Assembly (NCBI GenBank): GCA_945901085.1
Contig: CAMDJV010000010.1
Coordinates: forward strand, 1 to 64,000
Source of the DNA: Rhodovarius crocodyli
GTDB taxonomy: Bacteria; Pseudomonadota; Alphaproteobacteria; Acetobacterales; Acetobacteraceae
Length of the DNA: 64,000 nucleotides
Direction of reading: 5' to 3'
This document shows positions 1 through 64,000 of this stretch, piece by piece. Below the pieces are notes generated by a model that worked only from the letters and a program-made list of their open reading frames with translations, searched no databases and was not told where the DNA came from. Position 1 is the first letter of the stretch. Every line of letters begins with the position of its first letter. A program made the translations under genes and the position numbers.

Positions 1-3000
1 GTGCCGGCCTTCACCGCCTTGAAGCCGCCCGATGCCTTGCGGTTCAGCAGCCGCTCGCGCAGCCGGCCGAAGAAGGAGCGCTCCTGGATCTTCTTCTCGT
101 CGTCACGGTCCTTGGCGAGGCGCTCGATCTCGGCGCGGTCAATGGCGCTCGCGCGCTCATCCTTATCAACGCCACGGCGGTTGAAGACCCGCACATCCAC
201 GATGGTGCCGGCAACGCCAGGCGGCAGGCGCAGCGAGGTGTCGCGCACGTCCGACGCCTTTTCGCCGAAGATGGCGCGCAGGAGCTTTTCCTCCGGCGTC
301 ATCGGGCTCTCACCCTTCGGCGTGACCTTGCCGACCAAAATATCGCCTGGGTTCACCTCGGCGCCGACATAGACAATGCCGGCCTCGTCCAGACTGCGAA
401 GGGCCTCCTCGCCGACATTCGGAATATCGCGAGAAATTTCCTCCCGGCCCAGCTTGGTGTCGCGCGCCATCACTTCGAATTCTTCGATGTGGATGGAGGT
501 AAACACGTCATCGCGCGCGATGCGCTCGCTGATCAGGATCGAATCTTCGAAATTATAGCCATTCCAAGGCATGAAGGCGACGAGCACATTGCGGCCCAGC
601 GCCAATTCGCCCAGCTCGGTCGAGGGGCCATCGGCGATGATCTCGCCCTGGCGCACCGCATCACCCACCTTCACCAGCGGGCGCTGGTTGATGCAGGTGC
701 TCTGGTTGGAGCGCATGAATTTGCGCAGACGGTAGATATCCACGCCGCGCGTCGTGCCATCATCGCCGGTGGCCCGCACCACGATACGCGCGCCATCGAT
801 CTGGTCCACCACGCCGTCGCGCCGGGCGACGATGGCCGCACCGCTGTCACGCGCCACCGCCGCTTCCATGCCGGTGCCCACAAGAGGCGCATCGGATTTG
901 ATCAGCGGCACCGCCTGGCGCTGCATGTTGGAGCCCATCAGCGCGCGGTTGGCGTCGTCATTCTCCAGGAAGGGAATGAGGGCCGCGGCCACCGAGACCA
1001 ACTGCTTGGGCGAGACGTCAATGGCCGTCACTTCCTCGGGCTTCACCAGCCGGAAGTCACCACCTTGGCGCACGCTCACCAGGTCCGACAGGAACTCACC
1101 CGTCGCGGCATCAACATGCGCATCCGCCTGGGCAACCACCAAGCGCTCCTCCTCCATGGCGGAGAGATAGCGCGGCTCGCCGACGATCTTGCCATCCTTC
1201 ACCAGGCGGTAAGGCGTTTCGATGAAGCCGTATTTATTGACCTTGGCGAAGGTGGCCAGGCTATTGATCAGGCCGATATTCGGCCCTTCCGGCGTTTCGA
1301 TCGGGCAGATGCGGCCGTAATGGGTGGCGTGCACGTCGCGCACCTCGAAGCCTGCGCGCTCCCGCGTCAGGCCGCCTGGCCCCAACGCCGACAGGCGGCG
1401 CTTATGGGTGACCTCCGAAAGCGGATTGGTCTGGTCCATGAACTGGCTGAGCTGCGAGGAGCCGAAGAACTCGCGCACCGCCGCCGCCGCCGGCTTGGCG
1501 TTGATCAGGTCATGCGGCATGACGGTGTCGATATCGACCGAGCCCATGCGCTCCTTGATCGCGCGCTCCATCCGCAGCAGGCCCAGGCGGTACTGGTTCT
1601 CCATCAACTCGCCCACCGAGCGCACGCGGCGATTGCCAAGATTGTCGATATCGTCGATCGAGCCCTTGCCGTCCTTCAACTCCTGCAGCGTCTTCACGGT
1701 GGAAATGATGTCCATCCGGCGCAGCGTGCGCTGGGTGTCCGGCACCTCATCGAGCGAGAAGCCCAGGCGCATATTCATCTTCACCCGGCCGACGCTGGAG
1801 AGGTCATAGCGCTCCATGTCGAAGAACAGGCCCTTGAACAGGGTCTCAGCGGTTTCCGGCGTGGGCGGCTCGCCCGGACGCATGACGCGGTAGATATCCA
1901 TCAGCGCTTCGTCACGGTTGGAGTTCTTGTCCACCATGATCGTGTTGCGCATCCACGGACCGACGGATTGGTCGATGGCCAGCGTCGGCAACTCATCGAT
2001 GCCCGCCTCTTCCATCGCCGCCAGCTTGGCCTCAGACAGCTCCTCGCCGGCCTCGATCCAGATTTCGCCGGTCTCCAGGTTGACGATATCCTCAGCCATG
2101 AAGCGGCCCAGCAAATCTGCACGGCCCACCAGCACCTCGGTCGTGCCCGCCTCGACGATCTTGCGCGCGGCGCGCGGCGTCATCTTCACGTCCTTATCGG
2201 CCACCACGGCGCCGGTCTTGGCGTCGATCAGCGGCTCGAGCAGCTTGATGCCCTTGAAGCTCTCAGGGTCGAAGCTGCGGGCCCAACCCTTGGGCAGGCG
2301 GTTGAAGGCGACCTTGCCGTAGAAATAGGTCAGCATCTCCTCGGCATCCATGCCGCGGATTTCGCCAGGCTCCAGCTCACGCCCCGCGGCGCGCGCGGTG
2401 TCGCGCTTGGCCTCGGTGGCCTCGCTGTCCAGCGCATAAAGTAAGGTGGAGGCCGGCAGCTTGCGCTTGCGGTCGATGCGAACGTAGCAAATATCCTTGG
2501 CATCGAACTCGAAATCGAGCCAGGAGCCGCGATAGGGGATCACCCGCGCGGCAAAGAGATACTTGCCCGAAGAATGGGTCTTGCCCTTGTCATGGTCAAA
2601 AAAGACGCCCGGCGAGCGGTGCATCTGCGAGACAATCACCCGCTCAGTGCCATTGACGATGAAGGTGCCGTTATCCGTCATGAGCGGCATATCGCCCATA
2701 TAGACATCCTGCTCCTTGATGTCGCGGATCGAGCGGCTGCCGGTGTCTTCGTCAATATCCCATACGATGAGACGAAGGCGCAGCTTCAGGGGCGCCGCAT
2801 AGGTCAGGCCGCGCTGAATGCACTCTTCCACATCGTATTTCGGCTCCTCCAACTCGTACTGGACAAATTCCAGCCGGCCGCGGCCACCAAAATCATCGAT
2901 CGGGAAGACGGATTTGAAGACTTCCTGCAGGCCGGTATGCGTCCGCTTATCGGGATGCACCTCCATTTGCAGGAAATGGGCGTAAGAGGAACGCTGCACG

Positions 3001-3095
3001 TCGATCAGGTTCGGCATCGGCGCGACCTCGGGCAAACGGCCGAAGCTCTTGCGGATGCGCTTGCTGCCCGTGAACGGCTTGTTGATGGCGTTCAT
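1..3095 (-). CDS. rpoB: RNA polymerase subunit beta, partial (C-terminus off the left edge)
   Basis: Beta subunit of DNA-dependent RNA polymerase; together with beta' it forms the catalytic core of transcription. An open frame runs from the ATG at 3095 to the window edge, about 1031 codons, compared with roughly 1350-1390 for the whole protein, so the C-terminal quarter is missing. The N-terminus reads [20 protein letters not shown], a typical alphaproteobacterial beta start. The rifampicin region lies at about 1325-1475 and contains [18 protein letters not shown] followed by [13 protein letters not shown]; the usual resistance positions (Gln, Asp, His, Ser) are wild type. It is the last visible gene of the rplK operon, 194 nt downstream of rplL, and rpoC is expected beyond the edge. 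No frame break is seen. Confidence 0.97.
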
Positions 3096-3289
3096 GCCTG
3101 TTCAGCTTCCCAATCTGGCGGCCCCATCGGCACGTAACCGACAAGCCCGCGATGACAATGCCCTGTGCGGAACCGCAAAGAGCGCAAAACGCCGAGAGGG
3201 GCGAGAACCGTTGCCGATCCCCGCCCATTCCCGGCTCAGTTCAGCCCGGCCACCTTGCGGCGGCCGGAAGCACCATCCCGAAGGATGGA

Positions 3290-3664
3290 TTACTTGACCT
3301 CGACCTTGGCGCCGTTCTCTTCCAGCACCTTCTTAATCTTGTCGGCCTCGTCCTTCGACACCGACTCCTTCACGGTCTTGGGCGCGCCCTCGACCAGGTC
3401 CTTGGCTTCCTTCAGGCCCAGGCCGGTGATGGTGCGGATTTCCTTGATCACGTTGATCTTTTTGTCGCCAGCGGCGGCGAGGATCACGGTGAACTCGGTC
3501 TGGACTTCGGCAGGTGCGGCAGCGGCGACCGGACCAGCAGCGGCAACAGCCACCGGCGCGGCGGCGGAGACGCCCCACTTTTCTTCCAGCATCTTGGAGA
3601 GCTCAGCAGCCTCCAAAACGGTCAGGCTGGACAGCTCGTCCACAAGCTTTGCAAGATCGGCCAT
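3290..3664 (-). CDS. rplL: 50S ribosomal protein L7/L12
   Basis: L7/L12 forms the flexible stalk dimers of the large subunit that recruit translation factors. The 124-residue product has the normal length. It shows an N-terminal dimerisation helix pair ([20 protein letters not shown]), an Ala/Val/Pro-rich hinge at about residues 35-55 and the conserved C-terminal domain with [16 protein letters not shown]. It starts at the ATG at 3664 behind a GGGGA-type ribosome site. It follows rplJ by 83 nt and precedes rpoB by 194 nt in the same operon, the usual arrangement. The hinge is very rich in Ala, as is common in high-GC organisms. Confidence 0.98.
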
Positions 3665-3747
3665 GATGTATATCCCCTAAATAATCGCTTGACTTGATGA
3701 TTGCAACCCCATCAGGCGAATCCCGATGGAGCGATTCGACTTCCCGA

Positions 3748-4263
3748 CTATGCGGCGTCCCGATCGGCATATGCCTTGAACACCCGCGCCAGCTGCCCAC
3801 CAGGTGCCTGAAGCACCGAGGCGATGCGCGATGCCGGGGTCTGAATCATGCCCAGCAGCGACGCGCGCAGCGTTTCGAGCGAGGGAAGCTCGGCCAGCGC
3901 CTTAATACCATTGGCATCAAGCAACTGATTACCGAGCGCCCCGCCCAGGATCACGAACTTGTCGTTCCCCTTGGCGAACTCCACGGCGGTCTTGGCCACG
4001 GCAACAGGATCACTCGACCACGCAAGCGCGGTCGGGCCCTTCAGCAGCGGCGAAATGCCCTGGAAACGGGTGCCGTCGAGGGCGCGCATGGCCAGGCGGT
4101 TCTTCGCGACCTTGTACGTCGCGCCATTCGCCTTCATCCGGCGCCGAAGATCATCCACCGCCGCCACAGTCAGGCCCGCATTGCGGCCCACCAGGACGAA
4201 AGAGGTTTCCCCGAACACCGTGGCGAGCGACGCGACGAAGTCGCGCTTTTCCGTCCGTTCCAC
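3748..4263 (-). CDS. rplJ: 50S ribosomal protein L10
   Basis: L10 anchors the L7/L12 stalk to 23S rRNA and, with L12, commonly represses its own mRNA. The product is 171 residues, the normal size, beginning MERTEKRDFVASLATVFGE. The start codon is GTG at 4263, chosen because GTAGGAGA sits at the correct distance upstream and because this is where L10 homologues begin. The 293-nt spacer upstream (4264-4556) has the position and composition of an L10 leader. The gene lies between rplA and rplL in the conserved operon order. Confidence 0.97.
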   Translation of the reverse strand: MERTEKRDFVASLATVFGETSFVLVGRNAGLTVAAVDDLRRRMKANGATYKVAKNRLAMRALDGTRFQGISPLLKGPTALAWSSDPVAVAKTAVEFAKGNDKFVILGGALGNQLLDANGIKALAELPSLETLRASLLGMIQTPASRIASVLQAPGGQLARVFKAYADRDAA

Positions 4264-4556
4264 GTGCAGTCTCCTACGGTGGCCCTTGCCCCTCTCGGAG
4301 GTCGGGCCGGTTCACACGCGGGCAGCGCCACCTTCCGGCAGCGCCACCCATGGTTCGCCTGTCTTTGAATGCAAAGCCGGAAGCCCAAGCCAAACGACGG
4401 GGATCACACCCCGGCAATTGTCATGGCGCCCCGCCTCCCGCGTGCGGTGAGGTTAACCCACCCTTATGGAGCCAAGCCCCACATGCGATCTTTGACAGGT
4501 CGGGCAGGGGATAACCCCTACCCTGCGCACACCCCAAAAAAGGGTGTGAATTTCAA
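4264..4556 (-). promoter_or_regulatory. Probable L10 leader (autoregulatory rplJ mRNA leader)
   Basis: This 293-nt spacer between rplA and rplJ contains no credible gene. Read on the minus strand it carries an initial hairpin (CACACCC / GGGTGTG stem with an all-T loop, about 4525-4548), several GC-rich inverted segments and, just before the rplJ start, a GGGCAAGGGCCACCGTAGGA block typical of the proteobacterial L10 leader that L10-L12 binds. It is assigned from position and this 3' signature; the fold was not computed. Confidence 0.6.
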
Positions 4557-5252
4557 TCAGGCGCTGAGCGTGGTCAGGTCCACCTTCACGCCAGCACCCA
4601 TCGAGGAGCTGACAGCAACCTTCTTCACGTAATTGCCCTTGGCACCGCTCGGCCGCGCCTTCTGGATCGCGTCGATAAAGGAACGCGCATTCTCCAGCAG
4701 CTTCTCAGCCGGGAAAGAAGCCTTGCCGATACCGGCATGGACAATGCCCGCCTTCTCGGCCCGGAACTCAACCTGGCCGCCCTTGGCCGCGGTCACCGCG
4801 CCCTTGACATCCATGGTCACCGTGCCCAAGCGCGGGTTCGGCATCAGGTTGCGCGGGCCGAGGATCTTACCAAGCCGGCCAACCAGCGCCATCATGTCCG
4901 GCGTTGCAATGCAACGGTCGAACTCGATCTTGCCCTCCTGCACCGCGGCAGCGAGATCATCCGCACCCACCACATCGGCACCAGCAGCACGCGCCTCATC
5001 AGCCTTCGGACCGCGGGCGAAAACGCCCACGCGAACAGTCTTACCCGTGCCATTGGGCATTCCAATCACGCCGCGAACCATCTGGTCCGCATGGCGCGGG
5101 TCAACACCCAAATTCATCGCAATCTCGATGGTCTCATCGAACTTGGCCTTGGCATTGTCCTTCACCAGAGCAATGGCATCGGCGAGGGCATAAGCCTTCT
5201 GCGCATCCACAGCAGCCGTAACGACCTTCATGCGCTTGGTTTGCTTTGCCAT
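4557..5252 (-). CDS. rplA: 50S ribosomal protein L1
   Basis: L1 binds 23S rRNA at the mobile L1 stalk near the E site and acts as a translational repressor of the L11-L1 mRNA in many bacteria. The 231-residue protein has the normal length and begins [11 protein letters not shown]. It contains the recognisable blocks [19 protein letters not shown] and [20 protein letters not shown]. The ATG at 5252 follows the rplK stop by 4 nt, so the two are translationally linked. There are no anomalies. Confidence 0.98.
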
Positions 5253-5256
5253 AATC

Positions 5257-5691
5257 TTAACCCTCCACCACAGTCATGCCCATGGCGCGGGCAGACCCGG
5301 CCAATTGACGCACGGCACTGTCAATGCTGGTGCAATTCATGTCCTTCATCTTCACCTTGGCAATCTCCGCCAGCTGAGACTTCGACACGCGCCCAACCAC
5401 AGGCCCCTTGCCCGGAGTGGTGCTGCCCTTCTCAATCTTCGCTGCCTTCAGCAGGAAGTAAGTGTTCGGCGGGGTCTTGGTGATGAAGGAAAATGTACGG
5501 TCCGAAAACGCAGTGATGACCACAGGCGTCGGCGTGCCCGGCTCCATCTGCTGCGTCGCCGCATTGAATTCCTTGACGAACTGCATGATGTTCAGGCCGC
5601 GCTGACCCAGCGCCGGACCAACCGGCGGCGAAGGATTGGCCTTGCCCGCAGGAATCTGCAGCTTGATATAGCCGATAATCTTCTTGGCCAA
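5257..5691 (-). CDS. rplK: 50S ribosomal protein L11 (TTG start)
   Basis: L11 binds the GTPase-associated centre of 23S rRNA. The mature reading [20 protein letters not shown] begins at a TTG codon at 5691; a GAGGAG ribosome site lies 8 nt upstream and homologues start exactly here. The same frame continues upstream to 5730 (an ATG giving 13 extra residues), but that extension is unlike L11 and overlaps the ribosome site. The product is 144 residues, normal for the family, with the conserved [17 protein letters not shown] block. It is the first gene of the visible operon. A rare start codon on such a highly expressed gene is notable and may relate to autogenous control by L1. Confidence 0.95.
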
Positions 5692-5808
5692 AGGCCATAC
5701 TCCTCTGAAACGCAGAGGCCCGCGGTGCATACGACATAGCGCAGGTCACCCCACCTCTGCCTCCCGCGTTCCCCAATTATGGGCCCCGACACAAGGACGG
5801 GGAGCGGG

Positions 5809-5837
5809 CTTATAGGCCCGGGACAGAGAGGAAGCAA
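5809..5837 (-). promoter_or_regulatory. Putative sigma70-type promoter of the rplK operon
   Basis: On the minus strand TTGCTT (5837-5832) and TATAAG (5814-5809) are separated by exactly 17 nt, about 110 nt upstream of the rplK TTG start. This is the best promoter match in the spacer and implies that rplK is the head of its own transcript. Confidence 0.55.
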
Positions 5838-5840
5838 GAG

Positions 5841-6141
5841 GCGGGGGAAACGAATTTCCCCCGCACCCCCTTTCTTTTATTTTTGACTGTTTTGCCACAA
5901 AACGAGCCAAGGGCGGCGCTTTAATTTTATATTTACAGGCAAGAACGTCGTAGTTTTTATAAATTATTTATTTGATATTAAATATATGTGTTTGATTGTT
6001 TTATATATTTATTTTATTATTTTATAGAATATTTAAAACACGGAATTGTTCGATGCTAATAGGTAATTTATAATCAATAATTATAATCAATAAATAAAAT
6101 AGAAATAAAAAAAGGGGGTCTGGGGGAAATTCATTTCCCCC
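5841..6141. repeat. About 300-bp AT-rich cell with 31-bp terminal inverted repeats
   Basis: The left end is a perfect hairpin (5841-5864, 10-bp stem GCGGGGGAAA, loop CGAA) followed by ACCCCCTTT. The right end, 6111-6141, is AAAGGGGGTCT followed by a hairpin (6122-6141, stem GGGGGAAAT, loop TC). The reverse complement of the right end matches the left end at about 28 of 31 positions. The interior, about 230-240 nt, is strongly AT-rich and non-coding. The form is like a miniature inverted-repeat element; no flanking target duplication was recognised by eye. Its end hairpins resemble the inner hairpins of the composite repeats at 33041, 52115 and 54892. Confidence 0.65.
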
Positions 6142-6158
6142 ATGCTTAAATCCTCTCC

Positions 6159-6839
6159 TCAATCCCCGCGCAGCGCCGCCCCAGCCGCCAGTGGCGCCAA
6201 TGGCAGCGCCGTGGCCACCAGTGCCGCGAGCAGCAGCAGCATGGGTCGCGCGATGGTTTCGTTGGCTGCGGCTTCGATGGCGGCGGCGCCGAAGATCACG
6301 GCGGGGATGGCTAGTGGCAGCACCAGCAGTGGCAGCAGCACGCCGCCGCGTCGTGCGCCCAGTGTCAGTGCGGCCCCGGCTGTGCCGAGCAGTGACAGCA
6401 GGGCCGAGGCCAGGCCGAGTGCCAGCATGGCGGTGCTCCAGGCTTCGGTGGGCAGGTTGAGCATGGCGGCGGCGAGGGGTGTTGCGGCCAGCAGGGGCAG
6501 TCCGGTGGTCAGCCAGTGTCCGCTTGCTTTGGCCAGTGCCAGCAGGGCCGGGTGGAGGCCGCAGAGCAGCAGCAGGTCCAGCGAGCCATCTTCGGCTTCG
6601 CTGCCCCATAGCCGGTCCAGCGGCAGCAGGGCGGCCAGGAGTGCGGCGGCGAGCAGTGCTCCGGGGGCCAGGCGGGCCAGGGTTTCCGGTGCCGGGCCCA
6701 CGCCGAATGGGAAGAGTGCTGCCACCAGCAGGAAGAACAGTACGGCGGCCAGCGCGTCGGCGGGGTGGCGGATGGCGAGGCGCAGTTCGCGCCCCAGCAC
6801 GGCCAGAAAGGCGGAGCGGCCGGTGGTATCGGGGGTCAT
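6159..6839 (-). CDS. ccmB: Heme exporter protein CcmB
   Basis: CcmB is the membrane subunit of the CcmABCD complex, which in System I cytochrome c maturation acts in heme delivery to CcmE. The start ATG at 6839 overlaps the ccmA stop as ATGA, and the resulting 226-residue product has the family length. It shows about six hydrophobic segments and the conserved N-terminal GRELRLAIRHPADAL and DRLWGSEAEDGSLDLLLL blocks; the Asp/Glu-rich motif after the third segment is characteristic. Upstream extension of the frame to 6917 lies inside ccmA and is rejected. Other ccm genes are not in the window. Confidence 0.93.
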   Translation of the reverse strand: MTPDTTGRSAFLAVLGRELRLAIRHPADALAAVLFFLLVAALFPFGVGPAPETLARLAPGALLAAALLAALLPLDRLWGSEAEDGSLDLLLLCGLHPALLALAKASGHWLTTGLPLLAATPLAAAMLNLPTEAWSTAMLALGLASALLSLLGTAGAALTLGARRGGVLLPLLVLPLAIPAVIFGAAAIEAAANETIARPMLLLLAALVATALPLAPLAAGAALRGD

Positions 6840-7429
6840 GACATATCCAATTGCCGTCCATCGGCGATGGGCAGTGGCACATGGGTGGCGGCCAGCACCA
6901 TGCCACCTTGCGCGCAATGGGCCGCGAGCAGGTGGCCGAAGCGGGCGATGGAGGCGGTGTCGAGCCCGACGGTGGGTTCATCGAGCAACCACAGCGCTGC
7001 CGGTGCCAGGGCGAGTCGGGCGATGGCCAGCCGCCGCCTTTGTCCGGCCGAGAGCATGCGGGCCGGCAATTCGGCCAGCGGTGCCAGGGCCATGCTGCCC
7101 AGTGCTGCGTCCACATCGCCGCCTGCCAGCGCGGCGTGGAAGGCCAGGTTCTCGCGGACGGAGAGTGCCGGTTTCAGCGCATCGAGATGGCCCAGGTAGC
7201 GCAGCCGCGCGGCATGGGCGGGTGTGTCCTGGCGGATATCCTCGCCGGCCCAGAGCACGCGCCCTGCGGCTGGCGGCAGCAGCCCGGCCAGCACCCGCAG
7301 CAGTGACGATTTGCCGGCGCCATTGGGGCCGAGCAGTGCCACTGCCTCACCCGCCTTCAGGCTGAAGGAGAGGCCGGCGAAGACCGCCCGTTCCCCCCGC
7401 CAGCATGCCAGATCCTCAACCCGCAGCAC
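6836..7429 (-). CDS. ccmA: Heme exporter ATP-binding protein CcmA
   Basis: CcmA is the ATPase of the CcmABCD complex and powers release of holo-CcmE for cytochrome c maturation. From the GTG at 7429 (MLRVEDLACWRGERA) the product is 197 residues, the family size; the 72 codons upstream in frame are unlike CcmA and would fill the divergent promoter region. Walker A is GPNGAGKSS at about residues 34-42, the signature is LSAGQRRR, and Walker B is LWLLDEPT. A run of Gs lies just upstream as a possible ribosome site. It is translationally coupled to ccmB and divergent from acnA. Confidence 0.93.
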   Translation of the reverse strand: MLRVEDLACWRGERAVFAGLSFSLKAGEAVALLGPNGAGKSSLLRVLAGLLPPAAGRVLWAGEDIRQDTPAHAARLRYLGHLDALKPALSVRENLAFHAALAGGDVDAALGSMALAPLAELPARMLSAGQRRRLAIARLALAPAALWLLDEPTVGLDTASIARFGHLLAAHCAQGGMVLAATHVPLPIADGRQLDMS

Positions 7430-7524
7430 CTGCCACCCCCCGTTATCGCCAAGGTCGTAACACGAAACCGCAGAACGCCAAGCGACAGGGCCAAAATCGG
7501 CGCTGTTTAGCCCCCGGCGCACCC

Positions 7525-7553
7525 TTGGTGGGGCTCTTACTCCATGCTTTAAC
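7525..7553 (+). promoter_or_regulatory. Weak candidate promoter of acnA
   Basis: TTGGTG (7525-7530) and TTTAAC (7548-7553) are 17 nt apart, 33 nt before the acnA ATG. The match to sigma70 boxes is modest, and other sites in this 157-nt divergent spacer are possible. Confidence 0.3.
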
Positions 7554-7586
7554 GCCCACTCAAGGCAAAGAGGACCTCGCAGAACC

Positions 7587-10283
7587 ATGCGCATCACCGG
7601 GCAGGATACCCTGAAGACCCGTTCCACACTCCATGTGGATGGCAAGACCTATCACTATTTCAGCCTGCCCGAAGCGGCGAAGAGCATTGGCGACATTTCG
7701 CGCCTGCCGATGAGCCTGAAGGTGCTGCTGGAGAATGTCCTTCGTTTCGAGGATGGCCGCTCCTACTCGGTCAAGGATGCGCAATCCATCGCCGGCTGGC
7801 TGGCTGAGGGCCGTTCGAGCCAGGAGGTGCCGTTCAAGCCCGCGCGTATCCTGATGCAGGATTTCACCGGCGTTCCCGGCGTGGTCGATCTGGCGGCGAT
7901 GCGTGATGGCATCATCGCGCTGGGCGGTGACCCGCGGAAGGTGAACCCGCTGGTGCCGGTTGATCTGGTGATCGACCATTCGGTGATGGTGGATTATTCC
8001 GGCCATGCCGACAGCCTGCAGAAGAACGTTGATGTCGAGTTCGAGCGCAATGGCGAGCGCTATGAGTTCCTGCGCTGGGGCCAGAGCGCTTTCAGCAATT
8101 TCCGCGTGGTGCCGCCGGGCACTGGCATCTGCCACCAGGTCAATCTGGAATATCTGGCCCAGGTGGTCTGGACCGCCTCCGATGCCGGCGATGTCTTCGT
8201 CTATCCCGATAGCTGCTATGGCACCGACAGCCACACCACCATGGTCAATGGCCTGGGCGTGCTGGGCTGGGGCGTGGGCGGCATTGAGGCTGAGGCCGCC
8301 ATGCTCGGCCAGCCCATCGCCATGCTCATCCCCGATGTCATCGGCTTTAAGCTGACCGGCAAGCTGCGTGAGGGCGTGACCGCGACCGATCTGGTGCTCA
8401 CGGTCACCCAGATGCTGCGCAAGAAGGGCGTGGTGGGCAAATTCGTCGAATTCTACGGCGAGGGCCTGAACGACATGCCGCTGGCCGACCGTGCGACGAT
8501 CGGCAATATGGCCCCCGAATACGGCGCCACCTGCGGCATTTTCCCCATCGACCATGTGACGATCGAATATCTGCGCATCTCGGGCCGTGATGAGCACCGC
8601 ATCGCGCTGGTTGAGGCCTATGCCAAGGCGCAGGGCATGTGGCGTGATGCCACCACCCCCGATCCCGTCTTCACCGATACGCTGTCGCTGGATATGGGCA
8701 CTGTCGAGCCCTCCATGGCCGGGCCGAAGCGCCCGCAGGACCGGGTGGCGCTTTCGGGCATCGCGGCGGGCTTCGCGAAGGATCTGGCGGGCGGCGTGAT
8801 GGGCGTGCCGGGCGACAAGCCCGATCTGCGCGTGCCGGTGGCCGGTGCCAATTACGACCTCGGCCATGGTGATGTGGTGATCGCCGCCATCACCTCCTGC
8901 ACCAATACCTCCAACCCCTATGTGCTGGTGGCGGCGGGGCTGGTGGCGCGCAAGGCGCGTGCCAAGGGCCTCAAGCCCAAGCCCTGGGTGAAGACCTCGC
9001 TCGCGCCTGGCTCCCAGGTGGTGACGGATTACCTTGATCAGTCCAACCTGACCGCTGATCTGGACGCGATGGGCTTCCAGACGGTGGGCTATGGCTGCAC
9101 CACCTGCATCGGCAATTCCGGCCCGCTGGAAGACCCGATCGTGGATGCGATCGAGAACAACAAGCTGGTGGTCTCGGCCGTACTCTCAGGCAACCGCAAC
9201 TTCGAGGGCCGGGTGCATGCCAATGTCCGCGCCAATTACCTCGCCAGCCCGCCGCTGGTGGTGGCCTATGCGCTGGCCGGCAGCACCAAGATCGACCTCA
9301 CGACCCAGCCGCTCGGCACCGGCAGCGACGGTCAGCCGGTCTATCTGAAGGACATCTGGCCCACCCAAAAAGAGGTGAACGACACCGTCCACGCCGTGGT
9401 GACGCGAAAGATGTTCCTCGAGCGCTACAGCGATGTGTTCAAGGGCCCCACCCAGTGGCAGGCCATCAAGGTTGAGGCCGATAGCGACACCTATCGCTGG
9501 AATTCCGGCTCCACCTATGTGCAGAATCCGCCCTATTTCGAGGGCATGACCATGGACCCCGCCCCCATCGCCAGCATCAAGGGCGCGCGGGTTCTCGCGG
9601 TCCTGGCCGATAGCATCACCACCGACCATATCTCCCCCGCCGGTAATATCCGGAAGGTATCGCCGGCTGGTGACTATCTGGTGGAGCATCAGGTCCGCCA
9701 GGCCGACTTCAACTCCTATGGCGCCCGGCGCGGCAACCATCAGGTGATGATGCGCGGCACCTTCGCCAATATCCGCATCAAGAATGAGATGCTGGACAAT
9801 GTCGAAGGCGGCATGAGCCGGCATTACCCCTCGGGCGATGTCGCGCCGATCTATGACGTGGCGCAGCGCTACAAGGCCGAGGGCACGCCCCTGGTGATTT
9901 TCGGCGGCAAGGAATACGGCACCGGCTCCTCGCGCGACTGGGCGGCCAAGGGCACCTTCCTGCTGGGTGTGAAGGCGGTGATCACCGAGAGCTTCGAGCG
10001 CATCCACCGCTCGAACCTCGTAGGCATGGGCGTCCTGCCGCTGGTCTTCCGTGATGGCGAGAGCCGCAAGTCGCTCTCCCTGACGGGCAATGAGATCATC
10101 GACATCCTCGGCGTGGAGGAATTGGCACCGCGGATGACGCTCGAACTGGTCATCACCCGCGCCGATGGCAGCAAGCACACCACCGGCGTCACCTGCCGCG
10201 TCGATACCGCCGATGAGGTGGAATACTACAAGAATGGCGGCATCCTGCAGTATGTGCTGCGCGGAATGGTGCGCGCGGCCTGA
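7587..10283 (+). CDS. acnA: Aconitate hydratase A
   Basis: Cytoplasmic aconitase, which interconverts citrate and isocitrate through cis-aconitate in the TCA cycle using a [4Fe-4S] cluster. The 898-residue product is full length for AcnA. Cluster cysteines are visible as TSCTNTSNP (about 8896-8922) and GYGCTTCIGNSG (about 9089-9125). C-terminal substrate-binding blocks include GGKEYGTGSSRDWAAKG. The ATG at 7587 follows an AGAGGA site. It is divergent from ccmA. A hairpin at 10303-10325 follows the gene before the next CDS. Confidence 0.98.
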   Translation: MRITGQDTLKTRSTLHVDGKTYHYFSLPEAAKSIGDISRLPMSLKVLLENVLRFEDGRSYSVKDAQSIAGWLAEGRSSQEVPFKPARILMQDFTGVPGVVDLAAMRDGIIALGGDPRKVNPLVPVDLVIDHSVMVDYSGHADSLQKNVDVEFERNGERYEFLRWGQSAFSNFRVVPPGTGICHQVNLEYLAQVVWTASDAGDVFVYPDSCYGTDSHTTMVNGLGVLGWGVGGIEAEAAMLGQPIAMLIPDVIGFKLTGKLREGVTATDLVLTVTQMLRKKGVVGKFVEFYGEGLNDMPLADRATIGNMAPEYGATCGIFPIDHVTIEYLRISGRDEHRIALVEAYAKAQGMWRDATTPDPVFTDTLSLDMGTVEPSMAGPKRPQDRVALSGIAAGFAKDLAGGVMGVPGDKPDLRVPVAGANYDLGHGDVVIAAITSCTNTSNPYVLVAAGLVARKARAKGLKPKPWVKTSLAPGSQVVTDYLDQSNLTADLDAMGFQTVGYGCTTCIGNSGPLEDPIVDAIENNKLVVSAVLSGNRNFEGRVHANVRANYLASPPLVVAYALAGSTKIDLTTQPLGTGSDGQPVYLKDIWPTQKEVNDTVHAVVTRKMFLERYSDVFKGPTQWQAIKVEADSDTYRWNSGSTYVQNPPYFEGMTMDPAPIASIKGARVLAVLADSITTDHISPAGNIRKVSPAGDYLVEHQVRQADFNSYGARRGNHQVMMRGTFANIRIKNEMLDNVEGGMSRHYPSGDVAPIYDVAQRYKAEGTPLVIFGGKEYGTGSSRDWAAKGTFLLGVKAVITESFERIHRSNLVGMGVLPLVFRDGESRKSLSLTGNEIIDILGVEELAPRMTLELVITRADGSKHTTGVTCRVDTADEVEYYKNGGILQYVLRGMVRAA

Positions 10284-10302
10284 GAGGGCTGCGCTGACCA
10301 AA

Positions 10303-10325
10303 GGGGGAAGGCGCGGCCTTCCCCC
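10303..10325 (+). terminator. Hairpin after acnA
   Basis: GGGGGAAGGC and GCCTTCCCCC form a perfect 10-bp stem with a 3-nt loop, 19 nt after the acnA stop. No T tract follows, so it may be a weak terminator, an mRNA-stabilising hairpin or a small intergenic palindrome. Confidence 0.4.
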
Positions 10326-10363
10326 ATGGCCGCAGACCCATAGAGCGACCACAGGAGGCCACC

Positions 10364-11164
10364 ATGTCCCATCGCTTTGAGGACCGTATCGTCATCATCA
10401 GCGGCGCGGGCTCGGTTGGCCCCGGCTGGGGCAATGGCCGGGCCGCCGCGGTCGCTTTCGCCCGCGAAGGGGCAAAGGTCTATGGCCTGGACCGCGACCT
10501 CGATGCCATGGCCGAAACCGCCGAGCGCATTGCCGAATTCGGCGGAAATTTCACCCCCGCCCAATGTGACGTGACCGACAATGCCGCCGTCGCCGCCATG
10601 GTGGCCGATTGCCAGGCCCGCTTCGGCCGCATCGATGTGCTGGTCAATAATGTCGGCGGTTCGGCCGCCGGCGGCCCGGTCGAGATGAGCGAGGAGGTCT
10701 GGGACACCCAGGTCGATTTCAACCTCAAAAGCGTCTTCCTCACCTGCAAGCATGTTCTGCCGGTGATGGAGGCCCAAGGCGGCGGCGCCATCGTCAACCT
10801 CGCCTCCACCTCCGGCATTCGCTGGACCGGTTCAGCCCAGGTTGCCTATGCCGCCTGCAAGGCCGCCGTCATCCAATTGGGCCGCGTGGTGGCGGTGCAA
10901 TATGCCGCGCGCGGCATTCGGGTGAACACGGTGGTGCCCGGGCAAATGCACACCCCCATGGTCGAGGTTCGCCTCGCCGGCCAGCGCACCGGCGGCGATG
11001 TTGAGGCGCTGATCAAGCAGCGCGTCAGCCGCATTCCCATGGGCTTCGCCGGTGATGGGCGCGATACCGCCAATGCCGTGCTTTTCCTTGCCTCGGATGA
11101 TGCCCGCTTCATCACCGGCACGGAATTGGTCGTTGATGGCGGCATGTCGGTGCGCTGCGGCTGA
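10364..11164 (+). CDS. SDR family NAD(P)-dependent oxidoreductase
   Basis: A classical short-chain dehydrogenase of 266 residues. The N-terminal cofactor loop reads ISGAGSVGPGWGNGRA, a known variant of TGxxxGxG. NNVG replaces the usual NNAG. The catalytic Ser is in LASTSG and the Tyr/Lys pair in YAACK; the C-terminal ITGTELVVDGG is typical. AGGAGG lies directly before the ATG. It is followed after 69 nt by a Bug-type binding protein gene on the same strand, so the two may serve uptake and oxidation of one organic acid or polyol; that pairing is inference. The substrate cannot be read from sequence. Confidence 0.9.
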   Translation: MSHRFEDRIVIISGAGSVGPGWGNGRAAAVAFAREGAKVYGLDRDLDAMAETAERIAEFGGNFTPAQCDVTDNAAVAAMVADCQARFGRIDVLVNNVGGSAAGGPVEMSEEVWDTQVDFNLKSVFLTCKHVLPVMEAQGGGAIVNLASTSGIRWTGSAQVAYAACKAAVIQLGRVVAVQYAARGIRVNTVVPGQMHTPMVEVRLAGQRTGGDVEALIKQRVSRIPMGFAGDGRDTANAVLFLASDDARFITGTELVVDGGMSVRCG

Positions 11165-11233
11165 GGCCAGCCGGTTGACCCCGTGGCTTCTCTCAGGGAG
11201 CATCGCGGCTAGGTTCATGACCGGGGGTGTCTG

Positions 11234-12187
11234 ATGCAACGTCGCGGTCTTCTTGCCTGGCCGGCGCTGCTGCCGGGTATTGCGCATGCCCAATCTGCTG
11301 GGCTGCAACTCATCGTGCCTTACCCGCCCGGCGGGGGAAACGATATCGGCGCCCGGGCGCTGGCACCGCTGCTGGAGCGTGAACTGGGTATGCCGGTGGT
11401 GGTGCTCAACCGCGCCGGCGCCGCCAGCCAAATCGGCATGACGCAAATCGCCCGCGCCCTGCCCGATGGCCGCACCATCGGCTATGGCCTATGGCCGCAA
11501 ACCACCACCCTCTATCTCGACCCAGCCCGGCAGGCGCAATTCACCCGCGCCAGCTTCACGCCCCTGGCACTGCATGTGACCGACCCCGGCGCCATCGTGG
11601 TGCGGGCAGACAGCCCCTGGCGCAGCCTGGCCGATCTGGTCGCCGCCAGCCGTGCCCGGCCGGATGATGTGCGCATGTCCGATAATGGCCGCTTCGGGCA
11701 TGAGCACATGGCCTCCATCGCCTTGCAGCGTATGGCGGGGCTGCGCTTCAACCAGGTGCATTACCAGGGCGCCGGCCCCGCCATCGCCGCCCTGCTGGGT
11801 GGGCAGACCGAGGTTGCCATCTTCGCCATCGGCACCGTGCGGGCGCAGACAGAGCAGGGCGCCATGCGCGCGCTGGCCATCCTCTCGGACAGCGAGAGCC
11901 CGCACCTGCCCGGAATCCCCACCGCTGCCGCGCAGGGCTTTGCCATCACCGCCGGTTCGGCACGTGGCTTCGTCGCCCCCGCCGGCCTGCCCCCCGCCAT
12001 CTTCCAAAGCCTGAGTGCCGCGCTGGAGCGCGCCATCGCCGCCCCCGAACATGCCGAGCGGATGCGCCAACTCGCCATCCCCATCACCTATCGCAATGCC
12101 GAGGGCTTTGCCCGCTACTGGGAGGCGGAGGAACAGGCCCTGACGCCCTTGATGGCCGAATTGCTGCGCCCCGGCGCGGCCGACTGA
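11234..12187 (+). CDS. Bug-family (TctC-like) periplasmic substrate-binding protein
   Basis: A periplasmic solute-binding protein of the Bug/TctC family, which capture carboxylates, often for tripartite tricarboxylate transporters. The 317 residues include a short signal peptide (MQRRGLLAWPALLPGIAHAQ, cleavage after AHA), the hallmark IVPYPPGGGNDIGAR near the mature N-terminus, and a NRAGAASQIG block. No TctA/TctB membrane genes are adjacent, so it is an orphan, as most Bug proteins are. Its TGA ends at 12187 and the stop of the convergent ABC permease begins at 12188: there is no spacer and no terminator between them. Confidence 0.9.
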   Translation: MQRRGLLAWPALLPGIAHAQSAGLQLIVPYPPGGGNDIGARALAPLLERELGMPVVVLNRAGAASQIGMTQIARALPDGRTIGYGLWPQTTTLYLDPARQAQFTRASFTPLALHVTDPGAIVVRADSPWRSLADLVAASRARPDDVRMSDNGRFGHEHMASIALQRMAGLRFNQVHYQGAGPAIAALLGGQTEVAIFAIGTVRAQTEQGAMRALAILSDSESPHLPGIPTAAAQGFAITAGSARGFVAPAGLPPAIFQSLSAALERAIAAPEHAERMRQLAIPITYRNAEGFARYWEAEEQALTPLMAELLRPGAAD

Positions 12188-13865
12188 TCAGCGCCGCCGC
12201 CAGCCCTGGGTCCAGCGCTCAATCGCGCTCCCCATGGCCAAATGCAGCAGCTTCAGGCCCAGATTCACCGCCAGAATGGTGCAGGCCATGGCGGCGGCGG
12301 CACTCGACTGCCCGGCCTCATCCATATGCACCACCGCGATGGAGGCGGGCTTGGTGTCCGGCCCATAAAGAAAAATCACCGCCGAGACCGTCGTCATCGC
12401 ATTGACGAAAAGATAGACCAAAATCTCCAGGATCGCCGGCAGGCAAATCGGCAGCGTCACCCGCCAAAAAGTCAGCCAAACCGGCACCTTCAGGCTGGCC
12501 GAAGCACTCTCGAATTCCGGGTCCAATTGGCGGATGGCGGTGACGGCGGTGAGGTGACACACCGTGTAGAAATGCACCAGCGAGTTCAGCACCAATATGG
12601 CCAGCGTGCCGTAGAGAAAGCCCAATGGGTTCAACGGCTCATTAAAGAACAGGATATAGGCCAGGCCCAGCACCAGCCCCGGCACGGCCAGTGGCATGCT
12701 GGCGGCAAAGCGCACCAGGGCGGGCAGCGGGCCAGAGGCCACCCCGCGCTCCAGCACATAGGCAACAAGAAAGACGATGGCGGTGCCAAATAGCGCCGTC
12801 AGCCCCGCCATCCGCACCGAGAGCAGCAGCGCATCCCAGCCCGCTGAATCAAACCGGCCAAAATCATAATTCGCCCAGGTCAGGGTGAGGTTATAAGGCC
12901 AAAACCGAATGGCCGAGCCCCAGACGGCAATGCCCACCAGGCTCAGCAGCGCCACCGCCACCGCCAGGCAGAGCAGCAAAAGCGGCACATCCCGCGCCAG
13001 CCGCGCCGCGGGCGCATAGAGCACCGAGCGGCCAGACAGCACACCCGCCTGGCGCCCCTGCGCCCAGCGTTCCAGCAGAAAACCGCCCACCGCCGGCAGC
13101 AGCAGCACAATGCCCACCACCGCGCCCATGTTGAAATTCTGTTGGCCGACAACCTGCTTATAGACCTCGGTGGCCAGCACCGGGAATTGCCCGCCAATCA
13201 CCTTGGCAATGCCAAAATCCGTCACCACCAGGGTGAAAACCACCACCGCGGCCGAAACCAGCCCATAAGTCGCACTCGGCAGCGTAATGGTGGTGAACAT
13301 CCGCCACCGCCCCACCTTCAGCGCCGCCGCAGCCTCATAAAGCCGGCCATCCGCCCCTGCGAGCGCCACCGACAAAATCAGCGCCGCATGCGGAAAGCAA
13401 TAAAACACCTGGGCCAGCACAATGCCGATTGGCCCATAAATCGAATGGCCCAGCAGCCAGCCCCGCAGCATGCCCTGATTGCCGAACAGATAAATCAGCG
13501 CCAGCGCCGGCAGAAGCGAGGGGGCGAGCACCGGCAGCAGCATCACCGCCCGGAAAAATGGCTTTCCCGGTATCCGGCTGCGCGTCAGCGCATAGGCAAA
13601 ACAAAAGGCCAGCGGCACCACCAGCAAGGTGGTCAGCGCCGCCACCCACAGTGAATTCCACGCCGAGGCCGCCAGCGCCGGCGTCGTCACATAAGCCGCG
13701 AAATTCGCCAGCCCGACAAAAGCGCCCTCGGCATCCTGAAACGCCCGCACCAGCAGCCAGGCCAGCGGCAGCAACAGAAACAGCGCCAAGAACCCCGCCG
13801 CCAGCAGCAGCGCGCCCTGCATGATCCGCTGGTCGCGCCCCGCCCGCGGCCGCACCAGCGCCAAC

Positions 13866-13873
<8 letters not shown>
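12188..13873 (-). CDS. 2-Aminoethylphosphonate-type ABC transporter, fused permease (PhnU2-like)
   Basis: An inner-membrane permease of 561 residues with two binding-protein-dependent permease domains in one chain, about residues 15-280 and 300-555, each with about six membrane segments. The fused form matches the PhnU2 type of putative 2-aminoethylphosphonate importers and also resembles ferric-iron permeases. Its ATG at 13873 overlaps the upstream ATPase gene by 8 nt. It is third in the order binding protein, ATPase, permease. The context (phosphonoacetaldehyde hydrolase and an aminophosphonate-type FAD oxidase divergent from this operon) favours an aminophosphonate substrate over iron. Confidence 0.85.
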
Positions 13874-14960
<1,087 letters not shown>

Positions 14961-14967
14961 GGCCGCC

Positions 14968-15990
14968 TCAGTTCCGCGGCGCGGATTTGCCGTCGTAGCG
15001 GCGGGTCCATTCGCGCAGAATCTCCTCCCGCCGGGCGGCGAGGGCGGAGAAATCCTGGCTGACGAGGCGGGCGGCGAAATCAGCCGGGTAGTTCTCCACC
15101 GTCGAGGTCGCCGCCGGATGCGCCAGCAGCGCATAGAAGCGGCCATAGAGGTCACCCGCGGCGCGGGTCACGGTGAAATCGGCCAGGCGGCGCGCGGCGT
15201 CCAGATTGGCCGTGCCGCGAACAATGGCCGTCGCCTCCAGGTCAAAGCCCACGCCATCGGTCGGCACGATCACGTCGATCGGCGCGCCCTGGTTGCGCAG
15301 CGCCACCGAGCGCATGTCGAAGGACAGACCCGCGCCATATTCGCCGCGCGCCGCATTGTTGCAGGGCGCGCTGCCGCTATGGGTATAGACCTGCACATTC
15401 TCATGCAGCCGGTCCATGAAGCTCCAGGCCTGGGCCTCGCCCATCGCGCCGATCCAGCCGGCGATGGTGAGGAAGCCGGTGCCGGAGGAGGCGGGGTTGG
15501 GCATCACCACCTGGCCACGAAAGGCCGGGCTGAGCAGCGCCGCCCAGGTGGTGGGCCGCGGCAGGCCCCGCTGCTCGGCCACCACGCGGTTGAAGCAAAT
15601 GGCGGAGACGAAGGCGTCCATCCCCGTCCAGGTCATCGGGGTGCGGGCGGAGCGGAAATTCGGCCGCAGCGCATCGGCGCCAGCCGGGGTATAGGGCTCG
15701 AGCATACCAGCCGCTTCCAGCTGCAGCAGGCTGAACACCGAAAGGCCCCAGATCACATCGGCGCGCGGATTCGCCCGCTCAGCGATCAGCCGGGCGGTGA
15801 TGACGCCGGTGGAATCGCGCACCCAGGCAATCTCAATCCCCGGCACCGCGCGCTCGGCGGCCGCCTTGAAGGGGGCAAGCTGCTCATTTTCCAGCGCGGT
15901 ATAGACCGTCAGCCGGGTCCGCGTTTGGGCCTGCGCGGCGGCGGCGGTGAGGCCGATAGCCGCCATGGTGGCGAGGAGGATACGGCGCAT
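14968..15990 (-). CDS. 2-Aminoethylphosphonate-type ABC transporter, periplasmic binding protein (PhnS2-like)
   Basis: An extracellular solute-binding protein of 340 residues. The start ATG at 15990 begins a clear signal peptide (MRRILLATMAAIGLTAAAAQ, cleavage near AQA). The mature N-terminus RLTVYTALENEQLAPFKAAA is typical of the family shared by ferric-iron and putative 2-aminoethylphosphonate binding proteins. The frame stays open upstream to 17052, but that part is antisense to the FAD oxidase. First gene of the transporter operon; divergent from the oxidase across a 168-nt spacer, where shared regulation is likely. The ligand is inferred from neighbours. Confidence 0.85.
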   Translation of the reverse strand: MRRILLATMAAIGLTAAAAQAQTRTRLTVYTALENEQLAPFKAAAERAVPGIEIAWVRDSTGVITARLIAERANPRADVIWGLSVFSLLQLEAAGMLEPYTPAGADALRPNFRSARTPMTWTGMDAFVSAICFNRVVAEQRGLPRPTTWAALLSPAFRGQVVMPNPASSGTGFLTIAGWIGAMGEAQAWSFMDRLHENVQVYTHSGSAPCNNAARGEYGAGLSFDMRSVALRNQGAPIDVIVPTDGVGFDLEATAIVRGTANLDAARRLADFTVTRAAGDLYGRFYALLAHPAATSTVENYPADFAARLVSQDFSALAARREEILREWTRRYDGKSAPRN

Positions 15991-16158
15991 AAGGCACTCC
16001 CTACGAGTGTGATGAAAACCGCCCCACAATCGCCGTTCAAGGCTCGCGCGCGAATGGTGGTTTTGTGACAGTGCCATGAAATGCACGGCCCAGGACAAGC
16101 CCTCTTTGGCTGAGGCTGCGCAGGCGCTAGGGTTGGGCCGGTTTTCAAGGCAGGGATC

Positions 16159-17289
16159 ATGGCCAAAGCCTACGATATAGCCATTATCGGCGCGGGTATT
16201 CTGGGCCTCGCGCATGCCCTGGCCGCCGCCCGCGCCGGGATGCGGGTGGTGGTGCTGGACCGTGATGCCCAGGCCAATGGGGCCTCGGTGCGCAATTTCG
16301 GCTTCGTCACCGTCACCGGCCAGCAGGGGGGCGATTGCTGGCGCCGCGCCATGCGCTCGCGCGATGTATGGGCCGAGGTGGCGCCCCAGGCCGGCATCGA
16401 GATTGTCCACCCGGGCCTCGCCGTGCTGGCGCGCAGGCCGGAGGCGGCCGCGGTGCTCGAAGCCTTCTCCCGCACCGAAATGGGCCAGGGCTGCGAATTG
16501 CTCGGCCCCGCCGAGGCAGCGCGCCGCTTCCCGGACATCACCTCCGGCGCCCCCGCCGCCCTGCTGCACAGCCCGCATGAGCGCCGGGTGGAAAGCCGCG
16601 ACGCCATCCCCCTTCTCGCCGCCTGGCTGGAAGGCGCCCATGGCGTGGAAATCCGCCGCAACACCATGGTGCTCGCGGTGGAGCCCGGCGCGGTCGTCAC
16701 CTCCACCGGCAGCGTGAGTGCGCGCCGCATCGTGGTCTGCCCCGGCGATGACTTCCTGGCCCTCTTCCCCGAGCGGATCGCCGCCTACAACGTCACCAAA
16801 TGCAAGCTGCATATGCTGCGCCTTGCCAATCCCGGTTTTCGCCTGCCGGCCGCGGTGATGAGCGATCTCGGCCTCGTGCGCTATCTCGGCTATGCCGAAT
16901 TGCCCGAGGCGGAGGCACTGCGCCCCATCCTGCGGCGCGAACAGGGCGCGCAATTGGATAACGGCATCCACCTCATCGTCGTGCAATCGGCCGATGGCTC
17001 GCTGGTGGTAGGCGATAGCCATCACTATGGCGCCACCCCCGACCCCTTCCAACCCGAAGCGGTGGACCGGCTGATCCTCGATGAATTCGAGGCCGCGCTG
17101 GGCATCAAAGCCCCACCGGTCACCGCGCGCTGGACCGGCATCTACGCCTCCGCCCCCGACCGGCTGATGTTCCGCGACACACCCATGCCCGGGGTGCGCA
17201 TCGTCATGATCACCAGCGGCACCGGCGCCAGCACCTCCTTCGCCATCGCCGAGGAAACCATCACGGAATTGCAGGGAGAGATCGCATGA
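16159..17289 (+). CDS. FAD-dependent aminophosphonate oxidase (TIGR03364/HpnW-type)
   Basis: A DAO-type flavoprotein of 376 residues with an N-terminal Rossmann motif IIGAGILGLAHA (about residues 8-19) and C-terminal GTGASTSFAIAEE. It resembles the TIGR03364 group, repeatedly found next to phosphonatase genes and associated with oxidative deamination of aminophosphonates such as 2-aminoethylphosphonate or its N-alkyl or hydroxy derivatives. Here its stop overlaps the phnX start as ATGA, and an aminophosphonate-type importer is divergent. No PhnW transaminase gene is present, so this enzyme is the likely source of phosphonoacetaldehyde for PhnX. Exact substrate preference cannot be read from sequence. 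Confidence 0.85.
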   Translation: MAKAYDIAIIGAGILGLAHALAAARAGMRVVVLDRDAQANGASVRNFGFVTVTGQQGGDCWRRAMRSRDVWAEVAPQAGIEIVHPGLAVLARRPEAAAVLEAFSRTEMGQGCELLGPAEAARRFPDITSGAPAALLHSPHERRVESRDAIPLLAAWLEGAHGVEIRRNTMVLAVEPGAVVTSTGSVSARRIVVCPGDDFLALFPERIAAYNVTKCKLHMLRLANPGFRLPAAVMSDLGLVRYLGYAELPEAEALRPILRREQGAQLDNGIHLIVVQSADGSLVVGDSHHYGATPDPFQPEAVDRLILDEFEAALGIKAPPVTARWTGIYASAPDRLMFRDTPMPGVRIVMITSGTGASTSFAIAEETITELQGEIA

Positions 17290-18095
17290 ACAGCCTCAAG
17301 GCCGTGGTGCTGGATTGGGCGGGCACGGTGGTGGATACCGGCAGCCGCGCGCCAATGGGTGTCTTCGTGGAGGTGTTTTCCCGCTTCGGCGTCGAGATCA
17401 CCATTGCCGAGGCGCGCGGCCCCATGGGCATGGCCAAGCTGGAGCATATCCGCAGCCTCGGCGCCCTGCCCCGCATCGCGGCGGCCTGGGCGGCACAGCA
17501 TGGCCGCCCCTTCGCCGAGGCCGATGCCCAGGCGATCTACGACATCTTCGTGCCGATGAATGTGGCGGTGGTGAGCAAGCCCGAGCATTCCACCCTCATC
17601 CCCGGTGCGGCGGCGATGGCCACGGCGCTGCGCGGGCGGGGCATGAAAATCGGCAGCACCACAGGCTATACGCGCGAGATCATGGCCCCGCTGCTGCCCC
17701 TCGCCGCCGCCCAGGGCTATGCACCGGATAACCTCGTCTGCGCCGGGGATCTGGCCCTGGGCCGGCCCTCCCCCATGATGATGTATCGCTGCTTCCTCGA
17801 CCTCGGCGTCCATCCCGCCAGCAGCGTGGTGAAGGTGGATGACACCCCCGCCGGCATTGGCGAGGGCATAGCGGCAGGCTGCTGGACCGTGGGCGTCACC
17901 CTCTCGGGCAATGAGGTCGGGCTCTCGGCCGAGGAATTGGCGCGCACGCCCACCCCCGAGCTGAACCGCCTGCGCAGCATCGCCGAGGCCCGGCTCTACG
18001 CCGCCGGGGCGCATATCTGCATCGACAGCGTGGCCGATATCATGCCGGTGCTGGACCAATTCGCCGCAAGGCTGGCGCGGGGTGAGCGGCCCTGA
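17286..18095 (+). CDS. phnX: Phosphonoacetaldehyde hydrolase
   Basis: A HAD-superfamily phosphonatase that cleaves the C-P bond of phosphonoacetaldehyde to acetaldehyde and phosphate. 269 residues, full length. The nucleophile motif LDWAGT puts Asp at position 10; the cap lysine that forms the Schiff base is Lys51 in RGPMGMAKLEHIR, the hallmark that separates PhnX from other HAD enzymes. IGSTTGYTR and VKVDDTPAGIGEG supply the later HAD motifs. It is translationally coupled (ATGA) to the upstream flavin oxidase. Acetaldehyde handling genes are not adjacent. Confidence 0.95.
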   Translation: MNSLKAVVLDWAGTVVDTGSRAPMGVFVEVFSRFGVEITIAEARGPMGMAKLEHIRSLGALPRIAAAWAAQHGRPFAEADAQAIYDIFVPMNVAVVSKPEHSTLIPGAAAMATALRGRGMKIGSTTGYTREIMAPLLPLAAAQGYAPDNLVCAGDLALGRPSPMMMYRCFLDLGVHPASSVVKVDDTPAGIGEGIAAGCWTVGVTLSGNEVGLSAEELARTPTPELNRLRSIAEARLYAAGAHICIDSVADIMPVLDQFAARLARGERP

Positions 18096-18157
18096 GGCAA
18101 GCTGGCGCCGCCCCCCCGGCAACGCTATTGCATGAGCCTTCAGGCAAGGACGGATAA

Positions 18158-19672
18158 ATGGCCAGACCGGTGATGCTCGTGGTGCTCGATGGCTGGGGTT
18201 TTCGGCCCGATTGCGCCGATAATGCCGTGGCCCTCGCCAGCACTCCGCATTTTGACACCCTCTGGGCCGCCGGCCCGCGCGGCTATCTGGCCACTTGCGG
18301 CCATGATGTCGGCCTGCCGCAGGGCCAGATGGGCAATAGCGAGGTCGGCCACCTCAATCTGGGTGCGGGGCGGGTGGTGATGCAGGACCTGCCGCGGATC
18401 GACACCGCCGTGGCCGATGGCTCACTGGCCGGCCACCCTGCCCTGGCGGCGGCGGTGGCGGCATTGCAGGCCAGCGGCGGCACGCTGCATCTGATGGGCC
18501 TGCTCTCCCCCGGCGGCGTGCATGCGCATCAGAACCACGCCGTGGCGCTGGCACGGATTTTCGCCGGTGCCGGCATCCCCGTGGCCATCCATGGCTGGAC
18601 CGATGGGCGCGACACCCCGCCGCAATCCGCCCCGGGCTTCGTCGCCGATTTCGAGGCAGCATTGCCGCCCGGTGCGCGGCTCGCCACCCTTTGCGGCCGC
18701 TATTTCGCCATGGATCGTGACAATCGGTGGGAGCGCGTCAGCCAGGCCTGGAACGCCATGGTGCTGGGCCAGGGCGAGGCGGCGGAAAGCGCCCAAGCGG
18801 CCATCGTCGCCGCCCATGCCGCCGGCAAGACCGATGAATTCATCCCCGCCGCCATCATCGGCCATTATACCGGCATGGCCGATGGCGATGGGCTGCTCTG
18901 CTTCAATTTCCGCGCCGATAGGGTGCGTGAAATCCTCGCAGCCCTGCTCGACCCGGGCTTCACCGGCTTCCCCCGCCCCGCCATGCCGCGCCTCGCCACG
19001 GCCCTGGGCATGACGCAATATTCCACCGCACCGGAGCCATTTCTCACAACGCTCTTCCCGCCCCAATCCATGGATGAGCTGCTGGGCCAAATCGTCTCCC
19101 GCGCTGGCATGACGCAGCTGCGCATGGCCGAGACCGAAAAATACCCCCACGTCACCTACTTCCTCAATGGCGGCGAGGAGGCAGTGCTGCCCGGCGAGGC
19201 GCGGATCATGGTGCCCTCGCCCAAAGTGGCGACCTATGACCTGCAGCCAGAGATGAGCGCGCCGGAACTGGCCGAAAAGGCGGTGGCCGCCATCACTGCC
19301 GGCGCGCATGACCTGATCGTGCTGAACTTCGCCAATGCCGATATGGTGGGCCATACCGGCAGCCTGCCCGCCGCCATCGCCGCCTGCGAGGCGGTGGATG
19401 GCGGCCTTGGTGCCATCATGGCAGCCATGCAAGCCGCCGGCGGCGCCCTGCTCGTCACCGCCGATCATGGCAATGCCGAAATGATGCGCGACCCCGCAAC
19501 CGGCGGCCCGCACACCGCCCATACCCTCAACCGGGTGCCGGTGATGCTGCAAGGCGGCCCGGCCGGCGCCATGCTGGCCGATGGCAGGCTGGCCGATGTG
19601 GCGCCCACCCTGCTGGCGCTGCTGGGCCTGCCGCAGCCCGCCGCCATGACCGGGCAATGCCTGTTGCGATGA
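18158..19672 (+). CDS. gpmI: 2,3-Bisphosphoglycerate-independent phosphoglycerate mutase
   Basis: A cytoplasmic glycolytic enzyme that interconverts 3- and 2-phosphoglycerate with a metal-bound phosphoserine. 504 residues, full length. The metal ligand Asp11 is in LVVLDGWG and the phospho-acceptor Ser61 in QMGNSEVGH; HGWTDGRDTPP and TADHGNAEMM (C-terminal metal ligands) are intact. Its stop overlaps the next ATG (ATGA), so it is coupled to the EnvC-like gene, a pairing common in alphaproteobacteria. Confidence 0.97.
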   Translation: MARPVMLVVLDGWGFRPDCADNAVALASTPHFDTLWAAGPRGYLATCGHDVGLPQGQMGNSEVGHLNLGAGRVVMQDLPRIDTAVADGSLAGHPALAAAVAALQASGGTLHLMGLLSPGGVHAHQNHAVALARIFAGAGIPVAIHGWTDGRDTPPQSAPGFVADFEAALPPGARLATLCGRYFAMDRDNRWERVSQAWNAMVLGQGEAAESAQAAIVAAHAAGKTDEFIPAAIIGHYTGMADGDGLLCFNFRADRVREILAALLDPGFTGFPRPAMPRLATALGMTQYSTAPEPFLTTLFPPQSMDELLGQIVSRAGMTQLRMAETEKYPHVTYFLNGGEEAVLPGEARIMVPSPKVATYDLQPEMSAPELAEKAVAAITAGAHDLIVLNFANADMVGHTGSLPAAIAACEAVDGGLGAIMAAMQAAGGALLVTADHGNAEMMRDPATGGPHTAHTLNRVPVMLQGGPAGAMLADGRLADVAPTLLALLGLPQPAAMTGQCLLR

Positions 19673-20793
19673 GGCGCATTCTCCCCCTGCTGGTGCTGCT
19701 GCTTCAGCCCGCATGGGGACAAACCGCGGCCGATTTGCGCGAGGCAAGGCGCCAAACCCGCCAGGACAGCGCCGCCGCCGCCGAGGCAGCCCGCGCCGCC
19801 AGCGCCGCCCAGGCCGAGGAGCGCCGCCTGGCCGAAGCCCGGGTGGTGGCCGCCCGCGCCATGCAGCAGGCCGCGGCCCGGCTGGCCAGCACCGACGCCA
19901 CCGCCCGCAGCGCCACCGAGGCCGCGCAAGCGGCCGCCGCCGAACGCGCCCTCCGCGCCGCTGCCCTCGCGCCCTTTCTGCCCCTGCTGCACCGGCTGGA
20001 GCGCTGGCCGGCCGAAAGCCTGCTGGCCGTGCCCGCCCCACCGGATGATGCCCTGCGCGGCCTGCTGGCCATGCAGGCGCTGATCCGCCATGCCGGCGCC
20101 GAGGCCGAGGCGTTTCGCCAGGCGGCCGAACGCGCCACCACCACCCGCCACACCGCCGAGGCCGAGGCGGAAAAACGCGCCACCGCCCGGGCCGAGGCCC
20201 TCGCCGCTGATACAAGTCTGGAGACGGCGCTGGAGCAGGCCCGCACCCGCCGCGCCGAAGCCCAGGCGCGTGAAGACGGCGCCACCCGCCGGGCGCGTGA
20301 AGCCGCCTCGCGGGTGACTGACCTCGAACAGGCCATGGCCCGGCTGGAGCATGAGCGCCAGCAGGCGGCCCGCGCCGCTGCAAGGCGCAGCGCGGAACGC
20401 CCGCCCCCGCCTGCCGAAGCGCCGCCCGGCCGCTATGCCATGCCCGTGGCCGGCCAGGTGGCCCGTGAATTCGGCGCCAGCGGCGAAGGCGGGCCCGCCC
20501 GCGGCATCACCATGCAGGCCGCCCCACGCGCCCGGGTGGTGGCCCCCTGCACCGGCCGCGTGGCCTTTGCCGGTAATTTCCGCAGCTATGGCCGGCTGGT
20601 GATCATCGATTGCGGCGGCGGCATCCACCTGGTGCTAGCCCGGCTGGAAAGGCTGGAAACCGCCACCGGCGAGCGGGTGCTGACCGGCGAGCCGGTGGGC
20701 AACCTGGCCGCCGAGCAGCCGCAGCTCTATGTGGAACTGCGCCGCAACGGCCAGCCGGCCGACCCGCGCGGCGTGTTCGGCGGGCGCGGGTAG
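19669..20793 (+). CDS. EnvC-like murein hydrolase activator with degenerate LytM domain
   Basis: A periplasmic coiled-coil protein of 374 residues with a C-terminal M23/LytM domain, which in EnvC-type proteins activates amidases at the septum. The start at 19669 overlaps the gpmI stop (ATGA); an in-frame ATG at 19657 is possible. A signal peptide (MRRILPLLVLLLQPAWGQ) is followed by about 220 residues of Ala/Glu/Arg-rich coiled coil, then the LytM part from about residue 255. The zinc motifs are not intact: the usual first His/Asp block reads RGITMQAAP and the final HxH region reads HLVLARLE, so it should be non-catalytic, as expected of an activator. Confidence 0.85.
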   Translation: MRRILPLLVLLLQPAWGQTAADLREARRQTRQDSAAAAEAARAASAAQAEERRLAEARVVAARAMQQAAARLASTDATARSATEAAQAAAAERALRAAALAPFLPLLHRLERWPAESLLAVPAPPDDALRGLLAMQALIRHAGAEAEAFRQAAERATTTRHTAEAEAEKRATARAEALAADTSLETALEQARTRRAEAQAREDGATRRAREAASRVTDLEQAMARLEHERQQAARAAARRSAERPPPPAEAPPGRYAMPVAGQVAREFGASGEGGPARGITMQAAPRARVVAPCTGRVAFAGNFRSYGRLVIIDCGGGIHLVLARLERLETATGERVLTGEPVGNLAAEQPQLYVELRRNGQPADPRGVFGGRG

Positions 20794-20802
20794 CGCTCGC
20801 TT

Positions 20803-21108
20803 CTACCGGCGCAGCGACAGGAGATAGGCCACCACCGCGTCCAGCTCGATATGGCTGAGCTGGTAATTCGGCATATTGGTGTGCGGCGTTTGCAGAAAGA
20901 CCCGCAGGCTGGTCTCGGTCGTGCTTGGCATGGCGGCAATGGCGGGGAAGCCGGGCGCGGCATCGCCGCTCGGCGGCGGGGCGGAGCGGGTGACGGCATG
21001 GCAATTGGCGCACCATTGTGCGGCAATCCGGCCACCATCGCTCGCCAGGGGAGATTGCGCCATGGCCGGCGCCGCCAGCAACACGCCAATGAGAAGCCGC
21101 CCCAGCAT
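20803..21108 (-). CDS. Small secreted c-type cytochrome
   Basis: A periplasmic class I cytochrome c of 101 residues. The start at 21108 is chosen because AGGGAGGG lies 7 nt upstream and it begins the signal peptide (MLGRLLIGVLLAAPAMAQ); an upstream ATG at 21138 lacks such a site. One heme motif, CANCH, lies near the mature N-terminus and a distal Met ligand fits MPNYQLSHIE. The C-terminus AVVAYLLSLRR is the normal last helix. It is convergent with the EnvC-like gene; no oxidase or dehydrogenase partner is adjacent, so its redox partner is unknown. Confidence 0.9.
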   Translation of the reverse strand: MLGRLLIGVLLAAPAMAQSPLASDGGRIAAQWCANCHAVTRSAPPPSGDAAPGFPAIAAMPSTTETSLRVFLQTPHTNMPNYQLSHIELDAVVAYLLSLRR

Positions 21109-21192
21109 CGCCAAGCCCTCCCTTGTTCGGCGCGTCATGCGCCCGACGGAGAGCTGGATTCAAGCGAAGTCATCATTGGAAGGGGGAGGGAT

Positions 21193-21267
21193 TGGAGCGG
21201 GCGATGGGAATCGAACCCACGACATTCAGCTTGGGAAGCTGACGTTCTACCGCTGAACTACGCCCGC
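21193..21267 (-). tRNA. tRNA-Gly (anticodon CCC)
   Basis: On the minus strand the 7-bp acceptor stem GCGGGCG/CGCCCGC, a D arm with AGTTCAGCGGTAGAAC, an anticodon arm with stem TCAGC/GCTGA and loop TTCCCAA, and a T arm with GGTTCGATTCC are all present. The anticodon is CCC, which reads GGG glycine codons. A discriminator T and an encoded CCA end (21193-21195) complete the 75-nt gene. Confidence 0.96.
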
Positions 21268-21305
21268 ACCTGAGACATCATACGCGCCAAAGCCGGCAAA
21301 ATAAA

Positions 21306-21338
21306 GCCCCGGCGGATCACTCCGCCGGGGCCTTTTTT
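21306..21338 (-). terminator. Intrinsic terminator of the Bax-inhibitor-1 gene
   Basis: A strong hairpin (GCCCCGGCGGA / TCCGCCGGGGC) is followed by TTTATTTT on the minus strand, starting 13 nt after the stop at 21351. It also has six Ts on the plus side. It separates the gene from the tRNA. Confidence 0.85.
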
Positions 21339-21350
21339 GCGCCTCCAGGA

Positions 21351-22136
21351 TCAATCCTGGTTGCGCACGCCCATGAACTGCAGCAGCAGCTGGAACAGGT
21401 TCACAAAATTCAGGTACAGCCCCAGCGCATCCATCACGCTGCGCTTGGCAGCCTCATCGGTGCCCTCGGCATAGCTGTACTCAACAAAGTCGTTCTTGAT
21501 GCGCTGCGTGTCATAGGCGGTGAGGCCGCAGAACACGATCACGCCGATGATGCTCACCGCAAAGGCCAAAGCCGAGCTTTGCAGAAAGATGTTGATCACC
21601 GAGGCCAGCAGCATGCCAATAAGGCCCATGATCATGACGCTGCCCATCTTGGTCAGGTCCTTGCCCGTGGTGTAGCCCCACAGGCTCATCACGGCGAACA
21701 TGCCCGAGGTGGCGAAGAAGGTGCTCGCCACCGAGGTCTTGGTGTAGATCGCGAAGATGTTGGACATCGAAGCGCCCATCACCGCGCAGAAGGCCCAGAA
21801 CAGCGCCTGGGTGGTGGTCTTGCTCAGCCGGTTGATGCCAAAGCTCAGCACCAGAATGAAGGCCAGCGGCGCGAACATCGCCACATAGCCCAGAATGGTC
21901 GGCGCCGTGGCAATGCCGCGCGGCGTGCGCACCACGGTGTAGAACATCGAGGCCACTTCGGGCACGGCCGCAATGGCATAGGCAACAATGGCGGTCAGCA
22001 GCAGGCCGCTGGCCATCCAATTGTAAACCCGCAGCATATAGGCCCGCAGCCCCGCATCGATCGCGGCGGCATCAGCGGCAGAGGTGCGGCCCCAGCCGGG
22101 CGCGGCGCCAAAGCGGTAGTCGGGTTGAAGAGCCAT
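21351..22136 (-). CDS. Bax inhibitor-1/YccA family membrane protein
   Basis: An inner-membrane protein of 261 residues with about seven hydrophobic segments and the family ending FVNLFQLLLQFMGVRNQD. The block DTQRIKNDF near the last segments is the characteristic BI-1 signature. Members include the E. coli proteins YbhL and YccA (the latter modulates FtsH) and eukaryotic BI-1, where calcium leak is described; the function here is unknown. A well-spaced promoter lies at 22184-22213 and a terminator at 21306-21338, so it is a single-gene transcript. Confidence 0.92.
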   Translation of the reverse strand: MALQPDYRFGAAPGWGRTSAADAAAIDAGLRAYMLRVYNWMASGLLLTAIVAYAIAAVPEVASMFYTVVRTPRGIATAPTILGYVAMFAPLAFILVLSFGINRLSKTTTQALFWAFCAVMGASMSNIFAIYTKTSVASTFFATSGMFAVMSLWGYTTGKDLTKMGSVMIMGLIGMLLASVINIFLQSSALAFAVSIIGVIVFCGLTAYDTQRIKNDFVEYSYAEGTDEAAKRSVMDALGLYLNFVNLFQLLLQFMGVRNQD

Positions 22137-22183
22137 GGCTCGATCATTTCCTTATCTATGAGGGCGCAGCCCCCGGGTGCCTA

Positions 22184-22213
22184 ACTATATGGAGTTTTCG
22201 TAATCCAAATCAA
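22184..22213 (-). promoter_or_regulatory. Putative sigma70 promoter of the Bax-inhibitor-1 gene
   Basis: Minus-strand TTGATT (22213-22208) and TATAGT (22189-22184) are 18 nt apart, about 48 nt before the start codon, in a locally AT-rich spacer. Confidence 0.6.
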
Positions 22214-22234
22214 GCGACGAATTGTCACTGCCTG

Positions 22235-22732
22235 TCACGGCGCACCCGCCACCCAATAGCCCTCATGCGGCACCGCCCCTTCGGCCTCCAGCAAAGGGCC
22301 CAGCACCGCAACCTCTGCGGCGGCGGCGCTCAACACCTGGCGGCAGGAGAGGCCAAGCCCCGCCGTATGCGCCTGGGCATTGCGCGCGGCGGCAATCGCC
22401 TCGGCCCGCAGCCCATACACCATCCGGCCAATCCCGGCATAGAAAATCGCCGCGGAACACATCGCACAGGGCTCGCCCGACGAATACATCGTCGCCCGCG
22501 CCAGGGTCTTTCGTGAGATGCCGGCCATGTGCAGCCGGCCCAGCGCCACCATCTCACTATGCGCCAGATTGCCCCCGCCGCCTGCGCCCTGCAGGCTCGG
22601 CCCCTCCATCAAAATGGCGCCATCGGCCACCACCACGGCGCCAAAGGGCCGGTCGCCACGCGCCCGGGCCTCGCTCGCCACGGCAAAGGCGCGGCGGAGG
22701 AAATGCAGATCGGCTTCTGTCGGATCACTCAT
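22235..22732 (-). CDS. Nucleoside/guanine deaminase-like CMP/dCMP deaminase family protein
   Basis: A zinc-dependent deaminase of 165 residues starting MSDPTEADLHFLRRAF at 22732. Zinc and catalytic motifs are intact: HSE in NLAHSEMVAL and PCAMC in GEPCAMCSAAI. The fold and motif spacing suit guanine deaminase or tRNA-adenosine deaminase relatives; the substrate is not certain. Its start overlaps the stop of the upstream ABC permease by 8 nt, so it is co-translated with the YbbAP-type genes, without an obvious functional link. Confidence 0.88.
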   Translation of the reverse strand: MSDPTEADLHFLRRAFAVASEARARGDRPFGAVVVADGAILMEGPSLQGAGGGGNLAHSEMVALGRLHMAGISRKTLARATMYSSGEPCAMCSAAIFYAGIGRMVYGLRAEAIAAARNAQAHTAGLGLSCRQVLSAAAAEVAVLGPLLEAEGAVPHEGYWVAGAP

Positions 22733-25220
22733 TGCGCAGAAATGGCGCGGGTTTGGCGCGCAGCGCAAGAGCAGTGCCGACATAGCCAAAACTGAGGGTG
22801 AGCGCCATGCAGCCCAGCACCGTGGCGGCCAGAGTGCCGGGCAGGAAAACCCATTCCTGGCGCATGATATAGCTGGTCACCGCCCAGGCCGCCGCAGTGC
22901 CGGCCGCCGCCGCCAGCAGCCCCGAAGCCAGGCCCAGCACACCAAATTCCACCAGAAAGGCACCGCGGATCTGCCCCCGCGTGGCGCCCACCGTCTTTAG
23001 CACCACCGCCTCGCGGACCCGCCGCCCCTGCCCAGCCGCCACCGCCCCCGCCAGCACCAGCATGCCCGCCAGCAGCGTCACGCCCCCCACGGCCGAGAGC
23101 GCCCCACCCAGCTTGCCCAGCAGCGCCGCCACCCCTTCAAGTATCTCCCGCACCCGCACACCAGAGACATTGGGAAAAGCATCGGTCACCTGCCGCAGCA
23201 GCGCCGAATCAGCGCTGGAATCGTTCCGCACCGTGGCGATATGCGTATGCGGCGCCGCCTCCAGCAGCCCCGGCGAGGCCACCATGGTGAAATTGATCCC
23301 CAAACCCCGCCACGCCACCTGGCGCAGATTGGCAATGGTCAGCACCACATCCCGCCCCAGCACATTGACGGTGATGGTATCCCCCACCTTCACCCCCCAA
23401 CCCGCAGCGATCTGCGCATCAAAGGAGAGCAAGGGCGGGCCGCGATAATCCTGAGGCCACCATTCCCCGGCCACCAGCCGCGTACCCTCCGGCATAGGCC
23501 CGGTATAGGTCAGGCCCCGATCACCATTCATCGCCCAGGCGCTATCCGGCGAAACCCGCACCTGCTCGGCCGGCACGCCCTTCACCGCCACCACCCGGGC
23601 GCGCAGGCTCGGCACGCGGCGCATTTCGCTCACCGCCGGATTGGCCCGCAGCAAGGCATCAAAACCCTCCACCTGGGCGGGCTGGATGTCGATGAAAAAG
23701 AAATTCGGCGCCGCCGCCGGCATTTCATTGCCAATGGCAGCAGTGAGATTGCCCTGAATCTGCGCGATGGCCGCCAGCGTGGTCAGCCCAATACCCAGCG
23801 CCACCACCATGATCGGCGTGGCGGCACCCGGCCGGTACAAATTGGCCAACCCCAGCCGCCAGGCCGGGCTATGGGCGCGCGGCAGGCGCCGAACCAGCGC
23901 CATCAGCCCCCAGGCCCCCAGGCGAAACACCCCCAGCGCCGCCGCCGCCCCGGCACAAAACCCGGCGGCAAAGCGCGGCTGCTCAGCGGTGAACACAACC
24001 AGCGCCACCAACCCCGCCAAAGCCGCCCCATTGAGCAGCACCAGCGAGGCCCGCGGCCAGCGGCGCGAGGGCTGAAAACCGTCCCGAAACAGCGCCGCCC
24101 CGGGAATTTCCCGCGCCCGCCCCAGCGGCCAGAGCGAAAACACCAGCGCCGTCAGCAACCCATACAGCGCCGCCAGCGCCAGCGGCGCCGGATAAGGCAG
24201 CAGCACCGCCGGCACCGGCAAGACGGCCGAAAGCGCCCAGGCCGCCAACACCGTCAACCCAAACCCTGCCACCAGCCCCATGCCGGTGCCCAGCACCGCC
24301 AGCGCCAGAACCTGCCACAAATACGTGGCAAAAATCGCCCCGGCGGGCGCGCCCATGCAGCGCAGCGTGGCAATGGTGCGGCCACGCGCCTCCAGCCAGG
24401 CCCGCACCCCGGTGGCCACGCCAATGCCGCCCACCAGCAGCGCGGTCAGCCCCGCCAAAGTCAGGAAAGAGGCTGCACGATCCAAAAACCGGTTCACCCC
24501 CGGCTCGGCCTGGCTCGCCATACGCAAACGCCAGACCGCATCAGGAAAGGCCGCGCGCAACGCACCCACAAAACCCTCGGCATTCACCCCCTCGGGCAGG
24601 CGAAACCGGACCTCATTATTGATCAGGCTGCCCGGCTGGGCGAGTTGCGTCGCCGGCAGATCAGCGAGGTTGATCATCGCGCGCGGGCCGAAAATGGTGG
24701 GCGAGGCCACCTTGTCCGGCTCCTCGGCAATGGTGGCGGCCAGACGCAGCCGCGCCTCGCCCAGCCGCACCTCATCACCAATGGCCAGCCCCAGCCGCTC
24801 CATCACCGAGGGCTCCACCGCCACGGCGCCGCGCTCCAGCCGCCCATTCTCAAGCCGCAATGCGCCAAATAGCGGATAGGCCGCATCCACCAGCTTGAGT
24901 TCCACCAGCATCCGCTCGCTGCTCGGCGCCACCAGCATGGCGCGGGTCAGCAGGATGGTGCTGGGCACCGCGCCACGCGCCACAGCCCAGGCGATGGGCT
25001 CCGGCGGCACTGGCTGGTAGCCGCCGCGAATCTCAAAATCGCCCCCCAGCAGCCGGGCGCCATCCGCCTGCAACCCGGCCTGAATGGCGGCACGCAGCGA
25101 GCCCACGGCGGCAATCGACGCCACCCCCAGCGCCAGGCAGGCCAGCACAATGCGCAAGCCCCGGGTGCCGCCGCGCAATTCCCGCCGGGCCAGCTTCAGG
25201 CCAAGCCAAATATTGTTCAT
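22725..25220 (-). CDS. YbbP-like FtsX-family ABC permease
   Basis: A large permease of 831 residues with an N-terminal membrane helix, periplasmic domains and FtsX-type membrane blocks at about residues 265-375, 385-520 and 700-830. It begins MNNIWLGLKLARRELRGGTR, as YbbP proteins do. With the adjacent ATPase it forms a YbbAP-type complex, a MacB/Lol-like mechanotransmission family that works on the periplasmic side rather than translocating a solute across the membrane. Its start overlaps the ATPase stop by 4 nt. Confidence 0.92.
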   Translation of the reverse strand: MNNIWLGLKLARRELRGGTRGLRIVLACLALGVASIAAVGSLRAAIQAGLQADGARLLGGDFEIRGGYQPVPPEPIAWAVARGAVPSTILLTRAMLVAPSSERMLVELKLVDAAYPLFGALRLENGRLERGAVAVEPSVMERLGLAIGDEVRLGEARLRLAATIAEEPDKVASPTIFGPRAMINLADLPATQLAQPGSLINNEVRFRLPEGVNAEGFVGALRAAFPDAVWRLRMASQAEPGVNRFLDRAASFLTLAGLTALLVGGIGVATGVRAWLEARGRTIATLRCMGAPAGAIFATYLWQVLALAVLGTGMGLVAGFGLTVLAAWALSAVLPVPAVLLPYPAPLALAALYGLLTALVFSLWPLGRAREIPGAALFRDGFQPSRRWPRASLVLLNGAALAGLVALVVFTAEQPRFAAGFCAGAAAALGVFRLGAWGLMALVRRLPRAHSPAWRLGLANLYRPGAATPIMVVALGIGLTTLAAIAQIQGNLTAAIGNEMPAAAPNFFFIDIQPAQVEGFDALLRANPAVSEMRRVPSLRARVVAVKGVPAEQVRVSPDSAWAMNGDRGLTYTGPMPEGTRLVAGEWWPQDYRGPPLLSFDAQIAAGWGVKVGDTITVNVLGRDVVLTIANLRQVAWRGLGINFTMVASPGLLEAAPHTHIATVRNDSSADSALLRQVTDAFPNVSGVRVREILEGVAALLGKLGGALSAVGGVTLLAGMLVLAGAVAAGQGRRVREAVVLKTVGATRGQIRGAFLVEFGVLGLASGLLAAAAGTAAAWAVTSYIMRQEWVFLPGTLAATVLGCMALTLSFGYVGTALALRAKPAPFLRNE

Positions 25221-25927
25221 TCGGCCGGAACCTCGGAAAAATCCTCCACCAACTTTCCGTCTTCCATCCGCAATTGCCGGTCGCAGCGCGCGGCCAGCGC
25301 CGGGTCATGGGTGATCAGCACCAGCGTGGTGCCGAGTGTCTCCCGCAGCGAGAATAGCAGTTCCATCACCGCGAGGCCGGTCGCGCGGTCCAGATTGCCG
25401 GTGGGTTCATCGGCCAGAATCAGCTTCGGGCGCGCCACAAAAGCCCGGGCCACCGCCACGCGCTGCTGCTCGCCGCCCGAAAGCTGGCCCGGATAGTGAT
25501 GAATGCGATGCCCCAGCCCCACCGCCTCCAGCGCCGCCTGGGCCCGGCTCGCCGCCTGGTCATCGCCGGCGAATTCCAGCGGCAGGGCGGTGTTTTCCAG
25601 CGCCGTCATCGTCGGCACCAGATGGAAGGACTGAAAGACAATCCCCACCTCGTCGCGGCGAAACCGCGCCAGCGCATCCTCATCCATCCCAGCCAGCACA
25701 TGGCCGCCCACCTGCAAGGTGCCGCCGCTGGCACGGTCCAACCCGGCCAGCAGCATCAAAAGCGAGGTCTTGCCCGAGCCGGATGGCCCCACAATGCCCA
25801 CCACCTCGGAGGCACCGATGCGCAGACTGACCCCGCGCAGGATGTTGACGCGCCCCGCCGCCCCCACCACTTCAAATTGGAGGTTATGCGCCTCGATCAG
25901 CGCGGGGGTTTGTGGCTGGATGTCCAT
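25217..25927 (-). CDS. YbbA-like ABC transporter ATP-binding protein
   Basis: The ATPase partner of the downstream permease, 236 residues from the ATG at 25927 (MDIQPQTPALIEAHNLQFEV). Walker A is GPSGSGKTS, the signature LSGGEQQR, Walker B LILADEPTGNLD and the switch His is in LITHD. It is a LolD/MacB-class ATPase. The gene is divergent from a TesA-like esterase, as in enterobacterial tesA/ybbA loci, and the two ATG codons overlap (25925-25927 and 25926-25928), leaving no intergenic DNA. Confidence 0.92.
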   Translation of the reverse strand: MDIQPQTPALIEAHNLQFEVVGAAGRVNILRGVSLRIGASEVVGIVGPSGSGKTSLLMLLAGLDRASGGTLQVGGHVLAGMDEDALARFRRDEVGIVFQSFHLVPTMTALENTALPLEFAGDDQAASRAQAALEAVGLGHRIHHYPGQLSGGEQQRVAVARAFVARPKLILADEPTGNLDRATGLAVMELLFSLRETLGTTLVLITHDPALAARCDRQLRMEDGKLVEDFSEVPAE

Positions 25928-26567
25928 GATTGGCAGATATGGGCGCCGTGCTGCGCTGCAAAAGGCCGCGATCGGTTTCTCTGTATTTCCGGCGTTTGCG
26001 CAAACGCCCATTAGGCTGCTGATGCTGGGGGACAGCATCACCGCAGGCTATGGCCTGCCGCCCGGCCAGGGCATCGTGCCACAATTGCAGGCCGCCCTGG
26101 TCGCGGCCGGCAGGCCCGTGCGCATCCTCGATGCCGGGGTCTCCGGCGACACCACCGCCGGCGGCCTGGCCCGCATCGACTGGGCGCTGGCGGAAAACCC
26201 CCAGGCGGCCATCGTGGCGCTGGGCGGCAATGACGGGCTGCGGGCGCTGCCACCCACCGCCAGCCGGGCCAATCTGGCCGGGATTCTCGATAAACTGGCC
26301 GCCAGGCGCATCCCCACCCTGCTCGCGGGCATGATCGCGCCGCCCAATCTGGGCGCCGATTACGGCCGGGAATTCGCCGCCATCTTCACCGCCCTGGCAG
26401 CGCAGCGGCCGGGCATGCTGTTCTACCCTTTCCTGCTGGAGGGCGTGGCGGGAATCGCCGCCCTGAACCAGCCGGATGGCATTCACCCCAACCAGGCCGG
26501 GGTGCGGGTAATGGTGGAAAGACTAACACCTGTCACACAAACCCTGCTGGACCAACTCCGCCCCTGA
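25926..26567 (+). CDS. TesA-like SGNH arylesterase/lysophospholipase
   Basis: A periplasmic SGNH hydrolase of 213 residues acting on acyl esters or thioesters. Block I is MLGDSITAGYGL (nucleophile Ser), block II contains AGVSGDTTAGG, block III GGNDGLR, block V DGIHPNQAG (Asp/His). The start at 25926 (or the ATG two codons upstream at 25920) is chosen because it adds a signal peptide, basic at first and then AAIGFSVFPAFA with cleavage before QTP. It begins inside the divergent YbbA-like start codon, so its promoter must lie within that gene. Confidence 0.88.
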   Translation: MIGRYGRRAALQKAAIGFSVFPAFAQTPIRLLMLGDSITAGYGLPPGQGIVPQLQAALVAAGRPVRILDAGVSGDTTAGGLARIDWALAENPQAAIVALGGNDGLRALPPTASRANLAGILDKLAARRIPTLLAGMIAPPNLGADYGREFAAIFTALAAQRPGMLFYPFLLEGVAGIAALNQPDGIHPNQAGVRVMVERLTPVTQTLLDQLRP

Positions 26568-26605
26568 GCGGCAATATGGCCGGCGAATCGGTGGGAGCCT
26601 GCCCC

Positions 26606-27148
26606 ATGCCCCTGCGTCTTTTCGTTGCCCTGGCCCTGCCAGAGGAATTGATCCAGCAGCTTTCCGCCATCGCCATGGGCGTGCCGGGCGCGCGTTGGAT
26701 CCGTCCGGAGAATTACCACCTGACTTTGCGCTTCATCGGCGAGGTGCAGAATTGGCAGGCCGAGGAGGTGGACGAAGCCCTGGCCGGCATTCGCGCCCGG
26801 CCCTTCTCCCTCTCCCTGCATGGCCTGGGCACGTTCGAAAAACAGGGCCGCATCCAATCCATCCATGTCTGCGCCGAGCGCAATGACGCGCTGAGCCATT
26901 TGCAGAACAAGGTGGAGACGGCGATGCAAAGGGTCGGCCTGCAGCCGGAGCGCAAGCGCTTCACCCCCCATGTCACCCTCGCCCGCAGCGATGCGGTCGC
27001 CCCGGCCAAACTCATCGAATATGTCCAGCGGCACAATCTGTTCCGCGCCGAGCCGGTGATGGTGGAGCGCTTCGTGCTCTTCTCATCGCTGCTCGGCAAG
27101 GAATGCGCGACCTATGTGCCCGAGGTGGAGTATGAACTCGCAGCCTGA
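26606..27148 (+). CDS. thpR: RNA 2',3'-cyclic phosphodiesterase (LigT/ThpR)
   Basis: A 2H phosphoesterase of 180 residues that opens 2',3'-cyclic phosphates on RNA. The two HxT motifs are HLT in NYHLTLRFIGEV and HVT in FTPHVTLAR. The start is the ATG at 26606 (MPLRLFVALALPEEL), where the family begins; the in-frame codon at 26576 adds ten unlikely residues. It is 38 nt after the esterase gene and 50 nt before the protease gene, all on the plus strand. Confidence 0.92.
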   Translation: MPLRLFVALALPEELIQQLSAIAMGVPGARWIRPENYHLTLRFIGEVQNWQAEEVDEALAGIRARPFSLSLHGLGTFEKQGRIQSIHVCAERNDALSHLQNKVETAMQRVGLQPERKRFTPHVTLARSDAVAPAKLIEYVQRHNLFRAEPVMVERFVLFSSLLGKECATYVPEVEYELAA

Positions 27149-27198
27149 GCCTCCGAGCTGGCGGCCCCTCTGGCACCGGCGTTGAGCAGCCCATCCCC

Positions 27199-27939
27199 AT
27201 GCGGCTGATCCTGCCCCTGCTATTGCTGCTGGCAGGCCCCGCAGCGGCGGAAGAACCCCCGCGCATCCCCCCCAGCACCCTGCCTGGCATCGGCGGGGAA
27301 GACAGGCGGGTGCTGGTGCCACAGCCCGCCCGGCCCTGGTCAGCCCTGGGGCGGGTGCAAACCGGCCTGGGCAATCGCTGCACCGGCACGCTCATCGCGC
27401 CGGATAGGGTGCTGACGGCAGCGCATTGCCTGGTGGCGCCGCGCACCGCCAATTTCGTGCAGCCCCGCTCACTGCGCTTCCTGCTGGGCTACCGCATGGG
27501 CTGGTTCCAAGCCGCTGCCGAGGCACGTGCCTATCATGTCGGCGATGGCTTCAACCCCGCGACAAATGGCCCGGCGGGGGCGGATTGGGCGATCATCGAA
27601 TTGGCCCAGCCCCTGCACGGGCCCATGCTGCCGCTCTGGCAGGGTGGCATTCCGCCCGGCACGCCCTTGATGCTGGGCGGCTATCAGCAGGACAGGCCAG
27701 AGGTCATCCTGGCCGATACCGATTGCCGGGCCGGAGCCATGCTGCGCCAGCCCAAGGCCCCATCATTGCTGGCGCATGACTGCTCCGCCACGCGCGGCGC
27801 CTCAGGCGCCCCCCTGATCGCGCTGCTGCCCGATGGTCGGCATGTCGTGGCCGGCGTGGCGGTGCGGGCGGCGCTCGGCGCCGCCAGGGGTTTTGCGGTG
27901 CCGGCAGAGGCGATACGCTCACCCCACACAAGGGAGTGA
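27199..27939 (+). CDS. Secreted trypsin-like serine protease
   Basis: A periplasmic or secreted S1-family protease of 246 residues. A signal peptide (MRLILPLLLLLAGPAAAEE) precedes the chymotrypsin fold. The catalytic triad is visible: His in LTAAHC, Asp in ADWAIIEL, Ser in GASGAPL. RCTGTLIAPDRVL is the typical first barrel strand. There is no PDZ domain, so it is not a DegP type. The target is unknown. Its stop overlaps the ribosome-site region of the following SDR gene, so they may be co-transcribed. Confidence 0.9.
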   Translation: MRLILPLLLLLAGPAAAEEPPRIPPSTLPGIGGEDRRVLVPQPARPWSALGRVQTGLGNRCTGTLIAPDRVLTAAHCLVAPRTANFVQPRSLRFLLGYRMGWFQAAAEARAYHVGDGFNPATNGPAGADWAIIELAQPLHGPMLPLWQGGIPPGTPLMLGGYQQDRPEVILADTDCRAGAMLRQPKAPSLLAHDCSATRGASGAPLIALLPDGRHVVAGVAVRAALGAARGFAVPAEAIRSPHTRE

Positions 27940-27944
27940 CGACC

Positions 27945-28718
27945 ATGGATATGGAACTGCGCGGCAAGACCGTCGTGATCACTGGCGGCAGCAAGGGCAT
28001 TGGCCTGGCCTGCGCCGAGGCCTTTGCCGCCGAAGGCTGCGACCTGCTGCTCTCCGCCCGTGACCCCGCGATGCTCGATACCGCCGCGGCCAGCCTACGC
28101 GCGCGCTTCCAGGTGGGCGTGCGGGTGCTGGCGGCCGATCTCTCGGCCGATGCGGAGCGCGAAAAACTCCACGCCATGGCGCCCGATGCCGATATCCTGG
28201 TGAATAATGCCGGCGCCATTCCCTCGGGCGGCATCGCCGATATCTCGGTGGAACGCTGGAAGGCCGCCTGGGACCTGAAGGTCTTCGGCTATATCCATCT
28301 CTGCCAGCTCTTCCTGCCCGCCATGCTGGCGCGCAAATCGGGCGTGATCGTCAACATCATCGGCATGGCCGGCCGGGCACCGAAGGGCGGCTATATCGCG
28401 GGTGCGGCGGGCAATGCAGCCCTCATCGCCTTCACCCACGCCCTTGGCGGGCAGACCCAGAACGACAAGGTCCGCGTCTTCGGCATCAACCCGGCAGTCA
28501 CGGCAACCGACCGCATGGAAACCCAGGCCCGCTTCAACGCGGCGCAGAAACTGGGCGATGCCGAGCGCTGGCGCGAAACCCTAACCGGCCTGCCGCTCGG
28601 CCGGCCCATCGAACCGCGTGAAATCGCCGAACTCGCCGTCTTCGGCGCCAGCCCCCGCGGCGCCTCGATCAATGGTACAGTGCTGGATGTGGATAGCGGC
28701 GGCATGCACCGGATCTGA
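27945..28718 (+). CDS. Atypical SDR-family protein (PRK06125-like), catalytic Ser and Lys not conserved
   Basis: A Rossmann-fold SDR of 257 residues. The start ATG at 27945 sits 8 nt behind AAGGGAG; a GTG at 27936 is also in frame. The cofactor loop ITGGSKGIGLA and NNAGAIPSGG are normal. The catalytic region is not: the usual Ser position reads VNIIGMAG, and after the Tyr in GGYIAGAAGN the YxxxK lysine is Ala. This pattern is shared by a known SDR subgroup, so it is not a sequencing error. It leads an operon with PrpE, an enoyl-CoA hydratase and an acyl-CoA ligase, suggesting a role in acyl-CoA catabolism. Confidence 0.87.
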   Translation: MDMELRGKTVVITGGSKGIGLACAEAFAAEGCDLLLSARDPAMLDTAAASLRARFQVGVRVLAADLSADAEREKLHAMAPDADILVNNAGAIPSGGIADISVERWKAAWDLKVFGYIHLCQLFLPAMLARKSGVIVNIIGMAGRAPKGGYIAGAAGNAALIAFTHALGGQTQNDKVRVFGINPAVTATDRMETQARFNAAQKLGDAERWRETLTGLPLGRPIEPREIAELAVFGASPRGASINGTVLDVDSGGMHRI

Positions 28719-28744
28719 CAGCCACCGAGGGAGGATAACGGGCC

Positions 28745-30631
28745 ATGGACGGGACAACCGCCGGCTATGATGCAACCCGCGCCCGCTGGGCCGCGGATAA
28801 CGAGGACTATTGGATGGCCGCAGCGGCGGGGCTGGACTGGCACCGCCCGCCCAGCCGCGCCTTCTTCCCCGGCCAGGGCAGTTACGGGCTATGGTTCGCC
28901 GATGGCTGGCTGAACACCTGCCACAATGCGCTCGACCGGCATGTGCTGGCCGGGCGCGGCGCCGATACCGCGCTGATCTATGACAGCCCGGTCACCGCCA
29001 CCCAGGCGCGCTACACCTATGCCGAATTGCTCGCACGCGTCGAAAAACTCGCCGGCGCCCTGGCCGCACGCGGCGTGGGCAAAGGCGATCGCGTCATCAT
29101 CTATATGCCCATGCTGCCCGAGGCATTGATGGCCATGCTGGCCTGCGCCCGCCTCGGTGCGGTGCATTCGGTGGTCTTCGGCGGCTTCGCCTCGGCCGAG
29201 CTCGCCGCCCGCATCGATGACGCGCAGCCCGTGGCCGTCATCACCGCCAGTTGCGGCATCGAGGGCGCCCGCGTGGTGCATTACAAGCCCCTCCTCGACG
29301 CCGCCCTGGACATCGCCGCGCATAAACCCGCTTTCACCCTGCTGCTGCAACGCCCGCAGGAACAGGCCGCAATGGGCCCGCGCGATGTGGATTTCGAAAC
29401 CGCCCTGGCCACGGCAACCCCGCATCCCTGCGTCCCGGTCGAAGCCACCCACCCGCTCTATATCCTCTACACCAGCGGCACCACGGGAAAGCCCAAGGGC
29501 ATTGTCCGCGAAAATGGCGGCCATGCCGTGGCGCTGCATCACAGCATCCCGATGATCTACGGGCTCTCGCCCGGCGATGTCATGTGGTCGGCCAGCGATG
29601 TCGGCTGGGTGGTGGGCCACAGCTACATTGTCTATGCGCCGCTCCTCGCCGGCTGCACCACGCTGATCTATGAGGGCAAACCGGTGGGCACGCCCGATGC
29701 CGGCGCCTTCTGGCGCGTCTGCGCCGAGCACCAGGTGAAGCTGCTCTTCACCGCCCCCACCGCCATCCGCGCCATCAAGAAAGAGGACCCCAAGGGCGCG
29801 CTGCTGGCGCAATACGACCTGTCGCGCCTCGAAGCCCTCTTCCTCGCCGGCGAGCGCTGTGACCCCGATACGGCGCAATGGGCCGAAACCCTGCTCGCCC
29901 GCCCGGTGATCGACCATTGGTGGCAGACCGAGACCGGCTGGCCCATCACCGGCGCCTTTCGCGGCCTGGGCCTCTTCCCTGCCCGTCTGGGCAGCGGCGG
30001 CAAGGCCAGCCCGGGCTTTGATGTCGTGGCAGTCGATGAGGCCGGCCACGAACTCCCCCCCGGCACCATGGGCACCCTGGCCATCAAACTCCCCATGCCG
30101 CCCGGCTGCCTCAACACGCTATGGCAAGCGCCCGAGCGCTTCCGCGAGGCCTATCTGGAGCACTACCCCGGCTATTACGACACCTCCGATGCCGGGATGG
30201 TCGACGCCGATGGCTATGTCTGGGTGATGGGCCGCACCGATGACATCATCAATGTCGCCGGCCATCGCCTCTCCACCGGCCAGATGGAAGAAGTCCTCTC
30301 CGGCCATCCCGATATCGCCGAATGCGCGGTGATCGGCGTGGCCGATGCCCTGAAGGGCCAGGCGCCGCTCGGCCTTGTGGTCCTCAAAGCCGGCGTGAAC
30401 AAACCCAATGCGACGGTCACCGCCGAACTCATCGCCCGCGTGCGCGAGCATATCGGCCCCGTCGCCGCCTTCCGCGAGGCCCGCGTGGTCGCCCGCCTGC
30501 CCAAGACCCGTTCGGGAAAAATCCTCCGCCAGACCCTGCGCAAAATCGCCGACCGGGAGGAATACGCCGTACCCCCCACCATCGACGACCCCGCCATTCT
30601 CGATGAAATCAAGGCAGTACTGGGATGCTAA
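28745..30631 (+). CDS. prpE: Propionyl-CoA synthetase (PrpE-like)
   Basis: An ANL-superfamily acyl-CoA ligase of 628 residues that activates propionate (or a related short acid) with ATP and CoA. The N-terminal DWHRPPSRAFFPGQG and LNTCHNALDRHV blocks are typical of PrpE rather than Acs. The AMP-binding P-loop is YILYTSGTTGKPKG, followed by WWQTETGWPI, and the C-terminal catalytic lysine is in KTRSGKILRQTL, a site often controlled by acetylation. It overlaps the next gene by 7 nt. No methylcitrate-cycle genes are in view. Confidence 0.92.
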   Translation: MDGTTAGYDATRARWAADNEDYWMAAAAGLDWHRPPSRAFFPGQGSYGLWFADGWLNTCHNALDRHVLAGRGADTALIYDSPVTATQARYTYAELLARVEKLAGALAARGVGKGDRVIIYMPMLPEALMAMLACARLGAVHSVVFGGFASAELAARIDDAQPVAVITASCGIEGARVVHYKPLLDAALDIAAHKPAFTLLLQRPQEQAAMGPRDVDFETALATATPHPCVPVEATHPLYILYTSGTTGKPKGIVRENGGHAVALHHSIPMIYGLSPGDVMWSASDVGWVVGHSYIVYAPLLAGCTTLIYEGKPVGTPDAGAFWRVCAEHQVKLLFTAPTAIRAIKKEDPKGALLAQYDLSRLEALFLAGERCDPDTAQWAETLLARPVIDHWWQTETGWPITGAFRGLGLFPARLGSGGKASPGFDVVAVDEAGHELPPGTMGTLAIKLPMPPGCLNTLWQAPERFREAYLEHYPGYYDTSDAGMVDADGYVWVMGRTDDIINVAGHRLSTGQMEEVLSGHPDIAECAVIGVADALKGQAPLGLVVLKAGVNKPNATVTAELIARVREHIGPVAAFREARVVARLPKTRSGKILRQTLRKIADREEYAVPPTIDDPAILDEIKAVLGC

Positions 30632-31401
30632 GCCGCCACCGCACCGAAACCGGCGTGGAATGGCTGGTCCTCAACCGCCCCGCCGCGCGCAATGCACTAA
30701 GCCTGGAGATGCTCACCGCGCTGGAGGCAGCGCTGGCCGATATCGCCACCTCCGACACACGTTGCGTCATCCTCGCCGCCGAGGGCCCGGTCTTCTCCAG
30801 CGGCCATGACCTGAAGGAAATGCGCGCCCACCGCGCCGATGCCGATGGCGGCCGCGGCTTCTACACCCAGGCCATGGCGGCCTGCGCCCGCGTCATGCAG
30901 GCGGTGGTCAATCTACCGCAGCCCGTCATCGCCGCCGTGGAGGGCGTGGCCACCGCCGCCGGCTGCCAACTCGTGGCCAGTTGCGACCTGGCCGTGGCCA
31001 CCCCCAATGCGCGCTTCTGCACCCCCGGCGTGGATATCGGCCTATTCTGCTCCACCCCCGCCGTGGCAATCTCCCGCGCCATCGGCCGCCGCGCCGCGAT
31101 GGACATGCTGCTGACCGGCCGCATGGTCGAGGCCGAGGAAGCCCGCGCCATGGGCCTGCTCAACCGCGTGGCAGCGGATGCACGCGCCACCGCGCTCGCC
31201 CTGGCCGAGGGCATTGCCGCGCGCTCCCAACTCACCATCCGCATGGGCAAGGCCGGCTTCAACGCCCAAGCCACCTGCGCCCTGCCCGAGGCCTATGCCC
31301 AGGCCGCCGCGGTGATGGTGGACAATATGATGGCCGAGGATGCGAAGGAGGGCATTGGCGCCTTCCTCGAAAAACGCGCCCCGCAATGGCAGGACAAATA
31401 A
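30625..31401 (+). CDS. Enoyl-CoA hydratase/isomerase family protein
   Basis: A crotonase-fold protein of 258 residues. Oxyanion-hole motifs are visible: SSGHDLKEMRA near residue 55 and GVATAAGCQLVASCD near residue 110. One catalytic Glu usual in true hydratases is not obvious (GVDIGLFCSTPAVAIS), as in the ECHDC3-like subgroup. It overlaps prpE by 7 nt and runs into the acyl-CoA ligase after 1 nt, so it belongs to the same acyl-CoA operon. Confidence 0.9.
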   Translation: MLSRHRTETGVEWLVLNRPAARNALSLEMLTALEAALADIATSDTRCVILAAEGPVFSSGHDLKEMRAHRADADGGRGFYTQAMAACARVMQAVVNLPQPVIAAVEGVATAAGCQLVASCDLAVATPNARFCTPGVDIGLFCSTPAVAISRAIGRRAAMDMLLTGRMVEAEEARAMGLLNRVAADARATALALAEGIAARSQLTIRMGKAGFNAQATCALPEAYAQAAAVMVDNMMAEDAKEGIGAFLEKRAPQWQDK

Positions 31402-31402
31402 G

Positions 31403-33016
31403 ATGAGCATGTATGACACGGGGCTGGAACGCGGCCCGGCCAATCACCAGCCGCTCACGCCCCTGCTCTTCCTCGAACGCGCGGCCGCCGTGCATCCTGA
31501 GCGCATTGCCGTGGTGCATGGCACAATCCGCCGCAACTACGCCCAATTGCGCGCCCGCTGCGTGCAACTTGCCCATGCGCTGCACCAGCGCGGCCTCCGG
31601 CGCGGCGATACGGTGGCGGCCATGCTGCCCAATATCCCCGAAATGCTGGAATGTCATTACGGCGTGCCCATGGCCGGCTGCGTGCTCAACGCCATCAACA
31701 CCCGCCTCGATGCCACGACCATCGGCTATATTCTCGACCATGGCGAGGCGAAGATCATCATCATCGACCGTGAATTCCTCCCCACCCTCACCGCCGCCCT
31801 CGCCCATTGCAGCAACCGCCCCACCATCATCGAGGTGAACGACCACACCGCGCCGCATGATGCGAGCCTGGGCGGGCTGGATTACGAAGCCCTGCTGGCC
31901 GAGGGGTCAGAACACTTCGCCTGGCCACTGCCGGAAGATGAATGGGACGCCATCGCCCTGAACTACACTTCAGGCACCACAGGGCGCCCCAAGGGCGTGG
32001 TCTACCACCATCGCGGCGCCCATCTGCTGGCCACCGGCAATGTACTCTCGGGCGATATGAACCGGCACCCAGCCTATCTCTGGACGCTGCCGATGTTCCA
32101 TTGCAATGGCTGGTGCTTCCCCTGGACCATCACCGCCCTGGCCGGCACCCATGTCTGCCTGCGCGCCGTGCGCGGGGGCGCAATGTGGGCGCTGATGGAT
32201 GAACACAAGGTGAGCCATATGTGCGGCGCGCCCATCGTGATGAGCACGCTGCTGGCCACGCCGGAGGCCGAAAAACCCAACCTCGCCCAACAGGTCAATT
32301 TCATCACCGCCGGCGCCCCCCCGCCCGAGGCCGTGCTCTTCGCCATGAAGGAGGCCGGCTTCAAAGTCGTGCATGTCTATGGGCTGACTGAGGTCTATGG
32401 CCCCTCCGTCGTCAATGAATGGCAGAACGAATGGGATGGTTTGCCCAATTCGGACCAGGCGGCCCTCATGGCGCGGCAAGGCGTGCGCTACCAGGCGCTG
32501 GAAGGCCTCGATGTGATGGACCCGGAGATCATGGCGCCGGTGGCAGCCGATGGCGCCTCAATGGGTGAGGTGATGATGCGCGGCAATGTGGTGATGAAAG
32601 GCTACCTGAAGGATCAACCCGCCACCGAAGCGGCCTTCGCCGGCGGCTGGTTCCACACCGGTGACCTCGCGGTGAAATATCCCAATGGCTATATCCAGTT
32701 GAAGGACCGCTCGAAGGACATCATCATCTCAGGCGGCGAGAATATCTCCTCGATTGAGGTAGAAGACACCCTCTTCAAGCACCCCGCCGTGGCCCTGGCC
32801 GCCGTGGTCGCCGCCCCGGACGAGAAATGGGGCGAAGTGCCCTGCGCCTTCATCGAACTGCGCCCAGGCCATGGAGCCACCGCCGAAGACATCGTGGCGC
32901 ATTGCCGCACCACCCTCGCCGGCTTCAAGGTGCCCAAACGAGTGATCTTCCAGGAATTGCCCAAGACCAGCACTGGCAAAATTCAGAAACACGTGCTGCG
33001 CGCTCAATTGCGCTGA
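31403..33016 (+). CDS. Acyl-CoA ligase (medium/long-chain or methylmercaptopropionate-type)
   Basis: An ANL-family ligase of 537 residues starting MSMYDTGLERGPANHQPLTP at 31403. The P-loop is LNYTSGTTGRPKG; further blocks are YGLTEVYGPSV and GWFHTGDLAVKYPNGY, and the C-terminal lysine is in KTSTGKIQKH. It resembles the broad group that includes DmdB-like 3-methylmercaptopropionyl-CoA ligases and fatty-acid ligases; substrate is not predictable. Last gene of the operon from 27945; a composite repeat begins 24 nt after the stop and could terminate transcription. Confidence 0.9.
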   Translation: MSMYDTGLERGPANHQPLTPLLFLERAAAVHPERIAVVHGTIRRNYAQLRARCVQLAHALHQRGLRRGDTVAAMLPNIPEMLECHYGVPMAGCVLNAINTRLDATTIGYILDHGEAKIIIIDREFLPTLTAALAHCSNRPTIIEVNDHTAPHDASLGGLDYEALLAEGSEHFAWPLPEDEWDAIALNYTSGTTGRPKGVVYHHRGAHLLATGNVLSGDMNRHPAYLWTLPMFHCNGWCFPWTITALAGTHVCLRAVRGGAMWALMDEHKVSHMCGAPIVMSTLLATPEAEKPNLAQQVNFITAGAPPPEAVLFAMKEAGFKVVHVYGLTEVYGPSVVNEWQNEWDGLPNSDQAALMARQGVRYQALEGLDVMDPEIMAPVAADGASMGEVMMRGNVVMKGYLKDQPATEAAFAGGWFHTGDLAVKYPNGYIQLKDRSKDIIISGGENISSIEVEDTLFKHPAVALAAVVAAPDEKWGEVPCAFIELRPGHGATAEDIVAHCRTTLAGFKVPKRVIFQELPKTSTGKIQKHVLRAQLR

Positions 33017-33344
33017 GCCTGGATGCGGCGAGGGGATATAAGATCGAGGGGCTTTGCCCCTCGAGCACCCCAGCAGGAAACTTAGTTTCCTGCACCTTCG
33101 TTTAATTATTGAATTATATAACATTAATATTTTAAAAACGTTTTCTAGACAATTATATAAAATTTAAATATTAATATATACTCAATGATCCCTTACAAAT
33201 AAACGGGCTCTTGAAAAAATCAAAGGTCCAGGAAAATGATTTTCCTGGTGGGAGAGCGCGAGAGAGCAAAGCCCTTTCGCTCTTTCTTCTTTCGCCACCA
33301 GCGTTTATTTGGCGGTCATCGTTACCAGTTCAACGAATTTTGTT
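33017..33344. other. Gene-free spacer with composite repeat and AT-rich core
   Basis: Convergent spacer between the acyl-CoA ligase and the MarR gene. Apart from the composite repeat at 33041-33288 nothing recognisable is seen; the AT-rich core has no open frame of note. Confidence 0.75.
33041..33288 (+). repeat. Composite palindromic repeat, copy 1 (with AT-rich core)
   Basis: Order: outer hairpin CGAGGGGC/GCCCCTCG (33045-33063); spacer AGCACCCCA; inner hairpin with stem GCAGGAAAC and loop TTA (33073-33093); a core of about 130 nt that is strongly AT-rich (33100-33215); inner hairpin with stem CCAGGAAAA and loop TGA (33228-33248); spacer TGGGAGAGCGCGAG; imperfect outer hairpin AGAGCAAAG/CTTTCGCTCT (about 33263-33283). 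The outer arms recur at 52115-52280 (reversed) and 54892-54996. Confidence 0.8.
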
Positions 33345-33794
33345 CTATTGGTTCAGCGTGGCCAGATTGGCCCGCATCCGGGTCAGCAAGTTGAGCAGGC
33401 TCTTGCGTTCAGCCGGCTTCAGTCCGGTCAGCAGTTTTTCCTCGCGTGCCAGTTCGAGCTTGATGATCCGGTCATGCAATCGCCGGCCCGGGCCGGTCAG
33501 CGCCACCGGGCGGCGGCGGGCATCGGCGCGGTCGGGCTTCACCCGCACATGGCCGGCCTGCTCCATACCGGCCAGGCAGCGGCTCACCGGTCCTTTATCC
33601 ATGCCCAGCACCTGACAGATGCGCGCAGCGGGGATGGGCGCTTGCGCGGCGAGCAGCGCCATGACGCGCCATTCGGTCACCCCCACCCCGAATTTTTCGC
33701 GGTAAAGCGCATTGGCGCTCACCGACAGCCGATTGGCCAGGAAGGTCAGCTGCGCTGGCGCATATTGTTCGTGGTCTAGGACTGTGCCGGTCAT
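33345..33794 (-). CDS. MarR-family transcriptional regulator
   Basis: A winged-helix DNA-binding protein of 149 residues. The start at 33794 (MTGTVLDHEQYAPAQLTF) is the plausible N-terminus; the longer frame to 33977 has no homology-like features. The MarR core is clear: VGVTEWRVMALLAAQ, the recognition region ICQVLGMDKGPVSRCLAGM, and the wing with DRADARRRPVALTGPGRRL. Members commonly sense phenolics or other small lipophilic ligands. No target gene is obvious: the 254-nt region behind it holds no convincing gene. Confidence 0.92.
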   Translation of the reverse strand: MTGTVLDHEQYAPAQLTFLANRLSVSANALYREKFGVGVTEWRVMALLAAQAPIPAARICQVLGMDKGPVSRCLAGMEQAGHVRVKPDRADARRRPVALTGPGRRLHDRIIKLELAREEKLLTGLKPAERKSLLNLLTRMRANLATLNQ

Positions 33795-34049
33795 GATATG
33801 CGAAACTGGACCAATCCTGGCCCGGCGTCGAGGTCTGTCGCGTTTTTGCGGATGTCCGCCGAGCAGACGCGGCCTGCCAACGCATGGAAGGCGGGGCGCT
33901 CGGCAGGGCGTTATGGCAACAATATCCTGGAATTCCACCCTGGGCTGGGCTATGCCTTCACCTGCCACCAGCCCCATTGCGCCTTGGCCCCGGGGCGGGG
34001 CTACCGCCCCTTCGGGTGAATTTGTCCGAATACTACCATTCTGAAAACA

Positions 34050-34463
34050 CTAGATAAGGCAAAGAGCACGCAATTCCCGCAGCATAGCCTCGGGCATGGC
34101 CTGCGCGCCGGCGGCCTGGCGCATCGCCGCCACATCCGGCGGCGCGGAGGCGGCATCGAGATAGCGCCAGCCCTGAAACGCCTTCACCGGCCGGGCCTCT
34201 ACCGGCACCAGCACCGGGTCCAGCACCAGCCCGGCGCAGGGCGTGCCGTCATCCCAGCGGTCCTCGATAATGTCGAGCAGGCGCTGGCGCACCTGCACGA
34301 AGCCGCCAATGACCCAAAAAATGCTGCCGCCATCCAGAATTTCATCGCGGCGCTTGGGCATCATCCTGGTCTGGTGGCGCAGCGGCGGGTCGGCGGCGGC
34401 GCGCAGGGTCTGAATGGCGCGCAGTTGCGCCACCTCTTTCACGCCCACTGAGAGTTTCAACAT
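34050..34463 (-). CDS. DUF1489 family protein
   Basis: A cytoplasmic protein of 137 residues of a conserved alphaproteobacterial family without known function. The ATG at 34463 (MLKLSVGVKEVAQLRAIQ) is preferred over one three codons upstream because AGGGGGA lies 9 nt before it. Family blocks RDEILDGGSIFWVIGGF and DDGTPCAGLVLDPVLVPVEA are present. It is 63 nt downstream of the heparinase-like gene on the same strand. Confidence 0.88.
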   Translation of the reverse strand: MLKLSVGVKEVAQLRAIQTLRAAADPPLRHQTRMMPKRRDEILDGGSIFWVIGGFVQVRQRLLDIIEDRWDDGTPCAGLVLDPVLVPVEARPVKAFQGWRYLDAASAPPDVAAMRQAAGAQAMPEAMLRELRALCLI

Positions 34464-34526
34464 GTGCAGCATTCCCCCTGCTGCGGCCAAACCACCGAGT
34501 CCGGCAAGGGGCGGGGCGCGGCAATC

Positions 34527-35984
34527 TCAGCCGGGCAGCCGCACCAGTGTCTCGAAATACCGGGCCGGGCCGCGTGCCACCAGCACCGGGCAGGGTGAGA
34601 CCTCGCCATAGGCCAGGCTCTCCCAGCCCTGCTCTAGCGTCACCGCCAGGGCAGTATCGGCGGTGATGGTGATGCGTGCCGCCTCGCTTTCGGCGCCATC
34701 GGCCAGCAGGCGCCAGGGTATGGGTGCGAGGCGCCAGCGCAGTATGGCCTGGGCATAGCGGCCCTGCAGCCAGTCGCGCACCTGCCATTCACGGCCCTCG
34801 GCCCGCACGGCGCGACGGTGGCAGCGGCCCTGGGCGTCGCGCAGCCAATCGGCCTGGGCATCGCCGCCGGTGGCCGGCCATTGCGCATGCAGGAAGCGCG
34901 AGACCCGGGGCATGGGCTCGTCAGCATCGAATTGCACTGTGTTATGCGCCCGCACCGACCAGAAGTAATCCAGCCACCAGGCATTTTCGGGCGAAGGATT
35001 ATAGGCACCGGTGCCACCATCCCGCAGCAGGTTCAGCGGCCCATCCCAAAGGTCGAGATGCAGCAGATCGGCATGGGCGGGGCGGAAATGCAGCGGCCCG
35101 GTGCGCAACACCGCCCGCGCTCCCGCCGCCGACCAACCGCGAAAGCCCATGCTGCGCCACTCGGCCTCGGGTGGGGCGGCGCCGAACAGCGCCTCGGCCA
35201 TGGCCAGGCCCGGCCTGGCATCCTCGGCCGTGGCGAAAAACGCCGCGCCATCCTGGTGGCCGATGCGCGGCAGCGCGCCGGTCTGCGGGCAGGTCAGCCG
35301 CCTTAGCCACAGCGTGGCCGCCCCCGCCCGGGCCAGCAGGCGGGGCGAGGCGGGCGGGCCTGACCAGCGGCGGCGCAGCGTCTCGGCCGCCACCAGAACC
35401 TCCAGCATGAGCCGGTGATAGGCCGGGCTGGGCTGGGCAAAACTGCCATCGGCGGCGATGAGCCGGGCCGCATGTAGCTCCAGCCGCACCGCACCCAGCC
35501 GGGCCAGGGCAGGCCGGCCCAGCAGCAGCCCGCAGGCCAGAAGCCCGGCGGCTTCGCTCATGGGGTGGTTGTTGTCCTGCGCCATGGCATAGGCGGGGTT
35601 GGCGGCAATGCGCCGGGCATGGGCGTGCAGAATCGGCACCGCCCATGCCGGCGACAGCGGCGCGGGCAATGCCAGCGCGAGATGCAGTGCCCGCAGCGCC
35701 GCCTCCTGCCCACAGGCCCATAATGGCCCGGCAAAGGGCGGATGGGCGGCCATCCAGGCGGTGCAGAAGGCCTCGGGCTCGGCCGGCAGCCCCGCCCAGC
35801 GATGCGCCTCCCATAGGGGGCGGATATCGCTCCCAGCCAGCGGGTCAGTCGGCCTGGCATCGAGGATGCGCCCAGCCCACCAGGCGCCCGGCCCCTTGCC
35901 CCAGAGGCTGAGGGCCACCGCGCGCGGCCCCAGCCGCCACGCCGCATCGGCGAGGAATTGCATTCTTTCGGTTAATTTCGCCAT
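34527..35984 (-). CDS. Heparinase II/III family protein
   Basis: A predicted polysaccharide lyase-like protein of 485 residues with an N-terminal alpha/alpha toroid (about residues 30-240, with AMAQDNNHPMSEAAGLL) and a C-terminal beta-sandwich (about 290-485, with WSVRAHNTVQFD). No signal peptide is evident, so secretion is uncertain. Divergent from a polysaccharide export gene across only 56 nt, so it probably belongs with exopolysaccharide synthesis or turnover. It is shorter than classic heparinase II enzymes, as are many exopolysaccharide-cluster homologues. Confidence 0.85.
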   Translation of the reverse strand: MAKLTERMQFLADAAWRLGPRAVALSLWGKGPGAWWAGRILDARPTDPLAGSDIRPLWEAHRWAGLPAEPEAFCTAWMAAHPPFAGPLWACGQEAALRALHLALALPAPLSPAWAVPILHAHARRIAANPAYAMAQDNNHPMSEAAGLLACGLLLGRPALARLGAVRLELHAARLIAADGSFAQPSPAYHRLMLEVLVAAETLRRRWSGPPASPRLLARAGAATLWLRRLTCPQTGALPRIGHQDGAAFFATAEDARPGLAMAEALFGAAPPEAEWRSMGFRGWSAAGARAVLRTGPLHFRPAHADLLHLDLWDGPLNLLRDGGTGAYNPSPENAWWLDYFWSVRAHNTVQFDADEPMPRVSRFLHAQWPATGGDAQADWLRDAQGRCHRRAVRAEGREWQVRDWLQGRYAQAILRWRLAPIPWRLLADGAESEAARITITADTALAVTLEQGWESLAYGEVSPCPVLVARGPARYFETLVRLPG

Positions 35985-36040
35985 AAGGTTGTATATACTG
36001 AAGCATAAATTGCGAATGGCGTCAAAACGAGGCGAGGTTT

Positions 36041-38848
36041 ATGGCTCTGCGTCTTCTGGTTCTGCTGCTGATGCTGCCCAGCCTTGTCCTGGGGCCAAGG
36101 CCACGCGCCCAGCAGCCCGCTGGCAGCCCGGCCACCACCTTGCCGGGCGGTGGTTTTGCGGGGGGTGCTCCGGGCACCACCCTGGCGCCGCCAGCCCTGC
36201 CATCCGTTCTGCCCGGGGGCTTGCCCCTGCCGAATATGCCGCCCGCCACCCAGCAGGACATTCTGCAACGCCTGCTCGATGCCGGTGCGGGGCGCGGGCC
36301 CGGAGCCCTGGCGCCCTCCCTGCCCCAGCCCCAACCGGGAACACCGCCGGCCTGGACCGCCCAAGGGAGCGTGCAGTGGCGCGGCCAGCAGCCTCCCCAG
36401 GCTCCCCCGGGGCCGGCACCCGGCGAAGAGCCCTTCTCGCCGGTCGAGCAATTCTTCGCCAACCGCATGCCGGTGGCTCTGCGCCAATTCGGCTATGACA
36501 GTTTCCGCAACACCCAGCCGGGCAATGCCACCGGCGTGGGCTTCGGCGCCGTGCCGGAGGATTACGTGATCGGCCGCGATGATGAGCTGGTGCTCTCCTT
36601 CCGCGGCCGCGCCCGCCACACCGTCTCCGGCCGCGTGACGCGCGAGGGGCTGCTGATGCTGCCCGAGATGCAGCCGGTGCCCGCCGCCGGGCGGACGCTG
36701 CGCGCGCTGCGGGCCGATCTCGATGCACGAGTGGCGCGCGAGTTGGCGGGCAGCGAGGTCTTCGTCTCCATCGGCCAGCTGCGCCAGGTGGCGGTGTTTG
36801 TCGGCGGCGAGGTGATGCAGCCGGGCATGGTCGTGCTCTCGCCCCTGGCCACGGTGCTCGATGCCATATTGGCGGCTGGCGGGCCGCGCCGCACCGGCTC
36901 GCTGCGCGCCATCCGGGTGGGCAATCGCAGCGTCGATCTCTACCCGGTCATCTCCGGCGATGGCGGCGAGCAGCCGGAGTTGCGCCTCGCGGAGGGCGAG
37001 CGTGTGGTCGTGCCGCCCATCGGCGCGGTGGCGGCCATTGGCGGCGAGGTGTCGCGCCCGGGGATTTATGAGCTGCCACCGGGCCGCAATGAGGCGCCGC
37101 TGGCCATGATGCTGCGCCTGGCGGGCGAGGCGCTGCGCCCGAGCGGCAACCGCTTCCTGCTGGAGACGACCGATGGCAGCGGCCGCCGCGCCTTCCGCGA
37201 GATTGCCCTGCGCGACACGCTGCGCCGCGGCGATGCGCTGCTGGTGCAGCCGGGGGTGGACGCGCAATCGGGCGGGCTGCGCCTGGGCGGGCATGTCGCA
37301 ACACCGCTGACCCGCGCGGCGGCCGGGCGTGGCGCCACGCTGCGCGGCCTGCTCAGTGACCCGCAAATGGTGCGGCCCGACCCCTATATCCGCATGGGGC
37401 TGATCTGGCGCGCCGATGCCCGCACCCGGGTGCGCCGTCTGGTGCCCTTTGACCTGGGCAAGCTGCTGACCGGCGGGCCGGATACCCGGCTGCAGGAGAA
37501 TGACGAGGTGATCCTGCTCGGCCTGCCCGATGTGCTCTGGCTGGCCAGCCCCTCGGTGCAGCGGGCGCTGCGGGGCGAGGGTGTGGACACCAACACCCAG
37601 CCCATGCCCGCGCCACAGCCCGGCCAGATGCCGCAGCCCACACCCAACCTCGTGGGCGAATGCCCGGCGCTGACCCAACTGGTGATCGCCGCGCGCGCCG
37701 CCCCCGCACGCTTCGCCCATGCCCGCGCCGCCGGCTTTCCGGATTATGGCAGCGCGCCCTGTCCGCAGATCTTCATCGACTACCCGGCCCTGCTGGCCTT
37801 CCTGCTCGACAATGCCATGCTGTTGCTCGGCGAGGTGCGGCTGCCCGGCCTTTACCCGGTGCTGGACAATACCGGGCTGGATGAGGCGCTGGCGGCGGCG
37901 GGCGGCATCACCGATACGGCCGACCTCGCCGCCATCGAATTGGCGCGCGAGCCCTCGGAGCAGGCGACCTCCATCCCGCTCAGCCGCACGGTGCTGGATT
38001 TGCGCAGCCGCAACTTCGCCGCGGTGCGGCTTTCTCCGCGCGATGCCATCCGCATCCCGCGCGGCTTCACCGATCGCGATGTCGGGCCGGTGACGCTGAT
38101 GGGCGAGTTTCTTCGCCCCGGGGTTTATGACATCCGCCGGGGCGAGCGGCTCTCAGAGCTGATCTCCCGCGCCGGTGGGCTGACACCGCAGGCCTTCCCC
38201 TATGGCGCGGTGATGACGCGTGAGACGGTGCGGCTGCGCCAGCAGGAGGGTTTCTCGCGCACCGCCACCGAGCTGGAACAGGGGCTGATGCAGGTGGCCG
38301 CCGGGCAGGCGGTGGTGGGGCGCAGCGGCAGCGGCGGCGATATCGTTGGCGCCATCACCGCCGGGCGGGAGATGGCCAATGCGCTGCGCCAGGCCCGCGC
38401 CGCGGGGCGCATGGTGGTGGAGGCCAATCCGGTGATCCTGGCCGGCCGGCCCGAATTGGATGTGCTGATGGAGCCGGGCGACCTTCTGGTGATGCCCAAG
38501 CGGCCCAATGAGGTGACGGTGGTGGGCTCGGTGCTCAATCCCGGCAGCCTGCAATTCGCCACCGGCTGGCGGGCCACGCAATATGTCCGCGCCTCAGGCG
38601 GGCCGCAGCGCTTTGCCGATGGCGGCCGGGCCTTTGTGGTGCTGCCCAATGGCACCTCCACCCCGGCGGGCTTAGGACCGTGGCAGGCGGGCGGGCCACC
38701 GGTGCCGCCGGGCTCGCTCATCGTCGTGCCGCAGGACCCCAGCCCTTACGAAAATTGGGGCATTTTGCGAGACCTGACGGCGGTGTTCGGGCAGATTGCC
38801 ATCTCGGCGGCGGCGCTGGCGGTGATCAGCCGGAATCGTGGCAATTGA
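36041..38848 (+). CDS. Polysaccharide biosynthesis/export (OPX) protein with multiple SLBB domains
   Basis: A large outer-membrane polysaccharide export protein of 935 residues. A signal peptide (MALRLLVLLLMLPSLVLGP) leads into a Pro/Gly-rich segment (about residues 25-135), then the export domain with EDYVIGRDDELVLSFRGRA and several SLBB-like repeats (VGGEVMQPGMVVLSPLATVL, IGGEVSRPGIYELP, MGEFLRPGVYDIRRGERL, VVGSVLNPGSLQFA). A C-terminal hydrophobic segment (about residues 910-930) matches the membrane-spanning ends of OPX proteins. It is followed by the YjbH-like gene and divergent from the heparinase-like gene; no glycosyltransferases or Wzc are in view. Confidence 0.9.
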   Translation: MALRLLVLLLMLPSLVLGPRPRAQQPAGSPATTLPGGGFAGGAPGTTLAPPALPSVLPGGLPLPNMPPATQQDILQRLLDAGAGRGPGALAPSLPQPQPGTPPAWTAQGSVQWRGQQPPQAPPGPAPGEEPFSPVEQFFANRMPVALRQFGYDSFRNTQPGNATGVGFGAVPEDYVIGRDDELVLSFRGRARHTVSGRVTREGLLMLPEMQPVPAAGRTLRALRADLDARVARELAGSEVFVSIGQLRQVAVFVGGEVMQPGMVVLSPLATVLDAILAAGGPRRTGSLRAIRVGNRSVDLYPVISGDGGEQPELRLAEGERVVVPPIGAVAAIGGEVSRPGIYELPPGRNEAPLAMMLRLAGEALRPSGNRFLLETTDGSGRRAFREIALRDTLRRGDALLVQPGVDAQSGGLRLGGHVATPLTRAAAGRGATLRGLLSDPQMVRPDPYIRMGLIWRADARTRVRRLVPFDLGKLLTGGPDTRLQENDEVILLGLPDVLWLASPSVQRALRGEGVDTNTQPMPAPQPGQMPQPTPNLVGECPALTQLVIAARAAPARFAHARAAGFPDYGSAPCPQIFIDYPALLAFLLDNAMLLLGEVRLPGLYPVLDNTGLDEALAAAGGITDTADLAAIELAREPSEQATSIPLSRTVLDLRSRNFAAVRLSPRDAIRIPRGFTDRDVGPVTLMGEFLRPGVYDIRRGERLSELISRAGGLTPQAFPYGAVMTRETVRLRQQEGFSRTATELEQGLMQVAAGQAVVGRSGSGGDIVGAITAGREMANALRQARAAGRMVVEANPVILAGRPELDVLMEPGDLLVMPKRPNEVTVVGSVLNPGSLQFATGWRATQYVRASGGPQRFADGGRAFVVLPNGTSTPAGLGPWQAGGPPVPPGSLIVVPQDPSPYENWGILRDLTAVFGQIAISAAALAVISRNRGN

Positions 38849-38896
38849 GCGCGCGGTGGCACTGGGCGCGGGCCCGGTCGGCCTGCGGCTGATCGG

Positions 38897-41095
38897 GTGG
38901 GTCGGCAGGGTATCAGGGCGCTTGGCGCGGCGCTGCCCCGTGCGGCGCTGCCCCGTGCGGCACTGCTCTGGGCGGCGCTGCCCCGTGCGGCGGTGCCCCG
39001 TGCGGCACTGCTCTGGGCGGCACTGCTGGCAGAACCCGCCTGGCCGGAAGAGGCGGTTGAGCCCTCGGGCGCCAATTTCGGCGGCATGGGGCTGGTGGAA
39101 AGCCGCAATGCCCGCATGCGCGCCGATGGCACCATCGAGGCCGGTGCCTCCCAGCGGCATCAGCGCCGCTTCAGCTTCATCAACTGGCAGGCTCTGCCGT
39201 GGCTGGAGGCCACCTTCCGCCTGACCGACAGGCTGAACGCCACCACCGGCCACGGCAAGACCACCGACCGCGCCTTCGACCTGCGCGCCCGGCTCTGGGA
39301 GGAGAATAACTGGCGGCCAGCCCTGGCGGTGGGGGTGCAGGATGCCATCGGCACCGGCATCTATGCCGCCGAGTATATTGTAGGCAGCAAGAGGTTTTGG
39401 GATTTCGACCTCACGCTCGGCATGGGCTGGGGGCGGCTGGCCACCGGCAGCGACCTGCCCAACCCGCTGGGCTATGGGCTTTCATCCTTCAACACCCGCC
39501 CCCGCCAGGTGGGCCAGGGTGGCGTGCCGGCTTTCAACACGTTGTTTCGTGGGCAGCGGGTGGACCTCTTCGGCGGGGTGGAGTGGAATGTGCCGGAGAT
39601 TCCCACGCCCTTTGGCGGGATCACGGGGCTTCGGGTGAAGCTGGAATATTCCGCCGATGCGCTGCGCGACGAGCGCGGTGGCTATCCCGCCCGCAGCACT
39701 GCCCTGCGCGGGCGGGCAGAGACGCGATTCAATGCCGGGCTGCAATGGAGCAATGAGTTCTTCGATATTGGTGCCAGCTTCGTGCATGGCACCGATGCCG
39801 TGCTGCGGCTGAGCCTGCGGCTGGACCCGCTGAACCCGCCGGAATTTCGCCGCGCACCGCCGCCGCTGATGGTGCCACGGCCCGAGCCGGTGGAGGAATT
39901 CACCAATGAAAGCGTGGCCATGGCGCTCTTCCCCGCGCTGCGGGAGGCAGGTTTTACCCCGCTGGGCTTGGATATTCGCGATGATGAGGCGGTGGTGACG
40001 GTGAGCGGCGGGCGGTTTCGCACCCTGGCGCAGATGGCCGCAAGGGTGGCGCGCGCCGCCCAGCCGCATGTGCCGGCCACGATTGAGCGCATCCGTGTGG
40101 TGCATGAGCGTGCCGGGGCGACGATTGGCCGGGTGGTGATTCTGCGCGAGGCGATGGAGGCGGCGGCCTGGGGCAGCGGCAGCGCCGAGGAGGTGTTTGG
40201 CAGCGCTCAATTGCTGGCGGCGATGCCTGAGGCGGGCGGGTTTAGGGTGCCGCCACCGCATCTCGCCTGGGGCATCGAGCCGCGGCTGAAGCTGCAATTG
40301 GGCGACCCTCAGCAAAGCCTGCGCTACCAGCTGGGGGCGGCCGCTGGCGGGCGGCTGGAGCTGGGCTGGGGGATCGTCATGGCGGGTGCCGTGCAGCAAA
40401 CCCTGGTGCAGAATATGGACCAGGGCCTGCCCAGCAATTCCGCCCTGGCGCATGTGCGCAGCGACTTTGCCCGCTATGCCAGGGCGGGCACCACATCCAT
40501 CCCGGCGCTTTATGTTGAGCGGATGTGGAACCCGGCACCGGATTGGTTTGCGCGGTTGAGCGCGGGGCTGCTGGAGCCGATGTTTGCCGGCGGTGGGGCT
40601 GAGTTGCTGTGGCGGCCGCATGATTCCGCCCTGGCGCTGGGGGTGGATGTGAATGTGCTGGCGCAACGGCATTATCGCCAGCGTTTCGCGATGCTTGGGT
40701 ACAACACGGTGACCGGCCATGCCTCGGCCTATTGGGATACGCCGTGGTGGAACATCTACACCGTGCTGCGGGCGGGGCGTTATTTGGCGGGTGATTGGGG
40801 GACGACATTGGAGGTGGGACGGCGCTTTGACAGCGGCGTGGAGATTGGCGGTTTTGCCACCTTTACCAATGTCGCCTTCAGCCGGTTTGGTGAGGGGAGT
40901 TTTGACAAGGGGGTTTTCATTCGCATTCCCTTTGACCTGTTTGGGCCGAGCACGCAGGCGCGCGCCAATTTGAATTTTCGCACGGTGCAGCGCGATGGCG
41001 GCCAAAGGTTGAGTGTGGATAACCCGCTATGGGATGTGTCGCGCGATGGCAGGGCGGATGCGCTTCGCGCTGGGTTTGGCGGCTTTGGCCGCTGA
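38897..41095 (+). CDS. YjbH-like exopolysaccharide outer-membrane protein with repeat-built signal peptide
   Basis: A predicted outer-membrane beta-barrel of 732 residues related to YjbH, which in enterobacteria acts with an OPX protein in exopolysaccharide export. The only start without an upstream in-frame alternative is GTG at 38897, 48 nt after the OPX stop. Residues 11-45 are seven consecutive 5-residue units (AALPR, AALPR, AALLW, AALPR, AAVPR, AALLW, AALLA) coded by 15-bp tandem repeats, and they form the hydrophobic part of the signal peptide. The mature part begins near SGANFGGMGL, with YjbH-type blocks such as TTDRAFDLRARLWEE. The barrel ends near 41095 with NPLWDVSRDGRADALRAGFG. Confidence 0.85.
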   Translation: MGRQGIRALGAALPRAALPRAALLWAALPRAAVPRAALLWAALLAEPAWPEEAVEPSGANFGGMGLVESRNARMRADGTIEAGASQRHQRRFSFINWQALPWLEATFRLTDRLNATTGHGKTTDRAFDLRARLWEENNWRPALAVGVQDAIGTGIYAAEYIVGSKRFWDFDLTLGMGWGRLATGSDLPNPLGYGLSSFNTRPRQVGQGGVPAFNTLFRGQRVDLFGGVEWNVPEIPTPFGGITGLRVKLEYSADALRDERGGYPARSTALRGRAETRFNAGLQWSNEFFDIGASFVHGTDAVLRLSLRLDPLNPPEFRRAPPPLMVPRPEPVEEFTNESVAMALFPALREAGFTPLGLDIRDDEAVVTVSGGRFRTLAQMAARVARAAQPHVPATIERIRVVHERAGATIGRVVILREAMEAAAWGSGSAEEVFGSAQLLAAMPEAGGFRVPPPHLAWGIEPRLKLQLGDPQQSLRYQLGAAAGGRLELGWGIVMAGAVQQTLVQNMDQGLPSNSALAHVRSDFARYARAGTTSIPALYVERMWNPAPDWFARLSAGLLEPMFAGGGAELLWRPHDSALALGVDVNVLAQRHYRQRFAMLGYNTVTGHASAYWDTPWWNIYTVLRAGRYLAGDWGTTLEVGRRFDSGVEIGGFATFTNVAFSRFGEGSFDKGVFIRIPFDLFGPSTQARANLNFRTVQRDGGQRLSVDNPLWDVSRDGRADALRAGFGGFGR
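38927..39031 (+). repeat. 15-bp tandem repeat, seven units, inside the YjbH-like signal peptide
   Basis: Seven 15-bp units run in frame. Consensus GCGGCGCTGCCCCGT, with a second type GCGGCACTGCTCTGG at units 3 and 6. Because the unit is five codons, gain or loss of units would lengthen or shorten the signal peptide without a frameshift. Confidence 0.9.
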
Positions 41096-41358
41096 GGCGG
41101 ATGCGGCCTTTGAACAAGGCGAAGCATGGAATGCCCTGCAGCGGGTGAAGGGTGTCGCGCCTGGGAATTCATGCTCGTTCGTTATATGTATTTATCTGCA
41201 CTAATTTTATAATAATGAGTTATCGTGCGAATTTTGTGGGTTATTGTATTTAATAGTTATATTTATCAATGGTTTGGTTGATTTTTTGTCTTGCGAATAG
41301 TTTGGCGCACATCAAAACTCGTCATTTCTCAGGTTTAACGTGATTAGTAAAATTTAAG
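41096..41358. other. AT-rich spacer after the YjbH-like gene
   Basis: About 200 nt of this 263-nt spacer (from 41170) are strongly AT-rich. No gene or clear hairpin is seen. It marks a change from the core-like region to an accessory one. Confidence 0.6.
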
Positions 41359-42063
41359 ATGTTCGACGCCGTGCATTCGCGGGTTATGGGTCTGATGAGT
41401 TCGAGGCGGCCGCTTTTCCAGCACGGCAATGTGCTGCTAGCGGAACCAACCAGTTCTATTATTGTTGATATTGGAATGAATTTTGGCAGGCTTAGCGTCT
41501 GTGCAGAAGATGAGCCCTATTTATGGCGAGGGCGGTTTTCGCGGCGGCGGTGGATTTGCAAATGCGAATGCGGCAAGTTGACCTCCGTGCGCGAGGATAT
41601 GCTCAAAAACGGCAGGACCTCGAGTTGTGGCTGTTTCCGCAATGACCAGACCGCGGATCGCTTCACGCTGCATGGCGGTAAACGCAGCACGATGCGGCTC
41701 CCGGAGTATCAAGCCTGGCAGACCCTTTTGCATCGCAATAGTTCAGAATTGATCTGCGCGAATTGGTGCCTGCCGAATGGTGAGGGATTTAGCAATTTCT
41801 TCCGAGACATTGGCAAAAGGCCCACACCGAAACATCGGCTGGTGCGGGTGAATGCAAAGGAGCCATTTTCACCTGCGAATTGCTTATGGTCAGATCAAAT
41901 ACCCCGCCGCGGGGTGCCGCGACGGAGCATCCGGATCAGCAATGTGGAGATGACACTGCGCGAAGCTGCGGCGCAATTCGGCGTGCCCTACGCGGTGCTA
42001 TGCCGAAGACTGCAAAGGGGCTGGTGTGCGGAGCGCGCCGTGCAACCACTCGTGGTGGCCTAG
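41359..42063 (+). CDS. HNH/zinc-finger-like DNA-binding protein of phage type
   Basis: A protein of 234 residues. It contains a cysteine knuckle CKCECG then SSCGCF (about residues 69-94) of the kind seen in phage HNH and AP2-linked proteins, a central EYQAWQTLLHR and KHRLVRVNAKEPFSPANC block that matches the pattern of phage homing-type proteins, and a C-terminal helix-turn-helix-like segment MTLREAAAQFGVPYAVLCRR. A canonical HNH catalytic triad is not certain. An AT-rich spacer upstream and the lack of related neighbours suggest recent transfer. The role, either DNA cleavage or binding, is unknown. Confidence 0.6.
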   Translation: MFDAVHSRVMGLMSSRRPLFQHGNVLLAEPTSSIIVDIGMNFGRLSVCAEDEPYLWRGRFSRRRWICKCECGKLTSVREDMLKNGRTSSCGCFRNDQTADRFTLHGGKRSTMRLPEYQAWQTLLHRNSSELICANWCLPNGEGFSNFFRDIGKRPTPKHRLVRVNAKEPFSPANCLWSDQIPRRGVPRRSIRISNVEMTLREAAAQFGVPYAVLCRRLQRGWCAERAVQPLVVA

Positions 42064-42251
42064 CCTCGGGCTTCTTCGGCCTCAACGGCGCGGATCACCT
42101 CGGCAAGTGCCGTGATCGCGCGACCCAGGCAGATCTTGGCCTCCTCGGAGCGGCTCTCCTTGAGCAGCAATTGCGCTGTATCGACGGACAAGGCGGCGGT
42201 GGCGAAAAACTGGGCCAGCCGATGCTGAGATTTGGCGGTAGCCGAGGTCAT
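42060..42251 (-). CDS. Small helical protein co-encoded with a response regulator
   Basis: A 63-residue protein (MTSATAKSQHRLAQFF...) whose ATG at 42251 comes one nucleotide after the stop of the OmpR-type regulator, a clear sign of coupling. It is predicted all-helical (FFATAALSVDTAQLLLKE, then ITALAEVIRAVEAEEA), with no known domain recognised. It overlaps the end of the convergent HNH-like gene by 4 nt. It could be an accessory to the two-component system, but nothing in the sequence proves it. Confidence 0.55.
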   Translation of the reverse strand: MTSATAKSQHRLAQFFATAALSVDTAQLLLKESRSEEAKICLGRAITALAEVIRAVEAEEARG

Positions 42252-42252
42252 G

Positions 42253-42999
42253 TCAGCCCTCACCATCATCAGCGCGGCTGTCCTGTTCGGGGAAGCCCAT
42301 GAATGCATAACCGATGGGTCGGATCGTCTTGATCACCGTTGGTTCCGAGCCGGGCTCGATTTTGGCGCGGATTTTGCGGATCAAGGTATCCACCGCACGG
42401 TCCGTCGGGTCATAACGGCGGCCGAAGACACTCTCGAAGAGGACCGCGCGGCTCACCGGCTCACCCGCCGATTCATAGAGCACGCGCAGCATGGTGAATT
42501 CTGCCGTGGTGAGCGGGCAGATGGCGCCATTGGGGCGGCGCAACTCGCGCCGGGCGACTTGAAAGCGCCACTCGCCTGAAATGCTGGCGGCAGCCAGTTG
42601 CGCTGGCGCTGCCGCTATCCGATTGCGTCGCACCACTGCACGGATGCGGGCAAGAATTTCCCTGGGAGAGGTTGTTTTTTCGCACTCATCATCCGCGCCG
42701 AGTTCAAGATTGACAATCCTGTCCATCGGATCGGATTTGCCCGTAATGATGATACATGGAAATTCGTATTTTTGCCGAACGGTTTTTAAGACATCTGTTC
42801 CGCTAACCATATCGAGCCGCTGGTCTAACAATAAAATATCAGGAATTTTTAATTGGAGCAGGGGGAAAAAATCATTAGCATTCAGAACGGCATCAACCTT
42901 ACAGCCGTTTAGCTCCAGATATGCTTTTATTGCATCGCAAAACGCGCGATCATCATCAAGTACAATAACGTGAATTGCCTCGCCAGAATCTGATTTCAT
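42253..42999 (-). CDS. OmpR/PhoB-family response regulator
   Basis: A two-component response regulator of 248 residues. The receiver domain (about 9-125) has the acidic cluster VLDDD, the phospho-acceptor Asp59 in LLLDQRL, and ITGKSDP; the usual KPF after the conserved lysine reads EKTTSP, a deviation. The winged-helix output domain (about 145-240) carries LTTAEFTMLRVL and DRAVDTLIRKIRAKIEPGS. It lies between a receiver-ATPase hybrid (43246) and the histidine kinase at 45426, which is the probable partner. The first third is richer in A+T than the rest. Confidence 0.92.
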   Translation of the reverse strand: MKSDSGEAIHVIVLDDDRAFCDAIKAYLELNGCKVDAVLNANDFFPLLQLKIPDILLLDQRLDMVSGTDVLKTVRQKYEFPCIIITGKSDPMDRIVNLELGADDECEKTTSPREILARIRAVVRRNRIAAAPAQLAAASISGEWRFQVARRELRRPNGAICPLTTAEFTMLRVLYESAGEPVSRAVLFESVFGRRYDPTDRAVDTLIRKIRAKIEPGSEPTVIKTIRPIGYAFMGFPEQDSRADDGEG

Positions 43000-43245
43000 A
43001 GCCTCAACCGCGCTTGATAGGGGTAATTACAACGATATTGGGAGACAAATCAAGTTTCCAACAACGCAGCCGAAAATTTTTGCCCAGACATTCAATTTTG
43101 CAGATTGAATCTACTGCGGTAATTACAATGAATTGTACGATAATGCGTAATTTAGATAGAAGGCCCGCGATAGCCGGGATAACCACACTCTCCGATTGAT
43201 GCTCGTGGTGATCCTCCAGCCGTTTAGCCATAGCCTGAGGCATCC

Positions 43246-44397
43246 TCACTTGACCGGCCGCACCGGCAGCGAGAGCTGCAGGGCGACTCGACCTGACGAA
43301 GTCACTGTTGTGGATAGCGCGCCCCGCTCCAGCTTCGCCAGCCGTTGAGCCAAAAAAAAACCCAAGGCCGCGCCGCATTCTGCAATAGCACCCGGCTTGC
43401 CATCCATCATGAGCCCCGCTGATGGTTCATTCGCCATTGCATCCGGGCCGGCCCAGAGCCCAAGGCGCGCCCATTTTGCATCTGTGCTCCCGTCAGTGGA
43501 GAGGCCCATGCCAAGCGTGGTGTTGTGGGAGGGGTGAGCGAGCAGCAACCCGGCAGAGAGTTCCAAAATCCGCGCCACACGCTCGCGATCGGCCAAAATT
43601 GCGACCTCTGGCAATGTCTGGTCAATCCGTAAGGCGCAGGCCGGATGGGCCTGGGCAACCCGGTTCAGCACGCCAGTGGCCAGGGGGGCGAGGTCAAGGG
43701 CAGTCTGCGTTCCCGGGGCCTCAAGGGTGAAGGCGTGGAGCAGTTCTTCTAACCGCAGAACCCCTGCCTCCAATTCGTGCAAGTCTTGGAAACCACTGGC
43801 CGCCTTCAGCCGCGGTAGAATCTCGGCCAAGCATGGCGCAATCTCTGGCGGCATGGCGCCGCTGGCAATCTTGGCAGCCAGCGCAGCATTGGTCGTCTCG
43901 AGCCTCGCCAACAGGCTTGCGGAGGGTTGTGCGCCATTCGACAGGCTATGCGCTTGCATCCGCCGGGCCCTTGCCCGTGCGGCGGCCACATCAACGGCTT
44001 TGGCTATCTCATGGAGGCGGAAAGGCTTTGTCAGAAAATCTGATGCACCAGCCCTTTCGGCTCTTGCTGCATCCTCGGTGGAGGCATTGCCGGAAATAAC
44101 GACGACCTCAATCGCGCGCCGCTCGTCGGTCTCGCGGGAAATTTCTTCGGCGAGTTCGAGCCCCTCTTCGCCGGCCAGGCGGACATCGGTGATGACCACC
44201 TCAATATCCCCCCGCGCGGCCAATTGCCGGCGCGCCTCGGTTGCGGAGTAGACCGAGGCAACGGCGAAACCCAGAATCCTGAGGCCCTGCGCCAATTGGT
44301 CCGCCAGCTCGACCTCGTCATCCACCACCAGCACGTGCCGTTGAGGTGGGTCAGACTGGACTGCAGCGGTTGGCGACACGGCCGTCAAAGCACCCAT
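43246..44397 (-). CDS. Response regulator: receiver fused to a degenerate histidine-kinase-like module
   Basis: A protein of 383 residues. The receiver (about 20-145) has VVDDE, phospho-acceptor Asp71 in VVITDVRLAG, and DFLTKPFRLHEIA. The remainder (about 165-380) follows the layout of a kinase helix pair plus ATPase domain but lacks a normal H-box, and the N and G boxes are eroded (VARILELSAGLLLAHP; ECGAALGFFLAQRL; SSGRVALQLSLPV). It may work as a phosphotransfer or scaffold protein rather than a kinase. It is on the same strand as the OmpR-type regulator, 246 nt upstream of it, and its operator region faces the minisatellite spacer. Confidence 0.8.
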   Translation of the reverse strand: MGALTAVSPTAAVQSDPPQRHVLVVDDEVELADQLAQGLRILGFAVASVYSATEARRQLAARGDIEVVITDVRLAGEEGLELAEEISRETDERRAIEVVVISGNASTEDAARAERAGASDFLTKPFRLHEIAKAVDVAAARARARRMQAHSLSNGAQPSASLLARLETTNAALAAKIASGAMPPEIAPCLAEILPRLKAASGFQDLHELEAGVLRLEELLHAFTLEAPGTQTALDLAPLATGVLNRVAQAHPACALRIDQTLPEVAILADRERVARILELSAGLLLAHPSHNTTLGMGLSTDGSTDAKWARLGLWAGPDAMANEPSAGLMMDGKPGAIAECGAALGFFLAQRLAKLERGALSTTVTSSGRVALQLSLPVRPVK

Positions 44398-44843
44398 CAG
44401 CCCACTCCGATAAAGAGAAACCCAGGCAACATGCCGATCGACTCGCTGAACGCCTGCCTCGTCAGTCTTCGTTCATGCACATCGTGACTAAAATACACAT
44501 TTTTACGCATTTTTGAAGACACAAAATTCATCCCTGCGTTTCAAAAAAGCACAGCCTGGGTGCTTGGGGCTCGACATCTCTCCACCCACCCCCACCGAAA
44601 CGCGCGCAGCTCCCACCGCAGGTTTCTCTTTGCCCAAAAACAAGGCGGCCAAACACAATCCGCCCGAACACAATCCGCCCAAACACAATCCGCCCAAACA
44701 CAACCCGGAGGAATAATTCCCATTCCTCAATACGCAATTCAATATGCTGGATGCGGCATTCCAGTGGCAAGCGCCAATGATGCGCATAACGAGGCAAATG
44801 AGCCAGGCAGCATCCTGGCTTTGCGCTATTTTTGGGCAATGTC
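44398..44843. other. Gene-free spacer with minisatellite
   Basis: These 446 nt lie between the receiver-hybrid gene and the RTX fragment. No convincing gene is seen on either strand. The short open frames are generated by the 15-bp repeat at 44636-44710. The interior may contain the recombination breakpoint that truncated the RTX gene. Confidence 0.6.
44636..44710 (-). repeat. 15-bp minisatellite, five units
   Basis: Three near-identical units at 44651-44695 (minus-strand consensus GGGCGGATTGTGTTT), flanked by one degenerate unit on each side. Non-coding as far as can be seen. The unit length equals that of the coding repeat at 38927-39031, but the sequences are only loosely similar. Confidence 0.85.
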
Positions 44844-45065
44844 TCACGCTGGGATGCAACCCATGGCGCCGCCGCTCTTCTGTGCGCGGGCCATGTTGAG
44901 GCTGGTGGCGACAGCAGCCGCGGCGCTGGCGTAGCGGGCGGTATCAATGCCTTCACCGCCCTCGAGTGCATCATTGCCCGCGCCGGCATCAAGCGTGTCG
45001 TCATCCGCAGTGCCAGACAGCACATTGTTGTTGCCATCACCCAAAATAATCTGACCGATAGCCAT
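44844..45065 (-). pseudogene. Truncated RTX/hemolysin-type calcium-binding protein fragment
   Basis: A 73-residue frame from ATG 45065, with GCAGGAA 6-8 nt upstream. It starts MAIGQIILGDGNNNVLSGTA and continues with DDDTLDAGAGNDALEGGEG, the glycine/aspartate nonapeptide pattern that binds calcium in RTX proteins, then DTARYASAAAAVATSLN, the linker usual between RTX blocks. It stops where the next repeat should begin (GGAMGCIPA). Full RTX proteins have many repeats and a C-terminal type I secretion signal, so this is read as the N-terminal remnant of a larger gene. The start and ribosome site are intact, so a small product may still be made. Confidence 0.7.
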
Positions 45066-45425
45066 GGCGTTGTTCCTGCGTGACCACCCAGAATGCCGTG
45101 TACCCAAGTTAAATGAAAAATCTAATAGCGTTTTGAGCCTCTGTGATAACGAAAGACAATCAATGAATTTGCGGCCCTTGGCGTGTTTCGGGGCGGTTGC
45201 GCGAGCCGGCCGCGAAGCGCAGCGACATTCGTGGCCAAGGCACTGGCTTTCTGTTTTCCCGCATTTTCCGGTCCGCCTTGCGAGGCCGCAAGGCTTGAAA
45301 ATGCTATGAACTGCAAACCGGTTGCCACACCTTATTGAATGTAGCAGCCTAAGGTTCCGTGGTGCGCCATCGGCCCGCCAACCCACCGCCGCCCAGGCCG
45401 GCCCGTTTGACAAGCAGCAATATAG
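45066..45425. other. Divergent spacer between RTX remnant and histidine kinase
   Basis: About 360 nt with no recognisable gene, terminator or repeat. It should hold the promoters of the histidine kinase and of the RTX remnant. Confidence 0.6.
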
Positions 45426-46844
45426 GTGAAGTTTTTGCGCCCGCCCCCTAAAAATCAATTTAATGTGCTACCGACCAGTCGCTTTATGTTTTTAGTTATA
45501 TTTATAGTATTTCCGATATTTGTATTTATTGGCATGTACGGCATAATTTTAGTTGCCGCGTATCTCGGAAATTTTGATAAAATTTTTACGTTGTCCGATA
45601 ATTGGCAATACCCCATAGTAAAAATACTCGGTATACCAATGATTATATTTTTTGTACCCGTGGTGATAATTGTAAATTACATCACATACATTTCTATACT
45701 AAGATTTTTCCAGCGTGAGCGTCGAGAATATTTTGGCAAAGTAGAACTTATTATTGAAAGTCTGCCAGCGAGCCTATTCCTTCGGCAGGTCAACGGCGAT
45801 GGCAGCTCACAATTGATATATCGGGGCGGCCGATATCATGAGGTCTACCGCACCCGCGATGATGATGCTCGTTTCGATGGCGATATTTTTTCCCTCTCGG
45901 TCGGCTATCAAAAAGCTGTTGAAACCTATCTGGCATGCCTCAGGGATGGCGAGACGGTGTTGGAATGGGAGTTCCTGCGCCCCGATAAGCCGAGTTGCTG
46001 GATCCGCTCCTATTTCAAAACGGTGAGCCTTGATGGCAATGGCGGCGGTGAAATTATCGGCTTTGGCCTCAATATTGACCGCGAGCGGGAAGTAGCCCTG
46101 CGCAACGTCCACGCCATTCGCATGAGTTCGCTGGGCGAAATGGCCTCCTCCATCGCGCATGAACTCAAGCAACCGCTACAGACCTTGTCGCTTGCGGCGG
46201 AAATCACGATGATGCAATCGGTCGGCCACCCTGTTCCGGCGATCAATACGCAGTTGGAGACCATCATCAACCAGGCCCGGCGGGCAGCGGATGTCATCGA
46301 GCATTTGCGGCGGTTTTCCCGCGGCGATGTGCCCAATGAGCCACCCCGCCCGGTTGATCTGCGCAAGGCGATCGAAGGCGCATTGGCGCTGGTCGGCGCG
46401 TATCTGCGCGCCTCGGGCATTACCGTGACATTCAATGACAACACGAATATTACCCTGCTGGCGCATGAGATTTCCCTGCAACAGGCCCTCACCAACATCT
46501 TTATCAATGCACGCGACGCCATGCATGATCTGCCGCCGGGCAAAATCCGGCAATTGCGGATCGCCACCCGGCGCCGGGGCGACCAATTGGCCGAAATCAC
46601 CATCAGCGACACCGGAGGCGGCATAGACACCTCGATCTTGCCACGGCTTTTCCAACCCTTCGTGACCACCAAAAGCACGGATGCCGGCACCGGCCTCGGC
46701 TTGTCGATCTGCCACGGCTTGCTCACTGCGATGTCGTTCAAGATCAGCGCCCACAACACCGCAGAGGGCGCGCAATTCACCATCACCGGCCCGGCAGAGC
46801 GGGCCTCGGCCGGGCAAATCCAGTCTCCATCCACCGGGGTTTGA
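45426..46844 (+). CDS. Membrane sensor histidine kinase
   Basis: A two-component kinase of 472 residues. Two membrane helices lie at about 21-47 and 66-92 with a short loop between them, so it probably senses within or near the membrane. A PAS-like region (about 105-215) follows, then HisKA with His245 in SSIAHELKQPLQTLSL, and an intact ATPase: N box NIFINARDAMHD, G1 DTGGGID, F box PFVTTKS, G2 GTGLGLSI. The start is GTG at 45426; an ATG at 45486 would begin at the first helix. The first 300 nt are AT-rich. The likely partners are the regulators at 42253 and 43246, encoded divergently. Confidence 0.92.
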   Translation: MKFLRPPPKNQFNVLPTSRFMFLVIFIVFPIFVFIGMYGIILVAAYLGNFDKIFTLSDNWQYPIVKILGIPMIIFFVPVVIIVNYITYISILRFFQRERREYFGKVELIIESLPASLFLRQVNGDGSSQLIYRGGRYHEVYRTRDDDARFDGDIFSLSVGYQKAVETYLACLRDGETVLEWEFLRPDKPSCWIRSYFKTVSLDGNGGGEIIGFGLNIDREREVALRNVHAIRMSSLGEMASSIAHELKQPLQTLSLAAEITMMQSVGHPVPAINTQLETIINQARRAADVIEHLRRFSRGDVPNEPPRPVDLRKAIEGALALVGAYLRASGITVTFNDNTNITLLAHEISLQQALTNIFINARDAMHDLPPGKIRQLRIATRRRGDQLAEITISDTGGGIDTSILPRLFQPFVTTKSTDAGTGLGLSICHGLLTAMSFKISAHNTAEGAQFTITGPAERASAGQIQSPSTGV

Positions 46845-46931
46845 CACGCCGCCATCCCGCCCGCTGCGCCCCTACCCTTTGTCACTGGGCTGGGGCACAT
46901 CATATTGCTGCCGACCCTAGGAGTATCCCGC

Positions 46932-47948
46932 ATGACCGATCAGGTCCCCGTCACCGTCCTCACCGGCTATCTTGGCGCTGGCAAGACCACGTTGCTCAAT
47001 CGCATCCTCACGGAAAACCATGGCAAGAAATACGCCGTGGTGATCAACGAGTTCGGCGAACTCGGCGTTGATAACGACCTCGTGGTGGATGCCGATGAGG
47101 AAGTCTTTGAGATGAACAATGGGTGCATTTGCTGCACCGTGCGTGGCGACCTGATCCGCATCGTCGCGGGCCTGATGAAGCGGCGGGAGAAATTCGATGG
47201 CATCATCGTCGAAACCACCGGCCTGGCCGACCCGGCCCCGGTGGCGCAGACCTTCTTCGCCGATGAGGATGTGAAGCGCGCCGCCAAGCTCGACAGCATC
47301 GTCACCGTCGTCGATGCCAAGAACCTCGCCGCCCGCCTGGCCGATAGCCGCGAGGCCGAGGAACAGATCGCCTTTGCCGACCTCATCCTGCTCAACAAGA
47401 TGGACCTGGTGAATGCGGAGGAGGCGGCCGAGGTTGAGCGCCGCATCCGCGCCATCAACCCCTGGGCCGAGATTATCCGCAGCACGAAATCCGATGCGCC
47501 GGTTACCAGCGTCATTGGCCGCGACAGTTTCAACCTGGAGAAGATCCTCGAGCGCGAGCCGGATTTCCTCTCGGGCGAGGACAATCACAGCCACGATACC
47601 GAGGTGCTCAGCGTCTCCTTCAAGGTGGAAAACCCGATCGATCCCGAGCGCTTCAACGCCTGGATCACCCAGCTTCTGGCCGCCAAGGGGCAGGATTTGC
47701 TGCGGACCAAGGGCATCCTGGCCTATGCCAATGATGATAGGCGCTTCGCCTTCCAGGCGGTGCATATGCTGGCCGATGGCGACTACATCCGCAAATGGCG
47801 CGATGATGAACCGCGGCATTCGCGCATCGTCTTCATTGGCCGCGACCTGAACCGCCCGCAACTGCGCCGCGGCTTTGAGGCCTGCCAGGTGGGCGCGCCA
47901 TCGAGCAATTACGAGGCAGAGCTGGCCCGCTGGAGCCCGCCTTCGTGA
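46932..47948 (+). CDS. CobW/COG0523-family GTP-dependent metal chaperone
   Basis: A G3E-family GTPase of 338 residues. The start MTDQVPVTVLTGYLGAGKTT at 46932 is preferred to the in-frame ATG at 46905. Walker A is GYLGAGKTT; the metal site CxCC is CICC in NNGCICCTVRG; the Walker B region is VETTGLADP and the base-recognition motif LNKMDL. A short His-containing loop, EDNHSHDTE, precedes the C-terminal CobW_C domain (about 225-330). Such proteins deliver zinc or cobalt to client enzymes; the metal cannot be assigned here. Its stop overlaps the WD40 gene start (GTGA). Confidence 0.92.
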   Translation: MTDQVPVTVLTGYLGAGKTTLLNRILTENHGKKYAVVINEFGELGVDNDLVVDADEEVFEMNNGCICCTVRGDLIRIVAGLMKRREKFDGIIVETTGLADPAPVAQTFFADEDVKRAAKLDSIVTVVDAKNLAARLADSREAEEQIAFADLILLNKMDLVNAEEAAEVERRIRAINPWAEIIRSTKSDAPVTSVIGRDSFNLEKILEREPDFLSGEDNHSHDTEVLSVSFKVENPIDPERFNAWITQLLAAKGQDLLRTKGILAYANDDRRFAFQAVHMLADGDYIRKWRDDEPRHSRIVFIGRDLNRPQLRRGFEACQVGAPSSNYEAELARWSPPS

Positions 47949-48955
47949 GCGAGACGGCAGAGCATGATTTCCTCTTCGCCAGCCGCGGCGATGGGCGGGA
48001 ATTGGGCGCCTATGTGGTGGCGGTGGATTTCTGCCGCGCCAGCGGTGCGGCGGGCTTTGGCCTGGGCGATGGCAGCGTGCATATCGGCCCGGCCTTCACC
48101 GCCCATCAGGCGCATAAGGGCGCGGTGCTGAGCCTTTGCGCCGATGTGACATCCGGCTTCCTCACCGGCGGCGATGACGGCAAGCTGGCCCATACCGGAA
48201 CCGAAAGCACGGTGCTGGCAGATTATGGCAGCCGCTGGGTTGAGCATGTGGCGGCCCATCCTGAGGGCGTGCGCGCGGCCTCGGTTGGCCGGGCGCTGCA
48301 TCTGCTGGATGGCGCGGGGAAGCCGCTGAAATCCCTGGCGCATCCTTCCACCGTCGCCGGCATCGCCATCGACGCCAAGGGCAAGCGGGTGGCGGCGAGC
48401 CATTACAATGGCGCCTCGCTGTGGTTTGTGGGCGCGAAAGAGGACAAGCCCCGCCTGCTGGAATGGAAAGGCAGCCACGCCGCCATCGCCTTCAGCCCCG
48501 ATGGCACCCATGTGGTGACGGCGATGCAGGAGATGTCGCTGCATGGCTGGCGCCTGGCCGATGGCCAGCACATGCGCATGTCGGGCTATCCGGCCAAGAC
48601 GCATTTCCTCTCCTTCACCGCCAAGGGCCGCTGGCTGGCGACCTCGGGGGCGGAGAGTGTTGTACTCTGGCCGTTTTTCGGCGGCGGGCCGATGGGCAAG
48701 GCGCCGAGCGAATTGGCCGGTGGCGATGATGTGATGTGCACCGCCGTCGTCTGCCACCCCCAGCATGAGGTTGTGGCGGCGGGTTTCGGCGATGGGTTGG
48801 TGCTGATCGCCGAAATCGCCTCGGGCAAGGTGGTGCCGGTGGCGCCACCCGGCAAAGGCGGCATTTCCGCCCTGCGCTGGAACGCCAATGGCAACATGCT
48901 CGCCTTTGGCACCGATAAGGGGTTTTGCGGCACTGTGGATTTGGCCAAGCGATGA
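47945..48955 (+). CDS. WD40-repeat protein coupled to the CobW-type GTPase
   Basis: A predicted beta-propeller of 336 residues with weak WD-like repeats (for example VLSLCADVTSGFLTGGDDGK, AIAFSPDGTHVVTAMQEMSL and LRWNANGNMLAFGTDKGF). No signal peptide, so cytoplasmic. The start is GTG at 47945, overlapping the GTPase stop. Downstream it overlaps the aldo/keto reductase start (ATGA). Propellers of this type usually act as protein scaffolds; a role in the metal-chaperone pathway is inferred only from the tight coupling. Confidence 0.85.
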   Translation: MSETAEHDFLFASRGDGRELGAYVVAVDFCRASGAAGFGLGDGSVHIGPAFTAHQAHKGAVLSLCADVTSGFLTGGDDGKLAHTGTESTVLADYGSRWVEHVAAHPEGVRAASVGRALHLLDGAGKPLKSLAHPSTVAGIAIDAKGKRVAASHYNGASLWFVGAKEDKPRLLEWKGSHAAIAFSPDGTHVVTAMQEMSLHGWRLADGQHMRMSGYPAKTHFLSFTAKGRWLATSGAESVVLWPFFGGGPMGKAPSELAGGDDVMCTAVVCHPQHEVVAAGFGDGLVLIAEIASGKVVPVAPPGKGGISALRWNANGNMLAFGTDKGFCGTVDLAKR

Positions 48956-49773
48956 CAATTCTCACCACCTCTCACCTCACCATGCCCGCCATTGGCCTGG
49001 GCACCTGGCCGATGAAGGGCGCGGAATGCGAGGGCGCTATCGAAACCGCGCTGGCCATGGGCTATCGCCATATCGACACCGCCGAGATGTATGGCAATGA
49101 GGTTGAGGTCGGCCGGGCGCTGGCGGCCAACCCGGTGCCGCGTGGCGAGATTTTTCTCACCACCAAGGGCTGGTGGGATAAGCCCGATGGCCCAGCGCTG
49201 CGCGCCGCCTGCGAGGCGAGCCTGGAGCGGCTGAAAACCCCCTATCTTGATCTCTACCTGATCCATTGGCCCTCGCCGCAACTCAACCTGGCCTCGGCCC
49301 TTGAGGGGCTGGCACGGATAAGGGCTGATGGGCTGGCGCGCGCCGTGGGGGTTGCGAATTTTCCGGCAGGGCTGCTGCGCGCGGCGCTGGATTTGAACAT
49401 CGCACCGCTCGCCTGCAACCAGGTGGAGCATCACCCGCTGCTGCCGCAGGCGCCGCTCCTGAAGATGTGCGCGGCCCATGACATGGTGCTGACCTCCTAC
49501 TCGCCGCTGGGCAAGGGTGAGGTGCCGGCGCATCCCGCGCTGGGCCCCATCGCCGCGCGGCTGGGCTGCACGGCGGCGCAGGTCACATTGGCCTGGGCGC
49601 TGGCGCAGGGGCCGGTTTCGGTCATTCCCAAGGCGGCCAGCGCGGCGCGGCAGGCGGAAAATCTGGGCGCGGCCGGTATCACGCTTTCGGCGGCAGATCT
49701 GGCCACGATCAGCGCGATCACCGAGCGCCGCCGCTTCGTCAACCCGGGTTTCGCTCCGGATTGGGCGGCCTGA
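48952..49773 (+). CDS. Aldo/keto reductase
   Basis: An NADPH-dependent TIM-barrel reductase of 273 residues. The catalytic Asp and Tyr lie in HIDTAEMYGNE, the Lys in FLTTKGWW and the His in YLIHWPSP; the cofactor end is VIPKAASAARQAEN. Similar to 2,5-diketo-gluconate reductase and YeaE-like enzymes; the substrate is probably a small aldehyde or dicarbonyl. The ATG at 48952 overlaps the WD40 stop by 4 nt, so it is third in the CobW operon. Confidence 0.93.
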   Translation: MTILTTSHLTMPAIGLGTWPMKGAECEGAIETALAMGYRHIDTAEMYGNEVEVGRALAANPVPRGEIFLTTKGWWDKPDGPALRAACEASLERLKTPYLDLYLIHWPSPQLNLASALEGLARIRADGLARAVGVANFPAGLLRAALDLNIAPLACNQVEHHPLLPQAPLLKMCAAHDMVLTSYSPLGKGEVPAHPALGPIAARLGCTAAQVTLAWALAQGPVSVIPKAASAARQAENLGAAGITLSAADLATISAITERRRFVNPGFAPDWAA

Positions 49774-49830
49774 CACTTGCCCTCCGCCCCCTCTTTGGGC
49801 GATAGGGCGGCTCCACCATGCAGGGATCTT

Positions 49831-50241
49831 ATGATGGCCGAACAGGATGAGGACGAGACGCCGGAACTGGGCATCCCGCTCGAAACCGTCGCCACCATAG
49901 CCGACCTCCTCAATGCGCTTGAGGATGACGACCTCGATGAGGATGACGACCTCGACGAAGAGGATGAGGACGACGCCGAAGACGAGGACGTCAACGAGGA
50001 ACTGGTCGAGGAGTTGGTGAACGAGTTGAGCGAGCCTGAACAGGCCGCCCTGGTGGCCCTGGCCCTGGTTGGCCGCGGTGATCACGAGCCTGAGGAATGG
50101 GCCGAAGCGGTGAAGGCCGCCGCCTTGCGCAACGCCAAATCCGACCCGGCGCAGTATCTTCTGGGCCTTGAAGGCGCGGGCTATCTGCTGGGCGAGGGGC
50201 TGGCGGCGTTTGGCATCTCGCTTGACGAGATTGAACGGTGA
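49831..50241 (+). CDS. DUF3775-family protein with acidic tract
   Basis: A protein of 136 residues starting at one of two adjacent ATG codons (49831 or 49834) after CAGGGATC. The N-terminal half has a run of Asp/Glu (about residues 30-55); the C-terminal half carries the DUF3775 pattern LVALALVGRGDHEPEEWAEA and YLLGEGLAAFGIS. Family function is unknown. It overlaps the next gene by 4 nt (GTGA) and follows the reductase by 57 nt. Confidence 0.8.
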   Translation: MMAEQDEDETPELGIPLETVATIADLLNALEDDDLDEDDDLDEEDEDDAEDEDVNEELVEELVNELSEPEQAALVALALVGRGDHEPEEWAEAVKAAALRNAKSDPAQYLLGLEGAGYLLGEGLAAFGISLDEIER

Positions 50242-50648
50242 GCGGGTTGCGGATGATGCGCCCGCTGGGCGTCAGCCTTCTGCTGCTGGCGGCCTGTGCC
50301 GATGCGCCCCCACCCCCCGCGGTGGTGGGCAGCGTGCCCCCGCCCCCGCCCTCGCGCTTCGATGGCACTTATCGCGGCATGGCCACGCGCAGCTTCGGCA
50401 CGGCCAATGATTGCGGCCGGCCCAGCGGCCAGCTTTACATGATCCTGGCGCAGGGCCGCGCCACGGGCTCGCTGCCCGCAAGTGGCGAGGCGCGCGGCGT
50501 GGTCAGCAGCGATGGCAGCCTGACATTGCGCGCCACGCTTGATGCCACCCAGCGTGCAACGGGCCGCATTTCTGACAGCTTCGAGTTCACCGCCCGCTTC
50601 CAGACCCGCAATTGCGCCTGGGATATCCGGCTCAATCGCGAAGGCTGA
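50238..50648 (+). CDS. Small lipoprotein of unknown function
   Basis: A 136-residue protein with a lipoprotein signal: hydrophobic PLGVSLLLLAAC, lipobox LAAC. A Pro-rich linker (APPPPAVVGSVPPPPPS) follows, then a small beta-rich domain with two cysteines (NDCGRPSG; TRNCAWDI). The start is taken as GTG at 50238, overlapping the upstream stop; ATG codons at 50253 and 50256 are alternatives. No known family is recognised. Confidence 0.75.
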   Translation: MSGLRMMRPLGVSLLLLAACADAPPPPAVVGSVPPPPPSRFDGTYRGMATRSFGTANDCGRPSGQLYMILAQGRATGSLPASGEARGVVSSDGSLTLRATLDATQRATGRISDSFEFTARFQTRNCAWDIRLNREG

Positions 50649-50702
50649 GGGCCGCGCGCCCGGAAGTGCCATAAACCCGCGAAACCTCTCCGAGGAGCAT
50701 CC

Positions 50703-51290
50703 ATGACCGAACTCTCCCCCGCGGCACTCGACCAACTCTTCCGTGAGGCCCGCACCCATAATGCATGGCAGGACCGCCCGGTGACGGATGAGCAGCTGCA
50801 TGCGCTTTACGATGTGCTGAAATTCGGCCCCACCAGCGCCAATTCCAGCCCGGCCCGCTTCATTTTTGTCCGCACGCCGGAGGGTAAGGCCAAGCTGAAG
50901 GGCTCCCTGAGCCCAGGCAATATCGAGAAGACGATGACCGCGCCGGTCACCGTCATCGTCGCCCATGATCCGAAATTCTACGACCTGCTGCCAAAGCTCT
51001 TACCGCATGCCGATGCGAAGAACTGGTTCAGCGGCAATTACTCGCTGGCCGAGCAGACGGCATTTCGCAACGGCACGCTCCAGGGCGGCTATCTGATCAT
51101 GGCGGCGCGGGCGCTGGGCTTGGATACCGGCCCGATGAGCGGCTTCGATTCTGGCAAGGTGGAGGAGGCCTTCATGACCGATAACGGCTGGAAGGCGAAT
51201 CTGCTGATCAATATTGGCTATGGCGACCCTGCCGGCCTCTTCCCCCGCAGCCCGCGCCTGGCGTTTGACGAGGCATGCCGTTTCGCCTGA
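50703..51290 (+). CDS. rutE: RutE-like malonic semialdehyde reductase (nitroreductase family)
   Basis: A flavin-dependent nitroreductase-fold protein of 195 residues. It follows E. coli RutE along its length: [66 protein letters not shown] and [10 protein letters not shown]. RutE reduces malonic semialdehyde to 3-hydroxypropionate in the Rut pyrimidine pathway. The other rut genes are absent, so the role here may be general semialdehyde or enone reduction. A strong hairpin lies after the gene (51313-51342). Confidence 0.9.
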
Positions 51291-51312
51291 GCCAGGCCCC
51301 GGACAAGAAAAA

Positions 51313-51342
51313 GGGCCGCACCCGCGAGGGGCGGCCCGTTTA
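51313..51342. terminator. Bidirectional intrinsic terminator
   Basis: The stem GGGCCGC/GCGGCCC (51313-51319 with 51331-51337) is flanked by GTTTAT on the plus side and TTTTTCTT on the minus side. It lies between the convergent RutE-like gene and the small membrane protein gene. Confidence 0.75.
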
Positions 51343-51363
51343 TGCCCTGGGTCGCGGATAAGA

Positions 51364-51588
51364 TCAGGTGTTGGAGACGCGCATGGGAGGCGCCACACCA
51401 TGCTCCCGCGCCGATTGGGCGGCGAGCATGACCCGAAGCGCTGCCTGGCGCCGCAGCGCACCAAGCCGCTGCTCCTCCTTCGCCCGACGCTTTTCATCGA
51501 ACCAGACGAGCATCAGCGGCACGACCGCGAGCGCGACCATGAACAGCATCAGAATGCCGGGGGCGATGTGCAGTGGGAGCGCAGGCAT
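51364..51588 (-). CDS. Small single-pass membrane protein
   Basis: A 74-residue protein with one membrane helix (about 10-29, GILMLFMVALAVVPLMLVWF) followed by a basic, amphipathic cytoplasmic helix. No family recognised. It has a terminator behind it and its own spacer in front; GAGAGACC lies just before the ATG. Confidence 0.65.
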   Translation of the reverse strand: MPALPLHIAPGILMLFMVALAVVPLMLVWFDEKRRAKEEQRLGALRRQAALRVMLAAQSAREHGVAPPMRVSNT

Positions 51589-51677
51589 TGGTCTCTCCAG
51601 AATCAGTCAGGCATCGATTCTCGCACCCAACGCCTTGCTTATGCACCGCATCATCTGAACCTTCGCTGAGTGCGGTG

Positions 51678-51693
51678 TTCAGGCGATATTCAG
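51678..51693 (+). promoter_or_regulatory. Putative response-regulator box before the PepSY gene
   Basis: Two TTCAG direct repeats lie 11 nt apart (51678-51682 and 51689-51693), about one helical turn, 16 nt before the PepSY start codon. Tandem half-sites at this spacing are typical targets of OmpR/PhoB-type regulators. Its nearness to the start codon is unusual for activation. Confidence 0.4.
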
Positions 51694-51708
51694 CTTTATG
51701 AGGATGTG

Positions 51709-52035
51709 ATGAACGGCATGCGCCGCCAATTTCTTCTTACCCTGGCTGTTCTGCCGGCCCTGGCGCCGATGGCCCTGGCCCAGGACCGCCGCGACCATGA
51801 GCGCGCCCGCGTGGCGCTGGAGGCGGGCGAAATCCGCCCTCTCGCCGAATTGCTCGGCGATGTGGAGCGGCGGTTTCATGGGCGGGTGATCGAGGCCGAT
51901 CTGGACCGTGATGACGGCCAATGGCTTTATGAATTCAAGATTTTGCCGCCCAATGGAAGGATGTTCGTCATTGAGGTGGATGCGGCGACGGGCGCCTTGC
52001 TGCGCTCCCGCGGGCAGGTGCAGACGCGGCTTTGA
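51709..52035 (+). CDS. Secreted PepSY-domain protein
   Basis: A periplasmic protein of 108 residues. The ATG at 51709 begins a signal peptide (MRRQFLLTLAVLPALAPMAL after a 3-residue lead; cleavage ALA). The mature part is one PepSY domain with VERRFHGRVIEADLDRDDGQ and FVIEVDAATGALLRSRGQ. Such proteins are often targets of and accessories to two-component systems. The stop codon TGA (52033-52035) lies inside a copy of repeat module B. Confidence 0.85.
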   Translation: MNGMRRQFLLTLAVLPALAPMALAQDRRDHERARVALEAGEIRPLAELLGDVERRFHGRVIEADLDRDDGQWLYEFKILPPNGRMFVIEVDAATGALLRSRGQVQTRL

Positions 52036-52073
52036 GCCTATTCCGGTCGCAAAGGCTCTAAGCCTTTGTTTGG
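52033..52073 (+). repeat. Repeat module B, copy 1 (terminator-like; supplies the stop codon)
   Basis: Reads TTTGAGCCTATTCCGGTCGC followed by AAAGGCTCTAAGCCTTTGTT. GAGCCT/AGGCTC form the stem, and the T-rich tail follows. The preceding gene's TGA is the first part of the module. Confidence 0.65.
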
Positions 52074-52114
52074 CGGCGGATGATGTTCGAGCAGGCTGCT
52101 GAAAAGCGCTGATG

Positions 52115-52280
52115 GCGGGGAAAAGAACGAAAGGGCTTGGCCCCTCGCACTCTCCCACCAGGGCCGACATGTATAGAGGCGATTTTCCCGGAGTTTTAAA
52201 TAATTATATCAATATCCTAACGAAGGTGCAGGAAACTAAGTTTCCTGCTGGGGTGCGCGAGGGGCAAAGCCCCTCGATCT
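52115..52280 (-). repeat. Composite palindromic repeat, copy 2 (reversed)
   Basis: On the minus strand the leading arm (52280 to about 52225) matches copy 1 almost base for base: outer hairpin CGAGGGGC/GCCCCTCG, spacer with GCACCCCA, inner hairpin with stem GCAGGAAAC and loop TTA, then CACCTTCG. The core is shortened and AT-rich (about 52190-52220), with a GGGCCGACAT segment shared with copy 3. The trailing arm has GTGGGAGAG and AAGCCCTTTCG. Confidence 0.75.
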
Positions 52281-52292
52281 TGTTCCACACGC

Positions 52293-52349
52293 GCTTAGAG
52301 CCTGTTCCGTTCGCCTCGGCTCACTGCACAGGCTCTAAGCTTTTGTTTG
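52293..52349 (+). repeat. Repeat module B, copy 2 (terminator-like)
   Basis: GCTTAGAGCCTGT (52293-52305) and ACAGGCTCTAAGC (52328-52340) form a perfect 13-bp stem, followed by TTTTGTTTG. It is joined directly to module A. Confidence 0.75.
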
Positions 52350-52360
52350 ACTAGCATCTT

Positions 52361-52392
52361 TATCCGCTCAAACGATTCCGTTTGAGCGGATA
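52361..52392. repeat. Repeat module A, copy 1
   Basis: TATCCGCTCAAACG and CGTTTGAGCGGATA form a perfect 14-bp stem with loop ATTC. AGCATC and ATGCTC flank it. This is the alphaproteobacterial-type intergenic palindrome also present at 60652 and, degenerate, at 55038. Confidence 0.8.
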
Positions 52393-52473
52393 ATGCTCCA
52401 GTGTTTCCGCATCCTGTTAGATGTTCAGGCCCTGAGGGTTCCCCGCCGAGCCGCGCTGCGGCAATAAACGCTG

Positions 52474-53580
52474 ATGTCGCATAACAGCTTCGGCCACCTC
52501 TTCCGCGTCACCACCTGGGGCGAAAGCCATGGCCCGGCCATTGGCTGCGTGGTGGATGGCTGCCCCCCCGGCATCGCGCTCAGCGAGGCGGATATCCAGC
52601 CCTTTCTCGACCGCCGCCGCCCCGGCCAGAGCAAATTCGTCACCCAGCGCCAAGAGCCGGACCAGGTGCGCATCCTCTCCGGCGTCTTTGAGGGCCGCAC
52701 CACCGGCACGCCGATCGCGCTGCATATCGACAATCAGGACCAGCGCTCGAAGGATTATTCCGAGATCGCCGAGACCTTCCGCCCCGGCCATGCCGATATC
52801 ACCTATCATTGGAAATATGGCATCCGCGATTATCGCGGCGGCGGGCGTTCCTCAGCGCGCGAGACGGCGATGCGCGTGGCCGCGGGCGCCATCGCCCGCA
52901 AAGTGCTGGGCGAGGGCGTGGTGATTCGCGGCTTCATGGCGCAGATGGGCGCCGATGCGATTGACCGAGGGCAATTCGCCTGGGCGGAGTTGGAGAATAA
53001 TCCCTTCTTTTGCCCCGATGCCGTGGCCAGCGCGCGGTGGGAGGTGATGCTCTCGGCCATTCGCAAATCCGGCAGTTCCATCGGCGCCATCATCGAGGTG
53101 GTGGCCGAGGGCGTGCCCCCCGGCCTGGGCGCGCCGATTTATGCCAAGCTCGATGCCGATATCGCTGGCGCTCTCATGGGCATCAATGCCGTGAAGGGCG
53201 TGGAGATTGGCGATGGCTTCGCCGCCGCCGCCCTCTCCGGCGAAGACAATGCCGATGAGATGCGGATGCGCCAGGATGGCACGGTGGAATTCCTCGCCAA
53301 TCACGCCGGCGGTGTTTTGGGCGGTATTTCCACCGGCCAGCCCATTGTGGCGCGCATGGCGGTGAAGCCCACCTCCTCCATCCTCACCCCGCGCCAGGCG
53401 GTGACACGCGGCGGCGATAACACCGAAATCCTGACCAAGGGGCGCCACGACCCTTGCGTGGGCATTCGCGCCGTGCCGGTGGCGGAGGCGATGCTGGCCT
53501 GCGTGCTGGCCGACCATCTGCTGCGCCACCGGGCACAAAACCCGCAGGCCGCGCTGCAGGGCATGCTTCCTATCGCCTGA
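52474..53580 (+). CDS. aroC: Chorismate synthase
   Basis: The last shikimate-pathway enzyme, making chorismate from EPSP with reduced FMN. 368 residues, full length. Signatures [59 protein letters not shown] and [12 protein letters not shown] are intact. The ATG at 52474 begins [20 protein letters not shown], as expected. It stands alone with no other aro gene, in a segment bounded by inverted composite repeats. Confidence 0.97.
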
Positions 53581-53651
53581 AACAAATTTCATGGCTTGAC
53601 GCCAATCGGGCTTGGGCGCTTTGGAGGGGATAACCCCAGCGGATTCCACCC

Positions 53652-54845
53652 ATGCCCGACCCGGCGCCCCGGCCAGACCATGCGGCTCTTGCCGCTTTCG
53701 TGAAAATTGCCGGTCGCGATTGCTGGGGTAAACGCGTGCTGGCCATTGGCGAGCGGGCCAAGCAGGGGCAATTCACCGGCCGGGCCACCCAGCAGCGCCA
53801 CGCCGCCGAGTTGATGCTGGCACGCCTCTCCGACCCCCAGGCGCTGGCCCGCGCCGGCGCCTCCGAGCGGCGCCTGCTCGCCTTCGCACGCGAGGTGGCG
53901 CGGCTGGACGCCACCCTGGCCGGCGAGGCCCGCGCCCGGCTGCGCGCCATGGTGCGCGAGGGGCTGAGCGGCGAGGCCACGCTCATTCCCGTCTTCCATC
54001 TGGTGCGCAGCGCAGCCCTCGCCCGCGCCCGTGGCTTCACCGTGCGCTTTGACGGGCTGCTCGATGGCGCGGCGCATGACCTGCTGATCACGCGGGAGGG
54101 TGCCTCGGCCGAGGTGGCACTCTGCACCGTCTCGGCCGAGGAGGGCCGCCCACTGCATCGCGGCGCCTGGTTCGACCTGATGGACCGCATGCATCCGGAA
54201 TTGCAGACTTGGCTGGCCGCCCATCCCGGCCGCTATCTGCTGAAGATGACGCTGCCCGAGGGGGTGAGCGATACCCAGCAACTCAGCCTCCTGCAGGATC
54301 GGATCCTGGCCATGCTGGCGGCGCAAAAGCGCCAGGATAGCAGTGCTGATCTGATCATGAAGCTCGACCCGCTGGTGCTGGCCGGGGCGCAGCTGGGGAT
54401 GCAGGCGGCGCTGCGACAGCAATTCGGCCCCGAGGCGCATCTGGCGGTGACGGCGGATGCCAATTCCGGCTCGGTCTTTGTCATGGCCGCGCGGGCGGGG
54501 CGGGAGAATGAGATTGCCCAGGCGGTGAAGTTCCGCATGGCGCAGACCGCGAGCAGCCGCCTCTCCGGCCGCCATCCTGGCATTCTGGCCATGTTCATCG
54601 AGGATATGGACCGCACCGAATGGCGCAGCCTGCGCGACAGCCTGGAGTTGGAAGGCGTCACCCGCCGCTTTCTGACCGAGCCCGAGGCGCGGCATGTGGT
54701 GGCGGTGAGCTGCGCCTCGCGCGCTGAGCTGTTTGGCCTGCCGGCACCTGATTCTGCGCCTGAGGGCGAGCTGCGCTTCCGCAATCCGGGCCACCCGGCG
54801 GCGAAGAACCCGCATCTTGCACCGGGGATTGCCTCCTCGGTGTGA
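53652..54845 (+). CDS. Unknown 397-aa protein, possibly a degenerate PD-(D/E)XK nuclease relative
   Basis: A cytoplasmic-looking protein of 397 residues; no confident family. The N-terminal part (about 10-120) is helical; the middle (about 130-200) has LDGAAHDLLITREGASAEV then TVSAEEGRPLHRGAWFDLMD, which resembles a conserved alphaproteobacterial group with a restriction-endonuclease-like core where this position reads with a Lys before the T-hydrophobic-S; here that Lys seems absent. The C-terminal half (about 235-350) is alpha/beta. It is 71 nt after aroC and followed by the composite repeat at 54892. Confidence 0.7.
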   Translation: MPDPAPRPDHAALAAFVKIAGRDCWGKRVLAIGERAKQGQFTGRATQQRHAAELMLARLSDPQALARAGASERRLLAFAREVARLDATLAGEARARLRAMVREGLSGEATLIPVFHLVRSAALARARGFTVRFDGLLDGAAHDLLITREGASAEVALCTVSAEEGRPLHRGAWFDLMDRMHPELQTWLAAHPGRYLLKMTLPEGVSDTQQLSLLQDRILAMLAAQKRQDSSADLIMKLDPLVLAGAQLGMQAALRQQFGPEAHLAVTADANSGSVFVMAARAGRENEIAQAVKFRMAQTASSRLSGRHPGILAMFIEDMDRTEWRSLRDSLELEGVTRRFLTEPEARHVVAVSCASRAELFGLPAPDSAPEGELRFRNPGHPAAKNPHLAPGIASSV

Positions 54846-54891
54846 TCGTCGGTCTTAACTGGCTGCGGAAACACGAATCGCGAGGGAAGAT

Positions 54892-54996
54892 AAGATCGAG
54901 GGGCTTTGCCCCTCGAGCACCCCAGCAGGGTCGACATGTATGTCGGCCCTGGCGGGAGAGCGGGAGAGCGCAAAGCCCTTTCGCTCTTTTCATCCG
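54892..54996 (+). repeat. Composite palindromic repeat, copy 3 (minimal core)
   Basis: Leading outer hairpin CGAGGGGC/GCCCCTCG with spacer AGCACCCCAGCAGG as in copy 1, then a central hairpin AGGGTCGACAT/ATGTCGGCCCT (11-bp stem with one G-T pair) in place of the AT-rich core, then GGCGGGAGAGCG and AAAGCCCTTTCGCTCTTTT. About 105 nt. It lies 46 nt after the stop of the 397-aa gene. Confidence 0.8.
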
Positions 54997-55037
54997 CCAT
55001 CAACGTGCTGTTGGAGCCTTTATTGCGCGAGTATCCT

Positions 55038-55076
55038 TATCCACTCAAATAATTCGGTTTGGATGGATAATGCTCT
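55038..55076. repeat. Repeat module A, degenerate copy
   Basis: TATCCACTCAAATAATTCGG followed by TTTGGATGGATAATGCTCTA. It is a mutated version of the module A palindrome, directly before the NnrU stop and preceded by a GGAGCCTTTATTGCG remnant of module B. Confidence 0.6.
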
Positions 55077-55755
55077 AAAAATGAATCGCCGCTACGCCAA
55101 AGGCGATGGGATGGGCCAGCAGCAGCCCCACCCAGAGCACCGTGCCCAGCACCAGCGGCCGCAGCCCAATCTCCGAAAACTCAACCCGCCCGCGGCCAGA
55201 AAACACCGCGCCGAAGGGCAGGATGGAGGTGGTGGGCGCCAGCCTGGCCCACATTTCTGGGTCTCGCCGGGCCAGTTTCGCGTCGATGCTGGGCATGCCC
55301 AGAAGGCAGGTGGCCAGGAAGGCGCCGAAGAAGATCAGGCTCGCCACATCGCCATTGGCCAGCATATGCACCCCGGCCCAGATGGCGAAGGACCACAGCA
55401 TGGGGTGGCGCGTTACCCGGGTGATGCCGCGCGGCCCGCCCGCCGCCAGCTTCTGCCCCGCCGAGGTGGGGTTGGGCTGGGTGACCGAAGCGATGAAGAG
55501 GATGAAGGAAGGCAGCATCGCCAGCGCCAGCACCCAGCGCAATTCACGCGGCGCCGACCAGAGGAACCACAGCTCCGCCCCCTGCCAGGCCATGACAAGC
55601 AGCATGATCGAGGCCACCGAACCGATGGAGAAGCCGATCATGAAGCCCATTTCGCCGGTCAGGCCAACAATCCGCCCGCGCAGCGCTGTGCCGGCCACGC
55701 CAACATGCCAGCCCACCCAGAGCGCCGCAGCCAGAAGAAGAAGGAATATGCTCAT
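55075..55755 (-). CDS. NnrU-family membrane protein
   Basis: An integral membrane protein of 226 residues with about six hydrophobic segments, starting MSIFLLLLAAALWVGWHVGV at 55755. The family block GITRVTRHPMLWSFAIWAGVH is clear and is shared with isoprenylcysteine methyltransferase-like proteins. NnrU was first linked to nitrite/nitric oxide reductase expression, but most homologues have no denitrification neighbours, as here. The in-frame upstream extension to 56523 is antisense to the hydratase gene. Confidence 0.9.
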   Translation of the reverse strand: MSIFLLLLAAALWVGWHVGVAGTALRGRIVGLTGEMGFMIGFSIGSVASIMLLVMAWQGAELWFLWSAPRELRWVLALAMLPSFILFIASVTQPNPTSAGQKLAAGGPRGITRVTRHPMLWSFAIWAGVHMLANGDVASLIFFGAFLATCLLGMPSIDAKLARRDPEMWARLAPTTSILPFGAVFSGRGRVEFSEIGLRPLVLGTVLWVGLLLAHPIAFGVAAIHF

Positions 55756-55851
55756 GGCCGGCAGAGTGAACCATAGCGGCCATCCCTGCCAGCCCGGATT
55801 GCCTGTCGGCCGGCAATGTCGCAGTTTCGTGCAACAAGAAGGGCCAGCGGA

Positions 55852-56622
55852 ATGAGCGCCGAGATCAGTGTGACCATGGAAGGCCATGTGGCGATTCTCG
55901 CCCTGTGCCGGCCGCCCAATAATTTCATCGACACGCTGCTCACCGGCCAGATCGCCGATGCGCTGGAGAGGCTGGACGAGGCCCCCGCCTGCCGCGCCGT
56001 GGTGCTGGCGGCCGAGGGCAAGCATTTTTGTGCGGGTGCGGATTTCTCCCAGGCCAATCGCCGCGCGGGCGATGCCGATGCCAGCGGCCGCACCATCTAC
56101 ACCGAGGGCGTGCGGCTGCTGCGGAGCAAAAAACCCATCGTGGCCGCGGTGCAGGGGGCGGCGATTGGCGCGGGCCTTGGCCTCGCCGTGGTGGCGGATT
56201 TTCGCGTCACCTGCGCCGAGGCGCGCTTTGCCGCCAATTTCACCCGCCTCGGCTATCATCCAGGCTTTGGCCTGACCCGCAGCCTGCCCAGGCTGATTGG
56301 CGCGCAAAAGGCGCATCTGATGTTCATGACCGGAAGGCGCATCACCGGCGAGGAAGCCCATGCCATGGGCCTGGCCGATATGCTGGTGCCGCATGCGGAG
56401 CTGCGCGCGGCGGCCTGCGCGCTGGCTGCCGAAATCGCCGAGGCCGCGCCCCTGGCGATCACCGCCACCCGCGCCACGCTGCGCGCCGGCTGGGACGCAG
56501 AATACGAGGCCGCGACGGCGCATGAACTGGCCGAGCAGGCGCGGCTGCGGGAAACCGCCGATTTCCGCGAGGGCACGCTGGCCAGCCGTGAACGCCGCCA
56601 GCCCAGGTTTATCGGCGCATGA
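55852..56622 (+). CDS. Enoyl-CoA hydratase/isomerase family protein
   Basis: A crotonase-fold enzyme of 256 residues. Oxyanion motifs: KHFCAGADFSQANRR and GAAIGAGLGLAVVADFRV; the FTRLGYHPGFGLTRSLPRLI block has the position of the second catalytic region but with His-Pro in place of the usual Glu. The start at 55852 (MSAEISVTMEGHVAI) follows a GGA site; the in-frame ATG at 55816 is possible. It overlaps the next gene (ATGA) and leads an acyl-CoA operon. Confidence 0.9.
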   Translation: MSAEISVTMEGHVAILALCRPPNNFIDTLLTGQIADALERLDEAPACRAVVLAAEGKHFCAGADFSQANRRAGDADASGRTIYTEGVRLLRSKKPIVAAVQGAAIGAGLGLAVVADFRVTCAEARFAANFTRLGYHPGFGLTRSLPRLIGAQKAHLMFMTGRRITGEEAHAMGLADMLVPHAELRAAACALAAEIAEAAPLAITATRATLRAGWDAEYEAATAHELAEQARLRETADFREGTLASRERRQPRFIGA

Positions 56623-58661
56623 GCCTGTTTTCTGCCCTCTTCAACCCAGGCTCGGTGGCGCTGATCGGCGCCTCGGCCGACCCGGGCAAGGATAATTCCC
56701 GCGCTCAGCGCCTGCTGCAGCGCGAGGGGTTTTCCGGCCGGATCATTCCGGTCAATCCCGGCCGGGCGGAGATTATGGGCGTGCCGGCCTTCGCCGATAT
56801 CCGCGCCGTGCCCGGGCCGGTGGACCATGCCTTCATCATGGTGGCGGCGCGCGACGTGCCCGCCGCCATTGCCGGCTGCGTGGAGAAGGGCGTGGCGGTG
56901 GCCACTATTTTCTCGGCCGGTTTCGCTGAGGCCGATGCCGCCGGCCGCGCCCGGCAGGATGAGATGGTGGCCACCGCGCGGGCGGGGGGCTTGCGGCTGC
57001 TGGGGCCCAATTGCCTGGGCGTGGTCAGCGTGGCCAGCCGGGTGCCGCTCACTCTCAATGCCGCCATCGAGGCCGAGCCGCTGCTGGCGGGGCGGCTTGC
57101 CCTGGTCTCGCAAAGCGGCAGCATGATGGGGGCCTTGTTCTCCCGCGCTGCCGCGCGCGGGATTGGCTTTTCGCGCATGGTCTCGGTGGGCAATGAATGC
57201 GACATCGGCGTGGGCGAATTGGCCGAGCTGCTGGTCGAGGATGATGCGACCGGGGCTGTGCTGCTTTTCCTCGAAACCTTTCGTGATGCGCCGCGTCTCG
57301 CCGCCGCCGCCCGGCGGGCGCATGCGCTGGGCAAGCCTATCATCGCCTATAAGTTGGGGCGTTCCGAGGTGGGGCGCACCATTGCGCTGTCGCATACCGG
57401 CGCCATGCTGGGCGGCGATGAGCTGGCCCAGGCCTTCTTCCGCGCCCATGGCATTCTGCGCGTCGAAACCCTGGAGGGGCTGCTGGAAACCGCCCGGCTG
57501 GTGATGGGCCATAAGCCGCCGCGCGGGCGTGGCTTCTCGGCCATGACCGCCACGGGCGGCGGGGCTGCCATGGTGGTGGACCGGTTGGGCCTGCATGGCC
57601 ATGCGCTGGTCGGCCCCGATGCGGGCCTGCGCGAGAGGCTGGGCGAGGGGGGCATTCGCATTCCGGACGCGCCGCTGATCGATCTGCCGATGGGCGCCTC
57701 GGGCCCCGCGCCGTATTCCACCACGCTGAGGGGCATGGACGCGGCCGATACCGCCGATGCGCTGCTGGCGGTGCTGGGCAGCAGCGCCCGCAACCAGCCG
57801 GAGCGGGCGCTGTCGCATATCACCCCGGCCTTGCCGGCAGGGCGGCCCTTGGCGGTGTTTGCCGCGCCCCAGGCGGATGCGGCGCTGGCGCTGTTCGAGG
57901 CTGCGGGCATCGCCGCGTTTCGTACCCCGGAATCCTGCGCCGATGCGCTGCATGCCTATCTCAGCTGGCGCGAACCGGCCGCACTCAAGGGTGGCGCGCT
58001 GCCGCCGGCCCTGCCTGAGGCCCAACGGCTGAATGAGCATGAGGCCTGCGCGTTTTTCGGCGAGCTTGGCATCACCCCGCCCGGGGCGCGGGTGCTGCGC
58101 AGCCCGGCCGATGCCGCGGGCATGGCGGGGCCGCTGGCGCTGAAAATTCTCTCGCCCGATATCCTGCACAAGACCGATGCCGGGCTGGTCAGGCTGGGCG
58201 TGGCCACTGCCGATATTGCCGCAACCGTCGCTGATTTGCTGGCCCGCGCCGCGCAAGCTTTTCCTGCGGCGCGGCTGGATGGCGTGCTGGCCGCCCCCAT
58301 GCATAAGGGCTTGGCGGAGGTCATCCTGGGCTATCGGCGTGATGCCGAGGTGGGGCCGGTGGTCGTGCTCGGCATGGGGGGTGTCCTGGCCGAACTCACC
58401 CGGCGCATCACAGCGCGCATCGCGCCGGTCAGCCTGGAAGAGGCGATGGGCATGATTGCCGATCTGCCGGAGTTGCGGCTGTTGCAGGGTTTTCGCGGCC
58501 TGCCGCGCGGCGATGTGGCCGCGCTCGCCGCTGCCATCCAGGCGCTTTCCACCCTTGCCGCCAGCGATGTGGCGGAAGCGGAGATCAACCCCCTTATCAT
58601 CAAGCCAGAGGGCCAGGGCGTTGTCGCCCTTGATGGCCTTTTGCTGCGCATGGGAGACTGA
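56619..58661 (+). CDS. NDP-forming acyl-CoA synthetase (acetate-CoA ligase family, Acd-like)
   Basis: A protein of 680 residues with, in order, a CoA-binding Rossmann domain (GSVALIGASADPGKDNSRA at about residue 10), succinyl-CoA ligase-like domains (LVSQSGSMMGALFSRAAARG; YKLGRSEVGRTIALSHTGAM, with the phospho-His in LSHTGA) and a C-terminal ATP-grasp domain (about 450-680, ALKILSPDILHKTDAGLVRLG). It joins an acyl group to CoA, or the reverse, with ATP or ADP. The acyl substrate is unknown. It lies between a hydratase (4-nt overlap) and an acyl-CoA dehydrogenase (3 nt downstream). Confidence 0.9.
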   Translation: MSLFSALFNPGSVALIGASADPGKDNSRAQRLLQREGFSGRIIPVNPGRAEIMGVPAFADIRAVPGPVDHAFIMVAARDVPAAIAGCVEKGVAVATIFSAGFAEADAAGRARQDEMVATARAGGLRLLGPNCLGVVSVASRVPLTLNAAIEAEPLLAGRLALVSQSGSMMGALFSRAAARGIGFSRMVSVGNECDIGVGELAELLVEDDATGAVLLFLETFRDAPRLAAAARRAHALGKPIIAYKLGRSEVGRTIALSHTGAMLGGDELAQAFFRAHGILRVETLEGLLETARLVMGHKPPRGRGFSAMTATGGGAAMVVDRLGLHGHALVGPDAGLRERLGEGGIRIPDAPLIDLPMGASGPAPYSTTLRGMDAADTADALLAVLGSSARNQPERALSHITPALPAGRPLAVFAAPQADAALALFEAAGIAAFRTPESCADALHAYLSWREPAALKGGALPPALPEAQRLNEHEACAFFGELGITPPGARVLRSPADAAGMAGPLALKILSPDILHKTDAGLVRLGVATADIAATVADLLARAAQAFPAARLDGVLAAPMHKGLAEVILGYRRDAEVGPVVVLGMGGVLAELTRRITARIAPVSLEEAMGMIADLPELRLLQGFRGLPRGDVAALAAAIQALSTLAASDVAEAEINPLIIKPEGQGVVALDGLLLRMGD

Positions 58662-58664
58662 AGC

Positions 58665-59831
58665 ATGCTCGACACCACCACCCGCGAAGAGCACCGCATG
58701 GTGCAGGAATTGGTGCAGAAATTCGTCACGCGCGACCTGATGCCGCTCGAGCCGCTGATTCTGGCGCGCGAGGCGAATGGCGGCAAATACGCGCTGACCA
58801 CCGAGGAGGAGGCGCCGCTGCGCGCCACCTGCCGCGAATTGGGGCTTTGGGCACTCGACGCGCCAGAGGAATATGGCGGCGCCAACCTGCCCACCATTGC
58901 CCTGATGGGCGTGGAGGAGGAAATGGCCCGCACGGTGGTGCCCTTCACCATCCCGCCCGATAGCCCGAACTTGCATATGCTGGTCGCCGTGGCCGATGCC
59001 TATCAGCGCGAGCGCTACCTCACCCCCTATGCTGCCGGCGAGATGCGCTCATGCATCGCGATTTCCGAGCCGGTGGCGGGCGGCGACCCTTCGGGCATGC
59101 TGACCAAGGCGGTGCAGGATGGTGATGATTGGGTGATCAACGGGCGGAAAATCTGGGTCAGCAATGTGCCGGCGGCGGATTTCATCGTGCTGATGGCCCG
59201 CACCTCGCCCGGCAAGCGCGAGGCGGGGGTGACGGCCTTTATCGTTGAGCGTGGCACGCCCGGTTTCATCATCGAGCGCGAGATTGCGATGATTGGCGGC
59301 AAGAAGACCTATGAGCTGGTCTTCGAGGATTGCCGGGTGCCGGCGCGCAATGTGCTGGGGGGCCTGGGCGCTGGCTATGCGCCGATGCAGCTGCGGCTGA
59401 ATGTGCGGCGGCTGCAAATGGGCGCGCGCTGCGTGGGCATCGCCCGGCGCGCCTTGGAGATGATGTGCAGCCACGCCAAGCAGCGGGTGACCTTTGGCGC
59501 GCCGCTGGCCGACCGCCAGGCGATTCAATGGTGGATTGCCGATGCGGCCACCAAGATCCATGCCTGCCGGCTGATGGTGCAAGCCGGGGCTGCCACCATG
59601 GATGCGGGTGGCGATGTTCGCAATGAAGCCAGCATGATCAAGGTCTTCGGCACCGAAATGGCCACCGAGGTGGTCAATCACGCCATGCAGGCGCATGGCG
59701 CCATGGGCATGACCAAGGAGTTGCCGCTGCAATTGATGGCGAACCAGGTGCGCCTCATGCATGTCTATGAAGGGCCGACCGAGGTGCACCGGATGGCGAT
59801 TGCCAAGCGCACCCTCAAGGAACTCGGCTGA
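58665..59831 (+). CDS. Acyl-CoA dehydrogenase
   Basis: A flavoenzyme of 388 residues that oxidises acyl-CoA to enoyl-CoA. It has the three family domains: N-terminal helical (LDAPEEYGGANLPTIALMG), middle beta (CIAISEPVAGGDPSGMLTKA; WVINGRKIWVSN) and C-terminal helical (QRVTFGAPLADRQAIQWWIA; HGAMGMTKELPLQ; VYEGPTEVHRMAIAK). The catalytic Glu usual in YEGT reads YEGPTE, as in several subgroups. Last gene of the operon; a hairpin follows at 59850-59876. Confidence 0.93.
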   Translation: MLDTTTREEHRMVQELVQKFVTRDLMPLEPLILAREANGGKYALTTEEEAPLRATCRELGLWALDAPEEYGGANLPTIALMGVEEEMARTVVPFTIPPDSPNLHMLVAVADAYQRERYLTPYAAGEMRSCIAISEPVAGGDPSGMLTKAVQDGDDWVINGRKIWVSNVPAADFIVLMARTSPGKREAGVTAFIVERGTPGFIIEREIAMIGGKKTYELVFEDCRVPARNVLGGLGAGYAPMQLRLNVRRLQMGARCVGIARRALEMMCSHAKQRVTFGAPLADRQAIQWWIADAATKIHACRLMVQAGAATMDAGGDVRNEASMIKVFGTEMATEVVNHAMQAHGAMGMTKELPLQLMANQVRLMHVYEGPTEVHRMAIAKRTLKELG

Positions 59832-59849
59832 GGCTTATTGCGGCCACAT

Positions 59850-59876
59850 CACCCAGCCCCAGATGGGGGCTGGGTG
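59850..59876. terminator. Hairpin between convergent genes
   Basis: CACCCAGCCCC and GGGGCTGGGTG form a perfect 11-bp stem with a 5-nt loop between the acyl-CoA dehydrogenase and fabG stops. No T tract is present on either side. Confidence 0.5.
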
Positions 59877-59891
59877 CACAGCGTGGCCGAT

Positions 59892-60629
59892 TTACAGCAT
59901 CGCCATGCCGCCATTCACATGCATGGTGGAGCCGGTGACCCAGCCCGCCTCATCGGCGGCCAGATAGGTCACCGCCGCCGCCACATCGGCGGCCACGCCC
60001 ATGCGGCCCAGCGGGATCTTGCCGGTTAGGGCATCGCGCTGCGCCTCATTCAGCTTTTGCGTCATCGGCGTGTCGATAAAGCCCGGGGCGACCACATTCA
60101 CGGTGACATTGCGCGACGCCACCTCCTGCGCCAGGGATTTCGACATGCCGATCAGCCCAGCCTTGGCGGCGGCGTAGTTCGACTGGCCGGGATTGCCCAT
60201 CACGCCCACGATCGAGGCGATGGAAATGATCCGCCCCGCGCGGCGCTTGAGCATGCCGCGCAGCGCGGCGCGGGCCAGGCGGAAGGGGGCGTTGAGATCA
60301 ACCTCCAGCACCGCATTCCAATCCTCAGGCTCCATCCGCAGCGCCAGACGGTCGCGGGTGAAGCCGGCATTGTTCACCAGGATGTCGAGGCGGCCTTCGG
60401 TGGCCTCCACACCCTCAACCAGTGCGGTCGCGGCGTCAGGCTCGGCCAGATCGGCCAGCGCCACGCGGGCGCGTTCGCCCAATTGCTCGGCGAGGGCCGC
60501 GAGTTCCGCCTCACGCCGGCCGCTGAGCACGACATGCGCGCCCTGCCCGTGCAGCGCCTGTGCAATGGCCACGCCAATGCCCGAGGAGGCGCCCGTCACC
60601 AGCGCAATCTTGCCGTCCAGCCTGAACAT
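59892..60629 (-). CDS. fabG: 3-Oxoacyl-ACP reductase
   Basis: NADPH-dependent SDR of fatty-acid synthesis, 245 residues. TGASSGIGVA (cofactor loop), NNAGFTRD, SIVGVMG with catalytic Ser in ISIASIVG, and YAAAKAG with Tyr/Lys are intact; VNVVAPGFIDTPMT and GSTMHVNGGMAML follow. It starts at ATG 60629 behind GGGAGACAC. It lies 106 nt downstream of fabD; that spacer is filled by repeat modules A and B, which could separate the two transcripts. Confidence 0.96.
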   Translation of the reverse strand: MFRLDGKIALVTGASSGIGVAIAQALHGQGAHVVLSGRREAELAALAEQLGERARVALADLAEPDAATALVEGVEATEGRLDILVNNAGFTRDRLALRMEPEDWNAVLEVDLNAPFRLARAALRGMLKRRAGRIISIASIVGVMGNPGQSNYAAAKAGLIGMSKSLAQEVASRNVTVNVVAPGFIDTPMTQKLNEAQRDALTGKIPLGRMGVAADVAAAVTYLAADEAGWVTGSTMHVNGGMAML

Positions 60630-60651
60630 ATGTGTCTCCCTGAATGCGTTA

Positions 60652-60695
60652 GAGCATCACCCGTTCAAACGGAATCGTTTGAACGGGTGATGCTC
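60652..60695. repeat. Repeat module A, copy 2 (20-bp perfect palindrome)
   Basis: A 44-nt perfect hairpin: 20-bp stem beginning GAGCATCACCCGTTCAAACG, loop GAAT. The sequence is the same palindrome family as 52361-52392. It lies in the fabD-fabG spacer, 23 nt before the fabG start. Confidence 0.9.
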
Positions 60696-60740
60696 GACAA
60701 ACAAAAACTTAGAGCTTTTGCGAACGGCATAGGCTCTAAA
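60696..60740 (-). repeat. Repeat module B, copy 3 (supplies the fabD stop codon)
   Basis: On the minus strand: TTTAGAGCCTATGCCGTTCG, then CAAAAGCTCTAAGTTTTTGT. TTAGAGC/GCTCTAA is the stem, with a T-rich tail. The fabD stop TAG (60738-60736) is part of the first hairpin arm. It is joined to module A. Confidence 0.75.
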
Positions 60741-61677
60741 CGGAGGCGAGGAAGGCCTCGATATCCGCAGGCGTGCCGATGGCGCTCGCCGTCGCGTCCG
60801 GCGCATTGCGCTTCATGAGGCCGGTCAGCACCTTGCCTGAGCCAATTTCGGCAAAGCGGTCGCAGCCCATGGCCACCATCGCCGCCACGCATTCGCGCCA
60901 GCGCACAGTGCCGGTCACCTGGCGGACCAGCAGATCGATGATTGCGGCCGGCTCGCTCACCCGCGCGGCGGTGACATTGGCGACCAGCGGCGGCGCGGGG
61001 GGGGCCATGCTGACGGCGGCCAGGGCCTCGGCCATCACATCGGCGGCCGGGCCCATCAGGCTGGAATGGAAGGGGGCGGAGACGGGCAGCAGCATGCCGC
61101 GCTTCACGCCGCGCGCCTTGGACACCTCAATGGCGCGCAGCACCGCGCTGCGATGGCCGGAGATGACCGATTGGCCGCCGCCATTGTCATTGGCCAGTTC
61201 CACCACCTCGCCCTGTGCGGCCTCGGCGCAGATTTCGGCGGCGAGGTCGGCCTCGGCGCCCAGCAGGGCCGCCATGGCGCCGAGTTCGGGCGGCACGGCC
61301 TCCTGCATCGCCTGGCCGCGCAGGCGCAGCAGCCGGGCGGTGACCGCCACCGGCAAGGCGCCGGCTGCGGTCAGGGCGCTGTATTCGCCCAAGGAATGGC
61401 CGGCCACCAGGGCCACCTTATCGGCCAGGCGGAAGCCGCCCTCACGCTCCAGCACCCGCACCACCGCCATGGAGACGGCCATGAGCGCGGGTTGGGCATT
61501 GGTGGTGAGGGTCAGTTCATCGGGCGGGCCTTCGAAGATCAGGCGGGAGAGTTTTTGCTCCAGCGCGTCATCCACCTCCTGGAAGGTTTCCCGCGCGATG
61601 GGGAAGGCGTCGGCCAGATCCCGGCCCATGCCGGGTGATTGGCTTCCCTGACCAGGGAAGATGAAGGCGAGGGCCAT
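60736..61677 (-). CDS. fabD: Malonyl-CoA:ACP transacylase
   Basis: Transfers malonyl from CoA to acyl carrier protein at the start of fatty-acid elongation. 313 residues, full length. FIFPGQGSQSPGMGRDLA at the N-terminus, the nucleophile Ser in AGHSLGEYSAL, and the His in VSAPFHSSLM are all present. It precedes fabG in the usual fab order, but acpP and fabF, which normally follow fabG, are not here. Confidence 0.97.
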   Translation of the reverse strand: MALAFIFPGQGSQSPGMGRDLADAFPIARETFQEVDDALEQKLSRLIFEGPPDELTLTTNAQPALMAVSMAVVRVLEREGGFRLADKVALVAGHSLGEYSALTAAGALPVAVTARLLRLRGQAMQEAVPPELGAMAALLGAEADLAAEICAEAAQGEVVELANDNGGGQSVISGHRSAVLRAIEVSKARGVKRGMLLPVSAPFHSSLMGPAADVMAEALAAVSMAPPAPPLVANVTAARVSEPAAIIDLLVRQVTGTVRWRECVAAMVAMGCDRFAEIGSGKVLTGLMKRNAPDATASAIGTPADIEAFLASV

Positions 61678-61776
61678 GATAAACCTTGTATGCCGTGAAA
61701 AGGGTTTGATTTAATAATTGCAGGCATCCAAACCCGAACTCGCGCCCCCGCGTCAATCCCGCGGCGGCGGGTTTCA

Positions 61777-62478
61777 TCACGCTTCCTTGTAGCGATAGCC
61801 GATCCCATAGAGCGTTTCGATCTGCTGGAAATCATCATCCACATCGCGGAACTTCTTACGCACCCGCTTCACATGGCTGTCGATGGTCCGGTCATCGACA
61901 TAGATATTCTCGCCATAGGCGGCATCGATCAGTTGATCGCGGTTCTTGACCATGCCCGGGCGCAGTGCGAGCGCTTTGACCAGCAGGAATTCCGTCACCG
62001 TCAGTTGGATTTGTTTGCCCTTCCACAGGCAGGCATGTTTGGTCTCATCGAGGGTGAGGTCGCCACGGGTGATCACGCCGCCGGCCGGCTGGCCCGCAGC
62101 CTCGGCGCGGTTGGTGTCGTTGCGGCGCAGCAGGGCGCGGATGCGCTCCAGCACCAGGCGCTGGGAGAAGGGCTTGGTGATATAGTCATCGGCGCCCAGG
62201 CGCAGGCCCATCAGCTCATCCACCTCCTCATCCTTGGAGGTGAGGAAGATGACCGGCATGGCGGTGCGGGTGCGCAGGCGTTGCAGCAACTCCATGCCAT
62301 CCATCCGGGGCATTTTGATGTCGAGCACGGCCAGATCGGCCGGCTTGGCCAGCAGGCCTTGCAGCGCGCTTTCGCCATCGGTGTAGGTGCGCACCGAAAA
62401 ACCCTCCTGCTCCAGCGTCATCGACAGGCTGGTAAGGATGTTGCGGTCGTCATCGACCAGAACGATCGTGTGCGGCAT
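61777..62478 (-). CDS. chvI: Response regulator ChvI
   Basis: An OmpR-family regulator of 233 residues strongly like alphaproteobacterial ChvI, which works with the kinase ChvG/ExoS in acid, envelope and exopolysaccharide responses. AGGAGATATC precedes the ATG at 62478. Receiver: VLVDDDRN, phospho-acceptor Asp in [20 protein letters not shown]. Output domain: [20 protein letters not shown] and [20 protein letters not shown]. The chvG kinase gene usually lies directly downstream; here the next gene is fabD. Confidence 0.92.
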
Positions 62479-62588
62479 GGGGATATCTCCTGACCCCTGC
62501 ATAGCCGCTGGCGCCGCGCCGCGCCAAGATGATCTTGTCTCCAACCGGTGGCATGGACTGCTGGCGCGGGGGAGGTTAGCCTCAATCT

Positions 62589-63470
62589 ATGCGAATCTAT
62601 GAATTCCTGACGCTCGACGTCTTCACCACCACCCGCTTCGGCGGCAATCCGCTGGCCGTCTTCCCGGATGCGGCGGGGATGAGCGATGCCGAGATGCAGG
62701 CCATTGCCGCCGAGTTCAACCTCAGCGAAACCACCTTCCTGCTGCCGCCGGCGGATGCGGCCAATACGGCGCGGGTGCGTATTTTCACCCCGGCGCGGGA
62801 AATGCCCTTTGCCGGCCACCCCAATGTGGGCACCGGCTGGGCGCTGGCCGGGCGCGCGGTGGAGAATGTGCTGCGCTTTGAGGAATTGGCCGGGCTGGTG
62901 ACGGTGACGTTGGAGCGCGACGCGGCGGGCGCGCTCACCGCCGCCACCATCGCAGCCCCCCTGCCGCTGACGCTGGGGCCGGATTTCACGCCGGGCGAGA
63001 TTGCGCCCTGCGCCGGGCTGAACCCTGGCGACATCATCACCACCCACCACGCGCCCATCTGCGGGTCGGTGGGCAATCCGTTCATACTGGCAGAGGTGAC
63101 GCCCGAGGCGCTGGCCCGCGCCGCGCCTGACGCCATGGCGATGAAGCGGCTCTCCGCCGCGCATCCGGTGCTGAACAACCGCGCCGCGCTGTATATCTAC
63201 GCCCATGACGGCGCGAAGCTGCGCAGCCGGATGTTCGCGCCCTCCCTGGGCGTGGGCGAGGACCCGGCCACCGGCAGCGCCGCCACGCCGCTGGCTGGGC
63301 TGCTGCTGCAGCTTTCGGGCGCTGATTCGGGCCATTGGGATATGCATCAGGGGGTAGAAATGGGCCGGCCGAGCCTGCTGCGCACCACCGCGCGCCGCAC
63401 GGAAGCGGGGATCATGACCACCGTGGGTGGCGCCTGCGTGCCGGTCATGCGGGGTGAGATTTCGCTGTAG
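62589..63470 (+). CDS. PhzF-family isomerase-like protein
   Basis: A protein of 293 residues with the two-domain diaminopimelate-epimerase-like fold of PhzF. FTTTRFGGNPLAVFPDA opens the protein, the catalytic Glu is in FNLSETTFLLPP, and FTPAREMPFAGHPNVGTGWAL and GEDPATGSAATPLAGLL match the family. PhzF itself acts in phenazine synthesis, but isolated homologues are widespread with unknown substrates; there are no phenazine genes here. Divergent from chvI. Confidence 0.92.
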   Translation: MRIYEFLTLDVFTTTRFGGNPLAVFPDAAGMSDAEMQAIAAEFNLSETTFLLPPADAANTARVRIFTPAREMPFAGHPNVGTGWALAGRAVENVLRFEELAGLVTVTLERDAAGALTAATIAAPLPLTLGPDFTPGEIAPCAGLNPGDIITTHHAPICGSVGNPFILAEVTPEALARAAPDAMAMKRLSAAHPVLNNRAALYIYAHDGAKLRSRMFAPSLGVGEDPATGSAATPLAGLLLQLSGADSGHWDMHQGVEMGRPSLLRTTARRTEAGIMTTVGGACVPVMRGEISL

Positions 63471-63589
63471 CGGCCGCAACCGCGGCTTGCGGCGGGCGGT
63501 TTGGGCGGCCATGCTCGGCGCTGTTATGACCCACCGTCAGGCGCGCGGGCGGCCCTGTTAGCCCTTCGCGCGGGAGAATTCGAAACGCC

Positions 63590-64000
63590 ATGCCGCGCCA
63601 TATCGCCTGCCTCTCCTTTGATTTCGACACCTGGTCCGGCTTCGCCTCGCGCGGGTTGCTCACGCCCACGCCGATCTCGCGCGGCGAATTCGGCGTGGTG
63701 GGGGCGGGGCGCATTCTGGACCTGCTGAAATCACGCGGCATCAAATCCAGCTGGTATATCCCCGGCATCGTGATCGAGACCTATCCCGAGGCCTGCGCCC
63801 GCGTGGTGCGCGAGGGCCATGAGGTGGGGCATCATGGCTGGAGCCATGTGCAACCCGCTTTGCTGCCGGCTGCGCGCGAGGCGGATGAATTCGCGCAAGC
63901 CGTGGAGAGCATCAAGCGGCTCACCGGGGCCATCCCTTCGGGCTATCGTTCACCGGCCTGGGATATCAGTGACCGCACGATCGACCTGATGATCGAACAT
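63590..64000 (+). CDS. Polysaccharide deacetylase family protein, partial (C-terminus off the right edge)
   Basis: A NodB-type deacetylase, first 137 codons only. The start MPRHIACLSFDFDTWSG is at 63590 after CGGGAG. The metal motif is complete: Asp-Asp in SFDFDTW, and His residues in GHEVGHHGWSHVQP; GYRSPAWDISDR is motif 3. No signal peptide, so it is probably of the cytoplasmic group acting on small N-acyl or carbamoyl substrates rather than on a polymer. Confidence 0.88.
   Translation, partial: MPRHIACLSFDFDTWSGFASRGLLTPTPISRGEFGVVGAGRILDLLKSRGIKSSWYIPGIVIETYPEACARVVREGHEVGHHGWSHVQPALLPAAREADEFAQAVESIKRLTGAIPSGYRSPAWDISDRTIDLMIEH

Follow-up and report, generated by a model that had tools for sequence, protein, structure and literature searches.

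An in-frame tandem array in the signal-peptide region of the yjbH/gfcD-like gene most plausibly reflects a recent local tandem duplication downstream of the polysaccharide-export (OPX) gene and ahead of the conserved hydrophobic core of the signal peptide, tolerated in a fast-changing stretch (rough probability 0.6). The array would have been retained because its 15- and 45-bp units hold the frame and because the stretch appears to be under little constraint. Translation starting at GTG 38897 would then produce a lengthy signal peptide (some 45 residues with cleavage after LLA), in which an Arg- and Pro-bearing n-region derived from the repeat precedes a 10-residue core of normal type. Added or lost units would presumably make this n-region longer or shorter and alter its charge, affecting export mildly at most.

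The yjbH gene and its surroundings

The array lies in the 64-kb window, that is, the whole stretch of DNA analysed. Its immediate surroundings and its constituent parts are as follows.

36041 to 38848, plus strand: OPX/SLBB polysaccharide-export gene, 935 aa (SLBB 1.5e-33, Poly_export 4.5e-8)
38872 to 38898, plus strand: 12-bp hairpin with three G-U pairs, running into GTG 38897 (2 of 3 local folds)
38897 to 41095, plus strand: yjbH/gfcD-like gene, 732 aa from GTG 38897 (PF06082 match)
38897 to 38926, plus strand: possible n-region VGRQGIRALG preceding the array, if translation starts at GTG 38897
38927 to 38971, plus strand: first 45-bp copy (AALPR AALPR AALLW)
38972 to 39016, plus strand: second 45-bp copy (AALPR AAVPR AALLW), 44/45 identical to the first
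38993 to 38995, plus strand: internal in-frame GTG that could serve as another start, 29 residues ahead of the conserved GG
39002 to 39031, plus strand: hydrophobic core AALLWAALLA, made of the last full unit and the partial unit (hydropathy, low-confidence helix 32-44)
39032 to 39079, plus strand: region of probable cleavage where the mature chain would begin, reading EPAWPEEAVEPSGANF ahead of GG (putative cut site)

Judged from its sequence, the product is a YjbH/GfcD-type outer-membrane dual-barrel exopolysaccharide protein with a predicted role in polysaccharide export. The PF06082 (YjbH) profile matches across the whole chain (E 5.1e-166; residues 59-714; 554.7 bits against a cut-off of 24; profile positions 3-655 of 658), and the OPX gene lies directly upstream, its stop codon sharing the yjbH frame. 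This match and the in-frame position of the array at the 5′ end of the gene bear out the placement by the earlier note of the array in the signal-peptide region of a YjbH-like exopolysaccharide protein. A structure model built from 29 aligned proteins (mean pLDDT 79.7) contains 12 strands at residues 80-309, a mixed part at 337-436 and 13 strands at 455-694, as counted from the strand list. The strand count alone would correspond to two β-barrels and an α/β middle domain, and the strand order agrees with the dual-barrel picture of GfcD/YjbH given in the available parts of two papers (PMC8592465, PMC9603273). Among named organisms, Rhodovarius lipocyclicus, R. crocodyli and a Rhodovarius MAG come closest, with 64-69% identity.

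No NCBIfam match was obtained for the opposite-strand ORF at 38672-39253, and near copies of the two-gene OPX-yjbH stretch were sought among plasmids without a match.

For comparison, 35 matching genomes were considered, with loci for 30 matches (L003-L032); matches without a locus were left out. Relatives were anchored on the conserved GG-x-GL motif. L031 and L032 hold part of the gene only and were excluded from analyses of the front end, L034 could not be anchored, and L022 was anchored just with a slightly wider motif, giving 28 relatives for hydropathy and starts and 29 for arrays and gaps.

Organization of the array

The array is a coding minisatellite in the signal-peptide region, and any function it has is putative. 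At 38927-39026, TRF describes it either as 6.7 copies of 15 bp (83% match, score 130) or as 2.2 copies of 45 bp (96%, score 186), and the 45-bp unit (AALPR-AALPR-AALLW) is the better description. Read in the frame of ORF 38897-41095, positions 38927-39031 encode AALPR AALPR AALLW AALPR AAVPR AALLW AALLA. This AAB-AA′B-B″ layout is naturally described as a 45-bp duplication superimposed on an older 15-bp duplication. The sole base distinguishing the two 45-bp copies turns a CTG of the first into GTG 38993 of the second. It had previously been noted that seven in-frame 15-bp units encode AALPR, AALLW and AALLA pentapeptides. Six of these units are full and the seventh (within 38927-39031) is only partial; the pentapeptides are present in frame, except that one unit reads AAVPR. 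The accompanying point that five-codon units keep the frame holds for both the 15- and the 45-bp units (TRF, ORF list).

The array is real, its score of 186 lying far above those of shuffled sequences. When the 64-kb window was shuffled by dinucleotides 100 times the top score was 78, and 500 shuffles of the ORF codons gave no more than 68. Collapsed or added copies, introduced by the assembly, are a very improbable source of part of the repeat. The assembly is a draft in 91 contigs, but the array is just 100 bp long, the copies can be told apart by their differences, and no stop interrupts the frame.

Anatomy of the signal peptide

By hydropathy only, the encoded N-terminus has the order expected of a Sec signal peptide, a positive n-region followed by a hydrophobic core. 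AALLWAALLA, with a Kyte-Doolittle value of 2.33, is the sole strongly hydrophobic 10-residue window; RAALLWAALL reaches 1.70 and every window containing Pro-Arg stays at or below 1.21. The best window of the 28 anchored relatives ranges from 2.21 to 3.82, and falls below that of the array protein in three of them. In the structure model, the longest N-terminal helix is called with low confidence at residues 32-44, while residues 1-30 have pLDDT below 50 and include a short helix at 22-26. Hydropathy and this weak helix at 32-44 together suggest that the core consists of the last full unit and the partial unit, with the earlier units forming an n-region-like run-up. Thus, of the idea that the units make up the hydrophobic core, the last ten residues survive, and the Pro-Arg windows further upstream instead break such a core. 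The related proposal that slippage alters the core in five-residue steps fails, since the core is set by these ten residues and the upstream units hold Arg and Pro. Gain or loss of upstream units would alter the length and charge of the n-region and leave the core unchanged. Cleavage could fall between LLA and EPAWP, although by eye this site has no clear A-x-A motif.

Choice of translation start

The conserved GG lies 61 residues downstream of GTG 38897 and 29 residues downstream of GTG 38993. A start codon is found 26-48 residues before GG in 22 of the 28 relatives, and in the remaining six the nearest start lies 21 (L027), 51 (L029), 57 (L012), 64 (L008), 67 (L010) or 99 (L028) residues before it. 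An ATG occupies the 26-48 interval in just 10 of 28, so that the GTG start, which the earlier note had listed as an oddity, is hardly one. Two further possible starts near the OPX stop, TTG 38845 and GTG 38856, are outside the yjbH frame by reading.

Translation could alternatively begin at GTG 38993, within the second 45-bp copy, the signal sequence then being short (MPRAALLWAALLA). What is left of the array would be a spacer between the OPX stop and the yjbH start, and the number of units would set a distance rather than a protein. The 29 residues before GG equal the nearest-start distance in L033 (69% identical, taken as R. crocodyli on the agreement of its coordinates with those of L037), GTG 38993 coincides with the one difference between the 45-bp copies, and the upstream hairpin touches GTG 38897 in two of the three local folds. 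However, the signal peptide would be just 13 residues long if cut after LLA, which is shorter than usual; GTG 38993 has no Shine-Dalgarno-like site (3 of 6); and distances of 51-67 residues are also the nearest option in four of the 28 relatives (L008, L010, L012, L029). The match before GTG 38897 is likewise 3 of 6, neither being clear. This internal start is rather unlikely, and GTG 38897 is tentatively favoured over it because GTG 38993 leaves a very short signal.

With GTG 38897 as the start, subtraction of five units by count leaves 36 residues before GG, a value within the 26-48 range of 22 of the 28 relatives.

RNA structure was also considered as a function of the array and rejected, the region 38849-39060 folding no better than its shuffles (z -0.20).

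History of the stretch in related genes

No comparable array is present in the matching stretch of the relatives: none of the 29 anchored ones has an array scoring above 63, against 186 here. Of the 30 anchored yjbH genes, counting the present one, just 1 thus has such an array, which is probably recent. A search of the genus covered nine genomes and gave six matches, of which the closest other one is 68-69% identical, none being near enough to represent the same species.

The distance from the OPX stop to the core ranges from 8 to 305 nt across relatives, is at most 44 nt in 12 of 29, and is 153 nt here. The OPX stop was located by a rough rule, that of the longest open frame. The rule failed for L028, and the stop could be misplaced where the frame is shorter than about 300 aa (L017, L018, L022, L025, L030). 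In five relatives (L004, L009, L010, L015, L035) the OPX-yjbH gap contains large, unrelated palindromic blocks whose perfect stems measure 17-24 bp and whose fold z-scores run from -8.6 to -13.5. The variable gap length and these palindromic blocks suggest that the front of the signal peptide is rebuilt often and by different means. Since an ATG is missing around the signal peptide of some palindrome-bearing relatives, the palindrome itself may encode the front of that peptide.

The palindrome core, GGGGGCGCTGCCCCC, is dispersed in several genomes, with 79 copies in G063, 37 in G138 and 16 in G072. Copies also sit beside the yjbH match, namely the only copy of G036, two of three in G154, two of four in G155 and one of three in G088. 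An origin of the array from this palindrome was considered and rejected: it shares GGCGCTGCCCC with the repeat unit, yet 0 copies of GGGGGCGCTGCCCCC occur in the present genome.

Comparison with known systems

Neisseria opa genes carry CTCTT repeats in the leader-peptide coding region that shift the frame (PMC3960869, PMC3899988, PMC13183285). As described in the available portions of these papers, they resemble the yjbH array in that the tandem units lie where an outer-membrane protein gene encodes its signal peptide. They differ in that the 5-nt unit shifts the frame and acts as an on/off switch, whereas the 15-nt unit of yjbH keeps the frame and its repeats carry Pro-Arg. On/off frame switching of the phase-variable type does not arise here, as 15 and 45 bp preserve the frame.

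In-frame length variants of signal peptides have been described for APOB (Leu-Ala-Leu, PMC4201729) and PCSK9 (Leu repeats, PMC2034530). According to the parts of these reports at hand, residues are gained or lost in frame within the signal peptide, as the yjbH array would allow, but the genes are human or primate, the variable residues are hydrophobic and the variation is documented. GfcD/YjbH proteins share with the present gene the family, the domain order and the adjoining OPX gene. Unlike in the present gene, no signal-peptide repeat is mentioned in the accessible sections of PMC8592465 and PMC9603273, and GfcD is cut after residue 21, signal peptidase I acting between A21 and E22 (PMC8592465). 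Autotransporters likewise have an unusually long N-terminal signal sequence, but they are another protein class, and the abstract of PMC2805444 makes no mention of tandem repeats. Among the titles and excerpts returned by a literature search on repeats in signal peptides, opa, Helicobacter oipA and PCSK9 were found, and no YjbH case.

It was suggested in the earlier note that a slipping array could tune YjbH secretion stepwise, which would be a graded form of phase variation. Slippage itself is plausible, given the in-frame units, the 44/45 identity of the 45-bp copies and a pair of adjacent 15-bp units that are the same, and the APOB and PCSK9 changes in signal-peptide length have been linked with phenotypes, as far as the excerpts of PMC4201729 and PMC2034530 go. 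Nevertheless, the length of the core is independent of the number of preceding units and the array is confined to a single one of the 30 anchored genes; such tuning is improbable. More doubtful still is a broader proposal in which the in-frame minisatellite serves as a dial of length and charge on exopolysaccharide porin export, with a second start made by the duplication and the number of units setting both start and export. If the number of units did vary and change export, the array would do by degrees, and in frame, what the opa repeats of Neisseria do as an on/off switch. For the present, it cleanly illustrates how freely a signal-peptide front can be rebuilt with the 10-residue core and the mature chain preserved.

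Other arrays and copies in the genome

Within a sample of 464 kb (the window and 20 stretches of 20 kb), the yjbH array ranks third in strength. That so strong an array falls exactly on a signal peptide could mean selection, and counts against the near-neutral reading preferred above. The strongest array of the sample, at L060 5383-5630, comprises three copies of 82 bp and is rich in G and C runs. Three further 15-bp arrays score at least 80 (window 44632-44707, L061 3866-3922 and L048 1285-1340), which indicates that such arrays are not peculiar to the yjbH gene.

The one at 44632-44707 has 5.1 copies of GCCCAAACACAATCC and on the minus strand translates as repeated FGRIV; its surrounding ORF gave no match to Pfam and NCBIfam profiles. 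Nearby, the minus-strand ORF at 44844-45458, which resembles a fragment, contains a short stretch of calcium-binding (RTX-type) repeats, with weak matches far under the curated cut-offs.

A dispersed element was considered as well and rejected, as a degenerate two-unit pattern matches only the yjbH array genome-wide (6 overlapping matches). A DNA search of the genome returned a sole other site, 28 bp on C44, whose frame encodes GAALLWAVLLV and which thus probably owes its similarity to the codons chosen for a hydrophobic helix.
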